Positions 1 through 64,000 of a stretch of DNA of 64,000 nucleotides are shown here, one piece after another (position 1 is the first letter of the stretch; each line of letters begins with the position of its first letter). Source of the stretch: Lacrimispora saccharolytica (lineage in GTDB: Bacteria > Bacillota > Clostridia > Lachnospirales > Lachnospiraceae); the NCBI GenBank assembly GCA_021531795.1, contig JADYUL010000003.1, positions 1-64,000 on the forward strand. The letters run 5' to 3'. Below the pieces are notes generated by a model. It was not told the DNA's origin. It did no database searches and saw only the letters and a list, made by a program, of their open reading frames with translations. Position numbers and translations under genes: made by a program.

Positions 1-36
1 TCAGCTGATGGTTACTAATAGATCGAAGGCTTAACT
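1..36 (+). rRNA. 23S rRNA, 3' end (partial)
   Basis: The first bases match the conserved 3' terminus of bacterial 23S rRNA: AGCTGA, then ACTAATAGATCGA and GGCTTAAC, the segment that pairs with the 23S 5' end. Only the last few dozen bases lie in the window, and the exact 3' end is approximate. Confidence 0.82.
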
Positions 37-81
37 AAAGTTAGGAAGATAAATCAGTATTCGATTTTGAGAGGACAATAG

Positions 82-109
82 TTGTTCTTTCAAGATAATG
101 TGTTATAAT
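82..109 (+). promoter_or_regulatory. Candidate promoter for the tRNA-Asn/Glu/Cys cluster
   Basis: A TTGTTC box (82-87) and a TATAAT box (104-109) are separated by 16 bases. Predicted initiation near 116 lies just upstream of tRNA-Asn. Read-through from the rRNA operon is also possible. Confidence 0.5.
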
Positions 110-129
110 GTGAGTGTTATGACAGATAA

Positions 130-201
130 TCCTCGATAGCTCAGCGGTAGAGCATTCGGCTGTTAACCGAAGGGTCGTTGGTTCGAACCCAACTCGGGGA
201 G
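130..201 (+). tRNA. tRNA-Asn (anticodon GTT)
   Basis: A full cloverleaf can be drawn. The acceptor arm TCCTCGA (130-136) pairs with TCGGGGA (194-200), G201 is the discriminator, the anticodon loop is CTGTTAA, and the T loop is TTCGAAC. CCA is not encoded, so it must be added after transcription. Confidence 0.96.
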
Positions 202-241
202 TTTTCTAATTTGAGAAGATGAATGTCGAATTAGAACCTGA

Positions 242-313
242 GGCTCCGTGGTCAAGAGGTTAAGACATCGCCCTTTCACGGCGGTAACACGGGTTCAATT
301 CCCGTCGGAGTCA
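242..313 (+). tRNA. tRNA-Glu (anticodon TTC)
   Basis: The acceptor arm GGCTCCG (242-248) pairs with CGGAGTC (306-312) and A313 is the discriminator. The anticodon loop CTTTCAC gives TTC. CCA is not encoded. It is second in the three-tRNA cluster. Confidence 0.96.
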
Positions 314-329
314 TTCTTGAATTTAATAT

Positions 330-400
330 GGTGACTTAGCCAAGTGGTAAGGCTCCGGACTGCAACTCCGTCATCGCCGGTTCAAATCCGGCAGTCACCT
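330..400 (+). tRNA. tRNA-Cys (anticodon GCA)
   Basis: The acceptor arm GGTGACT (330-336) pairs with AGTCACC (393-399). Position 400 is T, the U73 discriminator that serves as an identity element for tRNA-Cys. The anticodon loop is CTGCAAC. CCA is not encoded. Confidence 0.95.
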
Positions 401-413
401 CTGCAAACAGAAG

Positions 414-450
414 ACCTCATGCATTGATTTTCAATGTTTGAGGTTTTTTT
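414..450 (+). terminator. Intrinsic terminator after the tRNA cluster
   Basis: A hairpin pairs CCTCA plus CATTG with CAATG plus TGAGG and is followed by a run of seven T. It closes the rRNA/tRNA transcription unit. Confidence 0.88.
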
Positions 451-490
451 ATGCTCTCAGTTATTATAAAGATAAATACATAAACCCGAT

Positions 491-519
491 TTGCCTTAAT
501 TTTCAATCTTGAGTATAAT
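491..519 (+). promoter_or_regulatory. Sigma-A type promoter of the acyltransferase operon
   Basis: TTGCCT (491-496) and TATAAT (514-519) are separated by exactly 17 bases. Predicted transcription starts near 526, which excludes the ATG at 525 and supports the start at 543. Confidence 0.75.
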
Positions 520-542
520 AGACTATGTTCGGTGAGGTGGAT

Positions 543-1346
543 ATGTTACGTTTTTATTTTGTAATTATTATATCTATATATCTGATAATCTATTACATCG
601 TTTTAGCTGATTATTATTCCGATAACAGGGATAAATATGATGAATTCAGCTGCTATAATCTTGCCAGACGTATTATTGACGACATCCAGAAGCGTGCAAA
701 CATCAGGACTATAGCCTATGGCAAGGAAAAGCTGCCAAAGGGTGAGGGTGGATACATAATGTATGCCAATCACCAGGGCAAATATGATGCACTCGGAATA
801 ATTGCATCACATGACGAGCCATGCTCAGTTATAATGGATGCGAAGCGAAGCAGGATGCTGCTGGCCAACCAGGTGGTTAAGCTGGTGGACGGTATAAGGC
901 TGGACAAGACGGATTTCCGCAGTCAGGTCAAGGTACTGAATGAGATGATAAAGCAGGCTAAGAACGGAAGAAGATACATCTACTTCCCGGAAGGCGGCTA
1001 TGACCATAACGGCAATACACTTCAGGAGTTTAAGCCCGGCGCCTTCAAGGTAGCAATGAAAGCGGGCTGTCCGATTGTGCCCGTGGCGATTTATGACAGC
1101 CACATCCCTTTTGATTACAATTCCTTGAGGAAGGTTACGACCCAGGTCTGCTTCATTGACCCGATTTACCCCGAGGAATATGCCAACATGTCGACCAAAG
1201 AGGTCAGCGACATGGTGAAGGCACGAATTGAGGACAAGCTTCATGAGCTGGAGGATAACCGTAAGAGGCTTGGTCTCAACACATGGTTTAAGGAATATAA
1301 GAGTGGACCTGCGCAGATCACTTCGCAGGCTGTTAACGAGGGCTGA
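543..1346 (+). CDS. plsC: 1-acyl-sn-glycerol-3-phosphate acyltransferase family protein
   Basis: A 267-residue PlsC/LPLAT family protein, expected to move an acyl chain onto lysophosphatidic acid to make phosphatidic acid at the inner face of the membrane. One hydrophobic N-terminal segment (about residues 2-22) anchors it. The H-x4-D catalytic motif appears as NHQGKYD and the acceptor-binding motif as FPEGG. The start at 543 is preferred because GGTGAGG lies just upstream and the predicted promoter initiates after the alternative ATG at 525. It is the first gene after the tRNA terminator and sits 37 bases before the cyclase gene. The family is clear; the exact acyl acceptor is not proven. 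Confidence 0.88.
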   Translation: MLRFYFVIIISIYLIIYYIVLADYYSDNRDKYDEFSCYNLARRIIDDIQKRANIRTIAYGKEKLPKGEGGYIMYANHQGKYDALGIIASHDEPCSVIMDAKRSRMLLANQVVKLVDGIRLDKTDFRSQVKVLNEMIKQAKNGRRYIYFPEGGYDHNGNTLQEFKPGAFKVAMKAGCPIVPVAIYDSHIPFDYNSLRKVTTQVCFIDPIYPEEYANMSTKEVSDMVKARIEDKLHELEDNRKRLGLNTWFKEYKSGPAQITSQAVNEG

Positions 1347-1383
1347 TACAGGTGTATCGGCCTCTTTGTGTTTAGGAGGAACA

Positions 1384-3207
1384 ATGAAGAAAGGACTTAG
1401 TCTCTATATTTCGAGTCTGCTGGCAGCCCTGCTTGTGGCAATTCTGACCCTGACGGGCGTCCTCTACTCCATCGACTGCGCCATCACGGACAGACTGTAC
1501 GCAGGCCTTAAGGGTCCAAGCCCTGACATCATCATAATAGGTGTGGATGAGGAGACGCTCGATGCTTTTGGCAACTATAATACCTTCATCCGGCAAAAGT
1601 GCGGGGAACTGACTAACCTCCTATTTGAGGACAGTGAAAACGCCCCTGCAGTCCTGGGTATAGACATCCTCTTTGTAGACAATGTTAATGAAGAGACAGA
1701 TGCGTATCTGGCAGATGCCGTGACAAATGCAGACAGAGTAGTTAATTCATGCAACCTGGTATACAGAGGAGCCCTGAGCAGACAGGCTGATGGGACCCTC
1801 TATTATGACACGGACAATATTTCCTTTGTGGAGATGCCCTTTGACAGCCTGCTACAGAACAACAAGGCAGGGTTCGTTAACGTAGCACTGGCTAAGGACG
1901 GCGTGGTAAGATACGCTCTGGATACAGTGGAATATACGGATGAAGCAGGTGGTGAGAGCCATGTGCTTCCAAGCTTCGCAAGAAGGGTATATGAGGAATA
2001 CTGTGACTATATGGGTATGGATAAGATATCTCCAGTATTGGATGATACCAACAGATTCGGTATACGTTATTCAGGTAAGTCGGGAGAGTATTCTCATGTA
2101 TCACTTAAAAGTGTGCTCGAGGGCAATGTTCCACCTGAGGCCTTCAAGGATAAGATAGTATTGTTCGGTGCTTATGCTCCGGGCTTCATGGACAGCTACA
2201 TATCCGCAGTTGACAGAAGCGACCCCATGTATGGAGTTGAGATTAATGCCAACATAATCCAGAACTATATTGATGAGAACGGCTGGAGGAATGTAAGCAA
2301 TGGCCTAATGGCAGCGATAATGTTCATTATCGTCTTTGTATACTTAGTTGTGATAAGAAAGCAGAAGCTTCCGGTAATACTGGCGTCGGCGCTTTTAATA
2401 GAAGCAGGCTATGTGGCAGTGGGCATGCTGCTGGCATCGAGAGGATGCGTGATTCCGCAGGTATACATGCTGCTGTTTATCGTGGTAACGGTCGGCTTCT
2501 TCATAATTGAGATGTATGTGCTTGAGTACCTGAGGCGCAGGAAGACCTTGGAGGTATTCAGCAAATACGTAGCTCCGGAGGTTGTAAGAGAGCTTACCAA
2601 GAGCGGAGATTTCAAGCTGGTGCTGGGCGGCGAGAAGAGAAATGTTGCGGTGCTTTTCGTGGATATCAGAGGCTTTACGCCGCTGTCGGAGAGCATGGAG
2701 CCTGAAGAGGTCGTAGCGATACTGAATGAATATCTGTCGCTTACGACCAGGTGTATCTTCGCCCATCACGGAACCCTTGATAAGTTTGTCGGTGATGCGA
2801 CGATGGCGGTGTTCAACGCGCCCTTCGACCAGGATGATTATATATATGAAGCAGTTGCTACCGCCTGGGATATCAAGCAGGGTAGCAAAAAACTGGGTGA
2901 GAGGCTGTATCAGCAGTTTGGCAAGCATGTGGGGTTCGGCGTCGGAGTAAACTGCGGTGAAGCCGTAGTCGGAAATATCGGCTGTGAATTCAGAATGGAT
3001 TATACGGCCATCGGAGATACGGTCAATACCGCTGCAAGACTTGAGGCCAATGCCAAGGCTGAGGAAGTGTTAATCAGCGAATATGTCTATGAGATAATAA
3101 AGGACAGAATAAGTGCCGAAGAGGTGGGTGAGATTCCGCTTAAGGGTAAGAGCAACAAGATTATGGTATACAGAGTGACCGGAATGGGAGCAGGCAATGA
3201 AGCATAG
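1384..3207 (+). CDS. CHASE2-domain class III adenylate/guanylate cyclase
   Basis: A 607-residue membrane receptor cyclase. An N-terminal membrane segment (about residues 5-28) is followed by an extracytoplasmic CHASE2 sensor domain beginning with the typical DIIIIGVDEETL strand, then three membrane segments (about 310-385) and a class III cyclase domain. The metal-binding aspartates are seen in VDIRGFT (about 427) and VGDATMAVF (about 471), with the downstream signature DYTAIGDTVNTAARLE. The lysine in DKFVGD and the threonine in DYTAIGD resemble adenylate cyclases of class IIIb, so cAMP is the likely product; this is inference. The ATG at 1384 follows AGGAGG, and upstream in-frame codons lie inside the acyltransferase gene. 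It overlaps the next gene by 11 bases. A FecR-domain protein encoded downstream is a plausible partner. Confidence 0.9.
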   Translation: MKKGLSLYISSLLAALLVAILTLTGVLYSIDCAITDRLYAGLKGPSPDIIIIGVDEETLDAFGNYNTFIRQKCGELTNLLFEDSENAPAVLGIDILFVDNVNEETDAYLADAVTNADRVVNSCNLVYRGALSRQADGTLYYDTDNISFVEMPFDSLLQNNKAGFVNVALAKDGVVRYALDTVEYTDEAGGESHVLPSFARRVYEEYCDYMGMDKISPVLDDTNRFGIRYSGKSGEYSHVSLKSVLEGNVPPEAFKDKIVLFGAYAPGFMDSYISAVDRSDPMYGVEINANIIQNYIDENGWRNVSNGLMAAIMFIIVFVYLVVIRKQKLPVILASALLIEAGYVAVGMLLASRGCVIPQVYMLLFIVVTVGFFIIEMYVLEYLRRRKTLEVFSKYVAPEVVRELTKSGDFKLVLGGEKRNVAVLFVDIRGFTPLSESMEPEEVVAILNEYLSLTTRCIFAHHGTLDKFVGDATMAVFNAPFDQDDYIYEAVATAWDIKQGSKKLGERLYQQFGKHVGFGVGVNCGEAVVGNIGCEFRMDYTAIGDTVNTAARLEANAKAEEVLISEYVYEIIKDRISAEEVGEIPLKGKSNKIMVYRVTGMGAGNEA

Positions 3208-3982
3208 ATTGGGAATAATCCCCGATATAGACAGGCTTGATGATTCACTTAAGCTGTCCTGGGAATACAATACATTCTTTGAATATAATGATTTCTTTTA
3301 TCCTGCCATTTATCAGAGCGAGGGCGAAACGAGACGTAGAATCAATATCTACAAGTCATTGGACAGAGATATGAGCAGGGATACGATGCACGGAGTATTC
3401 TTCGATATAGCCATGACCTCTACGGATGAAATAATAAGAAATCGAAGCAGGGTGCTTATGAATAATTCCATGGAGATTGCAGCCAATCTCGGGGTAAAGG
3501 GTGTTGTCTTCCATACAGGCATAAACCCCGGACTTTGGAACAGGTCATACTTAGACGGCTGGCTTGATACTGCTGCAACCTGGCTTGATAAGCTGGCTAA
3601 GGAATATTCACATATAGATATATATATCGAGAATACCTTCGATAAGGAGCCGGGAGTACTGACATCACTCATTGATTTACTCAGTCACAGGAAGAACGTG
3701 AAGCTCTGCCTTGACTATGGGCACGCGCTTTTGACAGATACAGAGGATGAAGAGTGGGTGAAGCAGATGGCTCCGTATGTGGGACATATTCATCTGAACG
3801 ACCATGACATGAAGGAGGACCTGCATCTGGCGCCGGGCAAGGGCTTGGTTGATTTCGAACGCTTTGAGGACCTGATGGAGGAATATGAGGTGGATGCACA
3901 GGTGCTGCTGGAGCTTAACGGAGCACAGGAGCAGCTGGAGGCACTGAAGTACATGACAGAGCTTGAGGAGGGCAGAGAGTGA
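3197..3982 (+). CDS. Sugar phosphate isomerase/epimerase-like TIM-barrel protein
   Basis: A 261-residue protein of the xylose isomerase-like TIM-barrel / AP endonuclease family 2 fold. Metal-ligand motifs are visible in order: VVFHTG, YIENTF, LCLDYGHA and GHIHLNDHD, followed by LAPGKGLVDF. These proteins usually act as sugar or polyol isomerases or epimerases, or as endonuclease IV; this one is shorter than typical Nfo and lacks clear DNA-binding features, so a small-molecule role is more likely. The start overlaps the cyclase stop and its own stop overlaps the next ATG (TGATG), indicating translational coupling with the signalling genes. The substrate is unknown. Confidence 0.75.
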   Translation: MKHRLGIIPDIDRLDDSLKLSWEYNTFFEYNDFFYPAIYQSEGETRRRINIYKSLDRDMSRDTMHGVFFDIAMTSTDEIIRNRSRVLMNNSMEIAANLGVKGVVFHTGINPGLWNRSYLDGWLDTAATWLDKLAKEYSHIDIYIENTFDKEPGVLTSLIDLLSHRKNVKLCLDYGHALLTDTEDEEWVKQMAPYVGHIHLNDHDMKEDLHLAPGKGLVDFERFEDLMEEYEVDAQVLLELNGAQEQLEALKYMTELEEGRE

Positions 3983-5481
3983 TGAATGAGTCAGGAAGAC
4001 TTAAGGTGGTGCTGGATATAAGCATCGCGCTGTCGGCTGAGAAGGACAGGAACAAGCTGTTCAATATGATTATCTCGAAGAGCATGGAGATAACGGGCTG
4101 TGACGCGGGCACACTCTACGTCCTTGACGGTGGGAACCTGCGCTTCAGGATTATGAAGACGCTCAGCCAGAATGTGGACAGAGGCGGCGACGGCGAGCCA
4201 ATCGACATCCCGCCGGTGAAGATGACGGAGACAAATATCTGCGCTTACTCTGCTATACATAAGGAAGTAATGAACATCCCGGATGTGTACGATACTGACC
4301 GGTTCGACTTTACGGGACCCAAGAATTACGATGCCATGACAGGCTATCACACCGGTTCCATGATGGCGGTGCCGCTCGTGGATGCCGACTCGAGGGTGGT
4401 GGGCGTGCTCCAACTAATCAATGCACTCGATGATGCCGGCAACATCATCCCCTTCGATGATGAGAATGAGGAAATCGTGATGGCGCTGTCAAGCCAGGCT
4501 GCGATTGCCATCTCCAATATGCGCTACAGGGATGAGCTTCAGGAGCAGATGTGGTCCTTCACGGAAGCCATGGCAGCCGCAATCGACGAGAGAACCCCCT
4601 ACAATGCCAGCCACACCAGGAACGTGGCCAAGTACTGCGGACTGGTGGCCGACCACATCAACGAGCTTCACGCCCGGGGTCTCGAGGAGGAGAGCTTCAG
4701 CATCAACCGTAAGGAGCAGCTGGTGATGGGCGCCCTGCTTCACGACATCGGCAAGCTGGTCATTCCCCTCTCCGTCATGAATAAGGCAAGTCGTCTGGGT
4801 GGTCGCGAGACGGAGATTAAGTCCCGCCTTCAGAGTTACGCTCTTAGGGGCAAAATCGCCCTCTTAGAGGGTAGGCTTACCCCGGATGAATACGCGGCAA
4901 CTGAGGCATCGATTAATGAAGCGATAGAGGTTATGGAGGCTGTAAATACAGCAGGCTTTGTGAATGATGAGCTGAAGGCCAGACTGGAGGCGGTTATCAA
5001 TCTTGGTATTACGGATGAAGGTAAGTCAGGGGCGGTTAGGCCGGGTGATGATAGTGAGAAAGCGGATGGCATGATGGAGCCGTTCTTTACGGAGGAAGAG
5101 AAGGAGTGCCTGAGGATAGTTAAGGGAACGCTTACTGAGAAGGAGCGTAAGGTCATGGAGAGTCATGTGGAGATAACGGACAGAATCCTAAGTAAGGTTC
5201 ATTTCAATTCGTATTTCTTAGATTCGCCCAAGTGGGCGGCAGAGCATCATGAATGCCTGAACGGTCGAGGTTATCCTAATCATATGACGGCTGATGAGCT
5301 TGCAACAGATGCGCGAATCATTGCCGTTGCGGATATCTGTGATGCATTGCTTGCGACAGACAGGCCGTATAAGAAGCCGATTCTGAAGGAAAAAGCGTTT
5401 GACATACTGAGGGATATGGCAAATAATGGGAATATAGACGGTAAAATAGTCGAATACCTGTATGAGTGCATAGATTGTTGA
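3982..5481 (+). CDS. GAF-HD-GYP domain phosphohydrolase (putative c-di-GMP phosphodiesterase)
   Basis: A 499-residue cytoplasmic protein. A GAF domain (about residues 10-185) precedes an HD-GYP domain with HDIGK at about 254, a downstream metal-ligand His in ESHVEI at about 395, HHE at about 422 and GRGYP just after. HD-GYP enzymes linearise cyclic di-GMP and some related dinucleotides. Compared with ordinary HD-GYP domains, some 110 extra, mostly helical and charged residues lie between HDIGK and the next His. The DG usually found after HHE is NG here. The ATG at 3982 overlaps the previous stop and has AGGAGG ten bases upstream; GTG at 3979 is less likely. Co-transcription with a cyclase and a FecR protein suggests a shared signalling function. 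Confidence 0.88.
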   Translation: MNESGRLKVVLDISIALSAEKDRNKLFNMIISKSMEITGCDAGTLYVLDGGNLRFRIMKTLSQNVDRGGDGEPIDIPPVKMTETNICAYSAIHKEVMNIPDVYDTDRFDFTGPKNYDAMTGYHTGSMMAVPLVDADSRVVGVLQLINALDDAGNIIPFDDENEEIVMALSSQAAIAISNMRYRDELQEQMWSFTEAMAAAIDERTPYNASHTRNVAKYCGLVADHINELHARGLEEESFSINRKEQLVMGALLHDIGKLVIPLSVMNKASRLGGRETEIKSRLQSYALRGKIALLEGRLTPDEYAATEASINEAIEVMEAVNTAGFVNDELKARLEAVINLGITDEGKSGAVRPGDDSEKADGMMEPFFTEEEKECLRIVKGTLTEKERKVMESHVEITDRILSKVHFNSYFLDSPKWAAEHHECLNGRGYPNHMTADELATDARIIAVADICDALLATDRPYKKPILKEKAFDILRDMANNGNIDGKIVEYLYECIDC

Positions 5482-5510
5482 TGCGTTCAGACATTATGAG
5501 GAGAAGTAAT

Positions 5511-6935
5511 ATGAAAATAGGGGATTTCCTAAAGACAACGAGGGGTAAGGTGGTAACGCTCGCATCAGGAGCGGGCGTGATTGCGGTAGGAATTGCCGTT
5601 GCGGTACTGATGCAGGGCAGTGGCTACAGAAGCATAGCAGTCAATGGCCTGGAAGGAACTGTTAATGTTACTGGTGAGAAGAACAATGGTAATGCATATG
5701 TGGGACAGAATCTCTATAGTGGTGATGATGTAACGGTAGCAAGTGCGTCGTCGCTCACCATGTGTATGGATGGAGATAAGTATGTATATGCCGATGCGGA
5801 TACACACTTTAGCTTAGAGGCATCCAAGCCCAAGGATGACAGCAGAATAAAGATTAATCTGGATGCGGGCTCTGAGCTTAATGAGCTTAAGAATAAGCTG
5901 GCTGACGGTGAGTCGTATGTGGTTGACACACCCAATTCCACAATGTCGGTCAGAGGAACCACCTTCAGGGTGACAGTATACAAGGGAGAAGACGGACTCT
6001 GGTATACACTACTTGAGGTAATTGACGGAACGGTTGAGGTTGCGCTCAAGACTGAGGACGGCACCTACAATGGTGTGGTAGAGAAGTTTGGCGAAGGTCA
6101 GGCGGCCATGGTAAGAGGCAACTCTGAGTTCTCTGAGTTCATAGTCGGCGAAGAGAATGAAGTAGTACTTCTCTTTGATTATAATATGCTTCCGGAGGGT
6201 GCTGTATCACGTGTTGTGGAGATTCTCACATATCTTGAGGACAATGTGATTGTAGGTGATGTGGAAGCACAGCACCTGGGCGATGATGAGGAAGCATCGG
6301 GTACGGATGCAGCTACAGAGGCAGGCGGTGATGCAGCTGCCGAAGCTGAGGAAGAGGCAGAGCCTGAGACTGCCGAAGAAGATACTGAAGAAGGTGAAGC
6401 TGCTGAAGACGTTGAAGGCGCTGCGACTACTGCAGCTAACGCTGAGGCACATGTTCATACTCCCGGCGAGTGGATGATTGTAATCAGTCCAAGCTGTGGC
6501 AGTCAGGGAGCACGCCAGCAGTTCTGTACAGAATGTAATGCTTTGCTGGCATCAGAATTCCTTCCTGCATCGGGCAATCATATAAGAGGACACTGGGTAA
6601 CCACACTCTATGGCGCCTGCAACTATGAAGGCACAGAGCAGGAGGAATGTCCTAACTGCGGAGCGGTCTTCGGCACACGCAGCACAGGTTATGGTGAGCA
6701 TACCTATTCAGGCGGCTCATGTGTAGTCTGTGGCCAGGCTGACCCGGATTATGAGACCGTGAGTACCAGCACTGAGTGTAGTCATGTGTGGAAGTATCAG
6801 TTTTTAGAAACTGAAGATTATGTTCCATATCATATCGGAACATGTACAAAATGTGGAGAGACAACAGGTGAAGAGCGTTGTACAATAAATGATGAGTACA
6901 CGGAATGTTCTGTTTGCGGTCGACCAATGGGTTGA
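5511..6935 (+). CDS. FecR-domain protein with cysteine-rich C-terminal region
   Basis: A 474-residue protein with one N-terminal membrane segment (about residues 14-33), a FecR domain with the typical VDTPNSTMSVRGTTF strand pair (about 140-160), a long Glu/Ala-rich acidic linker (about 260-320) and a C-terminal region with five CxxC pairs (CTEC, CPNC, CVVC, CTKC, CSVC). FecR domains outside iron-sensing systems are often found on secreted or membrane-bound proteins, and pairing with CHASE2 proteins is a recurrent neighbourhood. The C-terminal pairs resemble zinc-ribbon-like repeats of clostridial surface proteins. The ATG at 5511 follows GAGGAG; an upstream in-frame ATG at 5466 has no good site. 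No terminator is visible before the rpsF promoter. Confidence 0.82.
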   Translation: MKIGDFLKTTRGKVVTLASGAGVIAVGIAVAVLMQGSGYRSIAVNGLEGTVNVTGEKNNGNAYVGQNLYSGDDVTVASASSLTMCMDGDKYVYADADTHFSLEASKPKDDSRIKINLDAGSELNELKNKLADGESYVVDTPNSTMSVRGTTFRVTVYKGEDGLWYTLLEVIDGTVEVALKTEDGTYNGVVEKFGEGQAAMVRGNSEFSEFIVGEENEVVLLFDYNMLPEGAVSRVVEILTYLEDNVIVGDVEAQHLGDDEEASGTDAATEAGGDAAAEAEEEAEPETAEEDTEEGEAAEDVEGAATTAANAEAHVHTPGEWMIVISPSCGSQGARQQFCTECNALLASEFLPASGNHIRGHWVTTLYGACNYEGTEQEECPNCGAVFGTRSTGYGEHTYSGGSCVVCGQADPDYETVSTSTECSHVWKYQFLETEDYVPYHIGTCTKCGETTGEERCTINDEYTECSVCGRPMG

Positions 6936-6950
6936 TGATAATAATACCAC

Positions 6951-6979
6951 TTGCAATAACTCACAGAGTATGATATTAT
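6951..6979 (+). promoter_or_regulatory. Promoter of rpsF-ssb-rpsR
   Basis: TTGCAA (6951-6956) and TATTAT (6974-6979) are separated by 17 bases, the same arrangement as at tRNA-Gln (34398). Predicted initiation is near 6986. Confidence 0.72.
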
Positions 6980-7003
6980 ATCTACTCGTGATAATAATTC
7001 CTT

Positions 7004-7022
7004 GGCAGGAGCGATACCTGCC
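7004..7022 (+). promoter_or_regulatory. Leader hairpin upstream of rpsF
   Basis: GGCAGG (7004-7009) pairs with CCTGCC (7017-7022) around a seven-base loop, between the predicted transcription start and the rpsF ribosome-binding site. Many rpsF operons are autoregulated by S6:S18 through a leader structure, but I cannot match this hairpin to that motif with certainty. Confidence 0.4.
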
Positions 7023-7045
7023 CAGAGACCAAAAGGAGGTAAAGC

Positions 7046-7336
7046 ATGAACAAATATGAGTTAGCCGTTGTTGTTAATGCGCAGATCGAAGATGAAGAAA
7101 GAGCAGCAGTTGTAGACAAGTGCAAGGCTCTTATCGAAAGATTCGGTGGTACTGTAACCAACGTTGATGAAGCTGGTAAGAAGAGATTAGCTTACGAGAT
7201 TCAGAAGATGCGTGAAGCTTACTACTACTTCATCCAGTTTGATGCAGAAGCAACTGCTCCCGGAGAAATCGAGCAGAGAATGCGAATCATGGACAACGTT
7301 CTCAGATACTTATGCGTAAGACAGGACGAGGCATAG
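7046..7336 (+). CDS. rpsF: 30S ribosomal protein S6
   Basis: A 96-residue S6 protein with the typical opening MNKYELAVVVNAQI, the central KRLAYEIQKMREAYYY motif and the VLRYLCVR C-terminal strand. S6 binds 16S rRNA in the platform of the small subunit together with S18, whose gene is two positions downstream. The start is supported by AAAGGAGG. It is the first gene of the conserved rpsF-ssb-rpsR operon with its own promoter. Confidence 0.98.
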   Translation: MNKYELAVVVNAQIEDEERAAVVDKCKALIERFGGTVTNVDEAGKKRLAYEIQKMREAYYYFIQFDAEATAPGEIEQRMRIMDNVLRYLCVRQDEA

Positions 7337-7352
7337 AAAGAGAGAACAAAAT

Positions 7353-7805
7353 ATGAATAAGGTTATTCTTATGGGACGTCTGACAAGAGATCCCGAGGTT
7401 AGATATTCACAGGGTGACAACCCTATGGCAATCGCAAGATTTTCTCTTGCAGTAGACAGAAGACGTACATCTAATAATCAGGATGGTCAGACAGCAGATT
7501 TTATTAACATCGTAACATTTGGAAAGCTTGGTGAGTTTGCCGAGAAGTATCTTCATAAGGGTACCAAGGTTACCTTATCAGGTCGTATTCAGACTGGCAG
7601 TTATACTAATAAGGATGGTCAGAAGGTATACACTACTGAGGTAGTGGCTGATGAGATTGAATTTGCCGAAAGCAAGAATTCTTCTTCATCAGATATGGGC
7701 GGAAATGGTGGATTTACTCCACAGGCTGCTCCGACAGCAGCACCTGCCAATGATGGCTTTATGAACATTCCCGACGGAATTGATGAGGAACTGCCATTCA
7801 ACTAG
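7353..7805 (+). CDS. ssb: Single-stranded DNA-binding protein
   Basis: A 150-residue SSB. The N-terminal OB-fold (about residues 1-105) opens with [15 protein letters not shown] and contains the [20 protein letters not shown] stretch. A flexible Gly/Ala/Pro-rich linker leads to the acidic tip EELPFN, which recruits replication and repair partners. SSB coats single-stranded DNA during replication, recombination and repair. Its position between rpsF and rpsR is the standard Firmicute arrangement. Confidence 0.98.
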
Positions 7806-7825
7806 CATTTAAGGAGGCATGTAGC

Positions 7826-8089
7826 ATGGCTTTTAATAAGAATGAGCGCGGCGATGCTCCTCGTAAGAGAGCAGGCGGTATGCGCAGAAGAAAGAAAGTA
7901 TGCGTATTCTGTGGCAAGGATAATACAATTGACTACAAGGATACAGCTAAGCTTAAGAAGTATGTATCAGAGAGAGGAAAGATCCTTCCTCGCCGTATCA
8001 CAGGAACATGTGCTAAGCATCAGAGAGCACTGACAGTTGCAGTTAAGAGAGCTCGTCACGTTGCACTTATGCCATACACAGTTGAATAA
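7826..8089 (+). CDS. rpsR: 30S ribosomal protein S18
   Basis: An 87-residue S18 protein with a basic N-terminal extension, the cysteine-bearing KVCVFCGKD segment and the conserved core [15 protein letters not shown]. The CxxC pair and the later Cys suggest the zinc-associated (C+) form, while many genomes have a cysteine-free form. S18 pairs with S6 on the 30S platform. It is the last gene of the operon and is followed by a strong terminator. Confidence 0.98.
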
Positions 8090-8100
8090 TTATCGCACTA

Positions 8101-8130
8101 AAGCGTCCGGTTAATTCGGACGCTTTTTTT
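8101..8130 (+). terminator. Intrinsic terminator after rpsR
   Basis: AAGCGTCCG (8101-8109) pairs with CGGACGCTT (8117-8125), and the hairpin runs into seven T. Confidence 0.93.
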
Positions 8131-8263
8131 ATACACGAATCAATAATATACAACATATTGCGATTGGCAAACGACAGAAAACAGTAGATGTTGTGGTGGG
8201 AACGCAGGGAATTCGGTGGTATAATAATGTGGTTGAAATATACCTGTATTTACGAGGATTGAT

Positions 8264-10315
8264 ATGAAGAACAGAGTGAAAACGAAGGGTTCATTCAGGA
8301 CCTTATTTTCTATAGGACTGTATTTGGGAATACTAATGATATTGGTTAATGTGGGAGTATGGAGCGTTAACAACAGGGCAGGTATGCTTATGGCCTGCTT
8401 TACTGCCTTCTACATGCTTGTAATGGGTATCATGGTCTTCTACAACAAGCCTGTGGTAATGAATGAGCTTGTGAGTTTTGCTACGGAATATGGTCAGATT
8501 CAGAGGAAACTGTTGCGTGAGCTTGAACTTCCGTATGTCCTTTTGGATGAGGACGGCAGGGTCATGTGGACTAATAAGGCTTTTGAACAGCTCGTGCACA
8601 AGGGTAAGGGCTACAATAAGTCAATAACTTCCATTTTCCCGGAAATGACTAAGGATAAGCTGCCGGGAGAGCTGGATGATACGAGTCTGCAGATTAACTA
8701 TTCCGAGAGAGATTTCCAGGTTAGATGCCGCAAGATCCCGCTTAAGGATATGGCGAAAAACAGCGATATTCTGCAGTTTGGTGAGGACTACAACGGTTAT
8801 CTGATAGCAGTATATTTCTTCGAGGAGACGGCATTAAGGCTTGCTCTTCGTGAGAATGATGACCAGAGTCTGGCTGTTGCACTTCTGTACTTAGATAATT
8901 ATGATGAGGCACTGGAGAGCGTCGAGGAAGTCAGACGTTCGCTTTTGACAGCATTAATAGACAGAAAGATTAATAAATATATTGCAAGCCTGGATGGTAT
9001 TGCCAAGAAGATTGAGAAGGACAAATATTTGATCGTTCTCAGGAAGAAGTCCGTGACCGCTCTTAAGGAGAACCGTTTCGATATCCTTGAGGAGGTCAAG
9101 ACTGTTAACATCGGTAATGAGATGGCGGTGACTATCTCAATCGGTGTAGGACTTGACGGACTGACCTATTCGCAGAACTATGAGTTTGCCCGTACAGCGA
9201 TTGACCTTGCCTTAGGTAGAGGCGGTGACCAGGCTGTGGTTAAGCAGGCTGATGAGATTACATACTTCGGTGGCAAGAGCCAGCAGGTAGAGAAGAATAC
9301 GAGGGTCAAGGCCCGCGTGAAGGCACATGCTCTCAGAGAGATAATTGCGGCTAAGGACAGAGTGATTATCATGGGTCACAGGAATGCGGATATCGATTCC
9401 TTCGGTGCCGCTGTCGGTATCTACAGAATCGCCCGAACACTTGATAGAAAGGCTCATATTGTTCTCAATGATGTTAGCACCTCGCTACAGCCTCTGTGTG
9501 ATATTTTCCTGGGTCAGGAAGATTATGAAGAGGATATGATTATCAATTCTGAGCAGGCAATGGATTTAGCCGGAGGTGGTTCGGTACTGGTGGTTGTTGA
9601 TGTTAATAAGCCAAGCATTACTGAGTGTCCGGAACTTCTGAAGATGTGTAAGAGTATAGTGGTTCTCGACCACCACAGACAGGGTACTGAGACTATTGAG
9701 AATGCGACCCTAAGTTATGTTGAGGCTTATGCAAGTTCATCATGTGAGATGGTAACTGAGATTCTGCAGTACATCTCAGACGGAATCAAGATTAAGTCAG
9801 GCGAGGCCGACTGTCTGTATGCCGGTATGGTTATCGATACCAATAACTTCATGACCAAGACCGGTGTCAGGACCTTCGAGGCTGCGGCTTACCTGCGTAG
9901 AGCCGGTGCTGATGTGACCAGAGTAAGGAAGCTCTTTAGAGATGATATTGCAGAATATAAGGCTAAGGCTGATTCGGTAAGACAGGCCGAGGTATACAGA
10001 GGAAACTATGCAATCAGCCGTTGTGAGCCTGGAGCTGAGGTTCACAGCCCTACGGTTGTCGGTGCTCAGGCAGCCAATGAGCTTCTAAATATCAAGGGAA
10101 TTAAGGCCAGCTTCGTATTCACCGAGTATCAGGAGATGATATATGTTTCAGCTCGTTCCATAGATGAGGTTAACGTTCAGGTCATCATGGAGAAGCTTGG
10201 TGGTGGCGGTCACATGAATGTGGCAGCAGTTCAGCTTGAGGGCATTTCAGTAGACGGTGCCATCGGCAAGCTCAAGGAATTACTCGATAAGATGATAGAA
10301 GAAGGAGAAATATAG
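8264..10315 (+). CDS. gdpP: Cyclic di-AMP phosphodiesterase GdpP (DHH/DHHA1)
   Basis: A 683-residue protein that hydrolyses cyclic di-AMP to pApA at the membrane. Two N-terminal membrane segments (about residues 14-60) are followed by a PAS-like domain (about 75-170), a degenerate GGDEF domain (about 175-310) and a DHH-DHHA1 phosphodiesterase. Catalytic motifs are GHRNADIDSFG (about 370), VVVDVNKP, LDHHRQG (DHH about 469) and GGGGHMNVAA near the C terminus. Length and domain order match GdpP/YybT. The stop codon is one base from the rplI ATG, so the two genes are coupled, as in many Firmicutes. c-di-AMP controls potassium uptake and envelope homeostasis in this phylum. Confidence 0.96.
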   Translation: MKNRVKTKGSFRTLFSIGLYLGILMILVNVGVWSVNNRAGMLMACFTAFYMLVMGIMVFYNKPVVMNELVSFATEYGQIQRKLLRELELPYVLLDEDGRVMWTNKAFEQLVHKGKGYNKSITSIFPEMTKDKLPGELDDTSLQINYSERDFQVRCRKIPLKDMAKNSDILQFGEDYNGYLIAVYFFEETALRLALRENDDQSLAVALLYLDNYDEALESVEEVRRSLLTALIDRKINKYIASLDGIAKKIEKDKYLIVLRKKSVTALKENRFDILEEVKTVNIGNEMAVTISIGVGLDGLTYSQNYEFARTAIDLALGRGGDQAVVKQADEITYFGGKSQQVEKNTRVKARVKAHALREIIAAKDRVIIMGHRNADIDSFGAAVGIYRIARTLDRKAHIVLNDVSTSLQPLCDIFLGQEDYEEDMIINSEQAMDLAGGGSVLVVVDVNKPSITECPELLKMCKSIVVLDHHRQGTETIENATLSYVEAYASSSCEMVTEILQYISDGIKIKSGEADCLYAGMVIDTNNFMTKTGVRTFEAAAYLRRAGADVTRVRKLFRDDIAEYKAKADSVRQAEVYRGNYAISRCEPGAEVHSPTVVGAQAANELLNIKGIKASFVFTEYQEMIYVSARSIDEVNVQVIMEKLGGGGHMNVAAVQLEGISVDGAIGKLKELLDKMIEEGEI

Positions 10316-10316
10316 A

Positions 10317-10766
10317 ATGAAGGTTATTTTATTACAGGATGTCAAATCTGTCGGTAAGAAGGGTGACATTATTGAAGCTAACGACGGATATGCAAGGAAT
10401 TTCCTCCTGCCCAAGAAGTTCGCAGTAGAGGCTACAGGCAAGAATCTTAATGACCTTAAGCTTCAGAATGCCAATAAGGAGAAAATCGCAGCCCAGGCAC
10501 TTGCCGATGCCGAGAGCTTTGCAGAGGAATTGAGTAAGAAGGAGATTGTAGTATCAATCAAGGCAGGCGAAGGCGGTAAGACCTTCGGTTCGGTATCAAG
10601 CAAGGAAATTGCCGCAGAATACAAAAAGCAGTGCGGTGTTGAAATTGATAAGAAGAAGATTGTACTTGATGAGCCGATAAGAAGCTTCGGCGCATATGAG
10701 GTTAAGATTAAGCTTCATCCAAAGGTAACAGGTACACTCAGAGTAAAGGTAACAGAGAGTAAGTAG
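10317..10766 (+). CDS. rplI: 50S ribosomal protein L9
   Basis: A 149-residue L9 protein. The N-terminal rRNA-binding domain opens with MKVILLQDVKSVGKKGD and contains NDGYARNFLLPKKFA. A connecting helix leads to the C-terminal domain with GKTFGSVSSKEIA and GAYEVKIKLHPKV. L9 binds 23S rRNA near the L1 stalk and limits frameshifting. It sits between gdpP and dnaB, a conserved order. Confidence 0.98.
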   Translation: MKVILLQDVKSVGKKGDIIEANDGYARNFLLPKKFAVEATGKNLNDLKLQNANKEKIAAQALADAESFAEELSKKEIVVSIKAGEGGKTFGSVSSKEIAAEYKKQCGVEIDKKKIVLDEPIRSFGAYEVKIKLHPKVTGTLRVKVTESK

Positions 10767-10777
10767 GGGATAGAATT

Positions 10778-12124
10778 TTGGCAGAAGATATTGTCCTTAA
10801 GAGGACTTTACCTAACAGCATAGAGGCAGAACAGGCGGTAATCGGTTCGATTTTTATAGATGAAGAGGCTATTAATGTTTCATCAGAGATCATCACCCCC
10901 GCTGACTTCTTCAACAAGCAGTACGGGATTATCTACGGTGTCATGCTGGAGCTCTATCATGACAAGAAGAAAATCGATTATCTGACAGTTGCTGACAGGC
11001 TAAGAAGCAAGGAAGTGCCGGAGGATATGATCAACATCGAGTATCTGGTTAAGATCGTTCAGATGGTACCGACCTCGTCTAATATCAAGTATTATGCGGA
11101 GATTGTCTCATCCAAGGCTACGCTTAGGCGACTGATCAGGATGAGCGGCGATATTGAGAATACCTGCTACGAGGATAAGGAGCCTCTCGAGAAGATTCTG
11201 GAGGACACAGAGAAGAAACTTTATGAGGTTGTGCTTAAGCGCAATTCAGAGGAGTTCGAGCCCATCGGTGTGGCAGTAAACAGAACGATAGATGGTATTG
11301 AGGCGGCCTACAAGGCAGGCGGCAGCATAACCGGTATTCCATCGGGCTTCATTGACTTAGACTATATGACTTCCGGTTTTCACGGTTCAGAGCTTATCCT
11401 TATTGCGGCAAGACCTGCAATGGGTAAAACTGCTTTCGTACTGAATATAGCCCAAAATATGGCCTTTAAGCAGGGTAAGAACGTGGCGATCTTCTCGCTC
11501 GAGATGGGTAAGGAGCAGCTGCTTCAGAGATTATTCGCATTGGAAGGTAATATTGAAGCGGGTCATCTTAGAAATGGTAGACTGGATGAGGATGAGTGGT
11601 TCAAGCTGACAGAGGCTGCGGATACCATTGCAGATTCCAATCTGGTTATTGATGACAGTGGTGATATCAATGTCCAGAGCTTGAGAAGCAAGTGCAGGAA
11701 GTATAAGATGGAGCACGGACTGGATGTTATCATTATTGACTACCTTCAGCTTATGAGCGGCGGCGGCAGGAATGAGAGCAGACAGCAGGAGATATCTGAG
11801 ATTTCAAGATCGCTTAAGCTGCTGGCAAGAGAGCTTAACATCCCTGTAATTGCCTTGTCACAGCTGTCTCGAGGTGTTGAGTCAAGACCTGACAAGAGAC
11901 CTATGATGAGTGACCTCCGTGAATCGGGTGCGATAGAGCAGGATGCCGATGTTGTAATGTTCATCTACAGGGATGACTATTATAACAAGGATACAGAAAA
12001 GAAGAATATATCGGAGATTATTATCGGTAAGCAGAGGTCCGGTCCTGTCGGAACCATTGAACTTGCCTGGCTTCCTGAGTATACCAAGTTCGGTAATCTC
12101 GAGAAGAGAAAAAATAATCAGTAA
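10778..12124 (+). CDS. dnaB: Replicative DNA helicase DnaB
   Basis: A 448-residue hexameric helicase that unwinds DNA at the replication fork. The N-terminal helical domain begins with LPNSIEAEQAVIGSIF and binds primase. The RecA-like domain carries Walker A ARPAMGKT (about 211-218), Walker B VIIIDYLQLM, and the LSQLSRGVESR and ESGAIEQDADVV motifs. The start is TTG, preceded by AGGGGA, eleven bases after rplI. There is no intein. A bidirectional terminator follows directly. Confidence 0.97.
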   Translation: MAEDIVLKRTLPNSIEAEQAVIGSIFIDEEAINVSSEIITPADFFNKQYGIIYGVMLELYHDKKKIDYLTVADRLRSKEVPEDMINIEYLVKIVQMVPTSSNIKYYAEIVSSKATLRRLIRMSGDIENTCYEDKEPLEKILEDTEKKLYEVVLKRNSEEFEPIGVAVNRTIDGIEAAYKAGGSITGIPSGFIDLDYMTSGFHGSELILIAARPAMGKTAFVLNIAQNMAFKQGKNVAIFSLEMGKEQLLQRLFALEGNIEAGHLRNGRLDEDEWFKLTEAADTIADSNLVIDDSGDINVQSLRSKCRKYKMEHGLDVIIIDYLQLMSGGGRNESRQQEISEISRSLKLLARELNIPVIALSQLSRGVESRPDKRPMMSDLRESGAIEQDADVVMFIYRDDYYNKDTEKKNISEIIIGKQRSGPVGTIELAWLPEYTKFGNLEKRKNNQ

Positions 12125-12130
12125 AATAAA

Positions 12131-12156
12131 AAACCCCGGATCACTCCGGGGTTTTT
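12131..12156. terminator. Bidirectional terminator between dnaB and the ferredoxin gene
   Basis: ACCCCGG and CCGGGGT arms are flanked by A runs on the left and T runs on the right, so the hairpin can stop transcripts of both convergent genes. Confidence 0.88.
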
Positions 12157-12171
12157 ATTAAAAGGTTCAGA

Positions 12172-12339
12172 TTATTCTGAGATAGCGCCTACAGGGCACT
12201 GTCCTGCACATGAACCACAAGAGATGCACTTGTCTGCATCGATATCGAACTTGCCATCACCCATTGAGATAGCGCCTACAGGACACTGTCCCTCACATGA
12301 GCCACAAGCGATACACTGATCACTGATTGTATATGCCAT
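12172..12339 (-). CDS. 2[4Fe-4S] ferredoxin
   Basis: A 55-residue clostridial-type ferredoxin read by hand on the minus strand. It opens MAYTISDQC and holds two cluster-binding motifs, CIACGSCEGQCP and CISCGSCAGQCP, each ending in VGAIS, the internal duplication typical of the family. It shuttles electrons between pyruvate or hydrogen metabolism enzymes at low potential. An AGGAGG site precedes the ATG. It has its own promoter (12388-12416) and ends at the bidirectional terminator, so it is likely expressed apart from the upstream pfl genes. Confidence 0.96.
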   Translation of the reverse strand: MAYTISDQCIACGSCEGQCPVGAISMGDGKFDIDADKCISCGSCAGQCPVGAISE

Positions 12340-12387
12340 GTTAATACCTCCTTATATTGGTCCTTGGACCATTACGTTACCATTGTT

Positions 12388-12416
12388 ATTCTAATACATT
12401 TGATGTTGTTTAACAA
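12388..12416 (-). promoter_or_regulatory. Promoter of the ferredoxin gene, with a palindrome on the -35 box
   Basis: On the minus strand TTGTTA (12416-12411) and TAGAAT (12393-12388) are 17 bases apart. The -35 box lies inside the short palindrome TTGTTTAACAA (12406-12416), which could be a regulator site. A second inverted repeat, TGGTCC/GGACCA (12358-12371), lies in the 5' untranslated region. Confidence 0.6.
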
Positions 12417-12448
12417 GCGTTATTTCTAAACATCAGCTTAAATAATTA

Positions 12449-13207
12449 TTATTTCTTAGAATCATCCATTCTGCGTCTCTTAACGCCTTCCATGATCACC
12501 TGTCTCTTCTCCAGAGCCTTGCCCTTATCCATGGGTGGAACATCCTTGAGGACATAATCAATACCAAGATTCTCATACTTGGGCTTAGCCATGTCGTGAT
12601 ACGGCAGAACCTCAAGACCCTTAAGTGTATGGAGTCCGCCGATGAAGTATCCAAGCTTGTCAAGATATACATCATCATCCGTTATTCCGGGAACTACGAC
12701 GTGACGAATCCAGATATCAATGCCCTTGTCTGATAGAAGATTGGCAAAAGCTAATATTCCGTCATTGGGCTGGCTTGTCAGATCCTTGTGCTTCTCAGGG
12801 TCGATATGCTTGATATCAAGCATGACCAGATCTGTTAACTCAAGTACCTTATCAAGTTTGGCATTATATGCCTCATTACCGGGCTTATAGGTGATACCTG
12901 AGGTATCGATACAGGTATGAATGTTATTTTCCTTGGCAAGAGTGAAAAGCTCAAGAAGGAAGTCAATCTGAAGTAGAGGCTCACCGCCTGTAACGGTTAT
13001 TCCACCACCCTTATAGAAGCCCTCATTTCTCTTATATTGTTCAATGATATATGAAGCCTCCATCTCTTCACCGGCATTAACCGGCCAGGTATCCGGATTG
13101 TGGCAGTACTTGCATCTCATGGGACAGCCCTGGAAAAAGACGACATATCTTACTCCGGGTCCGTCTACCGTACCGAAGCTCTGTAATGAATGAATACGTC
13201 CTTTCAT
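12449..13207 (-). CDS. pflA: Pyruvate formate-lyase activating enzyme (radical SAM)
   Basis: A 252-residue radical SAM enzyme that installs the glycyl radical on pyruvate formate-lyase. The cluster motif CPMRCKYCHNPDTW places cysteines at 28, 32 and 35, followed by the SAM-binding GGGITVTGGEPLLQ stretch. Length and sequence are normal for PflA, with no extra ferredoxin domain. It is last in the minus-strand pfl cluster, downstream of the free glycyl-radical subunit and separated from it by a hairpin (13244-13272). In this locus its substrate would be the small protein encoded at 13304-13546. Confidence 0.95.
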   Translation of the reverse strand: MKGRIHSLQSFGTVDGPGVRYVVFFQGCPMRCKYCHNPDTWPVNAGEEMEASYIIEQYKRNEGFYKGGGITVTGGEPLLQIDFLLELFTLAKENNIHTCIDTSGITYKPGNEAYNAKLDKVLELTDLVMLDIKHIDPEKHKDLTSQPNDGILAFANLLSDKGIDIWIRHVVVPGITDDDVYLDKLGYFIGGLHTLKGLEVLPYHDMAKPKYENLGIDYVLKDVPPMDKGKALEKRQVIMEGVKRRRMDDSKK

Positions 13208-13243
13208 ACAATTCTCCTTGTTAATATAAGGTATTTAGTGAAG

Positions 13244-13272
13244 AAAGAGCCAGTGAAAACACTGGCTCTTTG
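13244..13272. terminator. Hairpin terminator between the glycyl-radical gene and pflA
   Basis: AAGAGCCAGTG (13245-13255) pairs with CACTGGCTCTT (13260-13270). On the minus strand it is followed by TTTCTTC. It probably reduces, rather than abolishes, transcription into pflA, since no clear promoter is seen between. Confidence 0.7.
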
Positions 13273-13303
13273 ATTACATATTAGTGTTTCTGTCGTACAA
13301 GAA

Positions 13304-13546
13304 TTACATAGCCTGATGGAATGTACGAGAGATAACATCTGCCTGCTGTTCAGGTGTAAGCTTAACGAAGTTAACAGCGTAACCTGATACACGGATTGTT
13401 AACTGAGGATAGTTCTCAGGATGAGCCTGTGCATCCAGAAGAGTATCTCTGTTAAGTACATTTACGTTAAGGTGATGGCCGCCCTTTGTAGCGTATCCAT
13501 CAAGTAAGTTAACCAGGTTATCAACCTGTGCTGAAGATGTAGCCAT
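13304..13546 (-). CDS. Free-standing glycyl-radical subunit of pyruvate formate-lyase (GrcA-like)
   Basis: An 80-residue protein that corresponds to the C-terminal tail of ordinary pyruvate formate-lyase. It starts at the equivalent of NLVNLLDGY, continues through [16 protein letters not shown] and PENYPQLTI, and carries the radical motif RVSGYAV with the radical glycine at position 55. It ends ISRTFHQAM like full-length enzymes. The large pfl protein at 13861-15900 ends just before this segment, so the two together make one complete enzyme. GrcA/YfiD proteins repair oxygen-cleaved enzyme in enterobacteria; here the same domain appears to be the only radical carrier. An AGGAGG-type site precedes the ATG. 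Confidence 0.93.
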
Positions 13547-13573
13547 TTCTTTGTCCTCCTTAATTAATGTTTG

Positions 13574-13777
13574 TTATTTGTAATCATCAAGTCCCTGATG
13601 AAGTGTAGGAACGCTACATGCAAGAGGTGTACGAGAACAATCTGTACATCCCATTGTTTCCACTTCCTTGACCTCATCTGAAGAGTCATCCGAATATACA
13701 TTCACATGACCTACACCCTTGCTCATTCCTGAGTCAAGCTGCTTAACCAGATCGTTAATCATGTCTGCTTCATTCAT
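13574..13777 (-). CDS. Small radical-less relative of the glycyl-radical subunit, cysteine-containing
   Basis: A 67-residue protein of unknown function between the two parts of pyruvate formate-lyase. Residues 5-30 (INDLVKQLDSGMSKGVGHVNVY) resemble the start of the glycyl-radical segment ([21 protein letters not shown]), but the protein then diverges. The RVSGYAV motif is absent and the tail has CTDC plus a third Cys in PLACSVP. The start at 13777 is preferred over 13813 because AAGGGG lies upstream. It may be an assembly or protective partner for the split enzyme, or a decayed duplicate that gained a metal or redox site; this is inference. Confidence 0.75.
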   Translation of the reverse strand: MNEADMINDLVKQLDSGMSKGVGHVNVYSDDSSDEVKEVETMGCTDCSRTPLACSVPTLHQGLDDYK

Positions 13778-13812
13778 TGGTATCGTCCCCTTTCTTGTAA
13801 AATTTATTTCCA

Positions 13813-13832
13813 AGGGGTCTTCACAGACCCCT
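13813..13832 (-). other. Intercistronic hairpin in the pfl cluster
   Basis: AGGGGTC (13813-13819) and GACCCCT (13826-13832) form a strong stem between the large pfl gene and the 67-residue gene. There is no immediate T run, so an mRNA processing or stability role is more likely than termination. Confidence 0.5.
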
Positions 13833-13860
13833 CAGCAAACTTTAGTTATCGGCCTTACAA

Positions 13861-15900
13861 TTACTTGTTAAGGTCAAGCTCGATATCGCCTGAAACAACC
13901 TTCATGTCCTTACCAAGAGCGTCAGGAATGATTGTGAAGGTGTTAGAGATACCATCCTGTGAGTACTCAAATGGAAGCTTAGATACTGATGAAAGTGAAG
14001 CTACAGCACCATGAGTATCACGTCCGTGCATCGGGTTAGCACCGGGAGCGAAAGGCTGTCCCTTCTTACGTCCGTCAGGTGTGTTACCTGTTGCCTTACC
14101 GTATGTTACGTTAGATGTAATAGTAAGAACTGACATTGTAGGGAAGCTGTCTCTGTATGTATGATGACGTCTGAGCATCTTCATGAATGTCTCAACGAGG
14201 TCATGAGCAATCTTATCAGCTCTGTCATCATCGTTACCATACTTAGGGAAGTCACCTGTTGTCTCGAAGTCAACAATGATACCATCCTCATCTCTGATAG
14301 GCTTAACTGTTGCATACTTGATTGCACAAAGTGAATCAGTTACAACTGAAAGACCTGCGAAACCTGTTGCAAAGTAACGATATACATCTCTGTCATGAAG
14401 AGCCATCTGAGCTCTTTCATAGCAGTACTTGTCATGCATGTAGTGGATGATGTTAAGAGTATTAACATATACACCTGCTAACCACTCCATCATGTCTGTG
14501 TACTTGTCCATTACATCATCGTAATCAAGTACATCACCTGTTACAGGACGATACTTAGGACCAACCTGCTTCTTGGTAACTTCATCAACACCACCGTTAA
14601 GTGCGTAAAGAAGGCACTTAGCAAGGTTTGCTCTAGCTCCGAAGAACTGCATCTGCTTACCGATAACCATTGAAGATACGCAGCAAGCGATACCGTAATC
14701 ATCACCATGAGTAACTCTCATGAGGTCATCGTTCTCATACTGAACTGATGATGTCTGGATAGAAATCTTAGCACAATACTTCTTGAATGCCTCAGGAAGT
14801 CTTGTAGACCAGAGAACTGTAAGGTTAGGCTCGGGAGCTGCACCAAGGTTCTCAAGTGTATGTAAGTAACGGAATGACATCTTTGTTACCATGTGACGTC
14901 CGTCGATACCAACACCGCCGATTGACTCTGTAACCCAAACCGGATCACCGGCGAAAATCTGGTTGTACTCAGGAGTACGAGCGAACTTAACGCAACGAAG
15001 CTTCATGATGAAGTGATCGATGAACTCCTGAATCTGTTCCTCTGTGAATGTACCGTTCTTAAGGTCTCTCTCAGCGTAGCAGTCAATGAATGTAGATGTA
15101 CGTCCAAGTGACATTGCTGCACCGTTCTGCTCCTTAACTGCTGAAAGGTATCCGAAGTATGTAGCCTGGATAGCTTCCTGAACGTTGGTAGCAGGCTTAG
15201 AAATATCACAGCCGTAAGAAGCTGCCATTTCCTTCATCTGCTTAAGAGCAATGAGCTGCTCTGAAAGCTCTTCACGAAGACGGATAACGTCATCTGTCAT
15301 AACGAAGCCTGTTGACTCCTTCTGAGCTTCCTTATCCTCGATAAGTCTGTCAATACCGTAAAGAGCGACTCTTCTGTAGTCACCGATGATACGTCCACGT
15401 CCGTATGCATCAGGAAGACCTGTGATAACGTGTGATGAACGACAAGCTCTCATCTCAGGTGTGTAAGCATCGAAACATCCTGCGTTATGTGTCTTGCGAT
15501 GTGTTGAGAAAAACTCACTGATCTCAGGATCTACTGTATATCCGTTATCAGCACAAGCCTTCTCTGCCATTCTGATACCGCCGTATGGCTGCATAGAACG
15601 CTTGAATGGCTTATCTGTCTGGAAACCAACAATTGTCTCCTTGCTCTTGTCAAGGTAACCGGGACCATGAGATACGATAGTAGATACAACCTTTGTATCC
15701 ATATCAAGCACACCGCCTGCCTCACGCTCCTTCTTGGTTAAATCCATAACCATTGCCCAAAGGTCCTTTGTGTTCTGTGTAGGTCCTGCGAGGAAAGACT
15801 CATCTCCGTCATATGGAGTGTAGTTCTTCTGGATGAAATCACGTACGTTGATCTCATCTTCCCACTTGCCGCCTACAAAACCGTTCCATTCTGGTCTCAT
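13861..15900 (-). CDS. Pyruvate formate-lyase large fragment lacking the glycyl-radical segment
   Basis: A 679-residue formate C-acetyltransferase body. It opens with [19 protein letters not shown] and contains the active-site cysteine pair ACCVSSM (Cys406-Cys407) that carries the acetyl group. Full-length enzymes have about 740-760 residues; this one stops after [16 protein letters not shown] plus a short non-homologous tail (DIELDLNK), so it has no RVSGYAV glycine. The missing segment is encoded separately at 13304-13546. The reaction is pyruvate plus CoA to acetyl-CoA plus formate, in the cytoplasm. AGGAGG precedes the ATG, with a near-consensus promoter 66 bases upstream. Confidence 0.94.
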
Positions 15901-15936
15901 TGCTAATGCCTCCTATAAAATGTTAATAGTTACATA

Positions 15937-15956
15937 AAGTATATGTACATGTACTT
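15937..15956. promoter_or_regulatory. Palindrome downstream of the pfl promoter
   Basis: An imperfect dyad with AAGTA and TACTT ends centred on the perfect palindrome GTACATGTAC (15945-15954). It lies between the pfl -10 box and the start codon, and shares the half-site GTACT/AGTAC with the dyad at 16004-16023. It is a candidate operator. Confidence 0.45.
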
Positions 15957-15965
15957 CGTGATTAC

Positions 15966-15994
15966 ATTATAGATTGCGTAAATAGGGCAGTCAA
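15966..15994 (-). promoter_or_regulatory. Strong promoter of the pfl cluster
   Basis: On the minus strand TTGACT (15994-15989) and a perfect TATAAT (15971-15966) are separated by exactly 17 bases. It reads into the large pfl gene. Confidence 0.85.
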
Positions 15995-16003
15995 GAAATA
16001 AGA

Positions 16004-16023
16004 ATGTACTTTTTTGAGTACAT
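16004..16023. promoter_or_regulatory. Inverted repeat upstream of the pfl promoter
   Basis: ATGTACT and AGTACAT arms (16004-16010 and 16017-16023) surround a six-base spacer, just upstream of the pfl -35 box. With the palindrome at 15937-15956 it brackets the promoter, as expected for a regulator-binding pair. The regulator is not identifiable. Confidence 0.5.
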
Positions 16024-16097
16024 ATATTATACTATTAGAGGTTATTGAACACGGGCACAATATGTAGTTATTGATGCACTAGATATAGGAGGTTATT

Positions 16098-16286
16098 ATG
16101 AAGATTACTAAAGATATGACAATCGGTGAGATTTTGAGTGCCAATCCCGCAGTTGCACCTGTACTCATGGAAGCGGGAATGCATTGCCTCGGCTGTCCTT
16201 CAGCTCAGGGAGAGAGCCTGGCAGAGGCTGCCTTCGTTCACGGTATGGACATCGATGCACTTATGGCTAAGATTGAAGCACTCTAA
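16098..16286 (+). CDS. DUF1858 domain protein
   Basis: A 62-residue protein made of one DUF1858 domain: [24 protein letters not shown] with a CxxC pair, then [12 protein letters not shown]. The domain occurs alone or fused to redox proteins such as hybrid-cluster protein relatives and ScdA-like proteins; its exact role is unknown, and a redox or cluster-related function is assumed. AGGAGG sits seven bases before the ATG. It is transcribed divergently from the pfl genes and ends at a bidirectional terminator. Confidence 0.88.
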
Positions 16287-16316
16287 GATAGTTTTGATAA
16301 GCAAATACTGTATATG

Positions 16317-16349
16317 AAAACAGCTCCGACAAGATTCGGAGCTGTTTTA
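16317..16349. terminator. Bidirectional terminator between the DUF1858 gene and mecA
   Basis: AAAACAGCTCCGA pairs with TCGGAGCTGTTTT around a six-base loop, with A/T-rich flanks on both sides. It serves both convergent genes. Confidence 0.88.
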
Positions 16350-16362
16350 CATTAATACTAAG

Positions 16363-17199
16363 TTAAAGCTGAGCCAGCTTTCCTATCGCATCCGAATCGA
16401 TGATGATATCGAGATGCTCGTCAAAGTGACGCTTGTGCATATTGGAAAGTCCGGTAATATATCCATACTCTGATAAAATGTTGCAGGCACGGTTGAAGGT
16501 CTGACGATTGTCCTTCATGCCGAGGAAGAGGTATAAGCGCTCTTCGCTGTTATCCTTATAGAGAATGCTCTCACCATCGTAGAATTCAGCCACAACCTTG
16601 GCCGGAGTCACAATCTCGTGGATTGAATCAAACATAAAGGTCTTGCATATCGGCTGTTTGTTCTCGTTCTTTGCCTGCTTAGCCTCATGATTGTCCTTAA
16701 TTTCCTGAACGGATAATTCAATGTTGCCGCCGTTCTTCTCAAGGATGTCCTCAGCCTCCTTGCGGATGCGACCGATAAGCTCCTTCACGGCATCGCTTAC
16801 CTGAGTACTGTTCTCCGCATCCTCCATGGAATCATACACATCGAGGTTGTCGTCGCCTGTGTGGTCAAGCACTTCCGTATCTGTGGCTGCACTTTTCACA
16901 TCGTCAAGCACCGACGGTGCAAACCTTGAGAATCTTGTATCGATCTCCTCGGGATCCTCAACCTTCGTAATAATAAGTACAATGCTGTCACCGTTAATCG
17001 GAACGGCCTCTATCATAAGAGGGATATTCTCTGCCTCGAAGCCAAGCTTTAAGCTTGCCATCTGCATCATATCCCTAAACAGCTGCTTAGCCTTCTCGGT
17101 TCCGTATGCAAGCTCCGATAACTGGAGCTGTCTTGCAGCCAGATCCGCCTTGGTCAGAGTACAGCGAATCTGATAATCATTTAATTTTTCTATTTTCAA
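16363..17199 (-). CDS. mecA: Adaptor protein MecA
   Basis: A 278-residue MecA-family adaptor. The N-terminal substrate-binding domain begins with the conserved MKIEKLNDYQIRCTLTKADL. The C-terminal domain with the EIVTPAKVV and LYLFLGMKD stretches normally docks on ClpC and delivers targets for ClpCP proteolysis. An acidic linker (about residues 100-160) joins them. The start codon is TTG, preceded by AAGGAGGAC. It has its own promoter (17266-17293) overlapping a palindrome. clpC itself is not in the window. Confidence 0.92.
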   Translation of the reverse strand: MKIEKLNDYQIRCTLTKADLAARQLQLSELAYGTEKAKQLFRDMMQMASLKLGFEAENIPLMIEAVPINGDSIVLIITKVEDPEEIDTRFSRFAPSVLDDVKSAATDTEVLDHTGDDNLDVYDSMEDAENSTQVSDAVKELIGRIRKEAEDILEKNGGNIELSVQEIKDNHEAKQAKNENKQPICKTFMFDSIHEIVTPAKVVAEFYDGESILYKDNSEERLYLFLGMKDNRQTFNRACNILSEYGYITGLSNMHKRHFDEHLDIIIDSDAIGKLAQL

Positions 17200-17256
17200 T
17201 TCTCTGTCCTCCTTAGGATAATTTCACAAACGTGTCTGTAAAATATGACTTGTTGT

Positions 17257-17273
17257 GATAAAAGTATTTTATC
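17257..17273. promoter_or_regulatory. Palindrome over the mecA -10 box
   Basis: GATAAAA (17257-17263) and TTTTATC (17267-17273) surround a three-base centre and cover the predicted -10 box of mecA. Position and symmetry suit a repressor site, but AT-rich chance symmetry is possible. Confidence 0.35.
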
Positions 17274-17293
17274 AATTTTTGCAACCTAGTCAA
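17266..17293 (-). promoter_or_regulatory. Promoter of mecA
   Basis: On the minus strand TTGACT (17293-17288) and TAAAAT (17271-17266) are separated by 16 bases, some 65 bases upstream of the TTG start. Confidence 0.65.
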
Positions 17294-17344
17294 GGCTAAT
17301 AGCCATATGTGGGCGCTTTTTTAAGAAATTTTTTATAAAAACAC

Positions 17345-17373
17345 TTGCAATTGAGATTCTCCCGCTTTATAAT
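17345..17373 (+). promoter_or_regulatory. Promoter of the candidate small RNA
   Basis: TTGCAA (17345-17350) and a perfect TATAAT (17368-17373) are separated by 17 bases. The -35 sequence is the same as at rpsF and tRNA-Gln. Predicted initiation is at about 17380. Confidence 0.75.
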
Positions 17374-17379
17374 TTTTGC

Positions 17380-17485
17380 CAAGAGATGATCAGACAATCA
17401 GTGCCGAGAGGAGGCTTGTTTGATCAGACAAACGCCGTTGGCCAAGGCGTATTCACAGAGTCACATAATTCATATGTGATTTTTC
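17380..17485 (+). ncRNA. Candidate orphan small RNA of about 106 bases
   Basis: A near-consensus promoter starts a transcript at about 17380 that ends at a terminator hairpin, TCACATA (17461-17467) with TATGTGA (17473-17479), followed by T-rich sequence. No open reading frame fits between them. The 11-base motif TGATCAGACAA occurs twice (17387-17397 and 17421-17431). GGC at 17413-17415 can pair with GCC at 17403-17405 or with 17434-17436, and CGCC (17433-17436) can also pair with GGCG (17446-17449), so alternative folds exist. I could not match it to 6S, SRP, tmRNA, RNase P or a known riboswitch. A long gap downstream argues against a leader of the next gene. Confidence 0.6.
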
Positions 17486-17489
17486 CATT

Positions 17490-18000
17490 TTTATTTTATA
17501 TGATGATAAGAATTTACATAACGGGTATTTTATGCATAAATAGCCGAAAGTAAACTACAATTGTTTTTTCTTTTATCATCTGCTTTTTTCCAACAAAATA
17601 TTCCATAGATTTGTTATTCGTATATGCGGATGCAGATTATTCAAAGATATATTTCGACAAAAATGTCTGAGAGAATTTTTACGGAAAGAAAACCGCACAG
17701 TCTGAGCATCTCCCAATTATTCTGTTTTCTTATATCGTGGCAACTATTAACTTATTATTTTTTGTCAATTCAACTCGCGTCTGGAAAAGATGAAGGATAA
17801 TGGTAAATAGTAATTGTAAACTTTTGTTTTTTCCTAAAAATTATTATCACGAATCAATTAAATCAAACAAATATGTAACAGAAATAAGTATGTGCATGCT
17901 TTATCTCCGTAAAGGAGTCATGCTACAAAACTATTATTCAAGGCAAAGAAACCCTTAGATGGCTTGAATATAATCTAATGACGATATGAGAAAAAACTGA
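17490..18000. other. AT-rich intergenic stretch without a supported gene
   Basis: About 500 bases between the small RNA terminator and the GH18 gene. No open reading frame with a ribosome-binding site is seen on either strand. A weak stem (GCATG/CATGC, 17894-17923) encloses CTCC/GGAG. A TATAAT at 18001-18006 with a poor -35 box is the likely promoter of the GH18 gene. Confidence 0.55.
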
Positions 18001-18035
18001 TATAATAGGGCAATCGGCTATGACTGGAGGATATG

Positions 18036-19727
18036 ATGAAGAAGAAAATGATTCCGGTAATCGTTGCGGTTGCCCTAATTATACTTATTGTTTGTATCGC
18101 AGGCGGTAAGAGCCTGCTTGAAAGATTCGCATACAGCAAGGAATACAGAGACCTTAATTCATATTTTGACATAACTAATGCATCCGATGTGGCGATTGAT
18201 ATGAACCATGAAATAATCGACACTAAGGCTAAGATGTCAGAGGGCTCGGTTTATCTGGATTATCCTTCCGTATGCAGTCTTCTTAATTCAAGATTCTACG
18301 TGGATGAGCATGAGAGCCTGCTTATCATGACTACATCAACTGATGTAATAAAGCATACAATCGGAACGAACAGCTACATCATGGGCGGCGAGGAGAAGAG
18401 CATGGAAGCACCGGTTACAATGACAAACGGTGACACGCTCTACATCAATCTCGACTATGTGAAGCTCTTCACCAATCTCTCATACGAGGTCTTCCATGAC
18501 CCGGAGAGAATAGTTCTTAGAACTTCCTGGGGCAACATTAAGCTTGCCACCATCAAGAAAAATACCGCCGTCAGATACCAGGGCGGATACAAGAGCGATA
18601 TCTTACGAGATCTTGAGAAGGAAGAGGTTGTCACTATCCTCGAGGAGATGGAGGACTGGGATAAGGTCGAGACCGCAGACGGTATTATCGGCTACGTGGA
18701 AAAGCGCTATCTTGCAGATATAACAGAGACTGAAGAGATTCCCGTAACTGACTATCAGGATGAATTCGTTGCCCAGACCAGGGATTACAAAATAAATATG
18801 TCATGGCATGCCATATATGCAACCTCCGGTAACGATACCTTCGATGAGGTGGTAAACGGTACCGGTACCATGAGCATCATCTGTCCGACCTGGTTTACAT
18901 TAAGCGACAATGACGGCAATTACAGAAGCTTTGCTTCATCAGGTTATGTTGAGAAGGCTCATTCCCGTAATATGGAGGTATGGCCAACTGTAGACAATTT
19001 CAATATAGAAGGAATTAAGACCTATGAGGTTATGAGCTATACATCAAAGAGAGACAGACTTGTGAGCGCACTCATGTCTGAAGCCTTAAGCCTTGGCATA
19101 GACGGCTTCAATCTTGATTTTGAGCTCGTGCCCACAGAGGCGGTTCCCCACTACGTGCAGTTTATCAGGGAACTTTCGGTAGCCTGCAGAAGAGAAGGAC
19201 TGGTGCTTTCGGTAGATAACTACCCTCCTCAGGGCGGAAGCAACTATAACTTAAGCGAGCAAGGTGTTTTCTGTGATTATGTTGTAATCATGGGTTATGA
19301 TGAACACTGGGCAGGCTGCAATGAGGCCGGAAGCGTGGCATCCATCGGCTATGTAGAGGATGGCATAAGTCTGGTAATAGGACAGGGAGTGCCTGAGAAT
19401 AAGATAATCAACGCGATTCCATTCTATACAAGATTATGGAAGACCAATAACGGAGAGGTTACTTCAGAGGCTCTGGATATGGCTACAGCCGCAAACTTTA
19501 TCAGCAACAATTCCGTTCCCGTAAGCTGGGATGAGGTGACATGCCAGAACTACGGAGAGAAGGAGATGAACGGTATCCTATATCAGATATGGCTTGAGGA
19601 TGCACAGTCAATAGAAACCAAGCTCACCGTTATGAGTAAATATAATCTTGCCGGTGTCGCAAGCTGGAGACTGGGACATGAGGACAAATCTATCTGGTCA
19701 GTAATTGATGCGTACGTTAAGAGATAA
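18036..19727 (+). CDS. GH18-family glycoside hydrolase with SH3 and copper-amine-oxidase-like N-terminal domains
   Basis: A 563-residue exported or membrane-anchored protein. An N-terminal hydrophobic segment (about residues 5-25) precedes a domain resembling copper amine oxidase N-terminal repeats (about 50-165), a bacterial SH3-like domain (about 170-230) and a GH18 TIM barrel. The catalytic motif is DGFNLDFE at about 355-362, with the terminal Glu as acid. Relatives are often spore- or peptidoglycan-associated N-acetylglucosaminidases such as YaaH, so a cell-wall role is likely. Of two adjacent ATG codons, 18036 is better spaced from GGAGG (18026-18030) than 18033. It precedes prmA by 20 bases. 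Confidence 0.85.
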   Translation: MKKKMIPVIVAVALIILIVCIAGGKSLLERFAYSKEYRDLNSYFDITNASDVAIDMNHEIIDTKAKMSEGSVYLDYPSVCSLLNSRFYVDEHESLLIMTTSTDVIKHTIGTNSYIMGGEEKSMEAPVTMTNGDTLYINLDYVKLFTNLSYEVFHDPERIVLRTSWGNIKLATIKKNTAVRYQGGYKSDILRDLEKEEVVTILEEMEDWDKVETADGIIGYVEKRYLADITETEEIPVTDYQDEFVAQTRDYKINMSWHAIYATSGNDTFDEVVNGTGTMSIICPTWFTLSDNDGNYRSFASSGYVEKAHSRNMEVWPTVDNFNIEGIKTYEVMSYTSKRDRLVSALMSEALSLGIDGFNLDFELVPTEAVPHYVQFIRELSVACRREGLVLSVDNYPPQGGSNYNLSEQGVFCDYVVIMGYDEHWAGCNEAGSVASIGYVEDGISLVIGQGVPENKIINAIPFYTRLWKTNNGEVTSEALDMATAANFISNNSVPVSWDEVTCQNYGEKEMNGILYQIWLEDAQSIETKLTVMSKYNLAGVASWRLGHEDKSIWSVIDAYVKR

Positions 19728-19747
19728 CAGCCACGGAGGAAACACGG

Positions 19748-20704
19748 ATGAAGTGGACAAGAATAAGAATTAAGACAATAACAGATGCGGAAGATATTAT
19801 AATCAGTGAGCTCTATGATTACGGATTGGAGGGAGCCCAGATTGAGGATAAGATTCCGTTGTCGCCCCTTGAGAAGGAGCAGATGTTTGTGGACATACTG
19901 CCCGAGAGCGAGCCGGATGACGGTGTGGCTTACCTTAGCTTCTTCATCGAAGAGGGAACGGCCGATATCGAGGAGACTCTGAATAATGTAAGAACAGCCC
20001 TGGATGATATCAGGACTTATATGGAAATAGGTGAGGGAAGCATCACTGTAGATGAGACAGAAGACCTTGACTGGATCAATAACTGGAAGAAGTATTTCCA
20101 TCAGTTCTATATTGACGACCTTCTCGTGATCCCTTCCTGGGAAGAGGTTGAGGTGAAGGATAAAGACAAGATGATACTTCACATAGACCCGGGTACCGCC
20201 TTCGGAACAGGTATGCATGAGACAACCCAGCTGTGCATACGTCAGATGAAGAAGTATTTAACAAGTGATACGGAGCTTCTGGATATAGGAACCGGAAGCG
20301 GAATTCTTGCAATACTTGCCCTTATGTACGGAGCAAAGCATTGCGTAGGTACCGACCTTGATCCTTGCTCTGTAATGGCTGTTAAGGAGAATATGGAAGC
20401 AAACAATATTCCCCTTGATTCCTTCAGGATGATGATTGGTAATATTATTGATGATAAAGAAGTTATGGACAGCGTAGGCTATGAGTGTTATGACATAGTT
20501 ATGGCCAATATCTTAGCGCCTGTTCTTATTGAGCTTGCGCCAATAGTTGTTAATCACATGAAAAAGGGCGGAGTATTCATTACCTCGGGTATAATCGAGG
20601 GTAAGGAGGATTCTGTCTGCAAGGCAATGGAGGCAGCAGGCCTTAAGGTCGTTGAGGTTACCGCTCAGGGTGAGTGGCGTAATGTTACAGCAAGAAAGGA
20701 TTGA
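19748..20704 (+). CDS. prmA: Ribosomal protein L11 methyltransferase
   Basis: A 318-residue SAM-dependent methyltransferase that trimethylates ribosomal protein L11. The N-terminal substrate domain opens MKWTRIRIKT. The Rossmann domain carries DIGTGSGILAILALMYGA (motif I), GTDLDPCSV and the catalytic-site MANILAPVLIEL. The sequence DPGTAFGTGMHETT just before the SAM domain is typical of PrmA. A CGGAGGA site precedes the ATG. It is followed directly by rsmE, a pairing found in many Firmicutes. Confidence 0.95.
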   Translation: MKWTRIRIKTITDAEDIIISELYDYGLEGAQIEDKIPLSPLEKEQMFVDILPESEPDDGVAYLSFFIEEGTADIEETLNNVRTALDDIRTYMEIGEGSITVDETEDLDWINNWKKYFHQFYIDDLLVIPSWEEVEVKDKDKMILHIDPGTAFGTGMHETTQLCIRQMKKYLTSDTELLDIGTGSGILAILALMYGAKHCVGTDLDPCSVMAVKENMEANNIPLDSFRMMIGNIIDDKEVMDSVGYECYDIVMANILAPVLIELAPIVVNHMKKGGVFITSGIIEGKEDSVCKAMEAAGLKVVEVTAQGEWRNVTARKD

Positions 20705-20709
20705 TAGGG

Positions 20710-21450
20710 ATGTATCAGTTCTTCACCGAGCCTTCCAATATTCATGACAAGAGCGTCATAATAGAAGGCAGTGATGTAAATCATATAAAGAACGTACTCA
20801 GAATAAAGCCCGGAGAAGAAATATCCGTAAGTAACGGTATAGACGGGCGAGAATACCGCTGCGAGGTGGTAAGCTTAAGTGATGAGAGAGTCGAGTGCAA
20901 GCTTCGATTCATTAAGGAAGACAATGTTGAGCTTCCCAATAAGGTATACCTTTTTCAGGGTTATCCCAAGGGCGATAAGATGGAACTCATAGTTCAGAAA
21001 TGTGTTGAACTGGGAGTATACGAAATCGTCCCTGTTTTTATGAAAAGAACTATTGTTAAGCTTGATGAGAAGAAGGCCGAGAACAGGGTTAAGCGACTGA
21101 ACGGAATAGCTGAGGCAGCAGCCAAGCAGAGCAAGCGTGCAATTATCCCAAGGGTCAACCGAATCATGAGCTTCAGGGAAGCCATAGATTATGCAGAGGA
21201 CCTGGACATCCTTCTGGTACCTTACGAATTGGCTGAAGATATGGAGCATACCAGACAGATACTTGGAAGTATTGAGAAGGGTAAATCGGTAGCTGTCTTT
21301 ATAGGGCCTGAGGGAGGCATCGACGAAAGTGAAATTGATGCACTGAATTCGATTGGTGCCAATGTTATCACCTTAGGCAAACGAATACTCAGAACCGAAA
21401 CAGCAGGCTTAGCTGTCCTAAGCTGGCTTACATATTTATTAGAGGAATAG
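20710..21450 (+). CDS. rsmE: 16S rRNA (uracil(1498)-N(3))-methyltransferase
   Basis: A 246-residue SPOUT methyltransferase that methylates U1498 of 16S rRNA. It has the N-terminal PUA-like part (MYQFFTEPSN, NHIKNVLRIKPGE) and the knotted SAM-binding C terminus with FIGPEGGIDESE and ILRTETAGLAVLS. The ATG at 20710 is preferred over the TTG at 20701: it matches the usual N terminus of the family and has AAGGA upstream. It follows prmA almost without a gap. Confidence 0.94.
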   Translation: MYQFFTEPSNIHDKSVIIEGSDVNHIKNVLRIKPGEEISVSNGIDGREYRCEVVSLSDERVECKLRFIKEDNVELPNKVYLFQGYPKGDKMELIVQKCVELGVYEIVPVFMKRTIVKLDEKKAENRVKRLNGIAEAAAKQSKRAIIPRVNRIMSFREAIDYAEDLDILLVPYELAEDMEHTRQILGSIEKGKSVAVFIGPEGGIDESEIDALNSIGANVITLGKRILRTETAGLAVLSWLTYLLEE

Positions 21451-21452
21451 AG

Positions 21453-22607
21453 ATGGAATGTTATTTGGATAACTCAGCTACGACCAGGGCTTATCCTGAG
21501 GTGGCAGCGCTGGTTAGCGATATAATGCTTAACACCTACGGCAATCCGAGCAGCATGCATATGAAGGGCGTTGAGGCAGAGAGGATAGTTAATAAAGCAA
21601 GAGAAGACATTGCAGGTGTGCTCAAATGCAGGCCCAAGGAGATTCTCTTTACCTCAGGTGGAACAGAGTCGGACAACATGGCTCTTATCGGTACTGCAGA
21701 AGCCAATAAGCGAAGCGGAAGACATATAATCACGACTAAGGTTGAGCACCATGCCATCCTTGAAACCACGGAAGCCTTAAGTAAGCAGGGCTATGAGATA
21801 ACCTATCTGCCGGTAGATTCCAAAGGTGTTATCTGTCTTGATGCCTTAAGTAACGCATTAAGAGAAGATACTATACTGGTATCAATAATGCACACCAACA
21901 ATGAGGTTGGAGCCGTCCAGCCCCTGGAGGAGGCAGGAAGGATAATTAAGAGCTACAATCAAAAGATTGTATTCCACACAGATGCGGTTCAGGGCTACGG
22001 CAAGTTCAGGATCATACCTAAGAACTTAAATATTGACCTCCTATCCGTCAGTGCGCACAAGATTCACGGACCTAAGGGGGTAGGTTTCCTGTATATTAAG
22101 GAGGGAACCAGGATCAAGCCCATAATATACGGAGGCGGACAGCAGAAGGGTATGCGCTCCGGAACAGAGAATGTACCGGGAATTGCCGGCATGGCACTGG
22201 CATCCAATATGTGCTACGCTAACCTGAGTGAAGATATGGAACGCCTGTATTCACTGCGCGAATATTTCATATCCGAAGCAACTAAGCTTATGGGTGTTAC
22301 ACTTAACGGCTCAGAGGGCAGAGATTGCGCCCCGCACATCATCTCCCTGTCTATAGAAGGAATCAGGGCAGAGGTACTCCTCCACGCCTTAGAGGACAAG
22401 GGGATCTATGTATCCTCAGGCTCGGCCTGCGCAAGCAACCGTCCGTCCCTGTCAGGAACATTAACCGCCATGGGCGTCAATCGTAACCTCTTAGACTCAA
22501 CCCTGAGGTTCAGCCTGTCGGTCCACACCACCCGAGAGGAGCTCGACTACACCCTGGAAAATTTGGGAATAATTATTCCAACACTAAGAAGATATATCCG
22601 TCACTAG
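21453..22607 (+). CDS. Cysteine desulfurase (NifS/IscS family)
   Basis: A 384-residue PLP enzyme that takes sulfur from cysteine as a protein persulfide. It opens YLDNSATTRAYPEV; the PLP lysine is in SVSAHKIHGPKG and the catalytic cysteine in SSGSACASNRP. The gene lies directly upstream of thiI, which suggests it supplies sulfur for 4-thiouridine, as NifZ does in Bacillus. No iscU or scaffold gene is adjacent, which fits that role. The start is two bases after the rsmE stop. Confidence 0.93.
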   Translation: MECYLDNSATTRAYPEVAALVSDIMLNTYGNPSSMHMKGVEAERIVNKAREDIAGVLKCRPKEILFTSGGTESDNMALIGTAEANKRSGRHIITTKVEHHAILETTEALSKQGYEITYLPVDSKGVICLDALSNALREDTILVSIMHTNNEVGAVQPLEEAGRIIKSYNQKIVFHTDAVQGYGKFRIIPKNLNIDLLSVSAHKIHGPKGVGFLYIKEGTRIKPIIYGGGQQKGMRSGTENVPGIAGMALASNMCYANLSEDMERLYSLREYFISEATKLMGVTLNGSEGRDCAPHIISLSIEGIRAEVLLHALEDKGIYVSSGSACASNRPSLSGTLTAMGVNRNLLDSTLRFSLSVHTTREELDYTLENLGIIIPTLRRYIRH

Positions 22608-22612
22608 TATGA

Positions 22613-22746
22613 GTGCGGCATATAATAATTGTAAGCCGGGTACTAAAGCAACGTCGGTACTTAGCGAGCGTATTGTGCTCGCTTATGTACCGTTACGTTG
22701 ATGCAGTAGCGAGAGCGTGCCCGGCGGCAATTATTTTATGACGCAC
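22613..22746 (+). repeat. Palindromic structured element, copy 1 (upstream of thiI)
   Basis: About 134 bases that fold end to end. The outer stem is GTGCG/CGCAC, the next AATAATTG/CAATTATT, then an internal loop holding TAA, then GCCGGGTAC/GTGCCCGGC. Inside is an extra arm built from CAACG/CGTTG, GGTAC/GTACC and AGCGAGC/GCTCGCT. The core strings TTGTAAGCCGGG and GTGCCCGG-GGCAAT recur at 48157-48240. It starts six bases after the desulfurase stop and ends next to the thiI ribosome-binding site. Confidence 0.7.
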
Positions 22747-22764
22747 ATAGGAGAAATTCGAAAA

Positions 22765-23961
22765 ATGAACAAGAATATGTTTACATCGTTTTTGATTAAG
22801 TATGGAGAGATTGGAGTGAAGGGCAAGAACAGGTACCTGTTCGAGAATGCCCTGATGGCTCAGATAAGGTATGCACTGAAGAGAATCGAAGGAGAGTTCA
22901 GAGTGCACAAGGCTGAGGGAAGAGTCTATGTGGACGCACTGTCGGAATTTGATTTCGATGAAGCGGTTGGAGCACTTAAGTGCGTGTTCGGAATAACCGG
23001 CATCTGCCCTATGATGTTTAGGGAGGATGAGGGCTTCGATAAGCTTAAGGAAGAGATAGTGGACTATGTGAGGAAGGTGCATCCGGACAGAGAGGGCAGG
23101 ACTTTTAAGGTCAATGCCAAGAGAGCCAGAAAGTCATATCCGCTTGAAAGTATGGAGATTAATGCGCTGATTGGTGAACTGTTGCTTGAGGAATATCCCG
23201 AACTTAAGGTGGATGTGCATAATCCTGACATCATGCTCTATATTGAGATTAGAGAGAAGATATATATTTATTCGCAGATTATTCCGGGACCGGGAGGTAT
23301 GCCTGTCGGAACCAATGGTAAGGCCATGCTTCTGTTGTCGGGCGGAATAGATTCGCCGGTGGCAGGGTATATGATCGCCAAGAGAGGTGTTAAGATTGAT
23401 GCGGTATACTTCCATGCACCGCCGTATACTTCGGAGAGAGCCAAGGAGAAGGTTGTTGAGCTTGCAAGAGAGGTATCGGCGTATTGCGGACCTATTTATC
23501 TGCACGTGGTTAACTTTACTGATATCCAGCTGGCAATATACGAGAAGTGCCCCCATGATGAGCTTACAATCATTATGAGAAGATACATGATGAAGATAGC
23601 GGAGCATATAGCCAGGGAGACAGAGTGTCTGGGCCTTGTAACGGGTGAGAGTATCGGTCAGGTTGCCAGCCAGACCATGGCTTCACTGCTTGTGACCAAT
23701 GAGGTGTGTACTCTGCCTGTATTCCGTCCCTGCATCGGTATGGACAAGCAGGAGATTATCACAATCTCAGAGAACATAGGTACCTACGAGACCTCGATTC
23801 TGCCTTATGAGGACTGCTGCACGATATTCGTTGCCAAGCATCCGGTGACCAAGCCGAACCTTGATATTATCAAGAGACATGAACACAACCTGGATGAGGT
23901 TATTGACGGACTCATGGAGGAAGCACTTAAGACCGAGGAACTCATTATCGTCCACAAATAA
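22765..23961 (+). CDS. thiI: tRNA 4-thiouridine synthetase ThiI (without rhodanese domain)
   Basis: A 398-residue enzyme that adenylates U8 of tRNA for sulfur insertion. It has an N-terminal ferredoxin-like domain (LIKYGEIGVKGKNR), a THUMP domain (about 60-170) and a PP-loop ATPase with LLSGGIDSPVAGYMIAKRG. The C-terminal rhodanese domain of enterobacterial ThiI is absent, as usual in Firmicutes, where a dedicated cysteine desulfurase supplies sulfur; that gene is directly upstream. The ATG at 22765 is chosen because ATAGGAGA lies 11 bases upstream. Upstream in-frame codons fall inside the palindromic element. Confidence 0.94.
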   Translation: MNKNMFTSFLIKYGEIGVKGKNRYLFENALMAQIRYALKRIEGEFRVHKAEGRVYVDALSEFDFDEAVGALKCVFGITGICPMMFREDEGFDKLKEEIVDYVRKVHPDREGRTFKVNAKRARKSYPLESMEINALIGELLLEEYPELKVDVHNPDIMLYIEIREKIYIYSQIIPGPGGMPVGTNGKAMLLLSGGIDSPVAGYMIAKRGVKIDAVYFHAPPYTSERAKEKVVELAREVSAYCGPIYLHVVNFTDIQLAIYEKCPHDELTIIMRRYMMKIAEHIARETECLGLVTGESIGQVASQTMASLLVTNEVCTLPVFRPCIGMDKQEIITISENIGTYETSILPYEDCCTIFVAKHPVTKPNLDIIKRHEHNLDEVIDGLMEEALKTEELIIVHK

Positions 23962-24020
23962 GAATTGTTACTCTGGAATCTATTCAGAGTCAGTAGGGGC
24001 GGTTTTACAAAAAATGCAAT

Positions 24021-24050
24021 AAAAAATGCGCGGGCAAAGGCTCGCGCATT
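24021..24050 (-). terminator. Terminator of the HPr-like gene
   Basis: On the minus strand AATGCGCGAGC pairs with GCCCGCGCATT and is followed by a T-rich run. It may also stop thiI transcripts weakly. Confidence 0.8.
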
Positions 24051-24077
24051 AATCAACTATTATTTTTGTTGCTGTAA

Positions 24078-24308
24078 TTAGACCATGTAGGGCTTGAGAA
24101 TCTCAAGTACAGCATCGAGGTTGTCCTCAGCATGGATGTTCAAGTCGATAGGCTTAGAAAGATCCAAACTGAAAATACCCATAATAGATTTAGCATCGAT
24201 AACGTATCTGCCTGATACGAGATCAAAGTCATAATCAAACTTTGTGATGTCGTTAACAAAAGACTTTACCTTATCGATTGAGTTAAGAGAAATTTTTACT
24301 GTCTTCAT
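24078..24308 (-). CDS. HPr-like protein lacking the active-site histidine
   Basis: A 76-residue protein with the fold signature of PTS phosphocarrier HPr, including the regulatory-serine region AKSIMGIFSLDL (Ser41 here, equivalent to Ser46) and a normal C-terminal helix. The GIHARPA segment around His15 is missing and replaced by the shorter LNSIDKVK. It therefore cannot carry phosphate from enzyme I in the usual way. Bacillus Crh is a comparable His-less HPr relative that works as a CcpA cofactor when phosphorylated on Ser46; a similar signalling role here is inference. It has a clear promoter and AGGAGG site. Confidence 0.85.
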   Translation of the reverse strand: MKTVKISLNSIDKVKSFVNDITKFDYDFDLVSGRYVIDAKSIMGIFSLDLSKPIDLNIHAEDNLDAVLEILKPYMV

Positions 24309-24345
24309 ATTAATACCTCCTTAACACTTTCATACCTTCGTTATA

Positions 24346-24374
24346 ATAGTAAGGTCGTTAAGAATAAAAGTCAA
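24346..24374 (-). promoter_or_regulatory. Promoter of the HPr-like gene
   Basis: On the minus strand TTGACT (24374-24369) and TACTAT (24351-24346) are 17 bases apart, upstream of the AGGAGG site. Confidence 0.7.
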
Positions 24375-24407
24375 TAAATAAAAATCACAAAAAAATCGGA
24401 GAAAACT

Positions 24408-25820
24408 ATGAGAACTGTAGCATTCCATAACCTTGGATGCAAGGTAAATTCATATGAAATAGAAGTTATGCAACAAAACTTCCAAAATAATGGCTATGAA
24501 ATTGTGCCATTTGATACAAAAGCGGACATTTATGTTGTAAATACCTGCACGGTTACCAATATTGCAGACAGAAAATCCCGCCAGATGCTGCACAGGGCAC
24601 GGAAGCTTAATCCGGATGCCGTCGTAGTTGCCACGGGCTGCTATGTCCAGACGAGTCCCGACAGGGCCATAGCTGATGATGCCATCGACATATGCATAGG
24701 CAACAACAGGAAAAACGCAATAATTGAGATAGTGGAGGAGCATTTAAGTAAGATAGAGGAGCAGAAGCTTGCCGGTGATACCGACAGTGCCAATAAAGAA
24801 ATAAAGACAGAGGACATAATAGATATAGGAAGTACTGACATAAGTGTGGGCTACGAGGATATGCTTCTGACCGATACCGCAGAGAGAGTCAGAGCCTATA
24901 TTAAGATTCAGGACGGCTGCAACCAGTTCTGCTCATATTGTGCAATCCCGCTTGCCAGGGGCAGAGTCAGAAGCAGAAGACGGGAGAGTATCCTCGATGA
25001 GATTAAGGGGCTGACAGAAAAGGGGTTTAAGGAATTCGTGCTTACCGGAATTCACATAAGCTCCTATGGTATGGACTTCATAGATAGGAACAGTGAGGAT
25101 TATCTGGGCAATAAGGATGTAAGAGACCTTGCCATGAAGAAGGAATACCTTCTTAATCTGATAAAAGAGGTTGCTGATATCGAGGGTGTGAAAAGAATAA
25201 GGCTGGGTTCACTGGAGCCAAGAATAATCACAGACAGATTCGCTTCTAAGCTGGCAGGAATTGAAAAGATATGTCCGCACTTCCACCTTAGCATGCAGAG
25301 CGGCTGTGATGAGACCTTAAAGAGAATGAACCGCCATTACACCTGTGAAGAGTATATGAGTAAGGTGGAAATCCTAAGACAGTACTTTGACAATCCGGCG
25401 ATCACAACTGATGTAATAGTGGGCTTCCCGGGTGAGACTGAAGAGGAGTTCAACCGGACTGTCAAATTCATCAGGGAAGTGCAGTTCTATGAAACTCACA
25501 TCTTTAAATATTCGCCAAGGAAGGGAACGGTTGCCGCAGGACTTCCCGGTCAGTTGACCGATAAGGTGAAGAGCGGGCGAAGCGATGTTCTTGAAGCAAT
25601 TGACAGGCAGGCTCAGAGTAAGTACAGGGCACTTTTTGAAGGTAAGGCAAGCAGTATTCTTATAGAGGAAGAAAAGCAAATAGGAAACGACACCTATCTG
25701 GTCGGACATACCCCTAATTATATTATGGCAGCTGTATACAAGGATAGAGGTAGCGTTGGTAAGATCGTGCAGGGCAGGCTTAGCAGTATTAACGACAGTG
25801 AGATAATGCTGTTATCTTGA
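24408..25820 (+). CDS. mtaB: tRNA t6A37 methylthiotransferase MtaB
   Basis: A 470-residue radical SAM methylthiotransferase that converts t6A to ms2t6A at position 37 of tRNAs reading ANN codons. The N-terminal UPF0004 domain has GCKVNSYE and further cluster cysteines (NTCTVT, GCY). The radical SAM motif is CNQFCSYCAIP, followed by ARGRVRSR. A TRAM-like segment ends the protein. The GCKVN-type opening is diagnostic of MtaB rather than MiaB or RimO. A GGAG site precedes the ATG. No partner is needed in cis. Confidence 0.94.
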   Translation: MRTVAFHNLGCKVNSYEIEVMQQNFQNNGYEIVPFDTKADIYVVNTCTVTNIADRKSRQMLHRARKLNPDAVVVATGCYVQTSPDRAIADDAIDICIGNNRKNAIIEIVEEHLSKIEEQKLAGDTDSANKEIKTEDIIDIGSTDISVGYEDMLLTDTAERVRAYIKIQDGCNQFCSYCAIPLARGRVRSRRRESILDEIKGLTEKGFKEFVLTGIHISSYGMDFIDRNSEDYLGNKDVRDLAMKKEYLLNLIKEVADIEGVKRIRLGSLEPRIITDRFASKLAGIEKICPHFHLSMQSGCDETLKRMNRHYTCEEYMSKVEILRQYFDNPAITTDVIVGFPGETEEEFNRTVKFIREVQFYETHIFKYSPRKGTVAAGLPGQLTDKVKSGRSDVLEAIDRQAQSKYRALFEGKASSILIEEEKQIGNDTYLVGHTPNYIMAAVYKDRGSVGKIVQGRLSSINDSEIMLLS

Positions 25821-25900
25821 AAAGTGCATGGCTTTGGGGTAATATAAAGTCGGTGTTTTGTATACAATTGCGATTATTCGCTTAACATATTGGAGGATTT

Positions 25901-26167
25901 ATGCAGGAATTAGGCAATACTCAGTTCTTTAAGGTTGAGGCTGAGAAGGAGATTAGCGTTAAGAGTGTGATCAGGGCAGCATACGATGCCATGGTTGAGA
26001 AGGGATATAATCCGGTTAACCAGATAGTAGGCTATATTATGTCGGGAGACCCTACCTATATTACATCTCACAAGGGAGCCAGAAGTCTGATTATGAAGGT
26101 AGAGCGCGATGAGATAGTGGAGGAGCTCTTTAAGGACTATATCGTGAACAACGACTGGGAGAACTAG
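25901..26167 (+). CDS. ireB: IreB family regulatory phosphoprotein
   Basis: An 88-residue protein of the UPF0297/IreB family with the typical KGYNPVNQIVGYIMSGDPTYITSH core and basic ARSLIMKVERDEI stretch. In enterococci IreB is a substrate of the Ser/Thr kinase IreK and modulates cephalosporin tolerance. The gene starts the conserved ireB-ruvX-DUF1292 operon, the same order as yrzL-yrrK-yrzB in Bacillus. A TGGAGGA site precedes the ATG. Confidence 0.95.
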   Translation: MQELGNTQFFKVEAEKEISVKSVIRAAYDAMVEKGYNPVNQIVGYIMSGDPTYITSHKGARSLIMKVERDEIVEELFKDYIVNNDWEN

Positions 26168-26175
26168 GCGTCGGT

Positions 26176-26604
26176 ATGAGAATTCTGGGACTTGATTTTG
26201 GTACGAAGACCTGTGGTGTGGCAATAAGCGACCCGCTTGCGCTGACTGCTCAGGGACTTGAGATAATAAGGCGTGATAAGCCAAGTCATCTTCGCCATAC
26301 CCTTCAGAGGATCGAAGAGATTATAGAGGAGTACGGGGTGGAGCTTGTGGTGCTCGGACTGCCGAAGAATATGAACGATACGGAGGGAGTGCGTGTGGAG
26401 GAGACAAGGGCCTTTGCAGAGAGCATTGAAAGAAGGACCGGTCTTGATGTTGAGTTTTGGGACGAGAGGCTGACTACGGTCGCGGCGGACCGTGCCATGA
26501 TGGAAGCCGGCATCAGACGGGAAAACCGCAAGAACTATGTTGATATGATAGCCGCACAGCTTATTCTTCAGGGCTATCTGGATAAGAGACAGTATGATTT
26601 GTAA
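26176..26604 (+). CDS. ruvX: Holliday junction resolvase-like protein RuvX/YqgF
   Basis: A 142-residue RNase H-fold protein. It opens MRILGLDFGTKTCGVAISD with the first acidic residue, contains VVLGLPKNMNDTEG, FWDERLTTVAADR and the final acidic motif YVDMIAAQLILQGYL. The family is needed for processing the 16S rRNA 5' end in some bacteria and was also proposed as a Holliday junction resolvase; which applies here is unknown. It lies nine bases after ireB. Confidence 0.94.
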   Translation: MRILGLDFGTKTCGVAISDPLALTAQGLEIIRRDKPSHLRHTLQRIEEIIEEYGVELVVLGLPKNMNDTEGVRVEETRAFAESIERRTGLDVEFWDERLTTVAADRAMMEAGIRRENRKNYVDMIAAQLILQGYLDKRQYDL

Positions 26605-26619
26605 TTCATGGAGCATGAC

Positions 26620-26880
26620 ATGAAGCTTGAAAAGATAACATTTTGCCCCGATGGGGACGAGGCTGTGGAATTCTTTGTTCTGGACAGCCAGAGATTGGCA
26701 GGTGTTAACTACCTGCTCGTAACTGATAGTGAAGTGGGAGACGGAGAGGCTCTCATCCTTAAGGATGTATCGGCAGACGCGGACTTGGAGGCCGTATACG
26801 AAATAGTGGAGGATGATGAGACTCTGGGAGCACTTGTCCCACTGTTTGAGGATTCATTGGAGGATATTGAACTTGAATAA
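26620..26880 (+). CDS. DUF1292 family protein
   Basis: An 86-residue acidic protein of the DUF1292 family (YrzB in Bacillus), function unknown. The typical pattern of DGDEAVEFFVLDSQ, NYLLVTDSE and a run of acidic residues near the C terminus is seen. It follows ruvX as in most Firmicutes. The ATG at 26620 has GGAG six bases upstream, while the ATG at 26608 has none. Its end overlaps the RNase J start. Confidence 0.9.
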   Translation: MKLEKITFCPDGDEAVEFFVLDSQRLAGVNYLLVTDSEVGDGEALILKDVSADADLEAVYEIVEDDETLGALVPLFEDSLEDIELE

Positions 26881-28534
26881 TAAGGAGGCTAAGCTTCGAA
26901 TTATTCCGTTAGGTGGACTTGAACAGATCGGAATGAATATCACTGCCTTCGAATATGGGGACAGCATCATCGTGGTGGACTGTGGACTTAGCTTTCCGGA
27001 CGATGATATGCTTGGAATTGACTTAGTCATTCCGGATGTAACATATCTTAATGAGAATATTGATAAAGTTGAAGCTTTTGTAATAACTCACGGTCATGAG
27101 GATCATATCGGAGCACTGCCATATGTGCTTCGAACAGTTAATGTGCCCATCTATGCCACAAGACTTACCATGGGACTTATCGAGAGGAAGCTTGAGGAGC
27201 ATGATATCCTTGAGTCAGTGGAGCGACATGTTGTCAACTTCGAGGATAAAGTTAAGCTGGGCGCTTTTGAAGTAGAATTCATAAAGACAAACCACAGCAT
27301 AGTGGATGCTGCGGCACTGGCAATATATTCACCGGCGGGAACCATCGTTCATACCGGTGATTTCAAGGTGGACTATACACCGGTATACGGGGATTCCATT
27401 AATCTGCAGAGATTCGCGGAGCTGGGACATCAGGGCGTGCTTGCGCTCATGTGTGACTCAACCAATGCGGAGCGACAGGGCTTTACCTTCTCTGAGAGAA
27501 CGGTTGGCAGGACCATTGACGGCATATTCCAGGACAACGTGGACAGGAGGATTATTATTGCGACTTTTGCATCCAACGTTGACAGGGTTCAGCAGATAAT
27601 CAATTCGGCATACAAATACGGAAGGAAGGTTGTGCTTGAGGGTCGCAGTATGGGCAATATTATTGAGACTGCCCAGAATTTAGGCTGCATCAATATCCCC
27701 GACAACACACTGATCCCGATAGACCTGCTTAAGGATTATCCGCCTGAGAAAACCGCAATAATTACAACAGGTTCCCAGGGCGAGAGTATGGCGGCGCTGA
27801 GCCGTATGGCATCTGACAGTCATAAAAAGATTGTAATTGACAGCAATGATGTGATAGTATTCTCTTCACATCCGATTCCGGGCAATGAGAAGCCTGTAAC
27901 CAAGACAATAAATGCGCTGCTTAGTAAGGGCGCGGAGGTTATTTTTCAGGATGCGCATGTGTCGGGACATGCCTGCCAGGAAGAGATTAAGCTTATCTAT
28001 ACGCTGGTACAGCCCCTTCATGCCATTCCGGTACACGGAGAATATAAGCATCTGAAGGCTCAGGCTAATCTTCTGCGCGAACTTGGATATGATAAGGACA
28101 GGATTCATATACTGAGAAGCGGTGACGTGCTGGAGTTTAACGGCACGGAGGCTAATGTTGTGGAGAGGATAGAGACCAAGGATGTGCTGGTGGATGGCCT
28201 TGGTATCGGTGATGTCGGCAACGTGGTGCTGAGAGACAGACAGATTCTCTCTGCCAACGGAATTATTGTCGTGGCAGCAGCCATAGACAAGGGCTCAAGA
28301 GAGTTCGTATGTATGCCTGAGATAGTCACCAGAGGCTTCATCTATGTCAAGGAATCCGATGACATTATGGAAGAAATGCAGGATATCTTAGTAGATACCG
28401 TGGATGAGATAATGGAGCATAACGTAGTTGACATAACTAAGATGAGATCCATGATAAGAGATGCATTAAGCAGCTATATCTGGAACAAAATGGAGCGACG
28501 TCCGATGATAATGCCAATTATTATGGAGGTATAA
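26873..28534 (+). CDS. Ribonuclease J
   Basis: A 553-residue metallo-beta-lactamase/beta-CASP ribonuclease with both 5' exonuclease and endonuclease activity on RNA. It opens RIIPLGGLEQIGMNI; the zinc motif is THGHEDHIG (about residues 72-78), with HTGDFKVDYTP, MCDSTNA, and beta-CASP motifs HVSGHACQEE and HAIPVHGEYKH. The C-terminal domain with the ITRGFIYVKES stretch completes it. The start is TTG at 26873, nine bases after GGAGG and overlapping the DUF1292 gene by eight bases. Whether it is J1 or J2 cannot be told. Confidence 0.94.
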   Translation: MNNKEAKLRIIPLGGLEQIGMNITAFEYGDSIIVVDCGLSFPDDDMLGIDLVIPDVTYLNENIDKVEAFVITHGHEDHIGALPYVLRTVNVPIYATRLTMGLIERKLEEHDILESVERHVVNFEDKVKLGAFEVEFIKTNHSIVDAAALAIYSPAGTIVHTGDFKVDYTPVYGDSINLQRFAELGHQGVLALMCDSTNAERQGFTFSERTVGRTIDGIFQDNVDRRIIIATFASNVDRVQQIINSAYKYGRKVVLEGRSMGNIIETAQNLGCINIPDNTLIPIDLLKDYPPEKTAIITTGSQGESMAALSRMASDSHKKIVIDSNDVIVFSSHPIPGNEKPVTKTINALLSKGAEVIFQDAHVSGHACQEEIKLIYTLVQPLHAIPVHGEYKHLKAQANLLRELGYDKDRIHILRSGDVLEFNGTEANVVERIETKDVLVDGLGIGDVGNVVLRDRQILSANGIIVVAAAIDKGSREFVCMPEIVTRGFIYVKESDDIMEEMQDILVDTVDEIMEHNVVDITKMRSMIRDALSSYIWNKMERRPMIMPIIMEV

Positions 28535-28536
28535 GT

Positions 28537-29049
28537 ATGGATAGTAGGGAGATTGTGGAGTCAGTATTCTCCATTGCCTTCAAGATCGTACTGGTTGTTG
28601 TTGCAGCCATGTTCATATATAAGTATGCGGTTGTTGCATATGATTACGGCTACAGAATCTTCAGTGAGCAGCCAATGACTTCCGGAGAGGGAAGGAAGGT
28701 TGAGGTTCCGATTACAGAAGATATGGATGTCAAGGAGATAGGCCAGGTGCTTGAGAACAAGGGGCTTATCAGGGACGCCAACCTCTTTAGGATGCAGGAG
28801 CGTCTGTCAGAGAACCATGGCAAGATTAAGCCGGGTCTGTATGAGCTCAGCACATCAATGACAGCTGAAGAGATGATTGCTGTAATGTCAGAGAGTGCCT
28901 CGGATTCGGAAGAGAGCGGCGAAGAGGTTAGTCCTGCCAATGCTCCCATCGCAAGCGATGTTATGGCAGAGCCCATGAACGAGCCGGTGGATGAAGGTAC
29001 AGGTGAAGGTTATGAAGAATCACCGGAAGGTACAGAGGGTGAACAATGA
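28537..29049 (+). CDS. Truncated MltG/YceG-like membrane protein
   Basis: A 170-residue protein with one membrane segment (about residues 9-33) and a domain matching the LysM-like N-terminal part of the endolytic transglycosylase MltG: VEVPITEDMDVKEIGQVLENKGLI, then GLYELSTSMTAEEMIAVMSE. The catalytic half of MltG (about 200 further residues) is missing and replaced by a Ser/Glu-rich tail. The position, between the yrzB-like/RNase J genes and trmR, is that of mltG (yrrL) in Bacillus. It is therefore a natural short form or a decayed mltG; the intact, well-translated frame favours a retained function. Confidence 0.82.
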   Translation: MDSREIVESVFSIAFKIVLVVVAAMFIYKYAVVAYDYGYRIFSEQPMTSGEGRKVEVPITEDMDVKEIGQVLENKGLIRDANLFRMQERLSENHGKIKPGLYELSTSMTAEEMIAVMSESASDSEESGEEVSPANAPIASDVMAEPMNEPVDEGTGEGYEESPEGTEGEQ

Positions 29050-29684
29050 TCGTATCTGACAGAATGACCACCTTCATCAATTCCTTAGACCCGGGCAACC
29101 CTGAGTATCTGGATCGCCTGGAGGAGGAAGCAATTGCGGATTTCGTACCGATCATCCGTAAGGATATGCAGGCTTTCCTTAAATTCATGATGAGATTATG
29201 TAAACCAAGAAACATTCTGGAAGTGGGTACAGCGGTTGGCTTTTCTGCCCTTCTTATGAGTGAATATGCACCTGAGGCTCACATTACTACCATTGAGAAT
29301 TATGAGAAGCGAATCCCCATTGCGAGGGATAATATAGCAAAAGCCGGCAAAAGTGCAAGTATTGACCTTATTTCAGGCGATGCAACTGAGATTCTGCCCA
29401 CGCTTACGGATACATACGATTTTATATTCATGGATGCTGCCAAGGGACAGTATATTAATTTCCTTCCTGAGATAATGAGATTATTATCCAAGGGAGGAAT
29501 ACTTGTATCTGACAACGTATTGCAGGACGGAGATATCATTGAATCCCGCTTTGCAGTGGTGAGAAGAGACAGAACAATTCATACAAGAATGAGAGAATAT
29601 CTGTACACCCTGAAGCATATGGAGGGTGTAAGTACGGTGATCCTGCCAGTAGGTGACGGAATAACCGTAACAGTGAAGGAATGA
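29046..29684 (+). CDS. trmR: tRNA 5-hydroxyuridine methyltransferase TrmR (O-methyltransferase)
   Basis: A 212-residue class I O-methyltransferase with ILEVGTAVGFSALLMSEYA (motif I), FIFMDAAKGQYINFLPE and LVSDNVLQDGDI. In Bacillus the homologue YrrM/TrmR methylates 5-hydroxyuridine at tRNA position 34 to 5-methoxyuridine. The neighbouring trhP, which makes the hydroxyuridine, supports the same role here. Its ATG overlaps the previous stop by four bases (ATGA). Confidence 0.9.
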   Translation: MIVSDRMTTFINSLDPGNPEYLDRLEEEAIADFVPIIRKDMQAFLKFMMRLCKPRNILEVGTAVGFSALLMSEYAPEAHITTIENYEKRIPIARDNIAKAGKSASIDLISGDATEILPTLTDTYDFIFMDAAKGQYINFLPEIMRLLSKGGILVSDNVLQDGDIIESRFAVVRRDRTIHTRMREYLYTLKHMEGVSTVILPVGDGITVTVKE

Positions 29685-29693
29685 CATTAATAT

Positions 29694-30947
29694 ATGAGAG
29701 ACATTGAGTTATTGATTCCAGCCAACAGCCTCGAGGTGCTGAAGGTGGCAGTTGAATACGGAGCGGACGCTGTATATATAGGCGGAGAGGCCTTCAGTCT
29801 GCGTGCAAAGGCCAAGAATTTCTCGCATGAAGATATGGCAGAAGGCATACGTTATGCTCACGAGAGAGGCAAGCGGGTATATGTTACAGCCAATATTCTG
29901 GCTCACAATTACGATCTGGAGGCAGCAAGAGAATACTTCAGAGAACTTAAGGAGCTTAAACCTGATGCCCTCATCATCTCTGATCCCGGTATGTATACAA
30001 TAGCCATGGAGGAGTGTCCCGAAATCGAGCGACACATATCTACTCAGGCCAACAATACCAACTATCTGACTTATCAGTTCTGGTACAAGCAGGGAGCTAA
30101 GAGAGTCGTATCTGCCAGAGAGCTTTCGCTAAAGGAGATTAAGGAGATCAGGGACAACATCCCTGAGGATATGGAGATTGAGAGTTTCATTCACGGAGCT
30201 ATGTGTATCTCCTATTCCGGCCGCTGTCTGCTCAGCAATTATTTCACCGGAAGGGATGCCAACAGAGGAGCCTGCACCCACCCCTGCAGATGGAAGTATG
30301 CGGTCGTGGAGGAGCAGCGCCCCGGAGAATATCTGCCTGTATATGAAAACGAGCGTGGTACTTACATCTTCAACAGTAAGGACCTCTGTATGATTGAATA
30401 CATCCCGGAGATGATAGAGGCAGGTATTGATTCCTTCAAAATCGAGGGCAGAATGAAAACCGCCCTCTATGTAGCAACTGTTGCAAGGACCTACAGAAAG
30501 GCAATTGATGACTATCTTGAGTCCCCGGAGAAATACAGGGCTAACCTTGACTGGTACAGAAGAGAAATCAGTAAGTGTACCTACCGACAGTTTACGACGG
30601 GCTTCTATTTCGGTAAGCCCGATTCACAGACACAGGTGTATGGCAGCAATACTTATATAAATGAATATATATATCTTGGACTTGTGTATGACACCGATAG
30701 GAACGGACTTGCACATATCAGTCAGCGTAACAAGTTCTCCTTGGGAGACAGAATAGAGATTATGAAGCCGGATGGCCGCAATATTGAGGCTACGGTGGTA
30801 CGAATCCTTGATGAAAACAATACTGAGGTGCCATCGGCGCCACATCCTAAGCAGGAGCTATATGTTGAGTTGGACGCAGACGTGTGCCCGATGGATATAC
30901 TCCGAGTGGCTAAGGATGATGCGGATATCGAGATTACCTTAGAATAA
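29694..30947 (+). CDS. trhP: tRNA hydroxylation protein TrhP (peptidase U32 family)
   Basis: A 417-residue U32-family protein. It opens IELLIPANSLEVLKVAVEYGADAVYIGG and has the cysteine-rich family motif CISYSGRCLLSNYFTGRDANRGACTHPCRWKY (split across positions 30202-30300), then SFKIEGRMKTALYVA. Members were once called collagenases; TrhP hydroxylates uridine 34 of tRNA using prephenate-derived chemistry. Bacillus has two tandem copies (yrrN, yrrO); only one is present here. It follows trmR by ten bases. Confidence 0.9.
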   Translation: MRDIELLIPANSLEVLKVAVEYGADAVYIGGEAFSLRAKAKNFSHEDMAEGIRYAHERGKRVYVTANILAHNYDLEAAREYFRELKELKPDALIISDPGMYTIAMEECPEIERHISTQANNTNYLTYQFWYKQGAKRVVSARELSLKEIKEIRDNIPEDMEIESFIHGAMCISYSGRCLLSNYFTGRDANRGACTHPCRWKYAVVEEQRPGEYLPVYENERGTYIFNSKDLCMIEYIPEMIEAGIDSFKIEGRMKTALYVATVARTYRKAIDDYLESPEKYRANLDWYRREISKCTYRQFTTGFYFGKPDSQTQVYGSNTYINEYIYLGLVYDTDRNGLAHISQRNKFSLGDRIEIMKPDGRNIEATVVRILDENNTEVPSAPHPKQELYVELDADVCPMDILRVAKDDADIEITLE

Positions 30948-30982
30948 ATATACTTATGCAGAGGGAAAAGTTGGAGGATTGA

Positions 30983-33082
30983 ATGAATATTGAAGAACTG
31001 TTTGGATGTAACGTCTTCTCGATAGGAACCATGAGGGAGAGACTTCCCAAGGAAGCTTTCGAGGAGATCGAGAGTATCATCGACCACGGTGGCGAACTGT
31101 CAAAGAAGACTGCTGACATTGTAGCTAATGCCATGAAGGATTGGGCTATTGAGAAGGGCGCAACCCATTATACACACTGGTTCCAGCCTCTGACAGGTAT
31201 TACTGCAGAGAAGCATGATGCATTTGTGACCCATCCGGACAGGGATGGCAAGATGATTATGGAATTCAGGGGCAAAGAGCTTATTAAGGGTGAACCTGAT
31301 GCCTCTTCGTTCCCGTCGGGCGGACTCAGGGCAACCTTCGAAGCCAGAGGATATACAGCCTGGGATATTACAAGTCCTGCCTTTGTTAAGGAGACAGCAA
31401 CAGGTCCTACCCTGTGTATTCCGACGGCCTTCTGTTCATATACGGGAGAGTCACTTGATAAGAAGACACCGTTACTGCGTTCAATGGAGGTACTCAGCAG
31501 AGAGGCCTTAAGAATAGTCAGACTGTTCGGCAACACAGAGGCTACTAAGGTTATCGCATCCGTTGGTGCTGAACAGGAATACTTCCTGGTGGACCAGCAG
31601 AAGGCTCTTCTTAGAGAAGACCTCATATTTGCGGGAAGAACACTTTACGGCGCACCGGCACCCAAGGGTCAGGAGATGGATGATCATTACTTCGGAGTAA
31701 TCAGGGAGAGAATCGGCGCCTTTATGAAGGATGTCAATATCGAACTGTGGAAGCTTGGAGTTACAGCCAAGACCCAGCATAATGAAGCGGCGCCCGCACA
31801 GCATGAGCTGGCACCCATATATGAATCTGCCAATGTGGCAGTGGATCATAACCAGCTGGTAATGGAGACGCTAAAGCGAGTGGCCGGTAAGCATGGGCTG
31901 AGATGCTTACTTCATGAGAAACCCTTCGCAGGAGTTAACGGCTCCGGTAAGCATAATAACTGGTCTATCACAACCGACAACGGAGTGAATCTGCTAGAGC
32001 CGGGTGAGAGCCCCAATGAGAATGTTCAGTTCCTGCTTGTACTTGCATGCATTATGAAGGCTGTTGATACACATGCCGATCTGCTCAGACAGAGTGCATC
32101 CAACGTAGGTAACGACCACAGACTGGGAGGCTATGAAGCTCCACCGGCCATAATATCAATGTTCTTAGGCTCACAGCTTGAGGATGTGGTAAGACAGCTT
32201 GTGGAGACAGGCTCTGCTTCAAGCCTTATCCAGGGTGGTACACTTCAGACAGGAGTATCCACACTTCCTGATTTCCAGAAGGATGCGACAGACAGAAACA
32301 GAACCTCGCCCTTTGCCTTTACCGGTAATAAGTTTGAGTTCAGAATGGTGGGCAGCGAGGATTCAATCGGAAGTCCCAATACAATCTTAAATACAATTGT
32401 GGCTGAGGCCTTTTGTGAGGCAGCAGACATTCTTGAGAATGCAGAGAACTTTGATATGGCATGTCATGACCTGATCAAGGAGCTCATGACCAAGCATCAG
32501 AGAATAATCTTCAATGGCGACGGATATGCTCCCGAATGGATAGAGGAGGCTAAGAGAAGAGGCCTTCCCAATATTCCTTCGATGGTAGAGGCTGTTGATA
32601 CCCTGACAACAGAGAAGAGTATCAGACTCTTCGAGAGATTCGGTATCTTCACCAAGGCAGAGCTTGAATCACGCGCGGAGATTCTATACGAGACCTATGC
32701 CAAGACCATTAATATCGAAGCTCTGACCATGGTAGATATGGCCAACAAGCAGTTGGTTCCGTCAGTTATGGCATATGTTAAGGAACTCTCTGAGACGGTC
32801 AATGCCATGAATTCGGCCGGAGCTGACATAACAGCTACGGGGGCGCTTTTGCATAGAGTGACAGGTCTTCTGAACGAGATGCAGAGTGCGCGGATCACTC
32901 TTAGCGATATCGAGAAGAAGGGTGCTGCGATGGAGCGTGGCAGGGAGCAGGCCTTCTATTACCGTGAGAAGGTAGTGCCTGCGATGGATTCGCTCAGAAA
33001 GCCTGCGGATGAGCTTGAGAGAATAGTGGACAAGGCATATTGGCCGTTCCCGACATACGCGGATCTTTTGTTTGAAGTATAG
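30983..33082 (+). CDS. glnN: Type III glutamine synthetase
   Basis: A 699-residue GS-III, the large form of the enzyme that condenses glutamate and ammonia with ATP. It begins [25 protein letters not shown], which is diagnostic of GlnN, and holds [35 protein letters not shown] and [12 protein letters not shown] active-site stretches. It has a normal length for the family. TTGGAGGA lies before the ATG. The gap to trhP is short, so it may be read through from upstream or have a nearby promoter that I could not define. Confidence 0.96.
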
Positions 33083-33105
33083 ATTAGGCGAAGGCAGAAG
33101 GGTTA

Positions 33106-34410
33106 ATGATGAAGGAACATTTTCCAAAGGAAATAAGTAAGAAGAAGATTACATTGTTATATGCGATTATTCAGGGCGGATACTGGTCAAGCTTCTGTGC
33201 GACATACGGATTTGCTACGGTATTCCTGTTGTCAAGAGGTTTTACGACGTCACAGATAGGTATTAGCATTGCACTTGCCAATGTACTTGCCGTTGTGTGT
33301 CAGCCGACTGTTGCAACTATTGCGGATGAAGCTAAGAAGATATCACTTCATTCACTGACGATATTGCTGATTGTTGCCGACTTTATCCTGTTTGGACTGC
33401 TTTTCTTCACGGGAAATTTCTTCATCGCGACAATGGCTCTGTTTGTGCTCACCAATACCGTGTCACAGACGGTTCAGCCGCTGATTAATTCGATAAGCTT
33501 CTATTATATCAATCGCGGCGTTGACATGAACTTCGGGCTTCCGAGAAGCATGGGTTCAATGTCATATGCGATTGTGTCGACCATAATCGGATATCTGGTT
33601 GAGGATTATGGAAGTAATGTGATCCTGATCTTTGGAGTAGTTATCTTCGCCATTATCGGAATTACGGTGGCAGTGATGCCGAGGGTAGTGAAAACAAATT
33701 CCACAGTGCAGGGAGAGACGTTTGATGCAGATGACTCCGCTTCCGGGGAAAAGAAAGTGGGTGAAGCAGAAGCAAAGGGTTCTTCGGTGACCGGTTCAAA
33801 GAAGGAATCCATATTCTCTTTCTTCGGAAGATATAAGATTTTTTCGGTTGCGCTGCTTGGTTCGACCTGTATCTTCATCTTCCACTTTGCTACCAACAAT
33901 TACATGCTTCAGATTGCCGAGAATGTCGGTGGTAGCGCTGCAACCATGGGAACAGCTCTTTCCATTGCTGCCATGTGCGAGATACCCAGCATGATGTTCT
34001 CCGAACAGATAATGAAGAAGATAAAGTATAATTATCTTCTGGTCCTGTCAGGACTGTTCTTCTGTGTGAAGGCTTTCGTCTATATTGTAGCAGTCAATAT
34101 ACCCATGCTGTATGTATCTCAGGTTCTTCAGATGGTATCCTACGCATTCTTCATTCCTGCGTCAGTATACTATGTGAATGAGAACATGAACGATAATGAC
34201 AAGGTTAAGGGACAGGCCATAATGACCGGTACAACAACTCTTGGAGGAGTGATCGGAAGCCTTATAGGTGGAATCATTATCGATTACTTAGGTGTTAAGA
34301 CACTTCAGTGGGTAGGCTTTGCCTTCGCAGTTACAGGCGCTGTTCTGTTCCTATTGTCTGCCGGCGGAATCCTTGAGAAGAAAAATAAAAAAAGTACTTG
34401 CAATATCTGA
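33106..34410 (+). CDS. MFS transporter (LacY-like / MFS_1-like family)
   Basis: A 434-residue membrane protein with about 12 predicted membrane helices and a charged central loop (about residues 195-235, rich in Glu, Lys and Ser) between the two six-helix halves. Features such as the YWSSFCATYGFATVFLLSRGFTTSQIGI opening (33172-33255) resemble the oligosaccharide or nucleoside:H+ symporter branch of the major facilitator superfamily. The substrate is unknown. ATG codons at 33106 and 33109 are both possible. The C-terminal tail is lysine-rich and stops 21 bases before the tRNA-Gln promoter. Confidence 0.82.
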   Translation: MMKEHFPKEISKKKITLLYAIIQGGYWSSFCATYGFATVFLLSRGFTTSQIGISIALANVLAVVCQPTVATIADEAKKISLHSLTILLIVADFILFGLLFFTGNFFIATMALFVLTNTVSQTVQPLINSISFYYINRGVDMNFGLPRSMGSMSYAIVSTIIGYLVEDYGSNVILIFGVVIFAIIGITVAVMPRVVKTNSTVQGETFDADDSASGEKKVGEAEAKGSSVTGSKKESIFSFFGRYKIFSVALLGSTCIFIFHFATNNYMLQIAENVGGSAATMGTALSIAAMCEIPSMMFSEQIMKKIKYNYLLVLSGLFFCVKAFVYIVAVNIPMLYVSQVLQMVSYAFFIPASVYYVNENMNDNDKVKGQAIMTGTTTLGGVIGSLIGGIIIDYLGVKTLQWVGFAFAVTGAVLFLLSAGGILEKKNKKSTCNI

Positions 34411-34426
34411 GATTATAATGTATTAT
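34398..34426 (+). promoter_or_regulatory. Promoter of tRNA-Gln
   Basis: TTGCAA (34398-34403) and TATTAT (34421-34426) are separated by 17 bases, identical in layout to the rpsF promoter. The predicted transcript begins in a small hairpin, AAGTG-CCAC with GTGG-CACTT (34431-34454), before the mature tRNA. Confidence 0.7.
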
Positions 34427-34459
34427 ATCCAAGTGCCCACGATTGTGGACACTTGATAA

Positions 34460-34532
34460 AGCGCCATCGCCAAATGGTAAGGCAACGGACTCTGACTCCG
34501 TCATTTTCAAGGTTCGAATCCTTGTGGCGCTG
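34460..34532 (+). tRNA. tRNA-Gln (anticodon CTG)
   Basis: The acceptor arm AGCGCCA (34460-34466) pairs with TGGCGCT (34525-34531), and G34532 is the discriminator. The anticodon loop CTCTGAC gives CTG, reading CAG. The T arm is CAAGG-TTCGAAT-CCTTG. CCA is not encoded. Confidence 0.95.
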
Positions 34533-34535
34533 CTT

Positions 34536-34563
34536 AAGGAACTGACTGGTCAGTTCCTTTTTT
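34536..34563 (+). terminator. Terminator after tRNA-Gln
   Basis: AAGGAACTGAC pairs with GTCAGTTCCTT across a two-base gap and is followed by a run of T. Confidence 0.88.
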
Positions 34564-34604
34564 GTTACTTAGAAAAAGTGTTGTAAGGACGCAACGGAGG
34601 CAGT

Positions 34605-35345
34605 ATGAAGGAATGGTACCGGAATGAATTTATATCTCAGGAATTCTCTCTGGCGCACAGAGTGCTGGAGGAGGAGCTGCCGTTCTATGAAGCAATTGCT
34701 AAGGGCGACCTGGAATACGTCGAGGAAAATATAAGAGAGCAGGAATTTGTTAATCCTGAGGGAATGGGTAAACTTTCTGAGAATCCGGTTCAGAATATAA
34801 GGTATCATTTTGTGGTAACTATGGCTCTTATCACAAGATATATAATTCATGCCGGAATGGAGCAGGAGAAGGCATACAGACTGAGTGACTTCTATATTCT
34901 TAAGATGGATGGACTAAGCACCATAGAGGAGATAGGAGCACTTCATGATGAGATGTGCCTGGATATCTGTAAGCAGATGATACGTATTAAGAAGCTTCAT
35001 GTCTTATCCAAGCAGGTGGTATTAAGCTTAGACTACATCTACAGCCATATTCATAACAGAATTACAATAAAAGAATTGAGCGTATATCTGGGACTTTCGG
35101 AGAGCTATTTCTCCAAACTGTTTTCCCGCGAAATGGGAATACCTGTCAGCGAATATATCATGAGGCTCAAGATAGAGAAAGCCAAGAATTTGCTGCAATA
35201 CTCAGACACTGACATAGTAGGCATAGCCAACTACCTGGCGTTTTCATCCCAGAGTCATTTCATCTGCGTTTTCAAGAAATATGAAGGAATCACACCTCAC
35301 AAATTCAGGGAGCGTCACTTCAGAACCAACTGGGGATTGGGATAA
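34605..35345 (+). CDS. AraC-family transcriptional regulator
   Basis: A 246-residue regulator. The N-terminal part (about 1-135) is a helical domain I do not recognise by name, and the C-terminal part (about 145-243) is a double helix-turn-helix AraC domain: ITIKELSVYLGLSESYFSKLFSREMG, then SDTDIVGIANYLAFSSQSHFICVFKKYEGITPHKFRE (both within 35061-35313). The target genes are unknown; the N-terminal domain does not resemble a sugar-binding cupin. An ACGGAGG site precedes the ATG. It stands alone between tRNA-Gln and DUF1846. Confidence 0.88.
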   Translation: MKEWYRNEFISQEFSLAHRVLEEELPFYEAIAKGDLEYVEENIREQEFVNPEGMGKLSENPVQNIRYHFVVTMALITRYIIHAGMEQEKAYRLSDFYILKMDGLSTIEEIGALHDEMCLDICKQMIRIKKLHVLSKQVVLSLDYIYSHIHNRITIKELSVYLGLSESYFSKLFSREMGIPVSEYIMRLKIEKAKNLLQYSDTDIVGIANYLAFSSQSHFICVFKKYEGITPHKFRERHFRTNWGLG

Positions 35346-35351
35346 GCGAAA

Positions 35352-35400
35352 GTTGAGACAACTACGGATTGGGACAAGACAAAAGAACCGTCCCTGCGAC
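35352..35400 (+). repeat. Intergenic GGGAC/GTCCC element
   Basis: Inverted GGGAC (35371-35375) and GTCCC (35390-35394) surround AAGAACC. It resembles a dispersed short repeat with the core AAAAGAACCGTCCC that I associate with clostridial genomes. Only one copy is in this window, so repeat status rests on recognition. Confidence 0.5.
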
Positions 35401-35462
35401 AAGGTATTGCGATACGTGAATTATAGGTGTATTATTTATTGATAGGAATACTATATCAGAGA

Positions 35463-35492
35463 GGATATGTATATTAGGCATATCCCCTTTTT
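35463..35492 (+). terminator. Hairpin with T run ahead of DUF1846 gene
   Basis: GGATATG (35463-35469) pairs with CATATCC (35479-35485), followed by CCTTTTT. It may end upstream transcription or act as a leader attenuator of the DUF1846 gene. Confidence 0.5.
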
Positions 35493-35514
35493 ATTTATGC
35501 AGAGAGGGAATGGA

Positions 35515-37002
35515 ATGAAGATCGGATTTGATAATGATAAGTATCTGAAGATGCAGTCAGAGCATATCAGAGAGAGGATCAGCAAGTTCGACAACAAGCT
35601 TTACCTGGAGTTTGGCGGCAAGCTCTTTGATGATTTTCATGCATCGAGAGTGCTTCCGGGATTTATGCCCGACAGTAAGCTTAGGATGCTTCTGCAGCTG
35701 AAGGATCAGGCGGAGATTGTTGTTGTAATCAGTGCGGAGGATATTGAGAGTAACAAGATCAGAGGTGATTACGGAATTACCTATGATATGGATGTACTGA
35801 GACTGATTGATGCCTTTAAAGGTATAGGACTTATGGTGGGCAGCATCTGTATCACCAAGTATAACAGTCAGATTGCTGCGGATCAGTTCATTGATAAATT
35901 AAATTCTCTTGGAATAAAGTCATATAAGCACTACAAGATTCCGGGTTATCCTTCGGATATAGAGAAGATAGTAAGCGAAGAGGGCTATGGCAGGAATGAA
36001 TATATTGAGACGGAGAGACCTCTGGTAGTCATTACCGCTCCGGGACCCGGTTCAGGTAAGATGGCTACCTGTCTGTCACAGCTCTATCATGAGCATAAGA
36101 GAGGCATTAAGGCCGGATACGCCAAGTTCGAGACCTTCCCGATCTGGAACCTGCCGCTTAAGCATCCGGTCAATATGGCATATGAGGCAGCGACGGCTGA
36201 TCTTAACGATGTCAACATGATTGATCCCTTCCATCTGGAGAATTACGGTGTTACCACTGTTAACTATAACCGTGATGTGGAGATATTCCCTGTATTGAAT
36301 GCCATTTTTGAGCAGATCCTGGGAGAGAGCCCTTACAAGTCTCCGACAGATATGGGTGTAAATATGGCAGGTAATTGTATAATAGATGATGAGGTATGCC
36401 GTCAGGCCTCGAACCAGGAGATTATCAGAAGGTATTACACCTGTCTGTGCGACCTGAAGAGAGGCAAGGATTGTGTTGAGGATAAGTATAAGCTTGAGCT
36501 TATCATGAAGCAGGCAAGCCTTAGTGTCGAGGACAGACCTGTGGTTAACGCAGCCCTTACCCGTGAAGAGCAGACAGGTCATCCGGCAGCATCCATAGAG
36601 CTTCCTGACGGAAGACTTGTTACCGGAAAGACAACGGATTTGCTTGGAGCTGCCTCTGCGGTACTGCTCAATTCCCTTAAAGAGCTTGCGGGAATCGACC
36701 ATGAGCTTCACCTTGTGTCACCAAGCGCAATTGAGCCTATCCAGAAGCTTAAGACAGGCTATCTTGGAAGCAGGAACCCCAGACTTCACACCGATGAGAT
36801 ACTGATTGCGCTGTCAATTTCCGCCGCGAGTGATGAGAAGGCTAAGCTTGCCTTAGATCAGGTTCCGAAGCTTCGCGGACTTGAGGCACATTCCTCAGTG
36901 CTGCTCTCGAGCGTGGATGAGCAGACCTTTAAGAGACTGGGAATCAGACTTACAAGCGAACCTAAGTATGAAGAGAGTGACAAGATGTATCACAAGCATT
37001 AA
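35515..37002 (+). CDS. DUF1846 domain protein
   Basis: A 495-residue protein of the DUF1846 family, found widely in Firmicutes and of unsettled function. It contains a P-loop-like VVITAPGPGSGKMATCLSQLYHE stretch (36027-36095) and conserved YAKFETFPIWNLPLKHPVN. The family is annotated as a putative nucleotide-binding protein. The ATG at 35515 is preferred; the earlier ATG at 35467 lies inside the leader hairpin. A hairpin follows the gene. Confidence 0.9.
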   Translation: MKIGFDNDKYLKMQSEHIRERISKFDNKLYLEFGGKLFDDFHASRVLPGFMPDSKLRMLLQLKDQAEIVVVISAEDIESNKIRGDYGITYDMDVLRLIDAFKGIGLMVGSICITKYNSQIAADQFIDKLNSLGIKSYKHYKIPGYPSDIEKIVSEEGYGRNEYIETERPLVVITAPGPGSGKMATCLSQLYHEHKRGIKAGYAKFETFPIWNLPLKHPVNMAYEAATADLNDVNMIDPFHLENYGVTTVNYNRDVEIFPVLNAIFEQILGESPYKSPTDMGVNMAGNCIIDDEVCRQASNQEIIRRYYTCLCDLKRGKDCVEDKYKLELIMKQASLSVEDRPVVNAALTREEQTGHPAASIELPDGRLVTGKTTDLLGAASAVLLNSLKELAGIDHELHLVSPSAIEPIQKLKTGYLGSRNPRLHTDEILIALSISAASDEKAKLALDQVPKLRGLEAHSSVLLSSVDEQTFKRLGIRLTSEPKYEESDKMYHKH

Positions 37003-37013
37003 GTATTATAAGC

Positions 37014-37040
37014 AATGGCGGCCTTTAGCCGCCATTCTTT
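37014..37040 (+). terminator. Terminator after DUF1846 gene
   Basis: AATGGCGGC (37014-37022) pairs with CCGCCATT (37029-37036), followed by CTTTG. The T tract is short. Confidence 0.65.
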
Positions 37041-37091
37041 GTGTAAAAGCGCGATTTCACCAATACATCACACTTTTTCACACATATTTAA

Positions 37092-37119
37092 TTGATTTTA
37101 GTGATTTTAATAGTATAAT
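37092..37119 (+). promoter_or_regulatory. Promoter of ftsH
   Basis: TTGATT (37092-37097) and TATAAT (37114-37119) are 16 bases apart. Initiation would be near 37126. Confidence 0.6.
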
Positions 37120-37203
37120 CAAACTGACAATTTAGAGAGTATAATGCGTTTTTTCCATATAATGATCGGGAAAAAGGCAGTATGTTTAGAAAGCAGGTTT
37201 AAG

Positions 37204-39207
37204 ATGGGAGATAACACAGAGAATTACGGTGGAGGTAATTACCCGGGAGGAAACGGCTCGGGTAATCAGAATAACCGTAATAATGCGCCGGGCGGTCCGA
37301 GCAGTGGCAAGCCTCCAAGAAAACAGAGTCTTCTTATGCTCCTGGTTGCGTGTCTTATGACATTGCTGTTTATGAGCTATTTCATGAAGGCGATTAACGG
37401 TGCCACCAGTAAGGAGATTTCTTACGATGAGTTCGTGACCATGGTTGAGACCGGCCAGGTTAAGAGCGTATATATTGACCAGGATAAAATCACAATTACT
37501 CCGAATATAGGTGAGTCGGAGAAGGAAAACAGCGATTCGCTGTTGTTTGGCCCCAAGCCGCAGATTACATATTATACAGGTAAAGCCGAGGGCGGAGACC
37601 AGCTGACGGAGAGGCTGCTTAGAGCGGGAGTTGAGATTAATAATGAGATTCCCGACAATTCGAGCTGGCTTTTGTCAATGCTGCTTACTTATATTCTGCC
37701 GATACTTCTGTTATGGGGACTGATGAGTCTGCTGTATCGTAAGATGAACGGAAGCGGTGGAATCATGGGCGTGGGCAAGAGCAATGCCAAGGTCTATGTT
37801 GAGAAGGAAACCGGAGTCACCTTTGCGGATGTTGCAGGAGAGGATGAGGCGAAGGAATCTCTTGTTGAGGTTGTGGACTTCCTTCATGATCCCACAAAGT
37901 ATACCAAGATCGGTGCCAAACTGCCTAAGGGTGCACTTCTTGTGGGACCTCCCGGAACAGGTAAGACACTGCTTGCCAAGGCAGTTGCGGGTGAGGCCAA
38001 GGTACCGTTCTTCTCGCTTACCGGTTCGGACTTTATAGAGATGTATGTCGGTGTCGGAGCTTCAAGAGTAAGAGACCTGTTTAAGGAAGCCAATAAGATG
38101 GCACCCTGTATCATCTTCATTGATGAGATAGATGCGATCGGAAGAAGCCGTGACAGCAGATACGGCGGAGGCAATGAGGAGCGTGAGCAGACGCTTAATC
38201 AGCTTCTGTCAGAGATGGATGGCTTTGATACAACCAAGGGAATATTGGTGCTTGGAGCGACCAACAGACCCGAGATCCTTGACAAGGCGCTTCTGCGTCC
38301 GGGTCGATTCGACAGAAGAATCATTGTTGAAAAGCCGGACCTTAAGGGACGTGTGGAGATACTTAAGGTTCATGCCAAGGACGTTAAGATGGATGAGACC
38401 GTTGACTTTGATGAGATTGCGCTTGCAACCTCCGGAGCAGTTGGTTCTGACCTTGCCAACATGATTAATGAGGCAGCAATAAATGCAGTTAAGGATAAGA
38501 GGGAATTCGTATCCCAGAAGGATCTTTTCCAGGCGGTTGAGCAGGTGCTTGTCGGAAAAGAAAAGAAGGACAGAATTATGTCAACCGAGGAAAGAAAGAT
38601 AGTATCCTACCACGAGGTTGGACATGCACTTATTTCTGCGCTTCAGAAGAATTCCGAGCCCGTGCAGAAGATTACCATTGTTCCAAGAACCATGGGAGCC
38701 CTGGGCTATGTTATGCAGGTACCTGAGGAAGAGAAATATCTTAATACAGAGGCAGAGCTTCGTTCCATGCTCATAGGATATCTGGGAGGTCGGGCTGCAG
38801 AAGAGATAGTATTCGACACTGTAACTACGGGCGCATCCAATGATATTGAGAAGGCAACGGATATAGCCAAGGCCATGGTAACCCAGTACGGTATGAGCAA
38901 GAAGTTTGGTCTCATAGGTCTTGCAACCGTTGAAAGCAAGTATTTGTCGGGAGAGGCTACTCTTAACTGTGCGGATTCTACGGCAGCAGAGGTTGATAAG
39001 GAAGTAATGAAGATTCTTAGCGAGAGCTATGAAGAGGCTAAGAAGATGCTTACCGAGAACAGAGAGGTGCTTGATAAGATAGCTGATTATCTTATTGAGA
39101 AGGAAACCATTACCGGTAAGGAATTTATGAAGATATTCAGGGAACTTAAGGGATTACCTGAGCCTGACGAGAATACCATGAAGGAAGCACGTATCAGGAT
39201 GAAATAA
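37204..39207 (+). CDS. ftsH: ATP-dependent zinc metalloprotease FtsH
   Basis: A 667-residue membrane AAA+ protease that degrades misassembled membrane proteins and regulators. Two membrane segments (about residues 40-60 and 155-178) flank an extracytoplasmic domain. The AAA module has GPPGTGKT (about 248-255), [11 protein letters not shown] and the second region RPGRFDRR; the peptidase site is HEVGH (about 470), slightly unlike the usual HEAGH. A Gly/Asn-rich N-terminal tail precedes the first helix. An in-frame ATG at 37144 could extend the protein by 20 residues, and neither start has a strong ribosome-binding site. A strong terminator follows. Confidence 0.94.
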
Positions 39208-39212
39208 AAAAA

Positions 39213-39242
39213 ACGGTCGGTAAAATACCGACCGCTTTTTTT
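39213..39242 (+). terminator. Terminator after ftsH
   Basis: CGGTCGGTA (39214-39222) pairs with TACCGACCG (39226-39234) and is followed by seven T. Confidence 0.92.
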
Positions 39243-39314
39243 AAAGACAATCCATTACAGATGTGTTAGAATAACTATGTGTGCATAATAATATGCGGAT
39301 AGGAAGTATTATAA

Positions 39315-40691
39315 ATGTCAGAAATTAATAAGGATACCAATAATGGTACAAGCAATAACACATATCCGGATATCGGTGAAGAGATAAAGGACCAGGTTAA
39401 TCAGGCGGTTGCCTCAGGGGACTTCTCGAACTTAAGCAGCGTCATATCACAGACTGTTGCAGGGGTGCTGGGAGAGGTCGGCAATGGGATTAATCAGGCT
39501 TCAAGTATAATAAGGACTTCTGTATCGACAAGTACTTTAGATGCTATGAATCAGGCGCGTGAGCAGGCCAGACTCTATCATGAGCAGCAGGAGGCGAAGC
39601 TTAGAGCCAATAAGGAGAAGCGTTCACAGTATGTGGTTAAGCCGGGACAGTCTACAGGAGCTGTCACATCAAATAAGCCTGTGGGCTTTGGCTTATCGTC
39701 TAGTCGTGTGAAGTTTATCAACAAGGGTGCGGTGTCGGGACCGATATCCGTTCTCATGGGAGCGAGCGGCACAATAGTGTTCGGCACGCTTTTCATCTCA
39801 AATCTTAGCTATTTCTTTGACGGTGGCTTTACGGTTGCGGATGTTGTGCTCTTAAGTATTCTGTTTGGAGGCTTTCTTCTTGCATCTGTTTTATCCTTAA
39901 TCAGCGGTATTAATAAGAACCGAATGCTTGACAAGGCAAAGAAGATAAGAAAGCTCTGCTGTGAGAAACTATATTGTACAGTGGATGACATTGTATCAGC
40001 TACCGGTACAGACAGAAACAGGACTGTTAAGGATATTAAGAAGATATTGGCTAAGGGTTTCTTCCCCGAAGGATATATGGATGAAGATAATACCACCTTC
40101 ATGGCATCAGACGCTGTATATAAGCAGTATCAGGATGCTGAGAAGAATCGTATGTTAAGGGAAGCTGAGGAGGCCAAGAAGTTGCTTGACAATCAGGATG
40201 TTAATCCGGATAAGACAGTGACACTTACACCCGAGCAGCAGGCTGAGCTTGCAGCAATGATAAAAGAGGGTAACAAATCATGCAGCAGACTGCATGAACT
40301 GAATGACAGCATACCGGGCGAAGCCATTACTGAGAAGCTGAATACAACCGAGAAGTTACTGACTGATATATTCGCAAGAGTGAAGGAGCATCCGGAGCAG
40401 ATGAAGAACTGTCATAAGCTTATGGACTACCATCTGCCGACCATGCTTAAGCTTGTCGAAGCATATGGGGAATACGATAAGGTCTCTGTTCCCGGTGATG
40501 ATATAATTAAAGCTAAGGAAGAGATTGAGAAGACAATAGATGTAATCAATCAGGCCTTTACAGAGCTGCTTAACAGATTATTTAGGGATTCAGTCTGGGA
40601 CGTTACGGCTGATGCCAAGGTGCTTAAGTCCATGCTTAGCCAGGATGGTCTGACCGGTGATATAGGATTAAAGAATACTGAGGAGGTATAA
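39315..40691 (+). CDS. XpaC-like membrane protein (5-bromo-4-chloroindolyl phosphate hydrolysis family)
   Basis: A 458-residue protein. The N-terminal part is polar and rich in Gln and Ser, two membrane segments lie at about 140-162 and 172-195, and the remainder is helical with coiled-coil-like stretches around 250-300. It matches the XpaC family, named for an effect on an indicator substrate, whose true function is not known. XpaC genes commonly pair with telA, as here with a gap of three bases. Relatives of this pair are linked to stress and toxic-anion tolerance in some bacteria. Confidence 0.82.
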   Translation: MSEINKDTNNGTSNNTYPDIGEEIKDQVNQAVASGDFSNLSSVISQTVAGVLGEVGNGINQASSIIRTSVSTSTLDAMNQAREQARLYHEQQEAKLRANKEKRSQYVVKPGQSTGAVTSNKPVGFGLSSSRVKFINKGAVSGPISVLMGASGTIVFGTLFISNLSYFFDGGFTVADVVLLSILFGGFLLASVLSLISGINKNRMLDKAKKIRKLCCEKLYCTVDDIVSATGTDRNRTVKDIKKILAKGFFPEGYMDEDNTTFMASDAVYKQYQDAEKNRMLREAEEAKKLLDNQDVNPDKTVTLTPEQQAELAAMIKEGNKSCSRLHELNDSIPGEAITEKLNTTEKLLTDIFARVKEHPEQMKNCHKLMDYHLPTMLKLVEAYGEYDKVSVPGDDIIKAKEEIEKTIDVINQAFTELLNRLFRDSVWDVTADAKVLKSMLSQDGLTGDIGLKNTEEV

Positions 40692-40694
40692 GAG

Positions 40695-41771
40695 ATGGCC
40701 GAGGAATTATTGACTAAAGAGTTTACAACAGAATTGAGTGAGGAAGAGAAGGAGACAGTCAATGAATACGTAAGTAATATCGATATCAATGACAGTCAGA
40801 TGGTGCTTCAGTACGGAGCCGGGGTTCAGAAAGAGATTGCCAATTTCTCAGAGGCAGCACTTGGAAGTGTTAAGAATAAGGATCTGAGTGAAATAGGTGA
40901 GCTTCTGACCGGAGTTGTAACGGAGCTTAAGGATTTCGATGCTACGGAAGAAAAGGGTTTCCTTGGATTATTCAAGAAGGCCGGCAACAGAATGACAGCC
41001 ATTAAGGCAAAGTATGACAAGGCTGAGAAGAATATCAATAACATTGTTAAAGTCATGGAAGGTCATCAGGTTACTCTGATGAAGGATATTGCCATGTTAG
41101 ATCAGATGTATGAGACAAACCTTAAGTATTTCAAGGAGTTGTCATTATACATCGTCGCAGGTAAAGAGAAGCTTAAGGAAGCCAGAGAGGTTGAGCTTCC
41201 CAAACTTTTAGCCAAGGCAGAAGAGTCGGGACTTCCTGAGGATGCTCAGGCAGCTAAGGACTATGCTTCAATGGTAGACAGATTCGAAAAGAAGGTGTTC
41301 GACCTTGAGCTTACACGTAATATATCCATGCAGATGGCTCCTCAGATCAGACTGATTCAGTCCAATGATACAGTCATGACCGAGAAGATTCAGTCTACAC
41401 TTCTTAATACAATTCCGCTTTGGAAGAGTCAGATGATTATCGCCATTGGTCTTGATCACTCTCAGGATGCTGCAAGAGCACAGAGAGAGGTAACTGATGC
41501 AACCAATGAATTGCTTAAGAAGAATGCGGAGGCACTCAAGATGGCATCTATTGATACAGCTAAGGAGAGCGAGAGAGGCATCGTTGATATCGAGACTCTG
41601 ACACAGACTAATCAGACACTTATCGAGACCTTCGATGAAGTTATGAAGATTCAGGCTGAGGGACGCACCAAGCGTGCTGAGGCTGAGGTTGAACTTCAGA
41701 GAATCGAGAATGAGATGAAGGCCAAGCTTATCGAAGTCAGCTCTCAGTCTAAGGCTCAGCCTACTGAATAA
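40695..41771 (+). CDS. telA: Toxic anion resistance protein (TelA family)
   Basis: A 358-residue, almost entirely helical protein of the TelA/KlaA family. The conserved LFKKAGNRMTAIKAKYDKAEKNI and LDQMYETNLKYFKELSLYI, and later NTIPLWKSQMIIAIGLDHSQ, are characteristic. The family was named from tellurite resistance plasmids, but chromosomal members are often linked to envelope stress. It follows the XpaC-like gene in one operon and is closed by a terminator. Confidence 0.9.
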   Translation: MAEELLTKEFTTELSEEEKETVNEYVSNIDINDSQMVLQYGAGVQKEIANFSEAALGSVKNKDLSEIGELLTGVVTELKDFDATEEKGFLGLFKKAGNRMTAIKAKYDKAEKNINNIVKVMEGHQVTLMKDIAMLDQMYETNLKYFKELSLYIVAGKEKLKEAREVELPKLLAKAEESGLPEDAQAAKDYASMVDRFEKKVFDLELTRNISMQMAPQIRLIQSNDTVMTEKIQSTLLNTIPLWKSQMIIAIGLDHSQDAARAQREVTDATNELLKKNAEALKMASIDTAKESERGIVDIETLTQTNQTLIETFDEVMKIQAEGRTKRAEAEVELQRIENEMKAKLIEVSSQSKAQPTE

Positions 41772-41798
41772 TATCAATAAAAATATGCTTTTTATGGG

Positions 41799-41830
41799 GG
41801 TTGTGGACTGTTTACGGTCCGCAACCTTTT
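41799..41830 (+). terminator. Terminator after telA
   Basis: GGTTGTGGAC (41799-41808) pairs with GTCCGCAACC (41817-41826) and is followed by four T. Confidence 0.8.
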
Positions 41831-41896
41831 GATGTAGAAATAAGTAAATTCGCACACAACGACAAAGAAATAATGTAGATTAAGGAAGTAACAGCG

Positions 41897-43234
41897 TTGA
41901 ACCTTGCCAGTCTTGGGTTTATATTTCATTTTCTGCCCATATTCCTAATTGCATATTATTTATCTCCTGTAAGATTCAGGAAATACACACTTCTTTTGGG
42001 AAGCCTTGTATTCTATGCCATGTCCGGTTGGATAAACATAATAATTCTTGTGGGAATGACGATTATCAACTACCTCTGCCTCTACGGAATCAGTAAGTGT
42101 ACGCGAGGCAGATGTATGCTGCTTGCGTTGGGTGTTATTATTGATGTTGCAACGCTTATACTCTTTAAATACTTCAATACGGGAATCGCAATCCCGCTGG
42201 GCTTAAGCTTCTATAATTTTGCGATGCTGTCATCACTGATAGATTCCTATAGGGGCAAGATCAAGGGAGTTAAGTTTGTCGATTTTTTGACCTATGTGAC
42301 AATGTTTCCCCAGTTAATCTCAGGTCCGATTACAAGGTTTACTGAGATTGGTGGCAGGCTCAGCAAGCCCATAGTTGTAAAGCCGAGATTCCTTGAGCAG
42401 GGCATTACATTATTTGCTTTGGGTCTGTCATATAAGGTACTGCTTGCAGATAAATTCATGGCACTATGGAATAACATCTACAGAGTAGGTCCGCATGGAA
42501 TGGATGTTGCGACCGCCTGGCTTGGAGCCATAGGCTTTTCTCTTGAGATATATTTCGATTTTTTCGGTTATTCCATGATGGCAATAGGTATTGGAAGAAT
42601 ACTGGGATTCAGGCTTTCCGACAACTTCGATGACCCATACAGCACGAAGACTATGACGGGCTTTTGGCGCAAATGGCACATGACCCTTGGCAGATGGTTT
42701 AGGGATTATGTGTATATTCCGCTTGGAGGCAACAGAAAGGGAAAGGCAAGAACCGTATTTAACCTCTTTGCAGTGTGGATGCTTACGGCCATATGGCATG
42801 GTACGACTCTTAATTTCCTTGTTTGGGGATTGTTCTTATTTGTATTTATATTTCTCGAGAAGTACGTATACGGAAGCTTTCTTGAGAAGAGTAAGGTTCT
42901 GGGACATATCTATATGATGGTAATGATTCCCATATCCTGGATAATATTTAAAATCACTGATATTAATCTGTTATTTGAATATACATGCAGAATGTTTGGA
43001 ATTAAGCTTGAGGGAATGGCAGTAAACGGACTGAACAAGTTCGTATCGCTAATTACCGAGTATTGGTGGTTAGTGTTGATCGGGCTGATCTTTGCAAGTC
43101 CGCTGCCCAATTACCTGCTTAAGAAGTTCTTCCACAATCCGGTGTTAAAGCTCTTGATTCTTGTACTGTTCTGGTTCAGTATTTATGAACTCATTACGGT
43201 GGGAAGCAATCCTTTCTTATATTTTGCATTTTAG
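41897..43234 (+). CDS. MBOAT family O-acyltransferase (AlgI/DltB-like)
   Basis: A 445-residue polytopic membrane enzyme with about ten helices. It holds the family signatures GPITRF, FFGYSMMAIGIGRILG, FWRKWHMTLGRWFRDYVYIPLGG (42660-42728) and the catalytic histidine in TAIWHGTTLNFLVWG. MBOAT proteins of this branch pass acyl, usually acetyl, groups across the membrane to polysaccharides or teichoic acids. The adjacent SGNH hydrolase-like gene supports extracellular polymer O-acetylation. No dlt genes are present. The start codon is TTG, with AAGGAAG upstream. Confidence 0.9.
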   Translation: MNLASLGFIFHFLPIFLIAYYLSPVRFRKYTLLLGSLVFYAMSGWINIIILVGMTIINYLCLYGISKCTRGRCMLLALGVIIDVATLILFKYFNTGIAIPLGLSFYNFAMLSSLIDSYRGKIKGVKFVDFLTYVTMFPQLISGPITRFTEIGGRLSKPIVVKPRFLEQGITLFALGLSYKVLLADKFMALWNNIYRVGPHGMDVATAWLGAIGFSLEIYFDFFGYSMMAIGIGRILGFRLSDNFDDPYSTKTMTGFWRKWHMTLGRWFRDYVYIPLGGNRKGKARTVFNLFAVWMLTAIWHGTTLNFLVWGLFLFVFIFLEKYVYGSFLEKSKVLGHIYMMVMIPISWIIFKITDINLLFEYTCRMFGIKLEGMAVNGLNKFVSLITEYWWLVLIGLIFASPLPNYLLKKFFHNPVLKLLILVLFWFSIYELITVGSNPFLYFAF

Positions 43235-43250
43235 ATAAAGTGTGTAGTAA

Positions 43251-44423
43251 ATGAAGAAGAAATCAAATGGATGCCCTTTATTCATAATGATTATCATATC
43301 GGTCATAGCGGCGATGGCCATAGGACTTGCTCTTGGTGTGTGGGGAGATTATACCCTGAAGGTTGAGTGGGATAGACCGGTATTTTCATCTGTGGTTCTT
43401 GGAGAAAAGAAGGACAGTGAAATAAAGCAGGCTGTCAAGACACCCATAGATGACAGTGATGCGCTTGATGTGATGGCGGATGGGGTGAGTGAGGATACTG
43501 CCAATGATGCCTTAGACGTCAATGACAATGTTAACGGAAGCGAAGAAAATAAGGATAGTGAGGGAGATGGTGACAGTGCAGACCCTCAGGTAATAATAAC
43601 AAATGTCGACGCAGATGACGATTCTAACGACTCTGCGGAAGGCGAAAACTCAGACAAGTCCGCACTTAACGACGACCCGATGGCAGGACTTAACAGGATG
43701 GATGACATTGAGGATGTCACCGGTAAGCCTTATGTGGAAATAACCAAGGTGGGCGCCGTTGAGTTTGTGCCCTGGAATGACAATCCGGCCAGGTCTCCAT
43801 ATTACAAGAATCCGGGAGTCAGACCATTAAGCAGTAAGTACGAGTATAAGGATGTGGATGCAGACTATTTCGCGACCTCGCTGTTCATAGGAGATTCGCG
43901 CATCGAGGGTTTGCATGATTACAGTGGCTGGGACAAGGCTTATTTCGCATACAAGACGGGCTTATCCGTCTTCAATATGATGAGCGAGACCTTGAACACC
44001 AACGACGGCAAGTGCACCCTGTCCGAGGTGCTTGAGAACTACACCTTTGATAACATCTATATCATGATTGGTATCAATGAGCTCGGCAGCGGAACTGTGA
44101 GTGATTTTGCTGACAAATATAAGGAAAACCTTGAGACGATAAGGAGTCTGCAACAGGATGCCAGGATTATCATTCTTGGTATAATGTATGTAACCAAGGA
44201 ATATTCGGATTCTTCCGATGTGTATAATAATGATAATATCAATGCAAAAAACGCGGCAATTGCGTCATTCGCCAACGGAAGTGATATCTTCTATCTGGAT
44301 ATGAATCCGGCGGTGGTCGATGAGAATATGGCGCTGAGAGAGGATATTAGCTTTGACGGTGTGCACCTGATAGCGAAGTACTACTATTTGTGGACCGATT
44401 TCATGTGCAGTCATGGATATTAG
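43251..44423 (+). CDS. Membrane-anchored SGNH/GDSL-family protein
   Basis: A 390-residue exported protein with an N-terminal membrane segment (about residues 8-30), a low-complexity acidic Asp/Ser/Asn region (about 55-150) and a C-terminal SGNH domain. The catalytic serine is in FIGDSRIEGL (about 210), the Asn-bearing block is YIMIGINELG, and the Asp-His pair is in DGVHLIAKYYY (about 368). It directly follows the MBOAT gene. In AlgI/AlgJ-like and PatA/PatB-like systems such a protein accepts the acetyl group outside the cell and hands it to the polymer, which is the likely role here. Confidence 0.85.
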   Translation: MKKKSNGCPLFIMIIISVIAAMAIGLALGVWGDYTLKVEWDRPVFSSVVLGEKKDSEIKQAVKTPIDDSDALDVMADGVSEDTANDALDVNDNVNGSEENKDSEGDGDSADPQVIITNVDADDDSNDSAEGENSDKSALNDDPMAGLNRMDDIEDVTGKPYVEITKVGAVEFVPWNDNPARSPYYKNPGVRPLSSKYEYKDVDADYFATSLFIGDSRIEGLHDYSGWDKAYFAYKTGLSVFNMMSETLNTNDGKCTLSEVLENYTFDNIYIMIGINELGSGTVSDFADKYKENLETIRSLQQDARIIILGIMYVTKEYSDSSDVYNNDNINAKNAAIASFANGSDIFYLDMNPAVVDENMALREDISFDGVHLIAKYYYLWTDFMCSHGY

Positions 44424-44431
44424 GAGGAGAG

Positions 44432-45622
44432 ATGTTAGAGGGTAAATCTGTTCTTATCTGGGGATACGGAAGAGAGGGTAAGAGTGCTGAAGGCTGCCTT
44501 AAGCGTGTGGGCGGTCCCAAATCCATAGAGATATTTGAAGGAAAGCCGGATGAGCTTGAGTTCGGGAAATACGACGTGATAATCAAAAGTCCCGGAATAA
44601 GGTTGGATAAGGAATATCCCAATGTTACCTCGGGAACGGAGCTCTTTCTTGAGAAATATCGTGACCGGGTGATAGGAATCACGGGAACTAAGGGTAAAAG
44701 CACAACCAGCTCGCTTTTGTATACTGTACTGAGTAAGTGCACGGACAGACCTATACTTCTGCTTGGAAATATAGGAAATCCGGCTATGGATTATTATGAT
44801 GCCATGACAAAGGATACGATTGTGGTGTACGAGATGAGCTGTCATCAGCTTAAGGACTTATCAGTAGCCCCGAAGATTGCGGTTTTTCTGAATCTGTATG
44901 AGGAGCATCTGGATTATTACGACACAATGGATAATTATTTCAGGGCGAAGAGCCATATTATTGCCAACCAGAAGGAGGGTGATATATGCTACATAGGCTC
45001 CAATGTGCCGTATATAGATACAGCCGCTGAGGTTAACATAATATCACCTGAAAAGACAGGCTGTTACAGTTTGTCCATTGAAGGAATACATAATCAGTTC
45101 AATGCCGAATTTGTATACAGGATTGCCTCGGAATGCTTCCATATAGAGGATGATAAGATAAGAGAGGCAATGCGTTGTTTCACGGGACTTAAGCACCGGC
45201 TGGAGTTTGTGGATGAGATAGGTGATGTCAGATTCTTTGATGATTCCATATCCACCATTCCGGAGGCGGCAATAAGTGCTATGGGAAGCCTGCCTGATTC
45301 AAAGACTTTGCTTATCGGCGGCATGGACAGGGGAATTGATTATGGTAAGCTTATAGATTTTATCAGGAATCATAATGAATATAATTATGTCTGTATGTAT
45401 GCTTCCGGCAGGAGAATCTATGACAGCGAAGGTATCGCGGACTTAAGTAATGTCTACTACGAGGAAGAATTGACAGGTGCAGTGAACAAGGCCTATGAGA
45501 TAACGGATTCGGGGGCAGTCATTCTGTCTCCGGCAGCAGCAAGCTACGGATACTTTAAGAATTTTGAGGAGCGAGGGGATAAGTTTGCTTCGATTGTCAG
45601 GGAAATAAAGAATGGAAACTAA
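44432..45622 (+). CDS. murD: UDP-N-acetylmuramoyl-L-alanine--D-glutamate ligase-like protein (MurD family, short form)
   Basis: A 396-residue Mur ligase that would add D-glutamate to UDP-MurNAc-L-alanine. It has the N-terminal Rossmann domain (SVLIWGYGREGKS), the ATP-binding loop GITGTKGKSTTSSLL, EMSCHQL, NLYEEHLDYYD and the C-terminal FFDDSISTIPEA and LLIGGMDRGIDY blocks. Ordinary MurD has about 450 residues; this form is some 50 shorter. The ATG at 44432 follows AGGAGGAG. It sits outside the usual dcw cluster, so it may be a second or specialised ligase. Confidence 0.86.
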   Translation: MLEGKSVLIWGYGREGKSAEGCLKRVGGPKSIEIFEGKPDELEFGKYDVIIKSPGIRLDKEYPNVTSGTELFLEKYRDRVIGITGTKGKSTTSSLLYTVLSKCTDRPILLLGNIGNPAMDYYDAMTKDTIVVYEMSCHQLKDLSVAPKIAVFLNLYEEHLDYYDTMDNYFRAKSHIIANQKEGDICYIGSNVPYIDTAAEVNIISPEKTGCYSLSIEGIHNQFNAEFVYRIASECFHIEDDKIREAMRCFTGLKHRLEFVDEIGDVRFFDDSISTIPEAAISAMGSLPDSKTLLIGGMDRGIDYGKLIDFIRNHNEYNYVCMYASGRRIYDSEGIADLSNVYYEEELTGAVNKAYEITDSGAVILSPAAASYGYFKNFEERGDKFASIVREIKNGN

Positions 45623-47405
45623 CAGCTTTAAGGGATTTGTAACAAGACACTGGTACAAGTTAATAGTGGCAGCGGCAATACTGATGGAGCTTGTGGTATT
45701 CCTGTTCTACGGTGAGGAATCATATATCCAGATACATGATAATCTGGATCTGTTTATTCCGCACTTCAGGATGATGGAACTTAATGATGCCTGGTTTAAG
45801 CACGGTGTAACTCTGCCCATGCTGCATGGCATTAACAGGGATCTGCTTGGCTCAGAGTTTCTCTTATATAACGTTCTCTATGAGATATTTGAACCCTTCA
45901 CGGCTTATATCACAGGCTATTTCTTAAAGCTTATTATAGGTACGGGCTCCTTCATACTGTTGTTTAGGGATGTATACCGGGAAGAATATAAGGACAACAG
46001 AATGGCAGCTCCTATCATATGGCTTGTCGGTTTTTCCTACAGCCTCATTCCGGTATTCCCGACCTATGGGATAGCCTTTACCTCTATTCCGTTAATAGTA
46101 TTGCTGATAAGAAGGCTATACTTTGCAACAGATAAGAAGACGATAGTCCTGTTGCTTACAGGAATCTTCCTGTATCCCATACTCAGTTATTTTTCATACT
46201 TCGGCTTCTTCATACTGTGCCTGTATGCCCTCTTTATCCTCTTTATAATGATCAGAGACAGGAAGCTTCACCTGCGTATGATTCTTGGCGCGGCGACCCT
46301 GTCTGTGGGATACATTGTCTTCGAATACAGGCTCTTTGCCTCAATGCTTTTGGATGATACGATTACCATCCGAAGTACCATGGAGCGAGCCGACCTATCC
46401 CTGTCTGAAGCTCTTCTGTCCGGACTTCGTGAGCTTACCGGCGCATCCTTTCATAACCAGGACAGCCACGGAATCCTCATTATCTTCATTGCAGCTATCG
46501 GTCTTATTGTTATTAACGCTCACTACATTAAGAGCAGGCAAATTAGACTTGTATTAAAGGATCCGGTCAATCTCAACGCAATTCTGATCATATTTAACTG
46601 CCTTATCTTCGGGCTGTGCTCATATGTGCCGTTCAGAGGTTTGCTTGAATTCCTGCTGCCACCGCTTAAGGGCTTTGATTTCTCGCGCTTTGCCTTCTTG
46701 AACCCCTTTCTGTGGTATACACTAACGGCCCTGATCATACTAAGGCTTATCAAGGTACCGGATCCGGAGAACACCATCGTATCTACCGGACGAAAGATGG
46801 GCGCTACAGCCCTAAGTCTTGCCTTACTTTTGGTGGTAATGCTCTGGCCCCAGGTATACAACGACTTCTATTACACTGTATATAATCAGGCTTATATTGC
46901 CATTAAAGAGAAGGATACAAGCACGCTAAACTATAGGGAATTTTATTCAGAGCCCCTGTTTGACAGGCTTAAGCAGGATGTGGGCATCGGCGAGGATGAC
47001 TGGTGCGTGGCATACGGCCTTCATCCGGGAGTGCTGATATACAACGGAATCCCCACACTGGACGGATACCTGGGCATGTACCCCCAGGAGTATAAGGACA
47101 TCTGGTGCGAGATTGAGGAGCCGGCCTTTGCAGGCTCGCCCTCGCTTAAAGAATACTACACGACATGGGGTGCCAGGGTGTGCATCTACTCGGGAAGCGA
47201 TGAGAACACCTACGCACCACTTCGTAAGCTTGAACTGAACGACAGGAGCCTTAAGGTTAATTACGAACCGTTAAAAGCGCTCGGACTGAAATACATCATC
47301 TCGAGGGTGGAATTTGATAATTCTTATGAATATCCGCTTTCACCGGTCGGAGAATATACAGATGAGTCATCGCCATATACGATATATGTGTATGAGGCGA
47401 AGTGA
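45612..47405 (+). CDS. DUF6044 family polytopic membrane protein
   Basis: A 597-residue protein with about 11 predicted membrane helices, an N-terminal single segment (about 15-35), an IQIHDNLDLFIPHF loop and a soluble C-terminal part (about 430-597). It matches the DUF6044/YkoS family of Bacillus, which looks like a GT-C type membrane glycosyltransferase fold: helices followed by an extracytoplasmic domain, with an acidic residue early in the first loop. The function is not established. The start overlaps murD by 11 bases, suggesting a common envelope role. Confidence 0.75.
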   Translation: METNSFKGFVTRHWYKLIVAAAILMELVVFLFYGEESYIQIHDNLDLFIPHFRMMELNDAWFKHGVTLPMLHGINRDLLGSEFLLYNVLYEIFEPFTAYITGYFLKLIIGTGSFILLFRDVYREEYKDNRMAAPIIWLVGFSYSLIPVFPTYGIAFTSIPLIVLLIRRLYFATDKKTIVLLLTGIFLYPILSYFSYFGFFILCLYALFILFIMIRDRKLHLRMILGAATLSVGYIVFEYRLFASMLLDDTITIRSTMERADLSLSEALLSGLRELTGASFHNQDSHGILIIFIAAIGLIVINAHYIKSRQIRLVLKDPVNLNAILIIFNCLIFGLCSYVPFRGLLEFLLPPLKGFDFSRFAFLNPFLWYTLTALIILRLIKVPDPENTIVSTGRKMGATALSLALLLVVMLWPQVYNDFYYTVYNQAYIAIKEKDTSTLNYREFYSEPLFDRLKQDVGIGEDDWCVAYGLHPGVLIYNGIPTLDGYLGMYPQEYKDIWCEIEEPAFAGSPSLKEYYTTWGARVCIYSGSDENTYAPLRKLELNDRSLKVNYEPLKALGLKYIISRVEFDNSYEYPLSPVGEYTDESSPYTIYVYEAK

Positions 47406-47436
47406 TTAGGCTAAGTAGTGTGAATCAGGAGGAAAT

Positions 47437-48147
47437 ATGTATTCATTTGATATGAAGGTCGGCTTCAGCCATTCGGATGTGAACCACAGAATGACTATTC
47501 CGGCAATAATAGATGCTTATCAGGACGTGTCCTGCTTTCATTCGGAGGAGTTAGGAGTCGGCTTCTTCTATCTGGAGCCACGCAAGCTTGTGTGGGTGCT
47601 TAATTACTGGGAAGTTGAGTTTATACGAATGCCTGAATACCCCGAGACCATCACAGTGGGCACTTTTCCCTATGAATTCAGAGGCTTCATGGGCATGCGT
47701 AACTTCTTCCTTAAGGATGAAAAAGGGGAGTATATCTCCAAAGCCAATTCTCTCTGGGTGCTGATGGACTGGGAGAACATGCGCCCGGTTAAGGTACCTG
47801 AGGAGATATACAGCGCTTACACCCTGGAGGATAAGCTTGATATGAACTATTCCTCAAGGAAGATCAGTATTCCTAACGGCGCCATCGGCGTAGCCAAGGA
47901 GCCGATGAATATAGGTGAGCACCACCTGGATGCCAACGGACATGTTAACAATGGCCAGTACGTCAAGATCGCTATGAGTTACATCCCGCAGAATCGTGAA
48001 TATACTCACCTTCGCGTCGAATATCGTGCCCAGGCGCACTTGGGCGACCTCATATATCCGATGGTGTATGAGAGCGATGGCGCGGTAAATATCACCTTGA
48101 ACAACGAAGAAGGCACACCATATGCGTGTCTGGAACTGAAATATTAG
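47437..48147 (+). CDS. Acyl-ACP thioesterase
   Basis: A 236-residue double-hotdog protein of the bacterial FatA-like acyl-ACP thioesterase family. It has KLVWVLNYWEVEFIRMP, the motif NSLWVLMDWENMRPVKVP, and the second hotdog HLDANGHVNNGQYVKIAMSYI with the conserved Asn and His active-site residues. It releases free fatty acid from acyl carrier protein in the cytoplasm. A CAGGAGGA site precedes the ATG. It is followed immediately by the second palindromic element. Confidence 0.9.
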   Translation: MYSFDMKVGFSHSDVNHRMTIPAIIDAYQDVSCFHSEELGVGFFYLEPRKLVWVLNYWEVEFIRMPEYPETITVGTFPYEFRGFMGMRNFFLKDEKGEYISKANSLWVLMDWENMRPVKVPEEIYSAYTLEDKLDMNYSSRKISIPNGAIGVAKEPMNIGEHHLDANGHVNNGQYVKIAMSYIPQNREYTHLRVEYRAQAHLGDLIYPMVYESDGAVNITLNNEEGTPYACLELKY

Positions 48148-48156
48148 CGTAATTAA

Positions 48157-48240
48157 GCGCCATCAATAAATTGTAAGCCGGGCACTGGATAATGTGATTC
48201 GCAGTAGAGAGTGTGCCCGGTGGCAATCTTTGAATGGCGC
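48157..48240 (+). repeat. Palindromic structured element, copy 2 (upstream of the CvfB gene)
   Basis: 84 bases that fold end to end: GCGCCAT/ATGGCGC outside, then CAA/TTG, ATTG/CAAT, an internal loop with TAA, then CCGGGCAC/GTGCCCGG. It shares TTGTAAGCCGGG, GCAGTAG-GAGAG and GTGCCCGG-GGCAAT with copy 1 at 22613-22746, but the outer stem is different in sequence yet still paired, and the inner arm of copy 1 is missing. It begins nine bases after the thioesterase stop and ends just before the next ribosome-binding site. Confidence 0.72.
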
Positions 48241-48256
48241 GATAAGAGAGGAAAAC

Positions 48257-49090
48257 ATGGAACTTGGAAGAATACAGGAATTGGTTATGGTCAGCAGAGT
48301 AGACTTCGGAATCTACCTGTCTGATAGCGATAATAGTACGGAGAAGGTCCTTCTGCCGGCCAAACAAGTACCGGAAGGAGTCAGAATGGGGGAGAAGGTC
48401 GAGGTCTTTCTGTACAGGGACAGTAAGGACAGACTGATCGCGACTACCAATAAACCGTTGGTGACTTTGGGAGAGGTTGCAAGGCTTAAGGTGCTTGAGG
48501 TATCGAGGATCGGCGCGTTCTTAGACTGGGGTCTTGAGAAGGATCTGTTGCTGCCGTTTAAGGAGATGACATCAGGCGTGGAGACCGGAGATGAGGTATT
48601 GGTTGCACTGTACACTGATAAGAGCAGCAGACTATGTGCGACCATGAAGGTGTATCCGTATCTTGTCAAGGGTTATGAGTGTAACAGAGGTGACTGGGTA
48701 GAAGGAACTGTGTATGAAATCAGTGAGAACTTCGGAGCCTTTGTAGCTATAGACGATAAGTACTCAGCGCTTATTCCCAAGAGGGAGATGACAAGTAAGC
48801 TTAAGGTAAACGGCAAATACAGACTAAGGGTGACGAATATAAAGGAAGATGGAAAGATCGACTTGAGTCTTCATGAGCCTAGTTATATTCAGATGAGTAT
48901 AGATGCTGACAGGGTTATGAAGACGATAGAGGCTAACGGCTATCTTGACTTTACGGACAAGGCTTCTCCTGAGCTTATCAGAGACAGAATGGATATGTCT
49001 AAGAATGAGTTTAAGAGAGCTGTGGGCAATCTTCTTAAGATGGGGCGGATTCAGATACTTGATGACAGGATTGTGCCAAAGAAGGATTGA
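48257..49090 (+). CDS. cvfB: S1 RNA-binding domain protein (CvfB family)
   Basis: A 277-residue protein of the CvfB/YitL family with three S1-like OB folds followed by a winged-helix domain. Typical blocks are LEVSRIGAFLDWGLEKDLLLPFKEM (second S1, 48495-48569), FGAFVAIDDKYSALIPKREM (third S1) and the C-terminal ISPEL-like DKASPELIRDRMDMSKNEFKRAVGNLLKMG (48958-49047). Members bind RNA and influence virulence-factor expression in Staphylococcus. The ATG at 48257 follows AGAGAGGA, right behind the palindromic element. Confidence 0.9.
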   Translation: MELGRIQELVMVSRVDFGIYLSDSDNSTEKVLLPAKQVPEGVRMGEKVEVFLYRDSKDRLIATTNKPLVTLGEVARLKVLEVSRIGAFLDWGLEKDLLLPFKEMTSGVETGDEVLVALYTDKSSRLCATMKVYPYLVKGYECNRGDWVEGTVYEISENFGAFVAIDDKYSALIPKREMTSKLKVNGKYRLRVTNIKEDGKIDLSLHEPSYIQMSIDADRVMKTIEANGYLDFTDKASPELIRDRMDMSKNEFKRAVGNLLKMGRIQILDDRIVPKKD

Positions 49091-49092
49091 TT

Positions 49093-50070
49093 ATGATTAA
49101 TATTAAGGATATGAAGTTTGAACGTAATTACGCGAACAGATTCTATCTGTTTACTATATTCTTTCAGGTTGGAGTAAGCCTGCTCTTAGGTTTTCTTGGT
49201 TTGACTGAGAACGGTGATTACCCGATGCTGATGGTTGCAAGTGAGCTCATGATAATTCTGCCTGCAATTCTCTTTATTTTTATCTGGTATTTCAAGCAGA
49301 TGTTTGTCGAGAATGATGTTGAGGGCTACAAGAGTTTGAGTCTGTCAGAGAGATTCATGTTTAAACCGATCAGGATGTCGACACTTTTTATGTGTGTGCT
49401 TTTTACGGTGCTGATTATGCCTCTTATGACCTTCTGCAACCTGATAAGCCAACTCTTTGTTGAGAATGCGGTTGCAGACATGATTGGTGAGATAATAGGC
49501 TTTCCGTTGTCTGTCGGACTCTTCACCATGGCAATAATGCCGGCTTTCTGTGAGGAGATTGCCTTCAGAGGTGTCATTTACGGAGGCTACAGGAGGAGTG
49601 TAAGACCGGCAGCAGCCATGATAATCTCGGGACTTCTGTTCGGACTGATGCATATGAATCTGAACCAGTTCGGTTATGCGTTTGTAATGGGTATAGCGGT
49701 TGCGATGCTTGTGGAAGCAACAGGCAGTATCTATAGCTCCATACTGTTTCACTTTATTATTAACGCCACCTCGGTTATATCGGCCTTCAGTCTTAAGACC
49801 ATATACTCCGAGTCTGAGATTGCTGCATTATATTCGGAGACTGTTTCCAACGACAATATACTTCCAATGATCATAATATATGCCTGTGTATCTATTATGA
49901 CAGGGGCACTTGCCTGCAAGGCTATTGGCTTTATCGCCTACCTTGAGAGAAAACCCAATCCACTGTCACTTTTGATAAAGAGCAGGAACTATGAGGGCAA
50001 CAGGATAATAACCCCGTGTCTGGTTGTAGGGATAATAATAAGCGTTGTACTTATTTTCCTGTTACAATAG
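49093..50070 (+). CDS. CPBP family intramembrane metalloprotease
   Basis: A 325-residue membrane protein with about eight helices. The CPBP/Abi signature residues are present: CEEIAFRGVIYGG (EExxxR), LLFGLMHMNLNQF (second His motif) and ILFHFIINATSV. The family includes Rce1-like prenyl-protein proteases and bacteriocin self-immunity proteins; no bacteriocin gene is nearby, so the role is open. The ATG at 49093 is preferred over the TTG at 49087, because AAGGA is correctly spaced and it lies just after the cvfB stop. A bidirectional terminator follows. Confidence 0.88.
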   Translation: MINIKDMKFERNYANRFYLFTIFFQVGVSLLLGFLGLTENGDYPMLMVASELMIILPAILFIFIWYFKQMFVENDVEGYKSLSLSERFMFKPIRMSTLFMCVLFTVLIMPLMTFCNLISQLFVENAVADMIGEIIGFPLSVGLFTMAIMPAFCEEIAFRGVIYGGYRRSVRPAAAMIISGLLFGLMHMNLNQFGYAFVMGIAVAMLVEATGSIYSSILFHFIINATSVISAFSLKTIYSESEIAALYSETVSNDNILPMIIIYACVSIMTGALACKAIGFIAYLERKPNPLSLLIKSRNYEGNRIITPCLVVGIIISVVLIFLLQ

Positions 50071-50120
50071 AAGGGGAATTGAGAGGAATAAAAACTGATA
50101 ATTGAGAATGACAACAAAAG

Positions 50121-50145
50121 ACCCCGAGATTTCTCGGGGCTTTTT
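50121..50145. terminator. Bidirectional terminator between the CPBP and YjfB genes
   Basis: CCCCGA pairs with TCGGGG, with CTTTTTG on the plus side and GTCTTTTG on the minus side. It serves both convergent genes. Confidence 0.85.
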
Positions 50146-50146
50146 G

Positions 50147-50338
50147 TTAGACTAACATGTCGAATCTTGATCCAACGGAAGGGTTAACACTGCGTTCCAT
50201 TGAGGCCTTGTCAATCATATTGATAAGACCCTGTCCCATGGTCTCGTTGAGGTCCATGGTCTTGCCCAGGACTGCAGTTCCAACACTGTTGGCAATCTTC
50301 GCATTTGATAATGCCATTGATACTCCTGCAATATCCAT
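50147..50338 (-). CDS. YjfB family protein (putative motility-associated)
   Basis: A 63-residue protein of the YjfB family. It opens MDIAGVSMALSNAKIANSVGTAVLGKTMD and contains ETMGQGLINMIDKASMERSVNPSVGSRFDMLV (within 50147-50248), matching the usual small-protein layout. YjfB genes are often controlled with flagellar genes, hence the motility label, but the function is unknown and no flagellar genes are in the window. An AGGAGGTGA site precedes the ATG. It is divergent from the flippase gene. Confidence 0.88.
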   Translation of the reverse strand: MDIAGVSMALSNAKIANSVGTAVLGKTMDLNETMGQGLINMIDKASMERSVNPSVGSRFDMLV

Positions 50339-50407
50339 ACAGTCACCTCCTAGATCTATGTAAGCCTATAGTAGCACATTTTTCTTTTATTTAACAGTCT
50401 TTTGACT

Positions 50408-50413
50408 TATAAT
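50408..50413 (+). promoter_or_regulatory. -10 box only six bases upstream of the flippase ATG
   Basis: A TATAAT at 50408-50413 ends six bases before the ATG at 50420, and no Shine-Dalgarno-like sequence lies between. Transcription would begin at or next to the start codon, giving a leaderless message. The -35 region is poor. Confidence 0.4.
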
Positions 50414-50419
50414 CAACTC

Positions 50420-52057
50420 ATGGCTTTGAATAATAATAATACGTCATCCAATTTCATAAAGCAGGCAGGTATTCTTGCCATGGCGGGAATAATAGTACGT
50501 ATTATCGGAATCCTGTACCGCTCACCGCTTGTTGCGATTATCGGCGATAAGGGTAACGGATACTACAATACAGCCTATGTAATATATACAATAATTCTTC
50601 TGGTATCTTCATACAGTATACCGTCTGCAATATCTAAGGTAATCGCAGCGAGACTGGCACTGGGCGAGCATAAGAATGCCCACAGACTCTTTATTGCGTC
50701 CTTTATTTACGTCACCATCATGGGTACGATAGGCAGTCTGGTATGCTATTTATTTGCAGACAGACTTGTGGGTCCGGGTGCGGCCCAGGTACTCAGGGTG
50801 TTTGCCCCCACAATCTTTCTGTCGGGCTTCTTAGGAACCTTCAGGGGCTATTTTCAGGCACATCATACCATGGTATATACATCTGTCTCGCAGATATTGG
50901 AGCAGATACTTAATGCTGTAGTCAGTATCTTAGCTGCCTACCTCTTCGTTAGGGCGTTGAGTGGTGCCGGTGAGAGTATAATCGCCATAGGAGGTGCCAA
51001 GGGTAGCGCCATAGGTACGGGCGCGGGTGTGCTCACTGCACTCATCTTCATGGCAGTAATGTATGCAAGACATTATAAGAGCTTCAAGGAGGCCAGAGAC
51101 AGGGACAATACAGAGCACCTGCTCAGTGTAAGACAGGTTGCAGCAATAATAATCGGCATGGTTACGCCGGTAATACTGAGCACCTGTATATATAATCTCT
51201 CATCTGCATCTAATCTTAAGATATACCAGTATATCATGATAGAAATATTTGACATGGGCGAGGAGTATGCCACGACCAACTACGGATTATTCTCGGGAAA
51301 AGCGATGCAGATTATCAATATTCCCATAGCCGTGGCATCTGCCATGAGTGCGGCAATAATTCCGTCCATTGCGCACAGCTATGAGAAGGGTCTGCTGGAT
51401 GAGGTCAGGGATAAGATTCACAGGGCTGTAAAGGTTACCATGATAATAGCAGCTCCGTCAGCGGTAGGATTATTCGTACTTGCTGAGCCCGTAACCCTGC
51501 TTCTCTATCCGCAGAGAGCATCCTTCATGACGGTGGCTTCACTTATAAGGGTGCTTGCCGTGACGGTAATCTTCTACTGCATTTCAACCCTGAGCAATGC
51601 GATCCTGCAGGGAACGGGATATGTTAACATTCCGGTTGTTAATGCGGCACTGTCACTGATCATCCAGTCTATGCTGCTTGCAAGCCTGCTTCTAAATACC
51701 GACCTTGGTCTGTATGCACTGTGCTTTGCGACCATATGCTATTCACTGTTAATGCTTTTACTTAACGGATTTGCAATAAGATTTAAACTGAATTACTGTC
51801 AGGAGTTTAGAAAGTCCGTAGCAGGTCCCATACTGGCCGCACTTCTGATGGGTGTTATTGCTTTTGTGACTGACAGGATCATAGGAGATGCCTTAAGAAA
51901 TATAAGCGGCAGACCCGATATGGTAATCTCCGGAATGAGTAACGTGATTCGACTGATAATATGTATCACAGTGTCAGTCGTGAGCTATTTTGCCATGCTG
52001 ATTGGGCTTAAGTCGGTGACGATTAGAGAACTCAAGGGCATGATATTAAGGAAATAA
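50420..52057 (+). CDS. Polysaccharide/lipid flippase (SpoVB/MurJ-like, MOP superfamily)
   Basis: A 545-residue membrane protein with about 14 helices. Residues such as KQAGILAMAGIIVRIIGILYRSPL (50459-50530), GYFQAHHTMVYTSVSQILEQ and the regular charged cytoplasmic loops match the SpoVB/RfbX branch of oligosaccharide-lipid exporters, which move lipid II or other undecaprenyl-linked units. The start at 50420 lacks a ribosome-binding site, and the predicted -10 box places initiation at the codon itself. The preceding in-frame TTG at 50402 has no better site. Confidence 0.86.
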   Translation: MALNNNNTSSNFIKQAGILAMAGIIVRIIGILYRSPLVAIIGDKGNGYYNTAYVIYTIILLVSSYSIPSAISKVIAARLALGEHKNAHRLFIASFIYVTIMGTIGSLVCYLFADRLVGPGAAQVLRVFAPTIFLSGFLGTFRGYFQAHHTMVYTSVSQILEQILNAVVSILAAYLFVRALSGAGESIIAIGGAKGSAIGTGAGVLTALIFMAVMYARHYKSFKEARDRDNTEHLLSVRQVAAIIIGMVTPVILSTCIYNLSSASNLKIYQYIMIEIFDMGEEYATTNYGLFSGKAMQIINIPIAVASAMSAAIIPSIAHSYEKGLLDEVRDKIHRAVKVTMIIAAPSAVGLFVLAEPVTLLLYPQRASFMTVASLIRVLAVTVIFYCISTLSNAILQGTGYVNIPVVNAALSLIIQSMLLASLLLNTDLGLYALCFATICYSLLMLLLNGFAIRFKLNYCQEFRKSVAGPILAALLMGVIAFVTDRIIGDALRNISGRPDMVISGMSNVIRLIICITVSVVSYFAMLIGLKSVTIRELKGMILRK

Positions 52058-52155
52058 TTCTAAATTGCTAATAATAATTGAGTAGATTTTTGAAATGTTA
52101 CGTTGTACAATACATTCATTAGTGTTTTGAATTGATGGTATTGAGGGAGAATACT

Positions 52156-53364
52156 ATGAACAAGAAACTATTGTCGGCAGTCATGCTTGTATCCTGTCTG
52201 TTGCTGACAGCATGTGACACCAGCAAAATTGCTCCGACTTCAGGCGTTAAAGCAAGGGAAGAGGCCGAGGCCAATGCAAAGTCACAGGAAGTGAACGCTG
52301 AGGAAGCGGAAAATACGCAGGAAGAAGCATCGGAAGCAGATAATACCGAATCTGTGCAGGAGTCGTCAGAGCCGGCGCAGACCACTGAGAGTGAAGAGGT
52401 TTTCTATTCGGGATTTACCGGTGAGGAAATAGGCTATATGCATTACGACCACAGACCGCTTGCCGTAATGCTAAATAATATTAAGGAGGGCTGTCCCCAG
52501 TCGGGTATTGAGCAGGCTTCCATGGTATTTGAATGTCCTGTTGAGGGCAGAATTACCAGACTTATGGGTATCTTCGAGGAGTATGAGAATATAGAGAAGA
52601 TTGGCTCGGTCAGAAGCAGCAGGGATTATTTTGTATATCTTGCCATGGAGGTGGATGCAATATATGCACACTTTGGTCAGGCAACCGTATATGTAGGAGA
52701 TCTGCTTAATTCCAATGCGGTTGATAATATTTCGGGTGCGGTATCGGGAATAGAGAATCCTGCGAACCACACCTTCTACAGAAGTGATGACAGGCCGGCA
52801 CCTCACAATGTTTACATTGATAGTGAGGGGCTTAAGGAAGATATTGCAAACTTTGGATACAGAACCACTCTGCGTACCGGTTTTACACCCAAGTTCATAT
52901 ATCCGGAGCCGGGAATCAGGGCAACTCATGATGAGGGTGATGACGTGACGGTTATCTATCCGGGTGGCAAGAATCCGTCTGCCAAGAATGGTTTTGCTCA
53001 GGTTCAGGCCAGATTTGAGTATAACAAGGATGATCAGAAATATTACAGGTTCCAGTACGGAGACAAGCATATTGATAAGGAGACCGGCAATCAGCTCAAG
53101 TATGATAATGTCGTGCTGCAGTACTGCGACGGAATGGTAAGAGACAGTCATGATTATCTTGCATTTGGACTTGTTGGTGACAATGAGAACAAGTGTCAGA
53201 TATTTACGAACGGTAAGATGGTTGAAGGAACCTGGAAGAGAACCGAGCTGTTTGAACCTGCCAAGTATTATGACAAGGACGGCAACGAGATAGAGGTTAA
53301 CAGAGGTAAGACCTGGATTTGTATTATTTGGAACGATTATGCAGAGGATGTTGTTTGTGAGTAA
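52156..53364 (+). CDS. DUF3048 domain lipoprotein
   Basis: A 402-residue lipoprotein with a type II signal peptide and lipobox LLTAC (Cys20), then a low-complexity Glu/Ala-rich stretch to about residue 85. The mature part has the DUF3048 (YerB) pattern: RPLAVMLNNIKEGCPQSGIEQASMVFECPVEGRITRLMGIF (52453-52575), KIGSVRSSRDYFVYLAMEVDAIYAHFGQ and NHTFYRSDDRPAPHNVY. The function of the family is unknown; it is exported and surface-anchored. GGGAG lies upstream of the ATG. It may be co-transcribed with the CobS-like gene. Confidence 0.9.
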   Translation: MNKKLLSAVMLVSCLLLTACDTSKIAPTSGVKAREEAEANAKSQEVNAEEAENTQEEASEADNTESVQESSEPAQTTESEEVFYSGFTGEEIGYMHYDHRPLAVMLNNIKEGCPQSGIEQASMVFECPVEGRITRLMGIFEEYENIEKIGSVRSSRDYFVYLAMEVDAIYAHFGQATVYVGDLLNSNAVDNISGAVSGIENPANHTFYRSDDRPAPHNVYIDSEGLKEDIANFGYRTTLRTGFTPKFIYPEPGIRATHDEGDDVTVIYPGGKNPSAKNGFAQVQARFEYNKDDQKYYRFQYGDKHIDKETGNQLKYDNVVLQYCDGMVRDSHDYLAFGLVGDNENKCQIFTNGKMVEGTWKRTELFEPAKYYDKDGNEIEVNRGKTWICIIWNDYAEDVVCE

Positions 53365-53382
53365 TGTCCGGAGAGGAATGTG

Positions 53383-54171
53383 ATGAAGAGTTTTTTTAGA
53401 AGCTGTCTTGTAGCTTTCTCGGAGTATTCAATTAGTCCGAAGAGCAGCCTTGAGAGGAAGAAGGAGAACTGTGACTGGGTACTTGTATGGTTACCGATCA
53501 TTGGACTCATTATTACCGTTATTATTAACAGATGGGCGGTATTATATCCTTATATGTGTGATTTTCAGATTCTTCCCGCAATTGTTGGCGCAGTTGTTCC
53601 TGTGGTTCTGTCGGGCGGTTATCACCTTAAGGGCTTCTTCAAAACCGTGGATGCAATCTCTTCTCATAAGTCAAAGGAAGAGAAGATTAGAATCCTCAGT
53701 ACAGATTATCATGGGGGATATGCAGCTATTACTGTATGCAGCTGTCTGCTCCTGTTTGCCATAGGAATCTGGAGTGAGATGCCTATAGACGGAATCTTCG
53801 TCATTGCTTTTTCATATATTATCTCAAGGTCGCTGGCGGGAATATCTCTTCTTACCATGAAGCATGCGACGAAAAGCAAGGCTACAGCCTATATTCCGGA
53901 TAGTAAGGCAGTACGAATCGTCCAGGTGCTCACCAATATCGGATATATTATTGTATGTATTGTATTGATGTATGACATTGCGCTGTCCTTCAATAAACCA
54001 AGGGTTTGCTACTTCTCATTACTCGGAGCATTTCTGGCTTTTGTATACTACTGTTTTACCGCAAAGAAGAACTTTGGAGGTGTGAGTGAGGAGACTGCAA
54101 ATTACTTTATTGTGGTATGTGAAGTGGTCATCCCCGTGCTTGCTTTGGTAGCATTTAAAAGCCCGATATAA
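53383..54171 (+). CDS. Divergent CobS-like membrane protein
   Basis: A 262-residue polytopic protein that resembles adenosylcobinamide-GDP ribazoletransferase (CobS), the enzyme that joins the nucleotide loop of cobalamin. The GG-x-H-x-x-G-F layout (GGYHLKGFFKTVDAISSH), the SRSLAGISLLTMKHA block and a C-terminal FGGVSEETANY element echo GGVTGD in CobS. However, acidic residues of the family motif (DGLADTADG) are largely lost: the residues before and inside it are LKGFFK. No cobalamin gene is in the neighbourhood. It may have changed function. GTG at 53380 is an alternative start. Confidence 0.6.
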   Translation: MKSFFRSCLVAFSEYSISPKSSLERKKENCDWVLVWLPIIGLIITVIINRWAVLYPYMCDFQILPAIVGAVVPVVLSGGYHLKGFFKTVDAISSHKSKEEKIRILSTDYHGGYAAITVCSCLLLFAIGIWSEMPIDGIFVIAFSYIISRSLAGISLLTMKHATKSKATAYIPDSKAVRIVQVLTNIGYIIVCIVLMYDIALSFNKPRVCYFSLLGAFLAFVYYCFTAKKNFGGVSEETANYFIVVCEVVIPVLALVAFKSPI

Positions 54172-54215
54172 CCCGAGGTTATGGCACATATGATTTTTTA
54201 GTATCTAATGTTATA

Positions 54216-54244
54216 TTGACAAAAATCAATTAATCTTGTACTTT
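54216..54244 (+). promoter_or_regulatory. Candidate promoter of livK
   Basis: A perfect TTGACA (54216-54221) lies 17 bases before TACTTT (54239-54244). A TATAAT at 54244-54249 would need a 22-base spacer. Confidence 0.5.
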
Positions 54245-54265
54245 ATAATAGATTTTACAAAGGCA

Positions 54266-54300
54266 ATAGGGTCTGTAATGTTTCAGGCCCTATCTTTTTA
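54266..54300 (+). terminator. Terminator-like hairpin in the livK leader
   Basis: ATAGGGTCTG (54266-54275) pairs with CAGGCCCTAT (54284-54293) and runs into CTTTTTATTT. It lies downstream of the predicted promoter and 24 bases before the livK start, so it could act as an attenuator, or simply end upstream transcription if the real promoter is elsewhere. Confidence 0.65.
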
Positions 54301-54323
54301 TTTAAGCCAAGGAGGAGAAAATT

Positions 54324-55529
54324 ATGAAGAAGTTATTATCTACACTTCTTGCTGTATCTATGGTGGCTACACTCTTAGTAGGTTGTGGTAACAGCGGTGC
54401 AGCAGAAAGCACAGGAACAGATGCAGCAACAACAGAGGCAGGCTCTGCATCAGGTGAGACATTTAAGATTGGTGGTATCGGACCTGTAACCGGTGGCGCT
54501 GCAGTATATGGTCTTGCAGTTAAGAACGGCGCACAGATCGCCATTGATGAGATCAATGAAGCAGGTGGTATCAACGGATATCAGATCGAGTACAATTTCC
54601 AGGATGATGAGTGTGATGCAGAGAAGTCAGTAAATGCATACAATGCACTTAAGGACTGGGATATGGACATCCTTATGGGTACAGTTACTTCAGGCTGTTG
54701 TGTAGCAGTTACACCTAAAACAGCAGAGGATAATATGTTCCAGGTAACACCTTCAGGATCTTCAGTAGACATTCTGTCAGCAGGTAATGGCAATGTATTC
54801 CAGGTATGCTTCACAGATCCTAACCAGGGTATTGCTTCAGCTCAGTATATCGGACAGAAGAAGCTTGCAACAAAGATTGGCATAATCTACGACAGTTCAG
54901 ATGTATACTCAACAGGTATTTATGAGAAGTTCACAGCAGAGGCTCCCAATCAGGGACTTGAGATTGTAGCAGCAGAAGCTTTCACAGCTGATAACAAGAC
55001 AGACTTCACAACACAGCTTCAGAAGATTAAGGACGCAGGTGCTGAACTTGTATTCCTTCCTTTCTACTACACAGAGGCTACACTTGTTCTTCAGCAGGCA
55101 AGCACAATGGGCTTTGCTCCCAAGTTCTTCGGATGTGACGGTCTTGACGGAATCCTTTCGGTTGAGAACTTTGATACAAGCCTTGCAGAGGGCGTAATTC
55201 TTCTTACACCTTTCGCAGCAGATTCATCAGATGATGCTACAGTAAGCTTCGTTAAGAAGTATGGTGAGCTTACAGGCGGTGAGACACCTAACCAGTTCGC
55301 AGCAGATGCTTATGATGCTATCTACACAATCAAGGCAGCTCTTGAGTCAGCAAATGCAACTCCTGATATGGAGGTATCAGCAATCTGCGATGCAGCTAAG
55401 GCAGCTATGACAACAATCTCTGTTGACGGTCTTACAGGTCAGGGAATGACTTGGGCAGAAACAGGTGAAGTTAACAAGGCTCCTAAGGCTGTTGTAATCA
55501 CAGATGGTGCTTATAAGTCAATGGACTAA
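54324..55529 (+). CDS. livK: Branched-chain amino acid ABC transporter, substrate-binding lipoprotein
   Basis: A 401-residue periplasmic-binding-type lipoprotein with lipobox LLVGC (Cys21) and a Ser/Ala/Thr-rich linker. The mature protein is a type 1 Leu/Ile/Val-binding domain: FKIGGIGPVTGGAAVYGLAVKNGAQIAIDEINEAGGINGY (54460-54580), TSGCCVAVTPKTAED, and QFAADAYDAIYTIKAAL. The ligand cannot be proven; branched-chain amino acids or related amides are typical. Codon use is strikingly uniform (ACA, GCA, CTT), as expected for a highly expressed gene. AAGGAGGAG precedes the ATG. Confidence 0.93.
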   Translation: MKKLLSTLLAVSMVATLLVGCGNSGAAESTGTDAATTEAGSASGETFKIGGIGPVTGGAAVYGLAVKNGAQIAIDEINEAGGINGYQIEYNFQDDECDAEKSVNAYNALKDWDMDILMGTVTSGCCVAVTPKTAEDNMFQVTPSGSSVDILSAGNGNVFQVCFTDPNQGIASAQYIGQKKLATKIGIIYDSSDVYSTGIYEKFTAEAPNQGLEIVAAEAFTADNKTDFTTQLQKIKDAGAELVFLPFYYTEATLVLQQASTMGFAPKFFGCDGLDGILSVENFDTSLAEGVILLTPFAADSSDDATVSFVKKYGELTGGETPNQFAADAYDAIYTIKAALESANATPDMEVSAICDAAKAAMTTISVDGLTGQGMTWAETGEVNKAPKAVVITDGAYKSMD

Positions 55530-55554
55530 TAGGTTAAGAAATATAGACAGTGAC

Positions 55555-55583
55555 AAAAGGGTTGCGTCATGCAACCCTTTTGT
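55555..55583 (+). terminator. Partial terminator between livK and livH
   Basis: AAAAGGGTTGC (55555-55565) pairs with GCAACCCTTTT (55571-55581), followed by GTG. It likely lowers expression of the permease and ATPase genes relative to the binding protein. Confidence 0.75.
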
Positions 55584-55603
55584 GTTTATAATTATAGGAA
55601 TTG

Positions 55604-55648
55604 TCAGCCTCATAATGTATCGGTCGATCCGGTATGTTATGAGCCTGA
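55604..55648 (+). other. Long intercistronic hairpin between livK and livH
   Basis: A 20-base arm (55604-55623) pairs almost fully with 55629-55648 around a five-base loop, with one mismatch and several G-T pairs. No T run follows, so it is more likely an RNA processing or stability element, or a regulator site, than a terminator. It lies 29 bases before the livH start. Confidence 0.65.
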
Positions 55649-55677
55649 TGATTGTTTATGAAAGAGAGGACTAACTT

Positions 55678-56553
55678 ATGAGTTTCTTGAATTATTGTAT
55701 TAACGGCTTGAGTTTGGGAAGCGTATATGCAATCATAGCCCTGGGATACACCATGGTATACGGTATTGCCAAGATGCTAAACTTTGCTCATGGTGATGTA
55801 ATAATGGTTGCGGGCTTTGTAATATATACTATGATGAACAGTCTCGGAGTGAATCCGATTGTAGCTGTTTTGATTTCGGTAATAGTCTGCACGGCTTTGG
55901 GTGTTACCATTGAGAAGATAGCATACAAGCCATTAAGAAAGGCAACTCCTCTGGCTGTACTAATTACCGCCATCGGTGTCAGCTATTTCCTTCAGAATCT
56001 GGCTCTTCTCATATTTGGAAGTGATACCAAGATGTTCACATCGGTTGTTAAGGTTCCGCAGCTTAAGCTTGGAGAGATTATAATTACAGGTGAGACTATC
56101 GTAACCATCATAGCCTGTATAATAATAATGGTCTGCCTGACACTCTTTATTAAGAAAACCAAGGCCGGACAGGCAATGCTAGCCGTATCTGAAGACAAGG
56201 ATGCTGCTGAGCTTATGGGAATCAATGTTAATGCTACCATCTCACTTACTTTCGCAATCGGTTCGGGACTGGCAGCGATCGCAGGTGCACTTCTTTGTTC
56301 ACAGTATACAAGCTTAACACCCTACACAGGTGCGATGCCCGGTATCAAGGCCTTTGTTGCTGCGGTATTCGGAGGTATCGGATCTATTCCGGGTGCACTT
56401 ATCGGTGGTCTTCTGCTTGGCGTAATTGAGAACCTGAGCAAGGCTTATATTTCATCTCAGATGGCTGATGCCATCGTGTTCTCGGTACTGATTATTGTTC
56501 TTCTTGTTAAGCCTACGGGAATACTTGGTAAGAAGATTAATGAGAAGGTGTGA
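55678..56553 (+). CDS. livH: Branched-chain amino acid ABC transporter, permease LivH
   Basis: A 291-residue inner-membrane permease with about eight helices, of the LivH type. It opens NYCINGLSLGSVYAIIALGYTMVYGIAKMLNFAHGD (55690-55797), with the family motif near MVYGI and the cytoplasmic loop SEDKDAAELMGINVN that contacts the ATPase. Together with livM it forms the channel. AGAGAGGA precedes the ATG. Confidence 0.95.
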   Translation: MSFLNYCINGLSLGSVYAIIALGYTMVYGIAKMLNFAHGDVIMVAGFVIYTMMNSLGVNPIVAVLISVIVCTALGVTIEKIAYKPLRKATPLAVLITAIGVSYFLQNLALLIFGSDTKMFTSVVKVPQLKLGEIIITGETIVTIIACIIIMVCLTLFIKKTKAGQAMLAVSEDKDAAELMGINVNATISLTFAIGSGLAAIAGALLCSQYTSLTPYTGAMPGIKAFVAAVFGGIGSIPGALIGGLLLGVIENLSKAYISSQMADAIVFSVLIIVLLVKPTGILGKKINEKV

Positions 56554-56565
56554 TTGGAGGGGAAT

Positions 56566-57621
56566 ATGAGTAAACAGTTTAAGAACAATCTTATTACATA
56601 TGGAATTATAATTGTATTCTTTGCAATTATGCAGACACTTGCTTCAACAGGCAATCTCTCAAGTCTGTTTAAAGGTCTGCTGGTGCCAATCTGTGTATAT
56701 GCGATAATGGCAGTATCTCTTAATCTGACTGTCGGAATCTTAGGTGAGCTTTCACTCGGACATGCAGGATTCATGTGCGTGGGCGCTTTTGCCTCAGCCT
56801 TCTTCTCTATGTGTCTGAAGGACAGCGGAATGAATTCCGTGCTCAGATTCATACTTGCAATTCTGCTTGCAGCCGCAGTTGCCGCGATTTTTGGAGTATT
56901 AATCGGAATCCCGGTACTGAGACTTCGCGGAGACTATCTTGCAATAGTAACACTGGCCTTCGGTGAGATAATAAAAAACCTTGTCAATGTAATGTATATC
57001 GGAAGAGACAGTAAGGGCTTCCATATCTCGCTTAAGGATACCGCGGCGCTGGGTCTTGAGACTGACGGACAGGTAATCATTAAGGGACCTCAGGGAATTA
57101 CGGGTACGCCCAACGATTCAAGCTTCATTGCGGGCACTATTATTCTGCTTATTGCGGTGTTTATTATCACCAACTTCGTTAATTCAAGGTCGGGTAGAGC
57201 CGTGATGTCCATAAGAGATAACAGGATCGCATCTGAATCAATCGGTATCAATATATCAAAATATAAGATTATGGCCTTCGCACTGTCGGCTTCCATTGCA
57301 GGAGCTGCAGGTGCACTTTATGCGCATAATCTTAATACACTGAATGCTCTTCCTAAGAACTTCGGTTACAACATGTCGATTATGATTCTTGTATATGTTG
57401 TACTGGGTGGAATCGGAAGCATCAGGGGCTCGATTATTGCTGCAACCATTCTTACTGCGCTTCCGGAGCTTCTCAGAGGCTTCAGTGATTACAGAATGAT
57501 AATCTATTCCGTTGTACTTATAGCACTTATGCTTATCAGCAATAATCCTAAGGCTAAGACATTCTTAGAGCAGCATGATTTAAGAACAATATTGAGACGC
57601 GCAGAAAAGGAGGATAAATAA
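56566..57621 (+). CDS. livM: Branched-chain amino acid ABC transporter, permease LivM
   Basis: A 351-residue permease with about ten helices. Family blocks include LNLTVGILGELSLGHAGFMCVGAFASA (56716-56796), VLRLRGDYLAIVTLAFGEI and the ATPase-contact loop MSIRDNRIASESIGINISKYKI (57207-57272). It partners LivH. The ATG at 56566 is preferred because TTGGAGGGG lies just upstream; an earlier in-frame TTG at 56554 directly abuts the livH stop. Confidence 0.95.
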   Translation: MSKQFKNNLITYGIIIVFFAIMQTLASTGNLSSLFKGLLVPICVYAIMAVSLNLTVGILGELSLGHAGFMCVGAFASAFFSMCLKDSGMNSVLRFILAILLAAAVAAIFGVLIGIPVLRLRGDYLAIVTLAFGEIIKNLVNVMYIGRDSKGFHISLKDTAALGLETDGQVIIKGPQGITGTPNDSSFIAGTIILLIAVFIITNFVNSRSGRAVMSIRDNRIASESIGINISKYKIMAFALSASIAGAAGALYAHNLNTLNALPKNFGYNMSIMILVYVVLGGIGSIRGSIIAATILTALPELLRGFSDYRMIIYSVVLIALMLISNNPKAKTFLEQHDLRTILRRAEKEDK

Positions 57622-57622
57622 T

Positions 57623-58381
57623 ATGGCATTACTTGATGTTAATAATCTTGGAATATCCTTCGGCGGACTCAGAGCTGTAGACAGCTTTGACATACATATT
57701 GAAAAGGGTCAGCTCTACGGACTTATAGGACCAAACGGTGCCGGCAAGACAACCGTCTTCAACATGTTAACAGGTGTATATAAGCCTACGGACGGTACCA
57801 TTGTTCTTGATGGAGAGAATATCACGGGCAAGAAGACCACCCACATCAACAGGGCGGGTGTTGCAAGAACCTTCCAGAATATCAGACTGTTCAAGAATCT
57901 TTCGGTACTTGATAACGTTAAGGTAGGTCTTCACAATGATTATCCTTATTCAACACTTTCGGGTATTCTTCGTCTCCCCTCATACAGGAAGCAGGAGAAG
58001 GCGATGAACGAGAAGGCTATGGAGCTTCTCAAGGTGTTTGATCTTGATAAGGAATGTGACTATCTTGCCAGTAACCTTCCTTACGGAAAGCAGAGAAAGC
58101 TTGAGATAGCAAGAGCGCTTGCAACTAATCCCAAGCTGTTGCTTCTCGATGAGCCTGCAGCGGGTATGAATCCCAACGAGACAGGAGAACTTATGGAGAC
58201 GATCAAACTTATCAGAGATGAGTTTGATATGACAATTCTTCTGATCGAGCATGATATGAAGCTGGTATCGGGAATATGTGAGAAGCTTACAGTGCTTAAC
58301 TTCGGTCGTGTCCTTGCAGAGGGTGAGACCTCTGAGGTACTCAATAATCCGGAGGTTATCAAGGCATATCTCGGAGATTAA
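57623..58381 (+). CDS. livG: Branched-chain amino acid ABC transporter, ATPase LivG
   Basis: A 252-residue ABC ATPase with Walker A GPNGAGKT, the LivG-type insert including FKNLSVLDNVKVGLH, a degenerate signature LPYGKQRKLEIARAL, Walker B LLLLDEPAAGMNP and the switch histidine in LLIEHDMKL. It powers uptake with LivF. It starts almost directly after livM, with AAAGGAGGA upstream. Confidence 0.96.
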   Translation: MALLDVNNLGISFGGLRAVDSFDIHIEKGQLYGLIGPNGAGKTTVFNMLTGVYKPTDGTIVLDGENITGKKTTHINRAGVARTFQNIRLFKNLSVLDNVKVGLHNDYPYSTLSGILRLPSYRKQEKAMNEKAMELLKVFDLDKECDYLASNLPYGKQRKLEIARALATNPKLLLLDEPAAGMNPNETGELMETIKLIRDEFDMTILLIEHDMKLVSGICEKLTVLNFGRVLAEGETSEVLNNPEVIKAYLGD

Positions 58382-58408
58382 CGGTTAACTGTAGGCGGAG
58401 GATAAAAT

Positions 58409-59119
58409 ATGGCTATGTTAGAGGTTAAGGACCTGGAAGTACACTATGGTGTGATCAGGGCCATTAAGGGAATATCATTTGAAGTAAACGAGGGAGAGGT
58501 TATCTCTCTTATCGGTGCAAACGGCGCCGGCAAGACAACCACACTTCACGCAGTAAGCGGTCTTCTGTCAAAGAGCGCAGGCAGTGTCACATTCATGGGC
58601 AAGGACATCACCAATCTTGCTGCTCACAAGATGGTGTCGCTTGGAATGGCACACGTTCCTGAGGGCAGAAGAGTGTTTTCGGAGCTTACCGTTCTTGAGA
58701 ATCTTAAGCTTGGAGCGTATACTAGAAGTGACAAGAAGGAATTAGAGGATACCCTGAATATGGTATATAAGAGATTCCCCAGATTGATGGAGCGTAGGAA
58801 TCAGATTGCGGGTACTCTTTCAGGTGGTGAACAGCAGATGCTTGCCATGGGAAGAGCTCTTATGAGCCATCCTAAGCTAATCCTTATGGATGAGCCCTCG
58901 ATGGGTCTATCACCCATATTCGTAGAGGAGATATTCAGTATTATCAGGGATATCTCCGCAGAGGGAACCACGGTTCTTCTCGTTGAGCAGAATGCGAAGA
59001 AGGCATTGTCAATTGCAGACAGAGCTTATGTACTTGAGACAGGCAATATCACTCTGAGCGGTGATGCTTCAAGCCTTCTTAACGATGAATCGGTAAAGAA
59101 GGCATACCTGGGAGAATAG
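58409..59119 (+). CDS. livF: Branched-chain amino acid ABC transporter, ATPase LivF
   Basis: A 236-residue ABC ATPase with Walker A GANGAGKT, Q-loop region VPEGRRVFSELTVLENL, signature LSGGEQQMLAMGRAL, Walker B LILMDEPSMGLSP and LLVEQNAKKAL. It is the second ATPase of the transporter and completes the livKHMGF set. CGGAGGA lies before the ATG. Confidence 0.96.
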   Translation: MAMLEVKDLEVHYGVIRAIKGISFEVNEGEVISLIGANGAGKTTTLHAVSGLLSKSAGSVTFMGKDITNLAAHKMVSLGMAHVPEGRRVFSELTVLENLKLGAYTRSDKKELEDTLNMVYKRFPRLMERRNQIAGTLSGGEQQMLAMGRALMSHPKLILMDEPSMGLSPIFVEEIFSIIRDISAEGTTVLLVEQNAKKALSIADRAYVLETGNITLSGDASSLLNDESVKKAYLGE

Positions 59120-59143
59120 TACATAACGGAATGGGAGGTTGCC

Positions 59144-59767
59144 ATGGTTATTACAATAGGCAGAACATATGGAAGCGGTGGCCGAGTTATGGGTAAGGCC
59201 CTGGCTGCAAAACTGAATATTGATTTCTATGATACGGAGCTTATGAGAATGCTGTCCGATGAGACCGGAATTAACGAGGCACTCTTCGGAGAGTCGGATG
59301 AGACATTGAAGAAGGCATATTTTGGTCAGGACCTCAAGTGGAAGAAGAATCCGACTCCGCTTCCGGCATCGGATAAGAAGTATTCAAGCGAAGCCAATCT
59401 TTTCAGATTGCAGGCTCAGATGATAAGAAAACTTGCAGATGAGAAGAATTGTATTATAATGGGTAGGTGTGCGGATGCCATACTTAATGGCAGAGAGGAC
59501 GTGGTCAGACTGTATTGCTATGCAAGTCATGCAGACTGCGTAAGAAGAGCCGTTGAGGTATGTGGCCTTCCCGAGAAGGAAATCATTAAGAGAATCGATG
59601 CAATAGACAGACATCGTGAGAACTATTACAGACATTACACCGGGAAAAGTGTGAGCGACTCAGATAATTACGATCTGTGCATTAACACGGGAACCTGCAG
59701 TGTAGACGACCTTGCGGAGTTTGTATGCATGTATCTGGATAAGAGGGGTATAAGTGTTAGCAGGTAA
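59144..59767 (+). CDS. Cytidylate kinase-like family protein
   Basis: A 207-residue P-loop protein of the cytidylate kinase-like (AAA_33/Cytidylate_kin2) family. It opens VITIGRTYGSGGRVMGKALAAKLNIDFYD with a variant phosphate loop (GSGGR instead of GxxGxGK), then IIMGRCADAIL and RIDAIDRHRENYYRHYTG. Such proteins are common in Clostridia, often unlinked to nucleotide genes, and their substrate is unknown. It follows livF by 25 bases, with GGGAGG upstream, and overlaps the aminotransferase gene. Confidence 0.82.
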   Translation: MVITIGRTYGSGGRVMGKALAAKLNIDFYDTELMRMLSDETGINEALFGESDETLKKAYFGQDLKWKKNPTPLPASDKKYSSEANLFRLQAQMIRKLADEKNCIIMGRCADAILNGREDVVRLYCYASHADCVRRAVEVCGLPEKEIIKRIDAIDRHRENYYRHYTGKSVSDSDNYDLCINTGTCSVDDLAEFVCMYLDKRGISVSR

Positions 59768-60938
59768 GTATGTTGATATGCTGACTAAGAAGTCGGTTAT
59801 CAGAGAATTATCAGAATATGCTGTAGCCCGGGGCAGGGAGATAGGATATGAGAATGTATTTGACTATACATTGGGCAATCCTTCGGTTCCCGTTCCCGAG
59901 AGCTTCAATAACAGTATTATCAGACTGATCGGTGAGAAGTCTCCGATGGACCTTCACGGATACAGTCAGAGCCTGGGAATTGCTGAGGTAAGAACCGCGG
60001 TAGCAGAGTCTCTGAACAGAAGGTTTGGCATGAATTACACCATGGACCATATCTTTATGACAAGCGGTGCCGCAGGAGCTATTGCACATGCAGTAAGGCT
60101 TGTATGTGAACCCAATGATGAGGTTATTACTTTTGCACCCTTTTTCCCTGAATATATTCCTTATATCACACATGCCGGTGTAGAACTTAAGGTGGTAAAA
60201 CCGAGCCTCACCGACTTCCAGATTAACTTCGAAGCCTTTGAAGAAATGATAAATGAGCGCACTATGGCAGTGCTCGTAAACACACCGAACAATCCCTCGG
60301 GAATTGTCTATTCTGAGGCTACGATTAAGAAGTTATCGAAAATACTACTTGACAAAAGTAGGGAATATGGGCATATTATATATCTCATATCGGACGAACC
60401 ATACAGAGAGATAGTATTTGACGGTAAATCACAGCCATATCCGGCTAAGTATTACGATGCTACAATCACCTGTTATTCGTTCTCTAAGTCTCTGTCCGTA
60501 CCCGGAGAGAGAATAGGATATGTGGCCGTAAATCCCGCCTGTCCCGATGCTTGCAAGATGATTGTAATGTGTGGACAGATATCAAGGGGAATAGGTCATA
60601 ACTGTCCTTCTTCTATTATACAGTGGGCTGTTTCGGAGAATCTGTCGGTTACTGCTGATATGTCCGTATATGAGAAGAATATGAATCTTTTGTATGATGA
60701 GCTTACGAATCTGGGCTTTGAGGTCGTAAGACCGAGTGGAACATTCTACATCTTCCCCAAGGCTCTTGAGGAGGACTCCGTAGCATTCTGCAAGAAGGGA
60801 TGCAAATATGATTTCATCGGAGTACCTGCGGACTCCTTCGGATGTCCGGGATACTTTAGACTTGCATACTGTATCGAAACCGAGAAGGTAGAAAGATCGC
60901 TTGAAGCGTTGAGGAGATTTGTGAAAGAGAACTACTGA
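59754..60938 (+). CDS. PLP-dependent class I/II aminotransferase
   Basis: A 394-residue fold-type I aminotransferase of the AspC/AlaT-like group. It has DYTLGNPSVPVPESF, NTPNNPSG, SDEPYREIVFDG, the PLP-lysine block CYSFSKSLSVPGERIGYV and the C-terminal FRLAYCIETEKVERSL. It would exchange amino groups between an amino acid and a keto acid. Its position after the Liv transporter may reflect use of imported amino acids, which is inference. The start is GTG at 59754 with GAGGGG upstream; an ATG at 59778 is an alternative. Confidence 0.85.
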   Translation: MLAGKYVDMLTKKSVIRELSEYAVARGREIGYENVFDYTLGNPSVPVPESFNNSIIRLIGEKSPMDLHGYSQSLGIAEVRTAVAESLNRRFGMNYTMDHIFMTSGAAGAIAHAVRLVCEPNDEVITFAPFFPEYIPYITHAGVELKVVKPSLTDFQINFEAFEEMINERTMAVLVNTPNNPSGIVYSEATIKKLSKILLDKSREYGHIIYLISDEPYREIVFDGKSQPYPAKYYDATITCYSFSKSLSVPGERIGYVAVNPACPDACKMIVMCGQISRGIGHNCPSSIIQWAVSENLSVTADMSVYEKNMNLLYDELTNLGFEVVRPSGTFYIFPKALEEDSVAFCKKGCKYDFIGVPADSFGCPGYFRLAYCIETEKVERSLEALRRFVKENY

Positions 60939-60990
60939 TCGGGTTTAGATAAATATAGGTTTGGATTGTTTAGATTAAGGAGACAACAAC

Positions 60991-61497
60991 ATGGCAGAGA
61001 AGGTAAAAGCAACAGTTAAGAAGACAGTAGCATCTAAGGAAGTTAAGCCTGTTGAGACCAAGGTTGAGACTAAGGTGGAGGCTAAGGTTGAGACTAAGGC
61101 AGCAGAGGCACCTAAGGCTGTAGCAGCACCTAAGGCAGCAGTAGCCCCTAAGTCAGAGCCTGCTAAGAAGGAAGCAGCCCCTAAGAAGGAAGTAGCATCT
61201 AAGAAGGCAGCAACACCTAAGAAGACAGCAGCTCCCAAGAAAGCACCTGCTAAGAAGGCTACAGAGACTAAGGCAGCAGCTCCTAAGAAGACTGCAGTTA
61301 AGACTAACGTAGTTATCGAGGTTGCTGACAGAAAGTATTCTTCAGCAGATATCGAGAAGATTGCTAAGGACGTATGGGTGTATGACCTTGGTAAGAAGTC
61401 TTCTGAGCTTAAGAGTATGGAGCTCTATGTTAAGGCTGAGGAAGCTAATGTATACTATGTATTCAACGGAGACATCCAGGGAGTATTCGGTATCTAA
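60991..61497 (+). CDS. DUF6465 family protein with Ala/Lys/Pro-rich N-terminal half
   Basis: A 168-residue protein. The first 105 residues are a repetitive, strongly basic APKK/APKKTA-type tract resembling histone H1-like tails, preceded by VETKVETKVEAKVETK repeats. The last 60 residues form a small globular domain (VVIEVADRKYSSADIEKIAKDVW, YVKAEEANVYYVFNGDIQGVFGI) matching DUF6465, a Lachnospiraceae-type family of unknown function. The tail composition suggests nucleic acid or polymer binding; this is inference. AAGGAGAC precedes the ATG, and a strong terminator follows. Confidence 0.8.
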   Translation: MAEKVKATVKKTVASKEVKPVETKVETKVEAKVETKAAEAPKAVAAPKAAVAPKSEPAKKEAAPKKEVASKKAATPKKTAAPKKAPAKKATETKAAAPKKTAVKTNVVIEVADRKYSSADIEKIAKDVWVYDLGKKSSELKSMELYVKAEEANVYYVFNGDIQGVFGI

Positions 61498-61509
61498 TAT
61501 TGAGACCTT

Positions 61510-61538
61510 GGGCAGTGCATGGGCACTGCCCTTTTTTT
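61510..61538 (+). terminator. Terminator after the DUF6465 gene
   Basis: GGGCAGTGC (61510-61518) pairs with GCACTGCCC (61523-61531) and is followed by seven T. Confidence 0.92.
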
Positions 61539-61587
61539 GTGCCCATTCATTCTTAATCATATTTATAAATTGTTTAGATTTATCTTA

Positions 61588-61616
61588 TTGACAGTAGTGG
61601 GGGATAGTGCTATCTT
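61588..61616 (+). promoter_or_regulatory. Promoter of hrcA-grpE-dnaK
   Basis: A perfect TTGACA (61588-61593) is followed after 17 bases by TATCTT (61611-61616). The CIRCE operator begins 16 bases after the -10 box, so repressor binding would block initiation or early elongation. Confidence 0.8.
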
Positions 61617-61631
61617 AGGCTTCAGAGGATG

Positions 61632-61658
61632 TTAGCACTCGAAGATATTGAGTGCTAA
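61632..61658 (+). promoter_or_regulatory. CIRCE operator
   Basis: The perfect inverted repeat TTAGCACTC (61632-61640), nine-base spacer, GAGTGCTAA (61650-61658). This is the HrcA-binding site controlling class I heat-shock operons, directly upstream of hrcA. Confidence 0.97.
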
Positions 61659-61673
61659 CAAACGGTAAAACAA

Positions 61674-62705
61674 ATGGAACTGACAGAACGTAAGATGATA
61701 ATCTTACAGGCGATCGTTAGGAATTATTTGGAGACAGGAGAGCCTGTAGGAAGCAGAACAATTTCAAAATATACAGACTTAAACCTGAGTTCAGCTACCA
61801 TACGTAACGAGATGGCAGACCTTGAGGAGATGGGATACATCATTCAGCCACACACCTCAGCCGGACGTATTCCTTCGGATCTGGGATACAGAGTATATGT
61901 AGACGAGATGATGAAGGAGAAGGAAAGAGAGGTTGAGGAGCTTAAGAGTGAGCTCATCGAGAAGGAGGAGAGGCTGGATAACCTGCTTAAGCAGACAGCC
62001 AAGCTTCTTGCGGTCAATACCAATTATGCCAGCATGGTATCAGCTCCAAGCATCCACAGGAACAAACTTAAGCTTATTCAGCTTAGCAAGGTTAATTCTT
62101 CTCAGCTGCTGGTGGTTGTGGTCGTTGAAGGTAATGTAATAAAGAACAGCATCATCAACACCAAGGAAGATATAAGCGAAGAGACAATACTTAAGTTAAA
62201 CATTCTTCTGAACACCAATCTTAACGGTTTGGCAATAGAGGAGATAAACTTAGCACTTATAGCAGGGATCAAGCAAAAGGCAGGTATACACTCTGATATA
62301 GTCAGTGAGGTTGTGGATTCGATAGCGGAAGCCATTCACAGCGAGGATGACCTACAGATATATACCTCCGGTGCCAACAACATCTTCAAGTATCCTGAGC
62401 TTACGGAGAATAACAAGGCAAGTGAACTTATTGAGACCTTTGAAGAGAAGGGTGCTCTTGGCGAACTGGTGATACGTACACTGAGTGAAGAGGAGAACAC
62501 CGGTATTCAGGTCTATATAGGCAATGAGAACCCGGTAGAAAGCATGAAGGATTGCAGTATTGTTACGGCGACCTACGACCTGGGAGACGGAATGAAGGGA
62601 ACGATAGGAATCATCGGACCTAAGAGAATGGATTACGATAAAGTAGTCGATAACCTTAAGGGTGTGATGAAGCAGCTCGATTCAATATATAAGAAGGACG
62701 AATAG
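61674..62705 (+). CDS. hrcA: Heat-inducible transcription repressor HrcA
   Basis: A 343-residue repressor that binds CIRCE. The winged-helix N-terminal domain carries LETGEPVGSRTISKYTDLNLSSATIRNEMADLEEMGYI (61726-61839), followed by a GAF-like domain and the C-terminal YDLGDGMKGTIGIIGPKRMDYDKVV. GroE normally stabilises HrcA, and heat titrates GroE away. No good ribosome-binding site is seen before the ATG, so translation may be weak, which suits a repressor. Confidence 0.97.
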   Translation: MELTERKMIILQAIVRNYLETGEPVGSRTISKYTDLNLSSATIRNEMADLEEMGYIIQPHTSAGRIPSDLGYRVYVDEMMKEKEREVEELKSELIEKEERLDNLLKQTAKLLAVNTNYASMVSAPSIHRNKLKLIQLSKVNSSQLLVVVVVEGNVIKNSIINTKEDISEETILKLNILLNTNLNGLAIEEINLALIAGIKQKAGIHSDIVSEVVDSIAEAIHSEDDLQIYTSGANNIFKYPELTENNKASELIETFEEKGALGELVIRTLSEEENTGIQVYIGNENPVESMKDCSIVTATYDLGDGMKGTIGIIGPKRMDYDKVVDNLKGVMKQLDSIYKKDE

Positions 62706-62722
62706 ACAGAAAGGAATAAGAT

Positions 62723-63379
62723 ATGGCAGAGAATACAGAGGAAATCCTCGATGAGGATAAGATGAACAATCCGGGAAAGGATGATGAGGTCGAAGCCGAC
62801 AATACCGCTGATACAACAGAGGTTAACGAAGCAGAGACAGATGCAGATGCTTCCGTTTCGGATGCACCTTCAGAGGAAGCAGCCGATACCGACGCTAAGG
62901 ATGAGAAGTGTAGCTGTAAGAAGGGCAGGAAGGACAAGAAGCTTGATGCCCTCGAGAGCAAGAATGCTGAGCTTGAAGACAGAGTTAAGCGTCAGATGGC
63001 TGAGTTTGAGAACTTCAGAAAGAGAACAGAGAAAGAGAAGTCTACCATGTTCGATATGGGAGCCAGAAGCGTTATCGAGAAGCTCCTTCCGGTTGTAGAC
63101 AACTTCGAAAGAGGACTTGCATCCATCACAGAGGAGCAGAGAGGCCCCGTATATGATGGTATGAACATGATATACAAGCAGCTGATGGATGAACTCGATA
63201 AAATGGATGTTAAGCCTATTGAGGCACTGGGACAGCCCTTCGACCCCAACCTCCACAACGCGGTAATGCAGGTTGAGAGTGAGGAGTTTGAGTCAGGCGT
63301 TGTAGCTCAGGAGCTTCAGAAGGGCTACACACATCATGGCAGTGTAGTAAGACACAGTATGGTTTCGGTTGTAAAATAG
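62723..63379 (+). CDS. grpE: Nucleotide exchange factor GrpE
   Basis: A 218-residue co-chaperone. A long acidic, disordered N-terminal region (about 1-65, then a CSCKKGRKDKK patch) precedes the coiled-coil (about 75-130, MAEFENFRKRTEKEK) and the beta domain with DVKPIEALGQPFDPNLHNAVMQVE and GSVVRHSMVSV. It releases ADP from DnaK. It lies between hrcA and dnaK in the usual order. AAAGGA precedes the ATG. Confidence 0.97.
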   Translation: MAENTEEILDEDKMNNPGKDDEVEADNTADTTEVNEAETDADASVSDAPSEEAADTDAKDEKCSCKKGRKDKKLDALESKNAELEDRVKRQMAEFENFRKRTEKEKSTMFDMGARSVIEKLLPVVDNFERGLASITEEQRGPVYDGMNMIYKQLMDELDKMDVKPIEALGQPFDPNLHNAVMQVESEEFESGVVAQELQKGYTHHGSVVRHSMVSVVK

Positions 63380-63423
63380 CGAAGAACTGAGTCGTGAGTA
63401 ATTTTTCAATTAATGGATAATAA

Positions 63424-64000
<577 letters not shown>

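Follow-up and report, generated by a model that had tools for sequence, protein, structure and literature searches.

The window analysed here is the whole stretch of 64,000 nucleotides at the start of contig JADYUL010000003.1 of Lacrimispora saccharolytica (Lachnospiraceae; assembly GCA_021531795.1). Its pyruvate formate-lyase (PFL) locus is read from right to left and comprises the following features:

15966-15994, minus strand: promoter-like TTGACT-17-TATAAT upstream of the PFL body gene (11 of 12 consensus bases)
13861-15900, minus strand: PFL body, a formate C-acetyltransferase of 679 aa without radical domain, with Cys406-Cys407 (TIGR01255, PF02901, alignment to 1h16)
13574-13777, minus strand: a 67-aa protein, hereafter mid, with a GrcA3-like N-terminal part of about 32 residues that is followed by a Cys tail (GCTDCSRTPLACSVPTLHQGLDDYK), and no glycine loop
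13304-13546, minus strand: GrcA3, a free glycyl-radical subunit of 80 aa with radical Gly55 (NF038360; PF01228 positions 50-106)
13244-13271, no strand: perfect 12-bp inverted repeat with a 4-base loop, between the GrcA3 and activase genes (read from the sequence)
12449-13207, minus strand: PFL-activating enzyme (radical SAM) of 252 aa (TIGR02493, 280.9 bits; cut-off 231.75)

The body scores 1109.3 bits against TIGR01255 (cut-off 994.2) and carries the Cys-Cys pair of PFL, but the radical glycine is absent from its chain, the match stopping at model position 665 of 744. Gly55 of the 80-aa protein lies within RVSGYAV (SGYA motif) and falls on Gly734 of E. coli PFL; this protein is assigned to the NCBIfam family of the autonomous glycyl radical cofactor GrcA3 (NF038360) with 160.7 bits, for a cut-off of 158. 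The 106 positions of the Pfam domain Gly_radical (PF01228) are divided between the two chains, positions 1-50 in the body and 50-106 in GrcA3. The initial annotation had described a PFL broken just before its radical-glycine segment, and its coordinates, lengths and residues for both proteins are correct. Aligned to E. coli PFL (1h16), the body is covered to residue 680 and GrcA3 corresponds to residues 682-759, so that the two parts lie side by side with the break between residues 680 and 682. The homology evidence thus supports the view that body and GrcA3 together make one PFL. The same annotation had seen two parts only, and had overlooked the third gene between them.

To the same annotation the small protein also looked like the only radical carrier, and this agrees with searches of the whole genome (2.15 Mb, 99.82% complete), where GrcA3 is the sole PFL-type carrier found. 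PF01228 matches nothing beyond the two halves, and neither a second PFL-like gene nor another PFL-type radical domain was found. In E. coli an intact PFL is present and YfiD serves as a back-up, whereas the assembly of the window's genome showed no intact one, the single PF02901 match, where a spare part would call for a full-length enzyme, being the truncated body itself. A sequencing error or a frameshift can be ruled out, because the same break recurs in 44 of 120 genomes of the family and because each gene has its own ATG and a purine-rich ribosome-binding site. The best explanation of this gene content is that GrcA3 acts as a permanent separate subunit rather than as a back-up.

Among the 120 sampled family genomes, which include the window's own, 103 have a TIGR01255 match of any kind; 44 encode a truncated body and others a full-length PFL; two of the 44 (G085 and G119) have a full-length PFL over the cut-off as well. 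A GrcA3 query at an E value of 1e-40 matched in 50 of these genomes; in five of them the matching frames, of 748-789 aa, are full-length PFLs. The free radical domain is therefore found in 45 genomes, namely the 44 with a truncated body plus G022, where a short contig holds the end of a body, mid and GrcA3. In all 43 family split loci that were fetched besides that of the window (one of them, from G060, a fragment cut by the contig end), the first gene downstream of the body, or of mid where it intervenes, is a same-strand GrcA3. In the class as a whole 16 of 291 genomes, in eight families, score over the cut-off; in the phylum-wide sample the free form (E 1e-41) was found in two of 398 genomes, the window's own and another of the same family.

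The third gene has no Pfam or NCBIfam match and no credible counterpart among solved structures in the PDB (best E 0.35). Its start was taken as the ATG at 13777; a longer form of the reading frame begins at a TTG at 13813. A profile-profile comparison of 27 mids with 18 GrcA3s aligned 32 columns with an E value of 8.8e-9, and a mid profile searched against the window's genome, even at E 10, retrieved only mid (1.1e-32) and GrcA3 (7.2e-4). The homologous part includes the HLNVNV strand region of GrcA3, equivalent to residues ~704-709 of E. coli PFL, which lie within segment 696-733, the carrier of beta10 (PMC8683613); the strand of mid reads HVNV. Mid is homologous to the GrcA family in the docking-strand region and lacks its glycyl-radical loop with the glycine: none of 63 distinct mids, drawn from the best 80 relatives, contains SGY, and all 63 contain the Cys motif.

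These relatives come from a scan of public genomes in which 452 stretches matched a mid pattern and 425 encoded relatives of mid; the best 80 were analysed, so that they represent near relatives. Within these 80, the body is directly upstream of mid in every case and GrcA3 directly downstream in 79, the contig ending at the remaining locus (L086). Most of those with a name belong to uncultured Lachnospiraceae of the rumen or gut. Two metagenome-assembled genomes, RGIG9247 (L116 and L120) and Tb.RUG.144 (L086 and L109), have two body-mid loci each, either real duplicates or binning artefacts. In the family sample, mid lies between body and GrcA3 at 27 of 44 loci, a count that takes in L051, L052 and L075, and two of these 27 mids (L042 and L048) end after CxxC. 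With E values of 2.3e-14 or less, a mid profile detects the gene in 30 of the 120 genomes sampled from the family, namely these 27, G022, G002 and G006; in the latter two it is located away from pfl, and G006, a genome 67% complete, has mid and no PFL match. In one locus of the class sample (L160), mid follows GrcA3. Viral sources were also considered and rejected: a search of 50,697 phage records yielded nothing that matches mid, and among viral contigs 207 stretches fit a pattern, none of which was confirmed.

Mid evolves as a protein under purifying selection. The median dN/dS is 0.117 over 534 usable pairs from 104 sequences, all below 1, and a Shine-Dalgarno-like site precedes the gene in 61 of the 80 loci, versus 3 and 13 of 80 at two control positions. 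Conservation is strongest in the Cys tail, with a mean pN of 0.147 over residues 42-67 against 0.255 and 0.388. Such constraint speaks against a plain two-part PFL in which mid would be a leftover duplicate of GrcA3 with no role at the enzyme, as do its own ribosome-binding site and the location of the best kept residues in the tail. The existence of three split loci that manage without mid or a Cys tail is what such a leftover would predict; even so, 54 of the 58 split rows have mid or a Cys tail. We regard this reading as improbable.

Where mid is lacking, the body mostly bears a Cys tail of its own. The 58 split rows divide into 32 with mid, 22 with a Cys tail on the body, none with both and four with neither. 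For instance, the body ends in CGDMACKVPTLHKGIDD in L040 and in CSNGACSTPTLFEGLD in L166, and the mid profile matches the L040 tail with an E value of 5e-5. A strict mid pattern fits 11 of 21 body tails (shuffles: mean 0.0035, maximum 1) and a looser one 12 of 21 (mean 0.195, maximum 3); the ten tails outside the strict pattern are Cys-rich, and the nine outside the looser one are Cys-rich but different. Fisher's test for the mutual exclusiveness of mid and tail gives p 2.7e-12 when kinship is ignored, and a kinship-aware test, which has too few pairs, a median p of 0.125 with no pair in the opposite direction. L165, with its short CC tail, counts as a tail in the 58 rows and as "none" in the tree state count. 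One of the four rows with neither element at the locus (L071, genome G002) has mid on another contig; the other three (L163, L170 and L175) have neither mid nor a Cys tail in the genome (that of L163 being 82% complete), and the element is thus not indispensable. Most simply, these sequence patterns can be read as a tail whose site of action is the body, to which the N-terminal part of mid would bring it.

The tail could alternatively be a docking site for another partner, such as the activase, a reductase or a scaffold, with mid linking this partner to the body. The conserved PTLxxGLDD end, common to mid and many body tails, would suit such a site; no partner was found, however, and the comparison of activases from split and full-length systems gave few distinctive residues, none of them a cysteine, which makes this alternative unlikely. 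Residues that set split bodies, radical domains or activases apart from their full-length counterparts likewise include no new cysteine that could pair with the tail.

The activase of the locus, which lies downstream of GrcA3 on the same strand, is the cognate one for PFL. A short Cys-containing protein close to a radical SAM gene might also suggest a RiPP precursor peptide modified by its neighbour. Against this, the radical SAM enzyme is a PFL activase over its own cut-off, a same-strand activase match follows in only 50 of the 80 mid loci, some of them cut by contig ends, and the Cys motif is found on bodies too. A RiPP precursor is accordingly a highly improbable identity for mid.

The history of the split was traced with a tree of 100 bodies, trimmed ahead of the radical domain, built with a quick method without bootstrap and rooted at the midpoint. 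Four rows were left out: the fragment L076, L171, which repeats the window, and the mid-bearing L173 and L176. A branch with an SH-aLRT of 99 has on one side 57 of the 58 split rows together with four full-length PFLs, while L175, from another family of the class, corresponds to a separate split. On the best tree the mid and tail states have changed at least seven times. The four full-length PFLs (L009, L010, L015 and L016) are nested in the split clade and look like re-fusions. In L009, L010 and L016 the body runs straight into the radical domain with no cysteine at the junction, and in L015 the junction reads TCGCEEVTC, a Cys relic. Searches at E 1e-3 gave no match to mid in the four genomes with a re-fused PFL.

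The nearest described system is that of E. coli, where the free radical domain YfiD/GrcA can likewise serve a PFL body devoid of its own (PMC8683613, PMC12338860). The closest PDB matches of GrcA3 are YfiD (6owr) and the end of E. coli PFL. Compared with this system, the body of the window is cut earlier and GrcA3 lacks the 60 N-terminal residues of YfiD. PMC8683613 reports that E. coli PFL cut at 695 shows no YfiD binding detectable by ITC and 32-fold less radical, that once activated it has wild-type activity, and that the first 60 residues of YfiD also aid binding. A natural body that is cut before 695, with a partner lacking a YfiD-like N-terminus, should therefore need some compensation.

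The reading that we favor, at about even chances, is that of a natural split PFL in which GrcA3 is a permanent subunit and mid a dock accessory replacing the lost tether. GrcA3 would dock into the barrel of the body via a beta-strand and receive its radical from the activase, and the reaction would start at the Cys pair, as with YfiD on cut E. coli PFL; a GrcA3 cut by O2 could then be exchanged for a new copy of 9 kDa. Mid would work at the dock of the body for the radical domain, its N-terminal part imitating the strand region of GrcA3, and would position the conserved Cys tail just where such a tail is built into other split bodies. Its most likely role is to stand in for the covalent tether that was lost: it may hold or guard the empty dock and aid the loading or activation of GrcA3. 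A role in docking or loading is suggested by the expected need for compensation, by the near-constant presence of mid or tail at split loci and by the absence of the element from three of the four re-fused PFLs, and a guarding role by the imitation of the strand that fills the dock. The cysteines of mid could form a redox lid, a thiol quencher or a metal site.

The mimicry of the docking strand without the glycine, together with the conserved cysteines, would also fit an inhibitor or radical quencher that rivals GrcA3 for the dock and inactivates the enzyme through its thiols, for example when O2 enters or formate is unwanted. In other split loci, however, the Cys tail is fixed on the body, which suits a permanent helper better, and we consider an inhibitor rather doubtful. 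We also propose, tentatively, an extension of the split-enzyme reading: PFL would be a cartridge enzyme with a swapped radical subunit, and mid, made of the docking strand of that subunit with a Cys tail in place of the glycine loop, would be a dummy cartridge that fills and guards the active site while it stands open, either between two cartridges or in the half of the dimer that has no radical. Half-site reactivity of PFL is reported in vitro and unsupported in vivo (PMC12338860); speculatively, it would leave room for a dummy in the second protomer.

A replaceable radical subunit, which the initial annotation had proposed, finds some circumstantial backing in the family, since a further GrcA3 gene, on a different contig, is present in six of the 45 family genomes that have the free form (G031, G041, G042, G064, G080 and G112; a second copy in G097, next to another copy of the activase where the contig ends, was left out). 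No second copy was found in the window's genome. The neighborhoods of five of these copies (L196, L197, L200, L201 and L204, that of G041 being left out) contain no body, mid or activase, and in three of them (L196, L200 and L204) a Crp/Fnr-type gene is located just upstream on the same strand. These lone copies would fit a subunit that can be exchanged. GrcA3 also matches 1539 phage records, free domains and full-length PFLs together; of the ten such records listed, only two carry an annotation, which in each case is full PFL.

The split alone is known, as NCBI names GrcA3 and as split-type bodies are present in the PDB. In the PDB the body is matched best by 38la and 38lb (formate acetyltransferase), which are other proteins, and no chain matching mid was found; both entries look like split-type bodies, because the GrcA3 query matches neither chain, and the 38lb chain continues past the body with a stretch holding two cysteines. 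The named family and these two entries also indicate that such enzymes are under study. The name of NF038360 implies a stand-alone cofactor, whereas in 45 family genomes the free form accompanies a truncated body. In the open papers searched, none was found that mentions split pyruvate formate-lyase or GrcA3 or that, judged by title and start of abstract, describes the arrangement, and no name was found for the third protein. What is new here is this protein, an undescribed third component of split PFL. To our knowledge, mid has no described counterpart in E. coli, and no glycyl radical enzyme has yet been shown to have a placeholder subunit, so that mid, if it is one, would be the first.

PFL is central to fermentation by gut and rumen bacteria, and O2 cuts it at the radical glycine. 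The locus described here makes this fragile radical part a small separate protein in a gut anaerobe, and mid may help to fit or guard it; a separate radical domain is present in over a third of the sampled family genomes (44 of 120). An E. coli body cut nearby binds the spare part poorly (PMC8683613). Bacteria with a split PFL must have solved this problem, the obvious candidate for the solution being mid or the Cys tail. The answer could aid the making of radical enzymes that survive oxygen.

Small proteins with a mid-like start are also encoded outside pfl. One of them, in the window's genome, has a mid-like N-terminal part followed by a YHHGRCDIGSPWARG tail and has no Pfam match:

5154-5342 of L211 (contig C11 of the window's genome, about 374653-374841): 62-aa mid-like protein

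Proteins with this tail were found in 11 of 100 family genomes, ten of which also have mid; a twelfth match, in G020, is the mid of that genome and was excluded. The neighbors of the small proteins with a YHHGRCD tail gave no answer as to their role. A third kind, again with a mid-like start and away from pfl (L194 3893-4174 and L198 3575-3823), has a tail around CCN[MV]YG and LLDMYTDxNAG. The occurrence of such relatives with other tails away from pfl implies that binding to PFL need not be the task of the N-terminal module in every case.

Concerning the surroundings of the locus, the inverted repeat between the GrcA3 and activase genes may serve as a terminator or attenuator and so hold the activase at a lower level; it is not among the sites listed by the terminator scan. 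The promoter-like sequence upstream of the body is weak evidence, the promoter scan overall giving six sites, fewer than the mean of 9.4 in shuffles. Upstream of the body and divergent from it, a gene at 16098-16286 on the plus strand encodes a DUF1858/hybrid-cluster-associated redox disulfide protein.
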